Source: a virus
DNA length: 25,389 nt
IMG/VR virus record: IMGVR_UViG_3300046820_000576
Location: 1-25,389 of that record
Strand: one strand, 5' to 3'
Shown here: positions 1-25,389 of the stretch, piece by piece
Layout: each line of letters starts with the position of its first letter
Numbering within the stretch: the first letter of the stretch is position 1
Notes under the pieces: generated by a model
Told to the model about the DNA's origin: nothing
What the model saw: the letters and a program-made list of their open reading frames with translations, nothing else
Database searches by the model: none
Position numbers and translations under genes: made by a program

Positions 1-98
1 TTGATGAATATTCTGATCATGGTGGTGGATCCACTCTGGAAGATTATCCTGAGATTAAACATTCCGAATATTATTTTGATACAGAAAGAAACAAATGA
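1..98 (+). CDS. C-terminal end of an unidentified protein (5' partial)
   Basis: An open frame (frame 3) enters from the left edge and ends at the TGA at 96-98. It codes for about 31 visible residues that are acidic and Tyr/Gly-rich, ending in ERNK. The stop overlaps the ATG of the next gene (ATGA at 95-98), the same translational-coupling arrangement used throughout this window, which supports it as real. Too little is visible to assign a family. The reading is sound as the tail of an upstream gene in the same operon, but function is unknown. Confidence 0.6.
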   Translation, partial: DEYSDHGGGSTLEDYPEIKHSEYYFDTERNK

Positions 99-472
99 CA
101 AAAGTATTTACAGACGTGGCAGTATTCTTAAAGGCATGTGGTCAAGAGTATCCATCAGTTCCACAATCAGATGTTTCTGATCTGGCACAGTTATACAAGA
201 AATTGATTGACGAAGAATATGAAGAGTTTCTCGAAGCATATTATGCCAATGATGATGCTGAGCAACTTGATGCATGTTTCGACATGATTTGGGTCATTGT
301 TGGATATATGAAGTCTCGAGGGTGGGACTGCGAAGCTGCATGGGACGAGGGTGCTTATTCTAATCTTGCAAAGATTGACAAGGTTACAGGAAAGGTTATT
401 CGTCGCGAAGATGGTAAGATCCTTAAGCCAGAGGGTTGGAAGACACCTAACTTTAAGAAATTTACTGCTTGA
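95..472 (+). CDS. MazG/HisE-like nucleoside triphosphate pyrophosphohydrolase
   Basis: 125-aa all-alpha NTP-PPase-type protein. Such enzymes hydrolyse (d)NTPs or related nucleotides to monophosphate and pyrophosphate and are common in phage nucleotide-metabolism cassettes. The metal-binding signature is visible as the EExxE cluster around E40/E41/E44, followed by E56, D59 and D63 on the next helix. The C-terminal part, with a SNLAKID stretch and a GKVIRREDGKILKPEGW stretch, matches the phosphoribosyl-ATP pyrophosphohydrolase-like phage family rather than cellular MazG. Length is normal for that family. The start overlaps the upstream stop (ATGA). It is followed directly by the promoter of the HAD nucleotidase gene. 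Substrate cannot be told from sequence. Confidence 0.75.
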   Translation: MTKVFTDVAVFLKACGQEYPSVPQSDVSDLAQLYKKLIDEEYEEFLEAYYANDDAEQLDACFDMIWVIVGYMKSRGWDCEAAWDEGAYSNLAKIDKVTGKVIRREDGKILKPEGWKTPNFKKFTA

Positions 473-497
473 CATTTAATCAAAAACAGAGTATAAT
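469..497 (+). promoter_or_regulatory. Consensus sigma70 promoter giving a probable leaderless mRNA
   Basis: TTGACA at 469-474 and TATAAT at 492-497 are separated by exactly 17 bp, so both hexamers are perfect. The expected transcription start, about 7 nt after the -10 box, falls on the ATG at 504. No Shine-Dalgarno sequence lies before that ATG. The same architecture recurs at 7598-7626 with the first 15 bases identical (TTGACATTTAATCAA). This is likely a host-RNA-polymerase early promoter. Confidence 0.85.
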
Positions 498-503
498 TAT
501 ACT

Positions 504-1007
504 ATGACTGATATTACACTTTACTTAGATATGGATGGAGTTCTTGCGGACTTTATGAAAGCGTATACCAAATACGACCCACACAAAGAAGATCGCAAGA
601 AATTTCGTGACTCTGTTATGAGCTACAAAATTTTTGAAGATTTGGATTTTATGTCAGATACTCAAGAATTGCTGAACCACGTAAGTAAATTGCGTGGTGT
701 TGATGTTCAGATTCTCACATCAATGGGAACACATGACCCTATTCAGGGTAACGAAGCTAAGCGACAAAAAATTGTTTGGTTGAATAAACATAATATTCCA
801 TACAAACCAAACTTTGTAAGAAGTAAAGAAGAGAAAGCACAGTACGCAACACCAACATCAATTCTTATTGATGACTCTATTGGTTGTATTTCTCCATTTA
901 TTCGAGCAGGTGGTCAGGGTATCTTACACGTACATGCTTCTGACACAATCAAGCTACTTGATTCCATCATATTACAATTACGTGCACTAAAAGCGTTGCG
1001 ACAATGA
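504..1007 (+). CDS. HAD-superfamily 5'(3')-deoxyribonucleotidase-like phosphatase
   Basis: 167 aa. The N-terminal motif LYLDMDGVLADF gives the HAD nucleophile D9 and acid/base D11. Motif II is the ILTSMG segment near residue 71, and the acidic motif is LIDDS near residue 122. This is the layout of the small phage/bacterial NT5C-like deoxynucleotidases that dephosphorylate dNMPs. Length fits. The gene follows a nucleotide pyrophosphohydrolase, suggesting a nucleotide-pool module. The ATG at 504 lies only 7 nt after a perfect -10 box with no Shine-Dalgarno, so it is probably translated from a leaderless transcript. The stop overlaps the next start (ATGATTG at 1004). Substrate is inferred from family only. 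Confidence 0.8.
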   Translation: MTDITLYLDMDGVLADFMKAYTKYDPHKEDRKKFRDSVMSYKIFEDLDFMSDTQELLNHVSKLRGVDVQILTSMGTHDPIQGNEAKRQKIVWLNKHNIPYKPNFVRSKEEKAQYATPTSILIDDSIGCISPFIRAGGQGILHVHASDTIKLLDSIILQLRALKALRQ

Positions 1008-1288
1008 TTGATATTTTCTTAAACACACTTGGATGGATTAAAGATGACTGGAGCAGTAATCGTTTTCGTTTTATTGTTGAGTTGTTGGCTTGGGCTATTA
1101 GTATTGGCTGTTCGATCACCATGGCTCTTACTGTTCCCAACCCTCCGCTACTTATTCTCTATCCTATCTGGATCTCTGGTTGTGCTATGTATGCTTGGGC
1201 TGCTTATACTCGGAAATCGTTTGGCATGTTGGCTAACTACATGCTTCTGGTGACAATTGACTTTGTTGGTTTGATCAGGATGTTATGA
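1004..1288 (+). CDS. Small conserved integral membrane protein
   Basis: 94 aa with about three hydrophobic segments (roughly residues 22-43, 48-68 and 75-92) separated by short loops rich in Pro, Trp and Tyr. The N-terminal 20 residues are amphipathic and contain a KDDWSSN stretch. It looks like a conserved phage membrane-protein family in T4-like phages. A distant resemblance to PnuC-type small transporters is possible, but I cannot support it from the sequence. It overlaps the HAD gene at its start and the next gene at its stop, so it is translationally coupled within the nucleotide/accessory operon. Function unknown. Confidence 0.6.
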   Translation: MIDIFLNTLGWIKDDWSSNRFRFIVELLAWAISIGCSITMALTVPNPPLLILYPIWISGCAMYAWAAYTRKSFGMLANYMLLVTIDFVGLIRML

Positions 1289-1536
1289 TGAAATTAAACA
1301 CTAAACAAATATTCCCACCTGCACCAGCAGTGATGCCGATCCAATATGTTAAACCGATCTCATATGAGTTTCGTGTTGCTGAGACTGTAGACGAACATGG
1401 TAAAGTCATGAAAGTTTCGTTACAGATTCAAATATGGGAACATGACGAGAATGGGTTTGGTACTGTGGCACAAGTTTGGACTGATGTTCCAAGACATAAA
1501 TTTGATAAACATGGAAGTATGTTACCTACATTTTAA
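1285..1536 (+). CDS. Hypothetical protein, 83 aa
   Basis: Not recognised. It is a soluble, mixed-composition protein with a Pro-rich N terminus (IFPPAPAVMP) and alternating hydrophobic/charged residues in the middle (VSLQIQIW), suggesting a small beta domain. The start overlaps the preceding stop (ATGATG at 1285; an ATG at 1288 is an alternative). The gene is followed after 2 nt by the next one. Retention in a compact overlapping operon argues it is expressed. Confidence 0.5.
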   Translation: MMKLNTKQIFPPAPAVMPIQYVKPISYEFRVAETVDEHGKVMKVSLQIQIWEHDENGFGTVAQVWTDVPRHKFDKHGSMLPTF

Positions 1537-1538
1537 TT

Positions 1539-2078
1539 ATGAATATTTTTTATTTGCACCACGACACTAAGATCTGCGCACAGATGCATGTTGATAAACA
1601 TTGTGTCAAAATGATTCTAGAGTATGCTCAACTACTTTCCACTGCACATCGTTACCTTGATGGTCGAGAAGCAGTAGTCCCAAACGCCAATGGTAGAAAA
1701 ATGAAACGATGGATTCTTGACGACCATCGCGAATCAGTTCTATATAAAGCCACTCACATTAATCATCCATCGGCAGTATGGGCACGTAAGTCCCTTGAGA
1801 ATTATCAGTGGCTTTACAACATGTTCCGTGATTTGATTACAGAATACACTTATCGTTACGGTAAAGATCACAAGTGTGCCAATCTATTATCTGAATTGCA
1901 GTATCCTCCGAATAATATTCCTAAAAATATTCCATTCTCACAACCTACTCCAGCAATGCCAGATGACTTTAAAGTAGCTGGCGATTCGATCAAGTCTTAT
2001 CACAATTATTATAATGGTGCCAAGACTAGAATGTTTTCTTGGAAAAATAGACAGGTGCCTTCTTTCATCGCTAAATAG
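1539..2078 (+). CDS. Conserved phage protein with His/Cys-rich DKHCVKMILE motif
   Basis: 179 aa. The N terminus (MNIFYLHHD, CAQMHVDKHCVKMILEYAQLLSTAHR) belongs to a family I recognise from T4-like phages of marine bacteria, usually annotated as hypothetical. The cluster of His and Cys residues (H7, H8, C13, H17, H21, C22) could bind metal. A second His-rich stretch, ATHINHPSAVW, follows in the middle, and the C terminus is basic. Some small pyrimidine-dimer glycosylase families have similarly spaced His/Asp/Lys residues, but I cannot confirm that link. It lies 2 nt after the previous gene. Family membership is fairly sure, function is not. Confidence 0.6.
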   Translation: MNIFYLHHDTKICAQMHVDKHCVKMILEYAQLLSTAHRYLDGREAVVPNANGRKMKRWILDDHRESVLYKATHINHPSAVWARKSLENYQWLYNMFRDLITEYTYRYGKDHKCANLLSELQYPPNNIPKNIPFSQPTPAMPDDFKVAGDSIKSYHNYYNGAKTRMFSWKNRQVPSFIAK

Positions 2079-2094
2079 AAATGAAGGAGTTATT

Positions 2095-2343
2095 ATGCCA
2101 ACATATACATTTAGAAACAAAGATACTGGTGAACAGTTTGATGAGTTCATGGGTATCTCTGCTCGTGAAGAATATCTGAAACAAAATCCCCATCTAGAAA
2201 CACTTATCACTGGAACTCCAGCAACTATTGATCCAGTTCGACTAGGTATAACTAAATCTGATTCTGGATTTAAGGAGGTTCTGCAAAGAATACATGAGAA
2301 AACAGCTGGAAGTCAATTAAACAAAACAACTAGACAACTATAA
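2095..2343 (+). CDS. FmdB-like small protein lacking the zinc-ribbon cysteines
   Basis: 82 aa from the ATG at 2095, chosen because AAGGAG precedes it at the right distance. An in-frame start at 2014 lies deep inside the previous gene and has no such site. The N terminus MPTYTFRNKDTGEQFDEFM resembles phage FmdB-type putative regulatory proteins, which often have a CxxC zinc ribbon. No cysteine is present here. The sequence ISAREEYLKQNPHLE follows. A CTAAATA motif just upstream (2071-2077), resembling the candidate late promoters elsewhere in this window, could drive it. Function unknown. Confidence 0.6.
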   Translation: MPTYTFRNKDTGEQFDEFMGISAREEYLKQNPHLETLITGTPATIDPVRLGITKSDSGFKEVLQRIHEKTAGSQLNKTTRQL

Positions 2344-2356
2344 TAAAGGATTGTGA

Positions 2357-3124
2357 ATGGCTCGTAAAGCTCCAATTAAAACAGTTGATAATGAACATAT
2401 TGAGACAAAAAATCCAAGACCTATTAGTAATTCGTTGAAGATTAGATTAGATGATTTAAAAACATTCGACCCTCTTACTGAAAATCAAAAATTATTTTTT
2501 GAAGCGTATAAGCGTGGTGATTATTTTGTAGCACTACATGGTGTAGCTGGAACAGGTAAAACTTTCTGTGCTTTATATAAAGCAATTGAGGAAGTTCTTG
2601 ATAAGTCAAATCCATTTGATAAGATTATCGTAGTTCGTTCAGCAGTTCAATCTCGTGAGATCGGACATCTTCCTGGAGACGTTAATGAGAAGATGGAAAT
2701 TTATGAACAGCCATATCGTCAGATTTGCGAAACATTATTTGGACGCAAAGACGCATGGGATAGATTAGAAGAACAACATCATATCTCGTTTATCTCAACA
2801 TCGTTCATTCGAGGTATGTCTTTCGATAATGCTATCATCATCGTTGATGAGATGCAGAATTTAACATATGAAGAGATCGACACAGTTATGACTCGTGTTG
2901 GTCATATGTCAAAGATTATTTGGTGCGGAGACTACCGTCAAACTGATCTAAATAAACGTAAGAGTGATGTTAGTGGAATTTTAAAGTTCTTTGACATCGC
3001 ACAACATATGCGTGCATTTACCCGTATCGAGTTTACTGTTGATGATATTGTTCGTTCTTCATTAGTGAAGGATTATATTTTAGCTAAACTAAGATACGAA
3101 GACTTCGAGGACAATAAGAAATGA
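2357..3124 (+). CDS. phoH: PhoH-like P-loop ATPase
   Basis: 255 aa. Walker A is GVAGTGKT at residues 62-69 and Walker B is AIIIVDEMQN with D164/E165. The RSAVQSREIGHLPG segment and the IWCGDYRQTDL segment after Walker B are typical of the PhoH family, an RNA-helicase-like SF1-fold ATPase common in marine and freshwater phages. Length is that of a single PhoH domain plus a short N-terminal extension. The start is preceded by AAAGGA. The stop overlaps the endolysin start (ATGA at 3121). Its role in infection is not established. The link to phosphate stress is known for some bacterial homologues only. Confidence 0.93.
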   Translation: MARKAPIKTVDNEHIETKNPRPISNSLKIRLDDLKTFDPLTENQKLFFEAYKRGDYFVALHGVAGTGKTFCALYKAIEEVLDKSNPFDKIIVVRSAVQSREIGHLPGDVNEKMEIYEQPYRQICETLFGRKDAWDRLEEQHHISFISTSFIRGMSFDNAIIIVDEMQNLTYEEIDTVMTRVGHMSKIIWCGDYRQTDLNKRKSDVSGILKFFDIAQHMRAFTRIEFTVDDIVRSSLVKDYILAKLRYEDFEDNKK

Positions 3125-3741
3125 TAACAGTAGAACAGTTTAGTCACCTGTTTCCTAGAAACACTGACCCACAGGGTTGGGTTGATTCTATGAACGAGGT
3201 GTTCCCAACATATGACATTAATACACCACAACGAATAGCTGCCTTTCTTGCGCAGTGTGGTCATGAGTCTGGTGGTTGGACAGTATTTGAAGAAAATCTT
3301 AACTATTCAGCTAAAGGTTTGAATAGTATTTTCAAGAAGTATTTTCCTACACTTGAATCAGCATTACCTTATGAGCGTAAGCCAGAAATGATTGCCAATA
3401 AGATTTACTGCAATCGTATGGGTAATGGTAGTCCAGAATCTGGAGATGGTTGGAGATTCCGTGGTCGTGGCCCGATTCAATTAACTGGTCGTAGCAATTA
3501 TACTCAGTTCGCTAAAGATATGTTTGAGAACTGGGAAGAAGTTGTTGAGAATCCAGATTGGGTAACTTACGACAAAGACTTTGCTCTTATGTCCGCCATT
3601 TGGTTCTGGAATAAAAATGGTTTGAACAAAGAAGCAGACGCTGGCGATATTAAAACTATGACTCGTAAAATCAATGGTGGATACATTGGTTTGGAGGATA
3701 GAATAAAACATTACAATGAAGCAATACATTTACTGACATAA
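3121..3741 (+). CDS. GH19 chitinase-like endolysin
   Basis: 206 aa, a single glycoside hydrolase family 19 domain that hydrolyses peptidoglycan (or chitin-like) beta-1,4 glycosidic bonds at lysis. The catalytic acid is E49 in AQCGHESGGW. The second acidic residue is E57 or E58 in FEENLNYSA. The substrate-cleft motif RGRGPIQLTGRSNY spans residues 114-127. There is no signal peptide, so a holin is expected to be needed; a holin-like gene lies at 13257-13685. The stop touches the next start (TAATG). The gp5-like protein in this window carries a second, divergent GH19 domain with the same QLTGR motif. Confidence 0.92.
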   Translation: MITVEQFSHLFPRNTDPQGWVDSMNEVFPTYDINTPQRIAAFLAQCGHESGGWTVFEENLNYSAKGLNSIFKKYFPTLESALPYERKPEMIANKIYCNRMGNGSPESGDGWRFRGRGPIQLTGRSNYTQFAKDMFENWEEVVENPDWVTYDKDFALMSAIWFWNKNGLNKEADAGDIKTMTRKINGGYIGLEDRIKHYNEAIHLLT

Positions 3742-4391
3742 TGAAGAATTTTATACATCATGACTTTGCGAAATTAGAACGCATTACTACGCCAGAGGTG
3801 AGGTTATATAAAACTCCCTCTGGTAATTCTTATCCATCTGTTACTAGTGTGACAGGATTGCATACTGCTAAAGGTATCGCTGAATGGAGACGACGAGTAG
3901 GTGCTGAGGAAGCAAATAGAATTTCAACTAAAGCCAGTGCCAGAGGTACTAGGATTCACCAATACTGCGAAGATTACTTACGAGGTAATGTTTTCGAAGC
4001 AGATATGTTTGACCTTGAGATGTTTAACTCTATTAAGTTTTTACTTGATAGTATTGATAACATTCATGCGTTGGAAACTCCATTATATTCTGATCATTTA
4101 CAAGTAGCTGGAACAGTTGATTGTATCGCAGAGTTTCAGGGTAAACTTTCCGTGATAGATTTTAAGACATCAAGTCGACCAAAAGATCGCGATGATATTT
4201 ACAATTACTTTATGCAATGCGCAGCATATTCTGTTGCATTTGAAGAACGAACTGGTATTCCTATTGGTAGATTAGTAATTATTATGGCAGTTGATAATGA
4301 TGATCCAAGATGGTTCATCGAAAAGCGTGATAATTGGATCGGCGGATTTAAGAAATTGCGTTTAGATTACAAAAATCTAAAAGGTATTTGA
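3741..4391 (+). CDS. PD-(D/E)XK nuclease (Cas4/RecB-nuclease-like)
   Basis: 216 aa. The active-site pattern of the RecB/Cas4-like branch is visible: a His-containing helix (GTRIHQYCEDYL, near residues 69-80), D127 in AGTVDCI, D140-x-K142 in IDFKTS, and the QxxxY motif as Q159 and Y163. This predicts a metal-dependent DNA exonuclease or endonuclease. No cysteine cluster typical of Cas4 iron-sulfur proteins is evident. It starts immediately at the endolysin stop. The last codons overlap a TTGACA hexamer that begins a candidate promoter. In T4-like phages such proteins are usually assigned to DNA recombination or host DNA degradation, but the exact role is unknown. Confidence 0.85.
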   Translation: MKNFIHHDFAKLERITTPEVRLYKTPSGNSYPSVTSVTGLHTAKGIAEWRRRVGAEEANRISTKASARGTRIHQYCEDYLRGNVFEADMFDLEMFNSIKFLLDSIDNIHALETPLYSDHLQVAGTVDCIAEFQGKLSVIDFKTSSRPKDRDDIYNYFMQCAAYSVAFEERTGIPIGRLVIIMAVDNDDPRWFIEKRDNWIGGFKKLRLDYKNLKGI

Positions 4392-4416
4392 CAAATATTC
4401 AAAACTGGAGTAAAAT
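4388..4416 (+). promoter_or_regulatory. Candidate sigma70 promoter upstream of the tmRNA region
   Basis: TTGACA at 4388-4393 and TAAAAT at 4411-4416 are separated by 17 bp. The -35 box overlaps the stop codon of the nuclease gene. The predicted start (about 4423) falls just inside the following small ORF, so this promoter would bypass that ORF's ATG at 4418 and could instead feed the permuted tmRNA. The GGAG at 4407-4410 inside the spacer would serve that ORF from read-through transcripts. Confidence 0.55.
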
Positions 4417-4417
4417 T

Positions 4418-4618
4418 ATGTTATATGTTGATTATAATTTTGAACTAAATGATAATATAATTATATTCGATCCTGACTTAAAGTTGACTACTCAAACTAA
4501 TGAAAAGCAGTGGGGTAATCTACCAAATAGTTGGAAAGAAGGAGATATGTTTAAACTTATCACAGGTGCTAACGGTAACGTGACTTTGGTTAAAGTTACA
4601 ACTGATGGTAAGATGTAA
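4418..4618 (+). CDS. Hypothetical protein, 66 aa
   Basis: Start chosen at the ATG at 4418 because GGAG (4407-4410) lies 7 nt upstream. A TTG at 4388 is in frame but sits on the previous stop and on a promoter hexamer. The protein is small, acidic to neutral and rich in Asn and Asp, with a beta-type C terminus (GNVTLVKVTTDGK). No family recognised. The stop is immediately followed by the acceptor half of the permuted tmRNA, so the two may share a transcript. Confidence 0.5.
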   Translation: MLYVDYNFELNDNIIIFDPDLKLTTQTNEKQWGNLPNSWKEGDMFKLITGANGNVTLVKVTTDGKM

Positions 4619-4686
4619 AGAATTGTTGTAATCCCTTCAAAACGAAGGCATGTTGGACGTGGGTTCGATTCCCACCTGCTCCACCA

Positions 4687-4823
4687 AAAGAGATTTATGG
4701 AAAACTTAGTTTTATTGTTGTTGATTGTTGTACTACACGTTTATTGGATTTATTCTGTATTGACGTATGATTGGAGCGACTTTGATAATGATCAAGAACA
4801 AGCTAAGAAAGATCTTTTTTGAT
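4687..4823 (+). other. Intervening segment of the permuted tmRNA precursor
   Basis: These 137 nt lie between the encoded CCA end of the acceptor piece (4684-4686) and the mature 5' G at 4824. In known permuted tmRNAs this segment is excised by tRNA-type processing (RNase P for the 5' end, 3' nucleases), leaving two RNA pieces. Here 126 of its 137 nt are occupied by an ORF. Confidence 0.85.
4697..4822 (+). CDS. 41-aa single-span membrane protein inside the tmRNA intervening segment
   Basis: ATG at 4697 to TGA at 4820-4822. The N terminus is a strong hydrophobic segment (ENLVLLLLIVVLHVYWIYSVL, about residues 2-22), followed by an aromatic boundary and an acidic/charged tail ending KKDLF. A short GAG core lies 4 nt before the ATG, which is a weak Shine-Dalgarno. 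It starts 10 nt after the CCA end and stops 1 nt before the mature 5' end of the coding piece, so it fits the excised segment almost exactly. The TM-plus-charged-tail pattern is not what random AT-rich sequence usually gives. Function unknown. It was below the usual ORF length cutoff. Expression would compete with, or precede, tmRNA processing. Confidence 0.6.
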   Translation: MENLVLLLLIVVLHVYWIYSVLTYDWSDFDNDQEQAKKDLF

Positions 4824-4908
4824 GGGGCAGACCTGGTTTCGACAGCGTGAGATAGTGGAGACGGCAACACGGTAGGCGATGACCGTAAATCAAGCAAATC
4901 AAGTAAAC

Positions 4909-4941
4909 GCAAACGATGAAGTTTACGCATTGGCAGCTTAA
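4909..4941 (+). other. tmRNA tag-peptide reading frame
   Basis: Resume codon GCA at 4909-4911, then ten sense codons in all encoding ANDEVYALAA and a TAA stop. With the Ala carried by the charged tmRNA the added tag would be AANDEVYALAA. The E. coli tag is AANDENYALAA, so only one residue differs and the C-terminal LAA recognised by ClpX is kept. T4904 and A4905 match the conserved -5/-4 bases needed for resumption. Confidence 0.92.
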
Positions 4942-5007
4942 CCGCTGACTAGGGTTTCGGTTGGTTTCCTCGTAACAGAATAACCAACCACTTACATTAA
5001 GGAAAAT

Positions 5008-5283
5008 ATGAATATCGTACCATTAAAGAATAAAGTTTTAGTAGCTGAGAACGTAAGTGAACGTAAAACTGAATCTGGAATTATCCTAGACGGAGCTAAC
5101 TCAGTTGCTATGTCTAAAACAGCAACTGTTTTATCTATCGGTCCAGATGTAGTTGACGTTAAAGTCGGAGATGTAATTTATCTAGAATGGCCAAAGGGAC
5201 AGATGGTAAAGATCGGCGATGCACAGCGAGTTATTATTGAAGATAAGTATATTGTAGCTGTATTAGAAAAGGAGACAGTATGA
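5008..5283 (+). CDS. groES: GroES-family co-chaperonin (functional analogue of T4 gp31)
   Basis: 91 aa, the normal length of GroES. The N terminus IVPLKNKVLVAENVSERKT and the following SGIILDG correspond to the GroES N-terminal strand and mobile loop (about residues 17-31) that contacts GroEL. The VLSIGPDVVDVKVGDVIYL and KIGDAQRVIIEDKYIVAVL segments match the remaining beta-barrel. No GroEL is in the window, so it would cap host GroEL, probably to fold the major capsid protein as T4 gp31 does. AAGGA precedes the ATG. It lies 17 nt after the last tmRNA hairpin, so it may share that transcript. The stop overlaps the next start (ATGA). Confidence 0.93.
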   Translation: MNIVPLKNKVLVAENVSERKTESGIILDGANSVAMSKTATVLSIGPDVVDVKVGDVIYLEWPKGQMVKIGDAQRVIIEDKYIVAVLEKETV

Positions 5284-5495
5284 AATTTTTATTGATATTG
5301 GCATTATGTTTTGGTATTACTAGCGTATATGCTGCAGATCCAACGAAAGCTGTTCAGAATGACACTAAATCTAAATCTGTTCAGAAACAAACTGCACCTA
5401 AAAAGAATTGCGATATGTTAAAAGATAAGAACTGTAATAAAGCAGCTCCATCTGCCAACAAACCAATTCCTAAAAAGAAAAGTGAAACTAAATAG
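5280..5495 (+). CDS. Small secreted Lys-rich protein
   Basis: 71 aa with a clear Sec signal peptide: MKF, hydrophobic core LLILALCFGIT, and a probable cleavage after SVYA (residue 18). The mature part is about 53 residues, hydrophilic, very rich in Lys, with Pro/Ser/Asn and two cysteines in a CDMLKDKNC arrangement. It is probably periplasmic and largely disordered. The start overlaps the groES stop. It is followed by an exported cell-wall hydrolase, so it may act at the envelope. No family recognised. Confidence 0.65.
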   Translation: MKFLLILALCFGITSVYAADPTKAVQNDTKSKSVQKQTAPKKNCDMLKDKNCNKAAPSANKPIPKKKSETK

Positions 5496-5600
5496 TTTCA
5501 TTTCATAAATCCCAAATAAACTATAAAGACTAGCAAAAAGTCAACCTGATAGGGATCGGGGTGAGGTTAAACTCAACCCTTAACTGTAAAGGAGATAATT
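5496..5600 (+). other. Intergenic leader with hairpin
   Basis: A 105-nt gap. It contains a GGGGTGAG/CTCAACCC stem (5558-5565/5572-5579, one mismatch, loop GTTAAA). An alternative pairing, AACCT (5543-5547) with AGGTT (5564-5568), would exclude it. AAAGGAG for the next gene follows. There is no U-tract, so it is not an obvious terminator. It could be a structured leader of the SleB-type gene. Confidence 0.35.
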
Positions 5601-6161
5601 ATGCGAGTATATAAAAATATATTCCTCATAATCTTAATGATGATTACTGTTACAGCAATTGCTGTTAATTATGGTAATCAATATACTAGATTGTTTGATG
5701 TTAAATATACAGATTTAACAAAAGACGCAAAGAAACAAGTAGACTGCCTAGCAGAAAATATATACCACGAAGCTGGTTCTGAATCTGAACAAGGTAAGGT
5801 AGCTGTGGCTATGGTAACATTAAACAGAGTGCAAGATCCAAGATATCCGAAAGATATTTGCTCTGTGGTAAAACAAAAGGTAAACTATACATGTCAATTC
5901 TCATGGTTCTGTTCTGCACCAAAGTTAAATAGAAACAGTGACATGTTTAAAGATTCGATGCAGGTTGCATTGCATGTTTACGCTAATTATGAAAATTTAA
6001 AAGATATAACTCATGGTGCTTTATTTTATCATGCTGATTATGTGAATCCTAATTGGAAATTAAACAAGACTACCGTAATTGGAAGACATATATTTTATAA
6101 GGAAGGTGGCACAAATAATGATGCAAAAATTAAATCTACAACTAAAGGAAGACCAATCTAA
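5601..6161 (+). CDS. SleB-type cell-wall hydrolase with N-terminal signal anchor
   Basis: 186 aa. Residues about 7-25 are a hydrophobic signal peptide or membrane anchor (IFLIILMMITVTAIAV). The catalytic region begins at DCLAENIYHEAGSESEQGKVAVAMVTLNRV (from about residue 48), the hallmark of the SleB/CwlJ hydrolase family, which cleaves peptidoglycan as a lytic transglycosylase or muramidase-like enzyme. The C-terminal GALFYHADYVNPNW segment is also typical. AAAGGAG precedes the ATG. Export implies action from the periplasm without a holin, which would make it a second lysis enzyme beside the GH19 endolysin, or one that modifies the wall early. The last 44 nt overlap the ClpP gene. Confidence 0.85.
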   Translation: MRVYKNIFLIILMMITVTAIAVNYGNQYTRLFDVKYTDLTKDAKKQVDCLAENIYHEAGSESEQGKVAVAMVTLNRVQDPRYPKDICSVVKQKVNYTCQFSWFCSAPKLNRNSDMFKDSMQVALHVYANYENLKDITHGALFYHADYVNPNWKLNKTTVIGRHIFYKEGGTNNDAKIKSTTKGRPI

Positions 6162-6675
6162 ACATTCGTTCTTCTTATTAATGGAAGATATTTCTTTATC
6201 TACATGTAAGAATGCAGTTGAGTGGATTTTAGAAGCAAACTTTTCCGAAGAACGACCATCGATGTTGAATCTGATTGTATGTTCTCCAGGTGGAGATTTG
6301 AACGCAGCTTTTGCTTTAGTTGATACTATGCGTGGGTCTGCCATTCCAATCAGAACAATTGGTCTTGGTCAAATTGCATCAGCTGGTTTATTAATTTTTA
6401 TTAGTGGCGATAAGGGACAAAGAATTCTTACTCCAAATACATCGATTTTATCACACCAATATTCATGGGGTGCTTTTGGTAAAGAACATGAATTGTTCGC
6501 TACAATTAAAGAGTTCGATTTAACAACTAAGCGTATGATTGCACATTATAAAAAATGCACTGGCATGGCTGAGCAAAATATTCGTGATGTTCTATTACCA
6601 CCACAGGATGTTTGGTTAAGTGCAACTGAAGCAAAGAAACATGGGTTATGTGATGACGTTAAAGACCTTAAGTAA
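6118..6675 (+). CDS. clpP: ClpP-like serine protease with intact catalytic triad
   Basis: 185 aa from ATG 6118 (ATG 6121 is the alternative). An AAGG-AGGTGG stretch (6099-6109) precedes both. Catalytic Ser is S88 in GQIASAG, His is H113 in LSHQYS, and Asp is D164 in QDVWLSATEA, aligning with D171 of E. coli ClpP (DRFLSAPEA). The oxyanion-hole SPGGD (56-60) is kept. Length and motifs fit a ClpP-fold peptidase. No Clp ATPase is visible, so it would have to work with host ClpX/ClpA, be ATPase-independent, or act on peptides or the prohead. Its nearness to the tmRNA (1.1 kb) suggests a link to LAA-tag degradation. It overlaps the upstream hydrolase by 44 nt. Confidence 0.88.
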   Translation: MMQKLNLQLKEDQSKHSFFLLMEDISLSTCKNAVEWILEANFSEERPSMLNLIVCSPGGDLNAAFALVDTMRGSAIPIRTIGLGQIASAGLLIFISGDKGQRILTPNTSILSHQYSWGAFGKEHELFATIKEFDLTTKRMIAHYKKCTGMAEQNIRDVLLPPQDVWLSATEAKKHGLCDDVKDLK

Positions 6676-6844
6676 GTATATTCGTTATTCTGGTATTTGG
6701 TTTGGGTTAGTTATTAACCCATTCCATTGGACATTCGTTTGGGAATTTCTACACCCAGATGAGTTAAATCCAAACATGGTAGGTGTTTATATTTCTATCG
6801 GTCCAGTTTGGGTTCGTGTTGTTATTGATGATGGTTCATGGTAA
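6653..6844 (+). CDS. Conserved small phage protein rich in Trp and Ile
   Basis: 63 aa from the ATG at 6653, overlapping the ClpP gene by 23 nt. An in-frame ATG at 6620 would overlap more. The sequence contains YIRYSGIWFG, NPFHWTFVWEFLHPDELNP and GVYISIGPVWVRVVIDDGSW. I recognise this as a conserved unannotated family in T4-like phages. The aromatic and hydrophobic content suggests a compact beta protein or peripheral membrane protein. Function unknown. Confidence 0.55.
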   Translation: MTLKTLSKYIRYSGIWFGLVINPFHWTFVWEFLHPDELNPNMVGVYISIGPVWVRVVIDDGSW

Positions 6845-6854
6845 GGAGAAACAT

Positions 6855-7094
6855 ATGAGTACAAGTAAAGATTTAATGTCGTTTATTATTGGTGGAACTT
6901 TGGTGATTATGACTGCCATTGTTTGTATTACATATTACAATATCAAAAAAGACGAAGCTATCAAGTCTAACATAGAATCAGCGATTGTTAAGGGTATTGA
7001 CCCACTCGCAGTTCGTTGTGCATATGGTTCTCAGAGTAATACTTGTGTTGTGTATGCAGCCGTTCACAGTAGGGACTCTCAGCCTAAAAAATAA
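6855..7094 (+). CDS. Small single-pass membrane protein
   Basis: 79 aa from ATG 6855, chosen for the AAGGAG at 6844-6849. The longer in-frame start at 6783 lies inside the previous gene. The transmembrane segment is about residues 8-27 (MSFIIGGTLVIMTAIVCITYY). The outside part contains GIDPLAVRCAYGSQSNTCVVYAAVH with two Cys residues that could pair. A phage-conserved family of unknown function, and the last gene before a terminator. Confidence 0.6.
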   Translation: MSTSKDLMSFIIGGTLVIMTAIVCITYYNIKKDEAIKSNIESAIVKGIDPLAVRCAYGSQSNTCVVYAAVHSRDSQPKK

Positions 7095-7155
7095 CCCCAG
7101 AAACACCTACAGTTAAGGTTAAAAAATAAGTTTTAGTCTTACCTGTAAAGACTTT
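7095..7155 (+). other. Imperfect stem-loop between a gene and its terminator
   Basis: ACAGTTAAG (7109-7117) pairs with CTTACCTGT (7138-7146) with one mismatch. The enclosed A-rich and T-rich tracts can pair further. There is no coding sequence. It may be a 3'-end stabiliser or part of a processing site. Confidence 0.3.
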
Positions 7156-7184
7156 AAATACCCCTCTTTTCTGTAGGGGTATTT
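7156..7184 (+). terminator. Hairpin terminator, overlapping the next promoter
   Basis: A 10-bp perfect inverted repeat AAATACCCCT (7156-7165) / AGGGGTATTT (7175-7184) with a 9-nt loop, following the operon that ends at 7094. The U-run is short. The last three bases are the first three of the -35 box of the next promoter. Confidence 0.65.
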
Positions 7185-7210
7185 ACATTAATTGAATAAT
7201 AGGGTATAAT
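7182..7210 (+). promoter_or_regulatory. Sigma70-type promoter
   Basis: TTTACA at 7182-7187 and TATAAT at 7205-7210 with a 17-bp spacer. The AATAATAGGGTATAAT string is the same as in the promoter at 7598-7626. Unlike the two leaderless promoters, here a leader of about 28 nt with AAAGGAG precedes the ATG at 7245. Confidence 0.8.
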
Positions 7211-7244
7211 GTTATTATAAGTTGATTAATGTAAAGGAGTTGTT

Positions 7245-7589
7245 ATGAGTGATTATACGAATGTTCAAATTGAAGAAATTCTTTCTGATGCAGATATTGC
7301 TTCCACTGTTGAATCTACGAAGTATCTGAACGAGCAACTTGGTGGTAAAGATAATTATCCTTGCGGATTTGCTTGGGTTGAGATTTATGGTGTTCGTGCC
7401 AACAGCAAACTTGGTAAACTGTTGTCTGCTCGTGGTATGAGAAAAGACGTTTATTCTAAGTGTTTTATTTTCCACAGTAACACCCCAAATGTTCAGAACA
7501 TGGATGTGAAATACATGGGTGCTCGTGCTGCTGCTGAAGTTTTGCAAAAACATGGCTTCCGTGCCTACGCAACATCAAGAATTGATTAA
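7245..7589 (+). CDS. Hypothetical protein, 114 aa
   Basis: A good AAAGGAG lies 7 nt before the ATG, and the gene has its own promoter at 7182-7210. The protein is soluble and alpha/beta in appearance, with a Cys-Gly-Phe-Ala-Trp motif (PCGFAWVEIYGVRANSKLG) and a C-terminal ARAAAEVLQKHGFRAYATSR stretch. Similar proteins occur in phages and some proteobacteria, but I know of no function. It is flanked on both sides by sigma70-type promoters and therefore forms a monocistronic early unit. Confidence 0.65.
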   Translation: MSDYTNVQIEEILSDADIASTVESTKYLNEQLGGKDNYPCGFAWVEIYGVRANSKLGKLLSARGMRKDVYSKCFIFHSNTPNVQNMDVKYMGARAAAEVLQKHGFRAYATSRID

Positions 7590-7597
7590 AATACTCC

Positions 7598-7626
7598 TTG
7601 ACATTTAATCAATAATAGGGTATAAT
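7598..7626 (+). promoter_or_regulatory. Second consensus promoter giving a probable leaderless mRNA
   Basis: TTGACA at 7598-7603 and TATAAT at 7621-7626, with a 17-bp spacer. The ATG at 7633 is 7 nt after the -10 box, exactly where transcription should start, and there is no Shine-Dalgarno. It is nearly identical to the promoter at 469-497. It heads the operon ending with gene 32. Confidence 0.87.
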
Positions 7627-7632
7627 TATATT

Positions 7633-7977
7633 ATGATGATTTTTACTGCACCACAGCGTTCCAAAAAACGAAAGCCGACGGCAAAGCAACGGGAGTTGTC
7701 TAAATCTTGGGACGAACTGTTAAAGAAGTATCCTACAAAGAATCTTGCTGCAAAGTCAACAGATCTCAGTAGCGTATACTCACTTGGGAAACCTGCTTGT
7801 CGTGAGACACCTAAGATTCCAAGTCTTCCATTCACTGCTGGTCCATGCACAAAGCCAGCACCTAAACAATACACGGGAACTAAAGTCAAAGGTATCGGTA
7901 CGATGCACAAGTCCAACGCTGTTCCCATTTTCAGTGACGAAGAAGCTAAAGATATCGCTAAAATGAGGAGAGGGTGA
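7633..7977 (+). CDS. Conserved basic phage protein, 114 aa
   Basis: The N-terminal third is Lys/Arg-rich (RSKKRKPTAKQRELSKSW). The C-terminal half holds a highly characteristic stretch around PACRETPKIPSLPF, followed by KVKGIGTMHKSNAVPIFSDEEAKDIAKMRR. I recognise this as a family shared by many unrelated phages and occasional bacterial genomes, usually hypothetical. The basic head suggests nucleic-acid contact. The start is ATG 7633 (ATG 7636 follows at once) and probably leaderless. The stop overlaps the next start (TGATG). Confidence 0.65.
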   Translation: MMIFTAPQRSKKRKPTAKQRELSKSWDELLKKYPTKNLAAKSTDLSSVYSLGKPACRETPKIPSLPFTAGPCTKPAPKQYTGTKVKGIGTMHKSNAVPIFSDEEAKDIAKMRRG

Positions 7978-8150
7978 TGGAGTTCTGCGTTAAATGTTTA
8001 GAGCATGAAAATGAAGTTGCTAAATTGCGACAAGAGAAATATGTTTTAGAACAAAAAGTACTCAAGCTAGAGAACGAGGTTGATTCTTTGTCTTTAGATC
8101 TTGCCTTTTATAATGGTATGATAACTAACACTGGATGTGATGGTAAATAA
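7977..8150 (+). CDS. Small coiled-coil protein with N-terminal CxxC
   Basis: 57 aa, below the usual length cutoff. The ATG at 7977 overlaps the preceding TGA, and a GAGGAGAGGG run just upstream is a strong ribosome site. The sequence begins MEFCVKC (C4 and C7). Residues about 9-42 form a predicted coiled coil with heptad-spaced Leu/Val and many Glu/Lys. The end is GMITNTGCDGK. Position in a gap-free operon supports it. Function unknown. Confidence 0.65.
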   Translation: MEFCVKCLEHENEVAKLRQEKYVLEQKVLKLENEVDSLSLDLAFYNGMITNTGCDGK

Positions 8151-8151
8151 T

Positions 8152-8412
8152 ATGCGAACTGAATATCAACAAATCGTTAATGCGTCAACTTATGGCGACA
8201 AACAAGCAATTCAAAAAATTCACTCATCTTTACTTAAAGAAAAGATGAAGCTGGATAAATTCTTCAGTTTATTCCTAGATAAATTCGAACGAAAGATGGA
8301 TCCTGAAAAACCAAACACACCTGTTTGGCAACTTTATAAAACTAAAACGAGCGAATATGCAGAACTTAATCAATCAATCAGAGCAGCTGAATACTATTTA
8401 CAAAAACCTTAA
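8152..8412 (+). CDS. Hypothetical alpha-helical protein, 86 aa
   Basis: Start taken at the ATG at 8152, just after the preceding stop. In-frame GTG 8137 and ATG 8140 are alternatives that would overlap the previous gene. The protein is helical and charged (LLKEKMKLDKFFSLFLDKFERKMD), with a C-terminal helix SEYAELNQSIRAAEYYLQKP. No family recognised. It sits directly upstream of gene 33 with 1 nt between. Confidence 0.5.
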   Translation: MRTEYQQIVNASTYGDKQAIQKIHSSLLKEKMKLDKFFSLFLDKFERKMDPEKPNTPVWQLYKTKTSEYAELNQSIRAAEYYLQKP

Positions 8413-8413
8413 T

Positions 8414-8632
8414 ATGTTTAAAACAGCAAACGAATTTTCTTTATACATAGAACAGTTAGTCAAGGAAAAGAAACTTTCCTATATGGACGCTGTTCTTGAT
8501 TATTGTAAAGAAAACTTTCTTGAACCAGAGGACGTAGCGAAACTCATCAACAAATCTTTGAAAGAAAAGATTGCGTTAGATATGCAAGAGCTAAACTACT
8601 TACCGAAGACTGCCAAACTAGATGATGTATAA
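8414..8632 (+). CDS. 33: gp33-like late-transcription coactivator
   Basis: 72 aa from the ATG at 8414. An earlier in-frame start at 8357 lies inside the previous gene. In T4, gp33 binds the RNA polymerase beta flap and couples the sliding clamp gp45 to late transcription. The sequence EYIEQLVKEKKLSYMDAVLDYC-like helix pair, EPEDVAKLINKSLKEKI, and the C terminus LNYLPKTAKLDDV match the exo-T-even gp33 proteins I know. Adjacency to gene 59 supports it. It implies that late genes here depend on a gp55/gp33/gp45 system, so dedicated late promoters are expected. The stop overlaps the gene 59 start (TAATG). Confidence 0.75.
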   Translation: MFKTANEFSLYIEQLVKEKKLSYMDAVLDYCKENFLEPEDVAKLINKSLKEKIALDMQELNYLPKTAKLDDV

Positions 8633-9246
8633 TGGATGGATTTAAAGCGTATAAGTATTACATGGCTGTGAAGTTACACTTCACAAAAGATGGGTTTGAT
8701 GTTTTTAAGAATCGAGGAACTGTTAAGGGAACTAGAGAAGCATTCAATGCAAGAAACGATAAGTATATGTTTGATAAACTTGCAAGAAAGTTTCCAGTAG
8801 ATAAAGATTTAATTCAGTTCTTTGTTGCAAACTTTGCTTATGGTAATGACGCAGCAGTTTATTCTTATGAAGAAGCTGAAACGAATCTCCTTGAGTGGAA
8901 TCGTAGAAAACAATCTATTACAAAAATCTTTTCAGATGATTGTAGTAAGATAATTATGGATGCTTACAAGAATAAACACAAAGAAGATGCTATATTTAAC
9001 TTGACAAATAAATCATATTCAAGTATACTTAAGTTATTCCTTGGTGGTCAGATAAGTTTAGAAACTGTTAGAATTTTAGATGACCTAAACCCTATAGTTG
9101 AATCTTGGAAAAATAATACATCGATGGTTTTGTTATGGGAAAATGAACTCCGCAGAATTGAAAAATCTAAAGGGTTTGTTAAATATGATGTTGATAAAGT
9201 GTCAAAAGTTTTTAATGATTTTATGCAGGAAGTAAAAGAGTTATAA
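8632..9246 (+). CDS. 59: gp59-like helicase loader
   Basis: 204 aa, close to T4 gp59 (217 aa). gp59 loads the gp41 replicative helicase onto gp32-coated forked DNA. The N-terminal GFKAYKYYMAVKLHFTKDGFDVFKNRG segment and NARNDKYMFDKLARKF correspond to the conserved N-terminal HMG-like domain. The C-terminal helices include ILKLFLGGQISLETVRILDDL. It lies between genes 33 and 32. In T4 these three genes run 32-59-33, whereas here the order is 33-59-x-32. The start overlaps the gp33 stop. Confidence 0.85.
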   Translation: MDGFKAYKYYMAVKLHFTKDGFDVFKNRGTVKGTREAFNARNDKYMFDKLARKFPVDKDLIQFFVANFAYGNDAAVYSYEEAETNLLEWNRRKQSITKIFSDDCSKIIMDAYKNKHKEDAIFNLTNKSYSSILKLFLGGQISLETVRILDDLNPIVESWKNNTSMVLLWENELRRIEKSKGFVKYDVDKVSKVFNDFMQEVKEL

Positions 9247-9247
9247 T

Positions 9248-9451
9248 ATGGGCAAGACTTATCAAAAGAATCAGAAACGATTCGATGATGAAACCAGTGG
9301 GCGATCTGGTAAACATGCAAAACATGCTAATGGTAAAAAAACCAGCGGTATGAAAACGCTAAATAGTTATGTTGAACAAGATTATGAAGATCCTTTCGAG
9401 GATGACTTTGAAATTAGTGATGAGATATTCATACAACATACAAAATCTTAA
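9248..9451 (+). CDS. Hypothetical charged protein between genes 59 and 32
   Basis: 67 aa. A basic N-terminal half (MGKTYQKNQKRFDDE, SGRSGKHAKHANGKKTSG) precedes an acidic C-terminal half (DYEDPFEDDFEISDE). The bipolar charge suggests a flexible nucleic-acid or protein-contact peptide. The acidic tail resembles the tail of SSB-type proteins. It begins 2 nt after the gene 59 stop. No family recognised. Confidence 0.55.
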   Translation: MGKTYQKNQKRFDDETSGRSGKHAKHANGKKTSGMKTLNSYVEQDYEDPFEDDFEISDEIFIQHTKS

Positions 9452-9475
9452 TACATTTTTATATAAGGAAATACG

Positions 9476-10399
9476 ATGGACATTCAAACACTTCGCAAGA
9501 TGCGCAATTCTGACTTCGGCAAAATCGCTGGAGAATTCGAGAAAATCGCAAATCCCCAAACTGAATCAAAGAGCTACGGCGACGATCGCTTCTGGAAACT
9601 AGAAGGTGATAAAGCTGGTAACGGCACAGCCACAATTCGTTTTCTACCACGTGTAGAAGGTGATGAGTTGCCATGGGTTCGTATCTTCAGTCATGGCTTT
9701 CAGGGTCCGACTGGTAAATGGTATATTGAGAATTCTTTGACCACTCTAGGCGAGAACGATCCAGTTGGCGAATTGAATACCAAGTTGTGGAACTCTGGTT
9801 CTGAAGCAAATAAAGAAATCGCTCGTAAACAAAAGCGTAAGCTAAGTTTTATTGCGAACGTGCTTATTGTTTCTGATCCTAAGCATCCAGAAAACGAAGG
9901 TAAAGTATTCTTGTTTAAGTTCGGCAAGAAAATCTTTGATAAGATTATGGACAAAGCTCGTCCTACTTTCGAAGATGAAAAACCAGTTAACGTGTTCGAC
10001 TTCTGGGAAGGTGCCAACTTTAAACTTCGTATGCGTAAGAAAGATGGTTTCACTAACTATGATGAATCTTCTTTCAGCGATCCAGTTTCTATTTCTGATG
10101 ACGAAGAAGAAATCCTACGTATCGCTAATGCGCAATTCAAACTTTCTGAATTCACAGATCGTAAGAACTTCAAATCTTATGATGAGTTGAAGCAGAAACT
10201 TGAGCAAGTTTTATCTGGTGATTCTTTCAGTGCAGTTCGTGCAGAGAATCTAGATGATGAGATGGAAAGAGCTGAAGTTAAGGCTGCTCCGCAACCAACT
10301 TCTAAACCTGCTCCTGCTCCAGCAGCAAGTAAATCTCCTGTCGTTGATGACGACGAAGCCGTTATGTCTTATTTCGAGAAGATTGCTCGAGAAGATTAA
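9476..10399 (+). CDS. 32: gp32 single-stranded DNA-binding protein
   Basis: 307 aa (T4 gp32 is 301). It coats ssDNA in replication, recombination and repair. The N terminus has the basic LRKMRNSDFGK stretch for cooperativity. The OB-fold core follows, with KWYIENS, ENEGKVFLFKFGKKIFDKI and the FDFWEGANFKLRMRKKDGFTNYDES stretch aligning to T4 (WEGANF, GFSNYDES). The C terminus is a Pro/Ala linker then an acidic tail (DDDEAVMSYF). The T4 zinc ligands H64/C77/C87/C90 correspond to H73, S87, V97 and L100 here, so the zinc site is lost. AAGGA precedes the ATG. A strong terminator follows. Confidence 0.95.
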   Translation: MDIQTLRKMRNSDFGKIAGEFEKIANPQTESKSYGDDRFWKLEGDKAGNGTATIRFLPRVEGDELPWVRIFSHGFQGPTGKWYIENSLTTLGENDPVGELNTKLWNSGSEANKEIARKQKRKLSFIANVLIVSDPKHPENEGKVFLFKFGKKIFDKIMDKARPTFEDEKPVNVFDFWEGANFKLRMRKKDGFTNYDESSFSDPVSISDDEEEILRIANAQFKLSEFTDRKNFKSYDELKQKLEQVLSGDSFSAVRAENLDDEMERAEVKAAPQPTSKPAPAPAASKSPVVDDDEAVMSYFEKIARED

Positions 10400-10420
10400 A
10401 CTTTTCTCTACTAAAAAATT

Positions 10421-10443
10421 AAGCCACCGAAAGGTGGCTTTTT
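10421..10443 (+). terminator. Bidirectional rho-independent terminator
   Basis: Stem AAGCCACC (10421-10428), GAAA tetraloop, GGTGGCTT (10433-10440) then TTT. The AAAAAATT run upstream gives a U-tract on the other strand. It separates the convergent ends of gene 32 (+) and the gp29-like gene (-). Confidence 0.92.
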
Positions 10444-10445
10444 CA

Positions 10446-11936
10446 TTATGCGTATCTACTTCGCAGATACCTATTCATAGTTTGGTCTTGGTTTCTAACT
10501 GGTAATTTAACTACTTGATTGCTTGTGTTTTTAACATTCGTTGTTGGTGCTACAACAGCAGTAGTATTACCACCAGAAGGTTGTTGCATAGCAGATTGAG
10601 CATTTTCTGCTGATCTCTGTTCTACGCTTGTAGCTGCTGTCGGTTCTGGTGCTGCTGGAACTGGAGCTGGCTTTTTATCCATACGGAATGGATAAAACTC
10701 TGGTATTGTTACTTCTTTGTTTATTACTGGAATCTTAAATTTAATTTCAGGAATACCAATACTACCAAACAGTGAGTCGAGACTTTCTCTTAATGATTGA
10801 TAAACCTTCTTCAATGTGTCTTTATTAATAAGACCAAAGGTCAAAAAGTCTAAGAAACCACCAAGACCAGCAATTAATGCTTCTCCGATATCACCAGATT
10901 CAGAAAACTCTTTGAATCCATCCATAATACCATTCACAACACCACCGATAATTGCCAGTGGAGCAAATACTTTAGTGATTACCTTTAACATCATAGCTGG
11001 GCTGAATAAACTTCCAATCGCAGACATAAATCCGCTAGAGAAGATACCCATAATTCCATCAAGCAATCCACCAGACTTACCTTCTGATGGTGCAGCTTCT
11101 ACCTTAGGTTTATTACCACCAGTGTTTGCTACTAATTGTTTTAATAAATCAGTTTGTTCACCCTGAGCTCTTGCTGCTTCCATCTCTTCTTCAGATGTAT
11201 TATCATCATCTGTTAATCTAGCCTTAACATCATACTTCGCGTATTCAGAAGAAAGTTTTTCTCTATTGCTTAATAGTTTCTTACCTTCTGCAGTTTTAGC
11301 GATTTGATTTTCACTCAAACCCATTTTCTTATAAGCATCAATCTTAGCTTCGTTAGACTTGATTGCCTTAGAAGCTGCCTGTTGTTTAGCGAAATCAGCA
11401 GAGATATCTGCGTTTGATCTTGTATCACCGAGCATTTTTTGCTCTTTGACATAATCCATTTTAGCCAAAGACTTATTGAATATACCACCGACATTGGTAG
11501 CTGATAATGCAGTTCTCTTTAATGCACCAAAAGAACCATACTTATTCATAAAATTACTTTTAGCGTCACCTATCTTTTCAGATATAGATTTAAAAGTTGT
11601 AACATTACCAGCCATCGCTGCTATAATTTTAGCATCTTCTTTGACTTTCTTTTTAACTTCTTCAGCCAACTTATGAATGTTTTTATTTGTTTCTTCAGTC
11701 TGTTTTAATTGTTTCTCTTCAAGTTCTGATTGTCTTTTTAATTCAACCTGTTCTTTAGTAGATTCAATAAGATCTTTCTGACTATTCAATTGCTCATGGT
11801 TTATTTCCCTAATGTTTCTTAGGACTTGTCCATTAACATCAGCATGGATAGTTTGTGCGATCGATTGATCCAACAATCCACGTTGTAGTTCTAATAGTCT
11901 ACCAAACTGAGTTGGCGAAGCTGTTATTACTGTCAT
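10446..11936 (-). CDS. 29: gp29-like tape measure / baseplate hub protein
   Basis: 496 aa. In T4, gp29 sits in the hub and sets tail length. Seen here are a long N-terminal coiled-coil region (residues about 45-100, rich in Glu, Lys and Gln), an Ala/Lys-rich helical middle, and hydrophobic glycine-rich segments around residues 285-375 (LLDGIMGIFSSGFMSAIGSLF; GGFLDFLTFGLINKDTL). The C terminus is a low-complexity Pro/Ala/Thr/Asn tail ending RYLRSRYA. It lies directly downstream of gp26 and the gp51-like ORF, whose stop overlaps its ATG (ATGA). That is the chaperone-then-tape-measure order typical of tails. Identification rests on architecture and context more than on residue-level match. Confidence 0.7.
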   Translation of the reverse strand: MTVITASPTQFGRLLELQRGLLDQSIAQTIHADVNGQVLRNIREINHEQLNSQKDLIESTKEQVELKRQSELEEKQLKQTEETNKNIHKLAEEVKKKVKEDAKIIAAMAGNVTTFKSISEKIGDAKSNFMNKYGSFGALKRTALSATNVGGIFNKSLAKMDYVKEQKMLGDTRSNADISADFAKQQAASKAIKSNEAKIDAYKKMGLSENQIAKTAEGKKLLSNREKLSSEYAKYDVKARLTDDDNTSEEEMEAARAQGEQTDLLKQLVANTGGNKPKVEAAPSEGKSGGLLDGIMGIFSSGFMSAIGSLFSPAMMLKVITKVFAPLAIIGGVVNGIMDGFKEFSESGDIGEALIAGLGGFLDFLTFGLINKDTLKKVYQSLRESLDSLFGSIGIPEIKFKIPVINKEVTIPEFYPFRMDKKPAPVPAAPEPTAATSVEQRSAENAQSAMQQPSGGNTTAVVAPTTNVKNTSNQVVKLPVRNQDQTMNRYLRSRYA

Positions 11937-12076
11937 CTGTTTCTACTCTCTAGTCTTTGTTTTTCTTCTTCTAGGTATTTGACCAGCAGTGCTACATATA
12001 TTTCTTTTTCAAACGGTATTAGGTTCTCAATTTCCGTTAACGAGTATTTGTGGTATTGCATCAAAGCAAAATTCAT
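11933..12076 (-). CDS. 51: gp51-like hub assembly factor, probably made by -1 frameshift from gene 26
   Basis: From the internal ATG the ORF encodes 47 aa (MNFALMQYHKYSLTEIENL, then PFEKEIYVALLVKYLEEE). I recognise this as the short gp51-type protein found before the tape measure gene in exo-T-even phages. No Shine-Dalgarno precedes the ATG. The frame is open upstream into gene 26 without a stop (LINLCHESLSNYYK) and is -1 relative to gp26. A U UUU UUC heptamer (12118-12124) lies exactly before the gp26 stop. A frameshift would append 61 residues to gp26 (about 298 aa in all), like lambda gpG-T. The stop overlaps the gp29-like start. Confidence 0.72.
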   Translation of the reverse strand: MNFALMQYHKYSLTEIENLIPFEKEIYVALLVKYLEEEKQRLESRNR

Positions 12077-12114
12077 TTTATAATAGTTACTCAGACTCTC
12101 ATGACAAAGATTAA

Positions 12115-12828
12115 TTAGAAAAAACTCGATAAACCTTCTAACACTGTATGATTATGTGCTCCACATACTGGGCAATTAAAATCTACCTCATGTTTTATCT
12201 TCGGCATTGATTCGAAGAATGCCTGAACTTTTTTAAACTGATCAGACGTCAAATTATTAACAAACTCTTCAAGTTCTTCTTTTGATTGTTCTTTGGCATA
12301 GTAAACTTGGCTGCCATCGTAAATGTAATCGATAGAACTTGTGATAATTTTGAAAACGGCATCAACATCATCTCCGTTAGTCTTTTCGATTAACTGGATC
12401 ATGTCTACTGATGGATACTTCATCATAACACCTACATCATCAAACAAATCTATCTTTTTATTATGCCCTTCTTTAAATTCCACCTTTAAGGATGTTAAAT
12501 CGATACCGATTTTAACTTTAGCCTTCTCGTCATCGCAATGTGCACAAGGAAATATTAAAGAGATATCTTCACCAACTGACTTTGCTCTAATTTGCGTGAA
12601 GATGTATTCCAAATCAAATGTTGCTAATTCATTAACATCGATCGAATCTTTGATGCATGAATCTAAAATTTCTTTTAAGGTATTTACCATTACCTGAGCA
12701 TCATCAGATTGTTGAGCAATCAATAATGCTTTTTCTTCCTTAACAAGGAATGGTCTAAACTTAACAACCTTTTTACTAGAAGGAATCTCTAGTGAATAGG
12801 TCGGAGTTGCGTTCATCGGTAATGCCAT
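12115..12828 (-). CDS. 26: gp26 baseplate hub / tail assembly chaperone
   Basis: 237 aa. The N terminus (PTYSLEIPSSKKVVKFRPFLVKEEKALLIAQQS) is the hallmark of T4 gp26-family proteins. A four-cysteine pattern is present: CAHCDD near residue 95 and CPVCGAHNH near the C terminus, likely a zinc site. T4 gp26 acts in hub assembly together with gp51. The start is preceded by AAGGAG, which lies inside the last codons of gene 16. Its stop sits on a slippery heptamer that leads into the gp51-like frame, so a minor fusion product is expected. Position before the tape measure gene fits a tail assembly chaperone. Confidence 0.85.
   Translation of the reverse strand: MALPMNATPTYSLEIPSSKKVVKFRPFLVKEEKALLIAQQSDDAQVMVNTLKEILDSCIKDSIDVNELATFDLEYIFTQIRAKSVGEDISLIFPCAHCDDEKAKVKIGIDLTSLKVEFKEGHNKKIDLFDDVGVMMKYPSVDMIQLIEKTNGDDVDAVFKIITSSIDYIYDGSQVYYAKEQSKEELEEFVNNLTSDQFKKVQAFFESMPKIKHEVDFNCPVCGAHNHTVLEGLSSFF
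12118..12124 (-). promoter_or_regulatory. Candidate -1 ribosomal frameshift heptamer
   Basis: On the minus strand the last codons of gp26 are AGT TTT TTC TAA, containing the canonical X XXY YYZ slippery string T TTT TTC. Slipping by -1 reads TTT TTT CTA ATT and enters the gp51-like frame. The adjacent stop codon would make ribosomes pause on the site. I see no strong downstream hairpin. Confidence 0.6.
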
Positions 12829-12830
12829 AA

Positions 12831-13250
12831 TTATTCTCCTTTAGTCATATTCTTTATTAGCTTATTCAACTCAGCTGTGCTACCGACAAAGATAGCATTA
12901 TTATTTGTCACCTTAGCCTGTTCAGCTTTATTCGGTGCGTCAAGTTTTTGCTTTTGTTGATGTAAATCCATAAGCTGTTGGTTTACATCTGCAAGTTGTT
13001 TCATTAAGTTACCAACAACCTCAAAGGCTCTCGGATGTTCAGATTGTTTAGCAACTTCAAGTGCCTGAATCAATGCTTCTTGTCCCTTAGTTAAAAGTTC
13101 ACGAAGGTTTGCTCGAGCAACATCATAATCGTCTTCAATTTTTTGTTCTGGTTTCTGGATAATTTCTCCAGTTTCAGAATCAATAACTTCTACTTCTGTA
13201 GTTTTAGTTATTGATGGCACGTCAAAAACTTCTGATAATCTATCATTCAT
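12831..13250 (-). CDS. 16: gp16 terminase small subunit
   Basis: 139 aa (T4 gp16 is 164). Small terminase recognises phage DNA and regulates the gp17 motor/nuclease. It aligns with T4 by eye: DDYDVARANLRELL against DDYGVVRRNMHFQQ, HPRAFEVVGNLMKQLADVNQQLMDLH against [26 protein letters not shown], and AIFVGSTAEL against TVFMGSPTEL. The central part is the coiled-coil oligomerisation region. In T4 it precedes gene 17. Here it lies between a holin-like gene and gp26 with no gene 17 in the window, so the packaging genes are split. Confidence 0.88.
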   Translation of the reverse strand: MNDRLSEVFDVPSITKTTEVEVIDSETGEIIQKPEQKIEDDYDVARANLRELLTKGQEALIQALEVAKQSEHPRAFEVVGNLMKQLADVNQQLMDLHQQKQKLDAPNKAEQAKVTNNNAIFVGSTAELNKLIKNMTKGE

Positions 13251-13256
13251 ATTTGT

Positions 13257-13685
13257 TTAATCATTTCTAGTGTTTCTAGTTGGGGGATCTCCTGGATCCA
13301 ACTCAGGAACAACTGGTTTAGGTGTTGGTCTTGGGATTGTTGGAGTTGTAGGAACCGTAGAACTATTTATTGGCGCAACAGCAGTTGGTGCAGTCACACC
13401 AGCTTTATCGTTTAGTTTTTCCTGTGTTCTACCATAAGCTGCGATACCTAGGATAGCACCCATAGCCATATGGAATAAGCCAGCACCCTGTAGAGTTATA
13501 GGTGACCATTGAGTTCTAACTTCTCCACCACCAATCATTTGAACGATTGACCAAAGAACTGGGAAAAGAACGAAGTCGGCGGTACATACAACCATATACA
13601 TCCAACCCATCATTGGACGCCATTTACTATTCATCCAATCTTCGTTTTTCTTTGCGCTTTCGCTTTTTTCTTCTTGAGGTGCCAT
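13257..13685 (-). CDS. Holin-like membrane protein
   Basis: 142 aa. A hydrophilic N terminus (MAPQEEKSESAKKNEDWMNSKW) is followed by about three membrane segments: residues about 24-46 (PMMGWMYMVVCTADFVLFPVLW), 47-54 plus a loop, and about 66-86 (LQGAGLFHMAMGAILGIAAYG). A Pro/Thr-rich tail of about 50 residues ends it. The WRPMMGWMYM and ITLQGAGLFHMAMGAILGI motifs match the 3-TM phage holin-type family seen in marine T4-like phages. It would form the membrane lesion releasing the GH19 endolysin, which lacks a signal peptide. The endolysin gene is 9.5 kb away, so the lysis genes are not clustered. Assignment as holin is by family resemblance. Confidence 0.6.
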   Translation of the reverse strand: MAPQEEKSESAKKNEDWMNSKWRPMMGWMYMVVCTADFVLFPVLWSIVQMIGGGEVRTQWSPITLQGAGLFHMAMGAILGIAAYGRTQEKLNDKAGVTAPTAVAPINSSTVPTTPTIPRPTPKPVVPELDPGDPPTRNTRND

Positions 13686-13696
13686 CTCGTTATTCC

Positions 13697-14410
13697 TTAA
13701 AAGAATGATAATTTATCTGTTATACCAGTTGAGTAGTTTTGAACTTCTGGTAGTTGGTTTGCGTTACTTTGAAAACCAGAATTGTTTCCGAAGTAATCAC
13801 CAATCTCTCTATTATTAATTGTTGGTAGTTTAAATACAGAATCCCATGCTCCTGGTTCAGCTTTAGTGCTTGGAGCAATTTTATAATATGTCCAGTTTCT
13901 ATAATTCATTGAAACCTGTAATTTCATAACTTCTTTGTTATCATATCCCAACTGAATAGGCGATAGTCCCTTAGGATATGCCTCATGCAAAATAACAAGA
14001 TATCTAGAATCATCTCTAGCGTCTTCAACCTGAATATACATTTCTGTTATATAATTTTTATAATATTCAAATTTTCTTGTTACTGGATTTTGTATAGAAT
14101 TTATCCAAGCATCAAAGTATTCTTTAACGTCCATATTTTGGTCGACATAGAATGTTAAATTGATGTTGTCGTAAATTCTATCATACGGTGCTTCTCTAAC
14201 TTCGCCGAATGTTCTGTTTTGCGCAGTTACTATGTTTAGTCCAGGGATTTGAATATCAGAACAGAACAATAAAATCTTTCTTACATCTGCCTTTTGTTTA
14301 CCCTGAATTGATGTTGGCGTTTGCATTAAAACGCTGTAGCGAGAAGTCTTCATTAAACCACCAGTTTTTACGTTGGCGATGAAGTCTTTTAGTTTGGTTG
14401 ATTTAGCCAT
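13697..14410 (-). CDS. 54: gp54-like baseplate tail-tube initiator
   Basis: 237 aa with the tail-tube (gp19/gp54) fold signature. It carries SDIQIPGLNIVTAQNRTFGEVREAPYDRIYDNINLTFYVD (near residues 50-90), then a DAWINSIQNP and FEYYKNYITEMYIQVED segment. The tube protein gp19 itself is shorter (163 aa in T4), so the extra C-terminal 50 Asn-rich residues favour gp54, which sits on gp48 and nucleates tube polymerisation. In T4, gene 54 follows 48. Here gp48 is encoded divergently 1.1 kb away. gp19 cannot be fully excluded. Confidence 0.65.
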   Translation of the reverse strand: MAKSTKLKDFIANVKTGGLMKTSRYSVLMQTPTSIQGKQKADVRKILLFCSDIQIPGLNIVTAQNRTFGEVREAPYDRIYDNINLTFYVDQNMDVKEYFDAWINSIQNPVTRKFEYYKNYITEMYIQVEDARDDSRYLVILHEAYPKGLSPIQLGYDNKEVMKLQVSMNYRNWTYYKIAPSTKAEPGAWDSVFKLPTINNREIGDYFGNNSGFQSNANQLPEVQNYSTGITDKLSFF

Positions 14411-14411
14411 T

Positions 14412-15011
14412 TTAGTTTATTTTTCTTCTTGAGTCTAACCATACTTCAGTCTTGGTCGCACCAACGAATCTTTCAACTGGTAACATCATAGCAGTCGCCC
14501 AATCTTGAGAGAACACCTGTCTCATTGGAGATCTAAGGTGAGCAGTCAAATAATGTTTAACACATGGAGCTGCTGGTGCGTATCTTGCTACTCCATCAAT
14601 CAATGCCCATGAATATCTTAGTCTGGTCGTTTCATCCATTTTAGAATTGGACTTAAATGCCATTAACTTATCTAACAGTTTAACACGCATCTGGTATGGA
14701 AGATAATGCATGTTTAGCCCAAGAAAACCACCTTCAACTTTTCTAAATGGAAACACCAAAGGAAATCTATCATAGTATGGTAGGGTTGCCTTTAGTTTCG
14801 GGTCATATAAGAACATATACAAGTTTCCAGGAACCACGTTAGTTCTTAAAGCAGAAGCGTCTCCCTTTAAAACTTTCTGTGGTGTGATCTGCTGCTTAGA
14901 CATAAGCAGAACCTGTTGTTCGAACCACGACTTGGACTTTCTAGCAGCTGTTAGAAGGTCGTACTGATTGCGTTCGAAAACGTCTTGTAGGGTGGATGGG
15001 TTTTTAGCCAT
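14412..15011 (-). CDS. Conserved virion protein, possible gp2-like DNA end protector
   Basis: 199 aa, basic N terminus (DLLTAARKSKSWFEQQ), then PGNLYMFLYDPKLK, LPYYDRFPLVFPFRK and GFLGLNMHYLPYQMR. This is a highly conserved T4-like phage family. I recall homologues annotated as DNA end protector, but the visible similarity to T4 gp2 (274 aa) is not something I can demonstrate. In T4, gene 2 neighbours gene 4, and here gene 4 is immediately upstream in the same operon, which supports the idea. It may instead be a head or neck component. It starts 4 nt after the gp4 stop. Confidence 0.5.
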   Translation of the reverse strand: MAKNPSTLQDVFERNQYDLLTAARKSKSWFEQQVLLMSKQQITPQKVLKGDASALRTNVVPGNLYMFLYDPKLKATLPYYDRFPLVFPFRKVEGGFLGLNMHYLPYQMRVKLLDKLMAFKSNSKMDETTRLRYSWALIDGVARYAPAAPCVKHYLTAHLRSPMRQVFSQDWATAMMLPVERFVGATKTEVWLDSRRKIN

Positions 15012-15015
15012 TTAA

Positions 15016-15462
15016 TTATTTAGGTGTTGCAAGACCGAGTTCATACTCAGTTATGATTTTAAATTCCCAACCCCTATCCTTTGCATACTCACTAGCTGCC
15101 TTCCACTTAGCCTGATTTTTGATAAAAGTCATTGATTCTGTAAGGTAGCGTTGAGTCTGGCGTCCAGGATAGACTGGCGGAACTGTTTGTTTATGTGGTT
15201 TCACTTCTATCAGATAAGTCTTAATTAGACCATCTTTTTGTCTAATTTGTATCTGAAAGTCTATAAAGTATCTATGTAATCTATCGTCAGTGGGGCATCT
15301 ATAAGGGACTACTGTTTCTTCAGATTTCCACTTCAATACAGCTGGGTTTCTATCGCACCAGTTGGCGAACTTAGTCTCCCAAGAACTTCTCATTATAATG
15401 TTCGTTGGATCACCAGAATACTTCTCTGGAAACATAGGTTTGTATAATCTTTTGTGAAACAT
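15016..15462 (-). CDS. 4: gp4 (gp50/65) head completion nuclease-fold protein
   Basis: 148 aa (T4 gp4 is about 150). It aligns from the start with T4 gp4 (FHKRLYKP, then RSSWE). The TnsA-like PD-(D/E)XK residues are visible: E29 in RSSWETKFA, D68 in HRYFIDFQ, and E86-x-K88 in YLIEVKP. Head completion proteins finish the filled head before neck attachment, and the nuclease fold may trim packaged DNA. It is the first gene of the leftward operon, transcribed from the divergent late-promoter spacer. There is only a weak ribosome site (AGG next to the ATG). Confidence 0.85.
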   Translation of the reverse strand: MFHKRLYKPMFPEKYSGDPTNIIMRSSWETKFANWCDRNPAVLKWKSEETVVPYRCPTDDRLHRYFIDFQIQIRQKDGLIKTYLIEVKPHKQTVPPVYPGRQTQRYLTESMTFIKNQAKWKAASEYAKDRGWEFKIITEYELGLATPK

Positions 15463-15463
15463 G

Positions 15464-15476
15464 CCTAAATAAATAA
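15464..15476 (+). promoter_or_regulatory. Candidate late promoter, rightward
   Basis: CCTAAATAAATAA, about 34 nt before the gp48 ATG. It shares 12 of 13 bases with the opposing motif at 15490-15502 and resembles the T4 late element TATAAATA. gp33 encoded in this window implies such sites. No sigma70 hexamers are seen in this spacer. Confidence 0.6.
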
Positions 15477-15489
15477 TAGAATAACACTC

Positions 15490-15502
15490 TTACTTATTTA
15501 GG
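15490..15502 (-). promoter_or_regulatory. Candidate late promoter, leftward
   Basis: On the minus strand CCTAAATAAGTAA, about 27 nt before the gene 4 start. It is a near-copy of the rightward motif, facing the other way, so the spacer is a compact divergent late promoter. Confidence 0.6.
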
Positions 15503-15509
15503 TAAATCA

Positions 15510-16628
15510 ATGGCAAACAAAGCTACTCCGTCTATACCAAAACCGAACCCTCCAAGAGCTCCATTATATAAGAGTAGAGATACAGACAAGTTTTCGGCAG
15601 AGAAGTATAACATAAAAAACTACTCATATCCAGAAGACATTATGAGTGATGTCTATGGTAAAAACTACGCTATTTTCTACATTAATGTAGCCATAGACTC
15701 AAAATTGTTTAATGATAAAACAGTTGAGACTGTTGAGGATTATGCTCCAAGAGATCGTGGTCAATTGATCGCTATTAACACGAATCTATACAGTAATCCA
15801 ACAAGTGCTGGTGCTAAAGCTGGTATGGTTGGATTAAATGCTACTGGCGCAGCTATTCAGGGTGGTCTTATCGGCGGTTTGTTTGCTGGTAAAAAGGGTG
15901 CAGCTATCGGTGCGGCAGCAAACGCAGCTCCTGATGCTTTAATGATTGGCGCAGCTGCAACTCAAGCAGCTTCAGTCACTCGTGCTCAGAAAAGATTAAA
16001 AACAGCAATTGCTTTACATATACCTAACCAATTAGCAGTTCGTTACTCAACCAACTGGGGTGATGAAGACACCTTTGGTTATCAGGCAGCAGCTTCTGGA
16101 GCTGAAGCAATCACTAAAGCAATTCAGGGTGGTGGTGCTAAAAACCTTGGTAATGATGCAGCATCTATCGTTGGAGCTATTGGTCTTAAGAGTGATAAAC
16201 AAGGTGCAGCTGCATCAGCTTCTTTAGGGTTGGCAGCTAACCCAAAGAAAGAACAAATCTTTAAGGGTGTTGATTATAGAACATTCCAATTTGATTATCA
16301 ATTTTTCCCAAGAAGCCCAGAAGAAGCTCAAAATGTATTGAACATTATTCAAGAGTTTAAGTATCACATGCATCCAGAATTTAAAGATACTAATAACTTT
16401 TTGTATATCTATCCTTCTGAGTTTGATATTTTCTACTATCAAAACGGCGAAGAAAACTTAAACATCCATCGTCATACATCATGCGTGTTAAAAGAATTGA
16501 ACATTAATTATACACCTAATGGTATGTTTACTACATTTGATAATGGTATGCCAACTCAAATTAATATTCAAATGACATTCGTCGAGTTGGGTTTAATGGA
16601 CAAAGATAAAATCAAGAACGGACTATAA
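15510..16628 (+). CDS. 48: gp48-like baseplate tail-tube cap
   Basis: 372 aa (T4 gp48 is 364). gp48 caps the baseplate dome and joins it to gp54 and the tube. The C-terminal part carries the recognisable tube-fold elements: FKGVDYRTFQFDYQFFPRSPEEAQNVLNII and SCVLKELNINYTPNGMFTTFDNGMPTQINIQMTFVEL. An unusual Gly/Ala-rich block (residues about 98-155: AAIQGGLIGGLFAGKKGAAIG and neighbours) with glycine-zipper spacing interrupts the fold, in the place where T4 gp48 also has an insertion. It is the first gene of the rightward baseplate operon. The stop overlaps the gp53 start. Confidence 0.85.
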   Translation: MANKATPSIPKPNPPRAPLYKSRDTDKFSAEKYNIKNYSYPEDIMSDVYGKNYAIFYINVAIDSKLFNDKTVETVEDYAPRDRGQLIAINTNLYSNPTSAGAKAGMVGLNATGAAIQGGLIGGLFAGKKGAAIGAAANAAPDALMIGAAATQAASVTRAQKRLKTAIALHIPNQLAVRYSTNWGDEDTFGYQAAASGAEAITKAIQGGGAKNLGNDAASIVGAIGLKSDKQGAAASASLGLAANPKKEQIFKGVDYRTFQFDYQFFPRSPEEAQNVLNIIQEFKYHMHPEFKDTNNFLYIYPSEFDIFYYQNGEENLNIHRHTSCVLKELNINYTPNGMFTTFDNGMPTQINIQMTFVELGLMDKDKIKNGL

Positions 16629-17119
16629 TGTATTTCGAAGAATTTCCTAATTTCTTATACGACTTCGATGTAAACGATAAGCGTAAAGCCATATTGATGA
16701 CTGACATTACAAGAAATGTCAGATTCCGTAGAGACATATTATCTAACATAACTGTTTATGATGAGTATGATATAATTGATGGTGAGACTCCAGAACTTAT
16801 TGCTGAGAAGTTTTACGGCGACGCTCAATATCATTGGGTTGTTATGTTAGCAAATAACAGATTTGATTATATCAATGATTTTCCATTAGACTATCCAAGA
16901 CTTGTTGCGTATATGGAAGATAAGTATGGCGATTCGTTAGATGATGTTCGCTATTATGTCGATGCTAATGGTAATATCGTTCACCAGACAGCAGTTGGAG
17001 CAGCTCCAGTTTCAAACAGAGAGTATGAAGAAAGACTCAACGAATCTAAACGCAGAATTAAAATTATTTCTAGAGATCTTCTCGCGACAGTATTAAATAA
17101 TTATAAAGAATTTATGTAA
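16628..17119 (+). CDS. 53: gp53 baseplate wedge protein
   Basis: 163 aa (T4 gp53 is 196). gp53 clamps wedges together around the hub. The central LysM-like stretch GETPELIAEKFYGDAQYHWVVMLAN matches T4 RPEELANAIYGNPQLYWVLLMCN, followed by a DGN-type turn and a C-terminal helix that ends with RRIKIISRDLLATVLNNYKE against T4 RQIKIIAKSDINSFMND. The start and stop both overlap neighbours (TAATG), consistent with stoichiometric coupling in the baseplate operon. Confidence 0.9.
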   Translation: MYFEEFPNFLYDFDVNDKRKAILMTDITRNVRFRRDILSNITVYDEYDIIDGETPELIAEKFYGDAQYHWVVMLANNRFDYINDFPLDYPRLVAYMEDKYGDSLDDVRYYVDANGNIVHQTAVGAAPVSNREYEERLNESKRRIKIISRDLLATVLNNYKEFM

Positions 17120-18396
17120 TGCAGACATCACAAAATCTAAGATTCGCTGGTGATGTTGAGATTGAACAGGTTAGAGTAGTTACTTCTACTGGGTTTTATC
17201 AAGACATCACAAATCAGATTATCGGTATTCAAATCTTTGAAGATTTGTTATCACCATTCATCACAGGTACACTGATTCTTAAAGACACATTAGATTTAAT
17301 CAATGTTATGCCATTCGTTGGCGAAGAATACTTAGATTTAAAGATTAGCACACCTACTCTTAAAACTGGAAATATATCTGGTAAATTTTACATATTCAAA
17401 ATGACTGACCGAGATATGGTTGGTGATCGATCTGTAGTTTACCAATTACATTTTACATCTCAAGATGCTTTATTAGATTTAAATAAAGCCATTAGTAAAA
17501 CATTCTCTGGTAAAGTTTCTGATGTGGCGAAAACATTATTGACTGATAAAGTCAATGGTATGCAGGTTACAAAGAAATATAATATTGAAGAAACAGATAA
17601 CTCTACAAAGTATACTTCTAATTTCTGGTCTCCATTAAGAAACATTTTATACCTAACTGAAAACGCATTGAGTAAATCTAAAGCTCCAGATTATGTGTTT
17701 TTTGAAAATAGAGATGGGTATAACTTCACTTCTTTATCTTCATTATATAAGCAACTTCCACTTCAGAATTTTATATTCGATAATTATAATAGAGATGATA
17801 GAGCTGGTGGCGGTAGCATTAAAAACTTGAACGAAGATTACAAACGAATCCAATCTATAACTATCCCAGAGGGGTTTGACTATATCGATAGAATAACCAG
17901 TGGTATGTATGGTTCTAGATTATATACACATGATATAACTTCTAAAAAAGTTACAAGTAAAAACTTTGATATGCTTGCTAACTTTAAAACCAAAACTCAC
18001 TTAAACACATACCCAGCTGCTTCGAGTAAGGTTGTTTATCGTTATGGCGCAAAGGTTATTACTGAACCTAAGTATTATAATAATTTTAGTAACTTTGGTA
18101 ATGCAACAAATACGGAATTCATTCAAGAGCGTCTATCTCTGATGAAACAGGCTGAGTCAACTAAAATAGAAATCGTTGTTCCTGGTAGAATGGATTATAC
18201 CGTCGGAAGAACTGTTTCAGTGAAACTGAATAAAATACAACCAATAGCTAAAAACGACAGAGATACATTAGACAATGTGTTCTCTGGTAATTACTTAATC
18301 TCTGCGATCAATCATTTTATTACCAGAGAAAAGCATGAGTGCACTTTAGAGTTGATTAAAGATTCGTTATTAATAAATCTTGATGGGAAGAAATAA
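17119..18396 (+). CDS. 27: gp27-like baseplate hub protein
   Basis: 425 aa (T4 gp27 is 391). gp27 trimers form the torus between tube and the gp5 needle. The early segment GFYQDITNQIIGIQIFEDLLSPFITGTLILKDT and the C-terminal GNYLISAINHFITREKHECTLELIKDSL fit the two tube-like and hub domains of this family. It is placed directly before gp5, its binding partner, and overlaps it by one base (TAATG). Identification rests on fold-like motifs and context. Confidence 0.8.
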   Translation: MQTSQNLRFAGDVEIEQVRVVTSTGFYQDITNQIIGIQIFEDLLSPFITGTLILKDTLDLINVMPFVGEEYLDLKISTPTLKTGNISGKFYIFKMTDRDMVGDRSVVYQLHFTSQDALLDLNKAISKTFSGKVSDVAKTLLTDKVNGMQVTKKYNIEETDNSTKYTSNFWSPLRNILYLTENALSKSKAPDYVFFENRDGYNFTSLSSLYKQLPLQNFIFDNYNRDDRAGGGSIKNLNEDYKRIQSITIPEGFDYIDRITSGMYGSRLYTHDITSKKVTSKNFDMLANFKTKTHLNTYPAASSKVVYRYGAKVITEPKYYNNFSNFGNATNTEFIQERLSLMKQAESTKIEIVVPGRMDYTVGRTVSVKLNKIQPIAKNDRDTLDNVFSGNYLISAINHFITREKHECTLELIKDSLLINLDGKK

Positions 18397-21221
18397 TGCA
18401 GTTATACACTGGTGTAGTCGAAAATCGTAACGATCCATTAAAACTTGGCAGATGTCAGGTTCGCGTAGTTGGTCTTCATACAGACAATAAAACTTTACTG
18501 CCGACTGAAGATTTACCATGGGCTTATCCAATGCAGCCAGTAACATCTGCAGCTGTTAGTGGTTTAGGTCACTCTCCGACAGGTCCAGTTCCTGGAAGTT
18601 GGGTTGTTATTATGTTCAGAGATGAGGATCTTCAACAACCAGTTATGTTGGGAACTATCGGTGGTATCCCGCAAACAAAATCTGGCGAACGAGCGATTGA
18701 AGATTCTTCTGATGAGATCATTCCTCAAGAAGGTATCTTAACAGATTCTTCTGGTAATCCAGTTTTAGATAGTGATGGTAATCCAATCACAACTGGAACT
18801 AATCAGGCTAATAACTCTGCGCCAAATACACCATCAACACCAGTCGCACCAGTAGTTACCCCAACAGAAATTCCAACTAATCCACCACCTAAGTCTGGTG
18901 CTGGTTCTAATGCATCAGCAGGTATCAAAGCGTTAATTGCTGCCTGTGATAAAGTTGGATTAACAACGAAGTACGCTAAGTGTGCATTGTTGGGTATTGC
19001 TGGTGGTGAATCTAAGTGGGTTCCGCAAAAAGAAGCACATAACTACAACCCAACAAGATTAAAACAAATTTTTCCAAATGCTACTCAACAAATTTTAGAT
19101 GAGTATTCTTACGCAGTTAAGAAGGGATTATCAAAAGAAGACTTCTTCTCATTCTTCTATGGTCCAACTTATCGTGGTAAAAATTTCTTAGGTAATAAAA
19201 CTGACCAAGATGGTGGTAAGTATTATGGTCGTGGGTTCATTCAGTTGACTGGTCGTGGAAACTACGAGCGTTATCAAAAACTTGGTACTGCTGCTGGTTT
19301 GAATATTGACATTGTCGGAAATCCAGATTCGCTTGATGCAGACTTAGACACATCAGCTTTAATCGCTGCTCTTTATATTAAAGACAGAGTTAAAGGTTGG
19401 GAAAAGTTAATGTATGAGCCAGGATTTTTCCAGGCTGCTAAAAATGCGGTTGGTGTTAATAGCCCAGATATCGCATTGGCTAAACAACAGTACTATGAAT
19501 ATTTCTTAGGTTCTTCAACAGATCCAGTATCTACAAATAAAAACGCAACAGCGACAGAACCTAACTTATCTCCAGAAGAGATCGCAAAACAACCTCTAGA
19601 TAAACAAGAAGCATACAAAGAAGATCGTTCTGGTAACGCTACACAATTTGGATTCACAGATCCAACTGGTAAGTACCCATTGCGTGACCATATGAACGAA
19701 GCCGATACTAATAGACTAGCACGTGGTATCATTGACGGAACATGCTTTAAGTTTAAAGACGCAACAAGAAAACAAGATATCCCAGTTGCTGGTGGAAAAA
19801 CATGGTCACAACCATTATCACCATACAACGCAGTATATCCATATAACAAAGTATTTGAATCTGAGTCTGGCCACATTATGGAGTTTGATGATTCTCCAGA
19901 TGGCGAGCGTATTCACTTATATCATCGTAAGGGAACATATCTAGAGATAGATCCTAATGGTTCTCAGTTAAACTTTATCGTTGGTGATGGTTATCAAATT
20001 GTTTTACGAAACAATAACATTTATGTTGTTGGAACTGCAAACTTAACTGTCGGTGGAAATATCAATATTCTTTGTCAGGGTGATGCTAAGATTGAGGTTG
20101 AAGGACGAAGTAACATTGCACTAAAAGGTGATGCTGAGTTAGGTGTTGCTGGTAATCTAGACATGACTGTCGGTGGTGATTACAAACTTAAAGTTGATGG
20201 TGACTACAACATTGAAACAACAAACTTAACTACAAAGACTTCTGGTTATCAGATACATGACTCTTCTGCTGATTGGTCAGTTAAATCTGCAGGTAATGTT
20301 ATGGTTAACGCAGGTGGAAACTTTAATGCTGACTACGCTGAGATGCAGTTCGCCAATGGTCAGGCAGAAGTTAATGATGCTCCGACAACTGGATTATCTG
20401 CTCCAGAATTGATTAACGCAGTTGTTCCTGAATTTAAAAACTTGGAACCACCAGAGCGTTCTTTCGATGAAGTCGCTAAGTTTGAAACTCCAGATGAGTG
20501 GGAAACTCCAGCTGGTAAATTAGAAAAAGAAAAGCAGTACGATACTCCAGCATATAAAGCTCCAGAAAATAAAAACGGAGAAGCTCAAGAAGCTGTTGTT
20601 CCTCCACCGAATAAGGTTGAAGGTAAGAAGATTGATACTGCTCCGTTCTATAATACGACAGATTTCTCTCCATCATACAAGTTATCAAAGAACTTCACTG
20701 TCGGACATTTAGTTGAACCATCAGTAATTCTGCGCGATGCAAGTATTATGGGTAAACTTTACACCAAACAAGATTTAATTGCAAACTTGGCTGCAATGTC
20801 AGAAAATATCTGCGAACCATTATACGAATTACTTGGACCAACTAGCGGAAAATTTGCTGCTCAGTCTCCACGTGGCGCATGGTGCATTAACTCTGGTTTA
20901 AGAAATGGTACTAATAATTCTGACCACAATAAAGGTAGAGCGATTGACCTTAGATATAATCCTAAGCGTTCGTTCGAAGATATGTGGAAGTTGGCTGTTC
21001 AGTTAGAAAAGATTTTACCATATAATCAAATTATTTTAGAGTACAGAAAACCAGGTGCCAACTATAATCCAGGTCCAGGTTGGATGAACTGGATTCATAT
21101 TTCGTATTCTACTGAAGGTAACTTGAAACAAGCATTCACTATGATTGATGATAAGTCAGTTGATTCTTCTGGAAATATTAAACCAGGAAGTCGTGGTCTA
21201 TTCTTGTTCGGATCAAGTTAA
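18396..21221 (+). CDS. 5: gp5-like cell-puncturing needle with GH19 lysozyme and M15 peptidase domains
   Basis: 941 aa against 575 in T4. Domain order: OB-fold (1-95; YTGVVENRNDPLKLGRCQVRVVG, then GTIGG), a Thr/Pro/Asn linker (about 100-170), and a GH19 domain (about 175-375) with E205 in AGGESKW and RGFIQLTGRGNY near 275-287. The gp5 C-terminal module follows from about 425, with beta-helix repeats (TVGG, KLKVDGDYNIE-type, about 520-620). A charged Pro/Glu linker leads to an M15 D-Ala-D-Ala peptidase-like domain at 755-935. That domain has a full SxHxxGxAxD motif (S842, H844, G847, A849, D851) and a second His, H901, in WIHIS. T4 uses a phage-lysozyme domain instead. It should cut both glycan and peptide parts of the wall on entry. 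Confidence 0.88.
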   Translation: MQLYTGVVENRNDPLKLGRCQVRVVGLHTDNKTLLPTEDLPWAYPMQPVTSAAVSGLGHSPTGPVPGSWVVIMFRDEDLQQPVMLGTIGGIPQTKSGERAIEDSSDEIIPQEGILTDSSGNPVLDSDGNPITTGTNQANNSAPNTPSTPVAPVVTPTEIPTNPPPKSGAGSNASAGIKALIAACDKVGLTTKYAKCALLGIAGGESKWVPQKEAHNYNPTRLKQIFPNATQQILDEYSYAVKKGLSKEDFFSFFYGPTYRGKNFLGNKTDQDGGKYYGRGFIQLTGRGNYERYQKLGTAAGLNIDIVGNPDSLDADLDTSALIAALYIKDRVKGWEKLMYEPGFFQAAKNAVGVNSPDIALAKQQYYEYFLGSSTDPVSTNKNATATEPNLSPEEIAKQPLDKQEAYKEDRSGNATQFGFTDPTGKYPLRDHMNEADTNRLARGIIDGTCFKFKDATRKQDIPVAGGKTWSQPLSPYNAVYPYNKVFESESGHIMEFDDSPDGERIHLYHRKGTYLEIDPNGSQLNFIVGDGYQIVLRNNNIYVVGTANLTVGGNINILCQGDAKIEVEGRSNIALKGDAELGVAGNLDMTVGGDYKLKVDGDYNIETTNLTTKTSGYQIHDSSADWSVKSAGNVMVNAGGNFNADYAEMQFANGQAEVNDAPTTGLSAPELINAVVPEFKNLEPPERSFDEVAKFETPDEWETPAGKLEKEKQYDTPAYKAPENKNGEAQEAVVPPPNKVEGKKIDTAPFYNTTDFSPSYKLSKNFTVGHLVEPSVILRDASIMGKLYTKQDLIANLAAMSENICEPLYELLGPTSGKFAAQSPRGAWCINSGLRNGTNNSDHNKGRAIDLRYNPKRSFEDMWKLAVQLEKILPYNQIILEYRKPGANYNPGPGWMNWIHISYSTEGNLKQAFTMIDDKSVDSSGNIKPGSRGLFLFGSS

Positions 21222-21676
21222 TGTTTACACCTACAGAAAGAAATCTTGGGACAGTTAACGAAGAAGTAAATTTTTCGTTTTCTGTTACCTATGAAGTTAC
21301 CGACGAAATGACTATGGAAACTATATCACATCCAGTTATAATTACAGCTGAAGAGAGTGTTGATACAGTTTTAGTTTCTGGTAATACTATCTCTGGTTAT
21401 TACACAGATAGCTTTAATAATAACATACAATATTTGAATCAGGGTAAACAACTTGTAACAACAGATAAGTTTGGTAAGGTTGTTAATCTATATGAGATGG
21501 TTAAGTATGGTGCCGACAGATCAAGAACTAAAATCTTTAACTATACAGCAAACGCTATGGATGAAGACACTGTTGTAGACTCTCAGGTTTACACAATAAC
21601 AGTTCAAAATGATTGGACACCTGGAAAAAATACTCTACAAGCATACGTGAGGTCGACAGATGCCAGCAGTAGTTAG
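21221..21676 (+). CDS. Unknown beta-rich virion-associated protein
   Basis: 151 aa, rich in Thr, Val and Asn with alternating hydrophobic residues (NFSFSVTYEVTDE, PVIITAEESVDTVLVSG, QVYTITVQNDW), typical of a beta-sandwich. The gene lies between gp5 and the PAAR tip protein and overlaps both (ATG on the gp5 stop; 17-nt overlap with PAAR). It is probably a baseplate or needle accessory protein. I do not recognise a family. Confidence 0.6.
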   Translation: MFTPTERNLGTVNEEVNFSFSVTYEVTDEMTMETISHPVIITAEESVDTVLVSGNTISGYYTDSFNNNIQYLNQGKQLVTTDKFGKVVNLYEMVKYGADRSRTKIFNYTANAMDEDTVVDSQVYTITVQNDWTPGKNTLQAYVRSTDASSS

Positions 21677-21962
21677 ACTTGGAGATACGTCAACTGGACA
21701 TGGTTGTTTCCCACCAACAAATTTGGTGACTACAGCTGCGACCAAAAGTTATATCAATGGTATTTTAGTAGGTCTTCAAGACGAAGCCAGCCAATTTTCT
21801 GCCCATGCCTGTGGTAATACCACCCACCAGCAGGTTACCAGATACATTAGTAGCGGTTCTTCGAAGTCTTTTATAGAAGGTAAACCAGTAGCAAGGATTG
21901 GCGATGATATTTCCTGTGGGGACGCATGTGCCCAAGGTTCTCACAATTCCTTTCTACAATAA
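21660..21962 (+). CDS. PAAR-domain spike tip protein (gp5.4-like)
   Basis: 100 aa. It starts PAVVRLGDTSTGHGCFPP, contains the repeated pattern SYINGILVG and SFIEGKPVARIGDDISCG, and has Cys/His residues placed as in PAAR proteins, which bind a metal and cap the gp5 beta-helix as a sharp cone. T4 gp5.4 has the same role. Its place just after gp5 and one gene agrees. ATG 21660 overlaps the previous gene by 17 nt. Confidence 0.9.
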   Translation: MPAVVRLGDTSTGHGCFPPTNLVTTAATKSYINGILVGLQDEASQFSAHACGNTTHQQVTRYISSGSSKSFIEGKPVARIGDDISCGDACAQGSHNSFLQ

Positions 21963-21963
21963 A

Positions 21964-21973
21964 GCTAAATAAT
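21964..21973 (+). promoter_or_regulatory. Candidate late promoter before gene 25
   Basis: CTAAATAATA lies immediately before the gene 25 ATG (21977) and matches the core of the divergent late motifs. The expected start would be at or next to the ATG. No Shine-Dalgarno is present. Confidence 0.4.
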
Positions 21974-21976
21974 AAA

Positions 21977-22369
21977 ATGGCACGTAATACAAGAATATTC
22001 TCTGATTTAGACCTCAATTTCACTGCTCACCCAGTGACTAAGGACATTACTCGTAGATATGACGAGAATGCGATTAAGACCAGTCTAAAAAACCTAATTT
22101 TAACATCAAACTATGAGAGACCATTTCATAGTGAAATTGGTTCTCCAATAAAGCGTTTATTGTTCGAGCCAGCTACACCTATGCTAGAGAACTTGATTCA
22201 ACGAGCAATAGTTGATGTTGTGACTAACTTCGAACCACGTGTTCAGTTAATAGATGTTAATGTTCAGTTAAGTCCAGATACAAATTCACTGTATGTGACA
22301 ATAGAATTTAAAATAGTTAATACCGAGAGTCCTTTAACTCTTGACCTAGTATTAGAGAGAACCCGATAA
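21977..22369 (+). CDS. 25: gp25 baseplate wedge protein
   Basis: 130 aa (T4 gp25 is 132). A lysozyme-like-named but non-enzymatic sheath initiator, conserved from T4 to type VI secretion (TssE). Seen: FSDLDLNFTAHPVTKDITRRYDENAIKTSLKNLILT, the ERPFHSEIGSPIKRLLFEP stretch, and the EPR motif in NFEPRVQ. Start 21977 was chosen because it gives the family N terminus MARNTRIFSDLDL. A longer in-frame start lies inside the PAAR gene. The stop overlaps the gene 6 start. It lacks a Shine-Dalgarno. Confidence 0.93.
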   Translation: MARNTRIFSDLDLNFTAHPVTKDITRRYDENAIKTSLKNLILTSNYERPFHSEIGSPIKRLLFEPATPMLENLIQRAIVDVVTNFEPRVQLIDVNVQLSPDTNSLYVTIEFKIVNTESPLTLDLVLERTR

Positions 22370-24198
22370 TGGCAAATAAAAAGATCAATGTAACCGAATT
22401 AGATTTTGATAAAATCAAGGCTAATCTAAAGACGTTTTTACAAGGACAAACAGAATTTCAAGATTACGATTTTGAGGGATCTGGTTTATCTATTTTGTTA
22501 GATGTGTTAGCATATAATACACACTACAATGCTCTTTATAATAACCTAACAATAAATGAGATGTTCCTTGACTCTGCCAGCAAAAGAAACAGTGTAGTTT
22601 CTCTGGCTAAGATGCTTGGTTATGTTCCAAGATCGGCTAAGTGTTCAGAAGCGTCTCTACGCATAACTGTAAATAATGGGGTTTTAGGACCAAGCAGTTT
22701 AACACTACCAGCATATTCTACATTCAACACTATCGTTGATGGAACTTCTTATACGTTCCACACTACAGAATCTTATACTATTTCTGGTTCTGGAACATCA
22801 TACACATTCGATAATGTTAAAGTAGTTGAGGGAACACCACTATCATTTAAGTATACAGTTGCTTCTGGTGCAAGATACGTAATTCCTAACGCTGATGTTG
22901 ATTTGACAACATTACGTGTTAAAGTTCAAGAATCTGCGTCTTCATCTATATATGAAACATACATTAGTTCTTCTTCTATAACTACAGCTGATAAAGATAC
23001 TAAAGTATATTTCGTTAAAGAAATCGACGATGGTCTTTACGAATTAACATTCGGTGATGGGATTATCGGTAGACAATTATCAAATGGTAATGTTATCCAC
23101 ATCGATTATTTCACATCAAGTTTAGATGCGCCAAATGGTGCACGTTTGTTTACGTACACTGGTCCAACTCTATTAAGCAATTCAACTGTTAATATCACAT
23201 GCTTGAGTATTGCTCAGAGTGGTTCTTCCGCTGAAGATATTGAAAGTATCAGATTTAACGCACCAAGAACTTATGCTGCCCAAAACCGAGCAGTAACTCC
23301 AGAAGATTATAAGGCGATTATCTACTCAGCTATGCCAGAAGCTAAAGCAGTTTCTGTTTGGGGTGGCGAAGATAATAATCCACCTGTTTATGGTAAAATT
23401 TTCGTGTGTATTAAGCCACGCGATGCAAGCAAATTGACTCAGTTACAAAAAGCCAATTTAAACTCAACAATATTGGCAAATAAAAACGTAGTTTCTGTTA
23501 TACCAGAAATCGTAGATCCTGAGTTTATCAATATCTCTTTGGATGTTAAAGTATATTTCAACGAAAGAGAAACTACGAGAACTGCTGCTGAGATTGAAAC
23601 TATCGTAACAAATACAATATTTGATTATGATGATTCAGACCTACAGAACTTTGATGGTGTATTCAGATTCTCTAAACTATCTCGCTTAATTGACGAGTGT
23701 GAGCAGGGCATCCTAAATAATATTACAACAGTAACTATCAGAAGAAAATTACAACCAAGATATAACGTCTCAGCCCAGTATCTATTGAACATTATTAACC
23801 CAATTTATACTGCGGGTTTACCAGAGGGTGCTGTTACTACAACTGGATTCTATATTGCTGGATCTGACGATATACATTATATCGATGACGATGGTGTTGG
23901 TAACCTTCGTTTATTTAAGTATGGAACTAATGCCACAAAGATTATTGTTGATGAATCTATTGGATTTGTTTACTACGATAAAGGTATTTTAGATATTAGA
24001 AATTTACATATTGTTGCTTTGGCTGACATTGATTTTGAAGTATCTATCAAACCAAGTTCTAATGATGTTGTTTCAGCATTAACTCAAATTGCGCAAATCG
24101 CAAGAGATCACTTAACAGTGACAGCGATTGCAGATAAGTCAGCTAATGGTGATTTACGTGGTGGTTACAATTACACATTCTCTCCAAGTAGAACATGA
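22369..24198 (+). CDS. 6: gp6 baseplate wedge protein (J-like)
   Basis: 609 aa (T4 gp6 is 660). It forms the wedge ring together with gp7 and gp25. N-terminal FQDYDFEGSGLSILLDVLAYNTHYNALYNNLTINEMFLDSA is the standard baseplate J/gp6 signature (with the YNTHYN box). YELTFGDGIIGRQLSNGNVI, then the APRTYAAQNRAVTPEDYKAI and SVWGGEDNNPP segments follow in the usual order. Gene order 25-6 is the same as in T4-like relatives. The stop overlaps the next start (ATGA at 24195). Confidence 0.95.
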   Translation: MANKKINVTELDFDKIKANLKTFLQGQTEFQDYDFEGSGLSILLDVLAYNTHYNALYNNLTINEMFLDSASKRNSVVSLAKMLGYVPRSAKCSEASLRITVNNGVLGPSSLTLPAYSTFNTIVDGTSYTFHTTESYTISGSGTSYTFDNVKVVEGTPLSFKYTVASGARYVIPNADVDLTTLRVKVQESASSSIYETYISSSSITTADKDTKVYFVKEIDDGLYELTFGDGIIGRQLSNGNVIHIDYFTSSLDAPNGARLFTYTGPTLLSNSTVNITCLSIAQSGSSAEDIESIRFNAPRTYAAQNRAVTPEDYKAIIYSAMPEAKAVSVWGGEDNNPPVYGKIFVCIKPRDASKLTQLQKANLNSTILANKNVVSVIPEIVDPEFINISLDVKVYFNERETTRTAAEIETIVTNTIFDYDDSDLQNFDGVFRFSKLSRLIDECEQGILNNITTVTIRRKLQPRYNVSAQYLLNIINPIYTAGLPEGAVTTTGFYIAGSDDIHYIDDDGVGNLRLFKYGTNATKIIVDESIGFVYYDKGILDIRNLHIVALADIDFEVSIKPSSNDVVSALTQIAQIARDHLTVTAIADKSANGDLRGGYNYTFSPSRT

Positions 24199-25389
24199 TA
24201 ACTAGACCAAGAATTTCTTCACTTGTAGCGAGTCAGTTACCTGAGTTCGTTAGAGAAGATCATCAGACGTTCGTCCAATTTTTAAAAGCGTATTATGATT
24301 ATCTGGACGGAGAAACTCCAGATATCAAAACACTAAGAGATTTAGATACAACTCTAGAATCTTTTATTAAACATTTTAAAAATGAGTTGGCAGTAAATCT
24401 ACCAACCACTGTTGTTTCTGAAAGATTTTTATTACAACACATTAAAGAACATTACTTAGCCAAGGGTTCAGAAGAATCATTTAAGCTGCTGTTCAGATTG
24501 TTATTTAATAAAGATGTTACTGTTGAGTATCCATCTAAACAGATGCTCCGTGCTTCTGATGGTAAGTGGAATCAAGACGTTTCTATTATATGTAAAGTTT
24601 TAACTGGCCACCCAGACGAGGTTGTTGGTAAACTAATTGACGTAATCACACCAAACAGAATCATTCGTGTTTTAATTGACAGACGTCAATATGTTGAAAT
24701 TGAAGTTGAGCGTGTAGTTGAAATCGCTCCAGATATCTATGAGTTTTATATTGACCGTAGATTCTTCGGTGACATTTCTATCGGCGACAGACTTCGTTAT
24801 CAAACAGATGACATTTATTTCACTGCAGAAATATTAGCGACAACAGCAAAATTAGATATATTGCAGGCTGGAACTGGATTTAGAGTTGGACAACTATATC
24901 CTATCAGAAATGGTAGAGGATATGGTTCTATTATGAAAGTCACTAAGGCTAGTTCTGAGGGTGGTATATTATCAGCTGAGTTTATTAAGTTCGGAACTGG
25001 TTATTCTACAGATTTCACATCAACAATTTATGCTGACTTGGGACAATCGTCAACAGGTACTGGTGGAACTACATTACAAGTCATTGGTGGTAATATTTCT
25101 ATTAGTGAAACCACTGATGGTTTTTCTGAATCAGGAACATTAAACAGAGCAGACTACGCTTTAACTGCTATTGATGGAACATATGCTGGTGAAGTTTTAA
25201 GAGAATTCGGTAATCAAGAAGCAGCTATTGAAAGTCCATTTGAACCAGCAGTAATTAAAGTTTCTCTTGGACCTCTTGGTAAATATCCAGGTTATTACAT
25301 CAATAATGATGGTTTCTTGAATGACGCTATTTTTATTCAAGATAGTCGTTACTATCAGGCATTCTCATATGTACTTAAGATTGACGAGC
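24195..25389 (+). CDS. Large baseplate wedge-type structural protein (3' partial)
   Basis: Open from the ATG at 24195, overlapping the gp6 stop, to the window edge: 398 codons with no stop. The N terminus MITRPRISSLVASQLPEFV, then FVQFLKAYYDYLDGE, ERFLLQHIKEHYLAKGSEESFKLLFRLLFNKD and YPSKQMLRASDGKW, is characteristic of the long virion proteins that follow gp6 in exo-T-even phages. These are often called gp7-like or just structural. The visible part after about residue 215 is Gly/Thr/Ser-rich and beta-like. It occupies the position of gene 7 in T4, but I cannot show homology to T4 gp7 (1032 aa). Confidence 0.75.
   Translation, partial: MITRPRISSLVASQLPEFVREDHQTFVQFLKAYYDYLDGETPDIKTLRDLDTTLESFIKHFKNELAVNLPTTVVSERFLLQHIKEHYLAKGSEESFKLLFRLLFNKDVTVEYPSKQMLRASDGKWNQDVSIICKVLTGHPDEVVGKLIDVITPNRIIRVLIDRRQYVEIEVERVVEIAPDIYEFYIDRRFFGDISIGDRLRYQTDDIYFTAEILATTAKLDILQAGTGFRVGQLYPIRNGRGYGSIMKVTKASSEGGILSAEFIKFGTGYSTDFTSTIYADLGQSSTGTGGTTLQVIGGNISISETTDGFSESGTLNRADYALTAIDGTYAGEVLREFGNQEAAIESPFEPAVIKVSLGPLGKYPGYYINNDGFLNDAIFIQDSRYYQAFSYVLKIDE

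Follow-up and report, generated by a model that had tools for sequence, protein, structure and literature searches.

Permuted two-piece tmRNA genes are already known from phages. The T4-like phage Melnitz carries a two-piece tmRNA that was reported as alpha-type and as controlled by a glutamine riboswitch, and the authors of that study put the number of distinct two-piece tmRNAs in phages at 53 (PMC9004378). The 2025 tmRNA database comprises 79 phage tmRNAs and 11,946 permuted genes; the part of that article covered here also describes homing endonucleases encoded by group I introns within tmRNA genes, as well as a tRNA-Ala in the intervening sequence of one nominally archaeal permuted tmRNA, and it holds no mention of protein genes in the intervening sequences of permuted tmRNAs (PMC11915505). 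Such genes were not found in the further open-access papers that we searched. A permuted tmRNA in a phage is known, and, as far as the literature could be searched, a protein gene nested in its intervening segment has not been described before.

We analysed a whole IMG/VR virus record of 25.4 kb, referred to below as the window, together with a set of comparison loci (L-numbers). Like Melnitz, the window represents a T4-like phage with a permuted tmRNA, but its tmRNA is of the beta type, in contrast to the alpha-type, riboswitch-associated tmRNA of Melnitz. In the Melnitz record (46013-46345; L352), the intervening segment is 142 nt long and contains a Shine-Dalgarno-like GGAG and an open reading frame (ORF; MFKWLSKTRLVVITRDYF...) extending into the 5' piece; no CDS is annotated within the tmRNA. 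The intron-borne homing endonucleases and the tRNA-Ala (PMC11915505) resemble the phage arrangement in that a second gene lies inside a removed segment of a tmRNA gene. The phage arrangement differs in having neither an intron nor an endonuclease: unrelated small proteins, many of them hydrophobic, are encoded in the permuted form's own intervening sequence. The Pseudomonas Samunavirus phages SM1 and UF_RH6 also possess a permuted tmRNA with a long segment (112 nt) which, unlike that of the window, contains no comparable ORF.

The SM1 and UF_RH6 genes (L347 and L346) are not annotated as tmRNA in the stretches of the records that we viewed. Pseudomonas itself has a one-piece ssrA, so the present host is unlikely to have been the source of the tmRNA in these two phages.

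Anatomy, surroundings and origin of the permuted tmRNA

A first-pass annotation of this DNA had proposed a permuted two-piece tmRNA carried by a T4-like phage and suggested a search with the Rfam permuted models as a check. In this search (Rfam cmscan), both models scored above their curated cut-offs: the entire beta_tmRNA model RF01850 matched positions 4572-4996 with 161.8 bits (E 1.8e-50; cut-off 84), and tmRNA_permuted, RF04321, matched 4624-4941 with 150.2 bits (cut-off 47). ARAGORN likewise predicted a permuted tmRNA, with the tag ANDEVYALAA. The pairings and positions proposed in the first pass for the acceptor stem, helix 2, the CCA end, the U-A element, the tag and its stop all agree with the sequence. 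In the acceptor stem, GGGGCAG (4824-4830) pairs with CTGCTCC (4676-4682), which is followed by an encoded ACCA (4683-4686), while helix 2 is formed by CAGCGTG (4843-4849) and CATGTTG (4649-4655) with two G-U pairs. The U-A element stands at -5/-4 relative to the resume codon, and the tag frame ends, as is typical of tmRNA, in LAA-type hydrophobic residues and a stop (TAA, 4939-4941), which lies within the loop of a CAGC/GCTG stem. The 3' tRNA-like part with its CCA lies upstream of the 5' part, and the two share the acceptor stem and helix 2, which is the layout of the permuted type. The acceptor stem is fully paired in 84 distinct tRNA-like domains of phages, with compensatory changes at positions 4-6, a count that is to be read with ARAGORN's own preference for paired stems. 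At the level of sequence, positions 4624-4990 were thus confirmed as a complete beta-type permuted two-piece tmRNA. The features of the locus are collected in Table 1.

Table 1. Features of the tmRNA locus and its conserved neighbours in the window
Feature	Position	Strand	Basis
Cell-wall hydrolase flanking the tmRNA region: GH19 endolysin	3121-3741		
tmRNA 3' tRNA-like piece, ending in encoded CCA	4624-4686	+	RF04321/RF01850 alignment, ARAGORN
5' arm of the 11-bp helix extending the acceptor stem; contains weak Shine-Dalgarno-like AAGAGA, ends right before ATG	4686-4696	+	pairing analysis
Intervening segment, 137 nt, presumably removed and not in the mature two-piece RNA	4687-4823	+	between CCA and acceptor 5' strand in ARAGORN/Rfam models
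Nested 41-aa ORF with a hydrophobic stretch at the N-terminus (MENLVLLLLIVVLHVYWIYSVLTYDWSDFDNDQEQAKKDLF); TGA at 4820-4822	4697-4822	+	family members both nested in tmRNAs and free-standing; dN much lower than dS
3' arm of the extension helix: last codons and T of TGA	4810-4820	+	pairing analysis
tmRNA 5' (mRNA-like) piece: acceptor 5' strand, tag, downstream helix 4959-4966/4982-4989; 3' end approximate	4824-4990	+	sequence pairing, Rfam, ARAGORN
Tag reading frame, ANDEVYALAA*	4909-4941	+	ARAGORN
GroES/gp31-like co-chaperonin, conserved neighbour	5008-5283	+	PF00166, phrog_3188
Cell-wall hydrolase flanking the tmRNA region: Hydrolase_2	5601-6161		
ClpP-like protease, conserved neighbour, ~1.1 kb downstream of the tmRNA	6118-6675	+	PF00574

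The genes around the tmRNA encode, in order, PhoH, the GH19 endolysin, a PD-(D/E)XK exonuclease, then, beyond the tmRNA, the GroES/gp31-like co-chaperonin, a cell-wall hydrolase, the ClpP-like protease and gp32, followed by T4-type baseplate genes. The baseplate genes, the matches of the neighbouring genes and the nearest isolate, which is Melnitz (42% for a 609-aa baseplate wedge protein), support the view that the carrier is a T4-like phage. In the IMG/VR relatives of the co-chaperonin locus, the gene order is kept and most have a permuted tmRNA at the same place; those records that were looked up span 62-357 kb, most of them 160-175 kb. A ClpP-like gene was found at 86 loci, 79 of which have a permuted tmRNA, at a median distance of 1.9 kb. 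The positions of Ser and His in the window's ClpP-like protease resemble those of ClpP, and the enzyme might degrade tagged proteins. The association of the phage tmRNA with this conserved co-chaperonin and ClpP-like neighbourhood suggests that the phage may control how unfinished proteins are rescued and turned over. No T4 late promoter (TATAAATA) was present in the window, and sigma-70 promoter matches were no more frequent than expected by chance. Three loci with co-chaperonin relatives (L005, L007 and L041) contain no tmRNA, and arrays of 14-24 tRNA genes are present instead.

To compare the locus with bacterial genes, we used a control sample of 299 genomes from the same phylum as a bacterial match. 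Permuted tmRNAs were present in 87 of them (89 matches, median span 216 nt). The tmRNA of the window shares with the beta-proteobacterial permuted tmRNA (RF01850) the full-length model match, the tag and the pseudoknot layout. However, the sampled bacterial segments are only 4-47 nt long and contain no gene (28 delimited by ARAGORN, of 5-47 nt, and two further segments of 4 nt), in contrast to the ORF-bearing 137 nt of the window; in the longest bacterial span, of 332 nt, the insert is noncoding and repeat-like. Several bacterial segments also have paired ends, so the hairpin is probably ancestral, its loop having been filled by the phages. The beta-type match would fit the first-pass proposal of capture from a host that has a split gene, but no donor was found, and the closest of the sampled bacterial tmRNAs is 69% identical to that of the window. 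Exact-pattern searching for a donor or host returned one contig, from an uncultured bacterial bin, which may itself be phage-derived because its tmRNA has its own ORF-bearing segment.

We put the probability at about 80% that the locus is a beta-type permuted tmRNA whose intervening segment was enlarged from a short bacterial-type hairpin into a slot for small genes, with the ORF translated from the precursor; the coding and the pairing are read from the sequence, and we infer the expression and the processing. The first-pass annotation had recognised the permuted tmRNA in a T4-like phage, but had overlooked the protein gene inside its intervening segment.

The extension helix and the proposed mechanism

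The ORF of the window begins with ATG at 4697 behind a weak Shine-Dalgarno sequence (AAGAGA) and fills the intervening segment, with a single base between its TGA and the acceptor stem. Its protein family, here family A, was gathered by an alignment search of IMG/VR. Family A genes are nested inside the segment in the window and in L003, L091, L299, L300 and L305, and stand free upstream of the tmRNA in L288, L290, L295, L306/L310, L054/L307, L108/L308 and others. In the loci named here with free-standing copies, the tmRNA's own intervening segment contains no such gene.

Nearly all phage segments have paired ends: the A of CCA, together with the 10 bases that follow it, is matched by the 11 bases preceding the final GAT. 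The resulting helix of 11-12 bp extends the acceptor stem and, where the segment is filled by a gene, joins the leader of that gene to its last codons. Across 122 distinct segments, a mean of 10.4 of the 11 positions were paired, with several pair types at each position. The contiguous pairing amounted to 10.9 bp in ORF-bearing segments vs. 3.8 bp when the ends were swapped among loci, and to 8.5 vs. 3.2 bp in segments without an ORF. The predicted fold of the window's segment and acceptor stem had a z of -5.2. Among the nested family A copies, those filling the segment have TGA as their stop codon and a pairing of 12-13 bp, whereas the free-standing copies stop with TAA or TAG (with TGA once, in L296) and have a pairing of 5-8 bp. 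In L305, the nested family A gene has an early TAA stop, yet a 13-bp helix is still present, suggesting that the helix is kept beside the coding and not because of it.

Under the favoured reading, a single transcript would carry the 3' tRNA-like piece, the 41-codon ORF of the putative membrane protein and the 5' mRNA-like piece, and folding of the acceptor stem with its 11-bp extension would unite the two pieces. The segment would then be excised by RNase P and 3'-end nucleases, and the two pieces would work with the host SmpB as tmRNA, as is expected from established tmRNA biology. Because the folded precursor pairs the leader of the ORF with its own last codons, the ORF would most likely be translated before the helix's 3' arm has been synthesised. 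Some of the gene families in the slot also exist as free-standing genes immediately upstream of the tmRNA.

The same pairing allows a stronger interpretation, in which the helix is a translational switch that hides the start site, so that protein synthesis and tmRNA maturation would be mutually exclusive for each transcript. In nearly all ORF-bearing segments, but not in free-standing copies, the Shine-Dalgarno sequence and leader are paired with the gene's own last codons, and the stability of the predicted fold points the same way; however, noncoding segments and several bacterial hairpins share the helix, and its primary role may therefore be RNA processing alone. We regard such a switch as a serious possibility that nevertheless has the odds somewhat against it. 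With the same reserve, we tentatively propose that the phage permuted tmRNA may be a dual gene, one transcript of which gives rise to a small protein or, alternatively, to a tmRNA: the helix that primes RNase P cleavage would lock the ribosome-binding site, and with only a single base between the stop codon and the RNase P site, translation and maturation would compete. If this is true, translation and RNA processing could be studied on one short stretch in a tractable system.

The nested gene and the use of the slot across phages

Several lines of evidence indicated that the nested ORF is a real gene conserved at the protein level. First, between the window and L091 the nested ORF showed a dN of 0.14 and a dS of 2.2 (about 2), with 9/1/18 differences at the three codon positions, suggesting purifying selection on the protein in this pair of family A genes. 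Second, homologs exist as genes outside the RNA (L288, L290, L295, L306, L307, L308 and others). This gene-level reading is supported by sequence comparison. Judged by eye, the hydrophobic stretch suggests that the product is probably a small membrane protein, and a role in lysis, as a putative lysis partner, is possible because two cell-wall hydrolase genes lie close by. The window ORF matched neither Pfam nor PHROG, and the other intervening ORFs tested gave no nuclease match and no Pfam match above the cut-off; a homing endonuclease or known mobile gene was rejected, as no recognisable nuclease domain was found in any of them. The proteins of family A and of the ORFs in L140 and L301 had zero matches in 50,697 phage records, and thus no annotated relative there.

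Using ARAGORN on viral loci, we obtained 114 distinct permuted tmRNAs, and a later set comprised 128 distinct intervening segments of at least 25 nt, including a few bacterial and published-phage loci. In 29 of the 128, the segment is filled by an ORF that begins in the first 25 nt and ends within the segment, although the weakest one or two of these ORFs (L103, and L267 in that frame) could have arisen by chance. We did not count as genes the ORFs, present in 28 distinct segments, that continue into the 5' piece, some of which may be chance frames. The slot is occupied by at least 15 unrelated protein families (that of the window and at least 14 others), ranging from hydrophobic peptides of 22-27 aa to soluble-looking proteins of 39-64 aa, and many of the ORFs have a clear Shine-Dalgarno sequence of the AAGGA type (e.g., TAAGGAAATTAATG in L174). 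Some of the relatives came from pattern searches requiring TGATGGGG or CCACCA-SD-ATG, which biases the proportion of segments with an ORF; in a less biased set, 4 of 17 distinct non-empty segments bear an ORF. Families B and G are found inside the slot in some phages and outside it in others, and in L027, where B occupies the segment, the G gene directly adjoins the tmRNA on its upstream side. For the short ORFs of family H, purifying selection was not clear.

One could suppose that the tmRNA of the window is of the usual phage permuted type, that its long segment is noncoding and that the ORF is a chance frame, taking its TGA from the conserved TTTTGATGGGG junction. Many relatives do have noncoding segments of 50-140 nt, the TGA does belong to the junction, and chance does produce short ORFs with this end: in 500 shuffles that kept dinucleotides and segment ends, the comparison over all lengths was less decisive (21 observed vs. 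a mean of 9 and a maximum of 20). However, eight ORFs of at least 40 aa end exactly at the TGA vs. a shuffle mean of 0.08 and a maximum of 2, and neither a dN far under dS with a third-position bias nor free-standing homologs with other stop codons would be expected of a chance frame, which makes this explanation very improbable. Together, these comparisons of sequences support the view that the intervening segment is a slot used repeatedly by unrelated small phage genes. If so, phage genes would repeatedly find a place in the discarded segment of a non-coding RNA, which would also explain why gene finders miss them, none being annotated in the Melnitz tmRNA.

Such tmRNA pieces can decay: L296 contains an orphan tmRNA 3' half (2925-2990) with a family A gene immediately after it, 1.9 kb upstream of a complete tmRNA that has another nested gene, and this half is likely the fossil of a duplication and loss. 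That the window's tmRNA is similarly a decaying or non-functional relic merely flanking a real small gene is nonetheless highly unlikely, given that the beta model is matched over its full length (161.8 bits), that the tag is intact and that the stems show compensatory changes across many phages.

A tentative identification of the cysteine-rich ORF of L301 as a BFD-type [2Fe-2S] protein was dropped, since it had no Pfam match. This locus is one of five (L082, L301, L116, L223 and L257) whose intervening ORFs, two of them cysteine-rich, read into the 5' piece without using the junction TGA.
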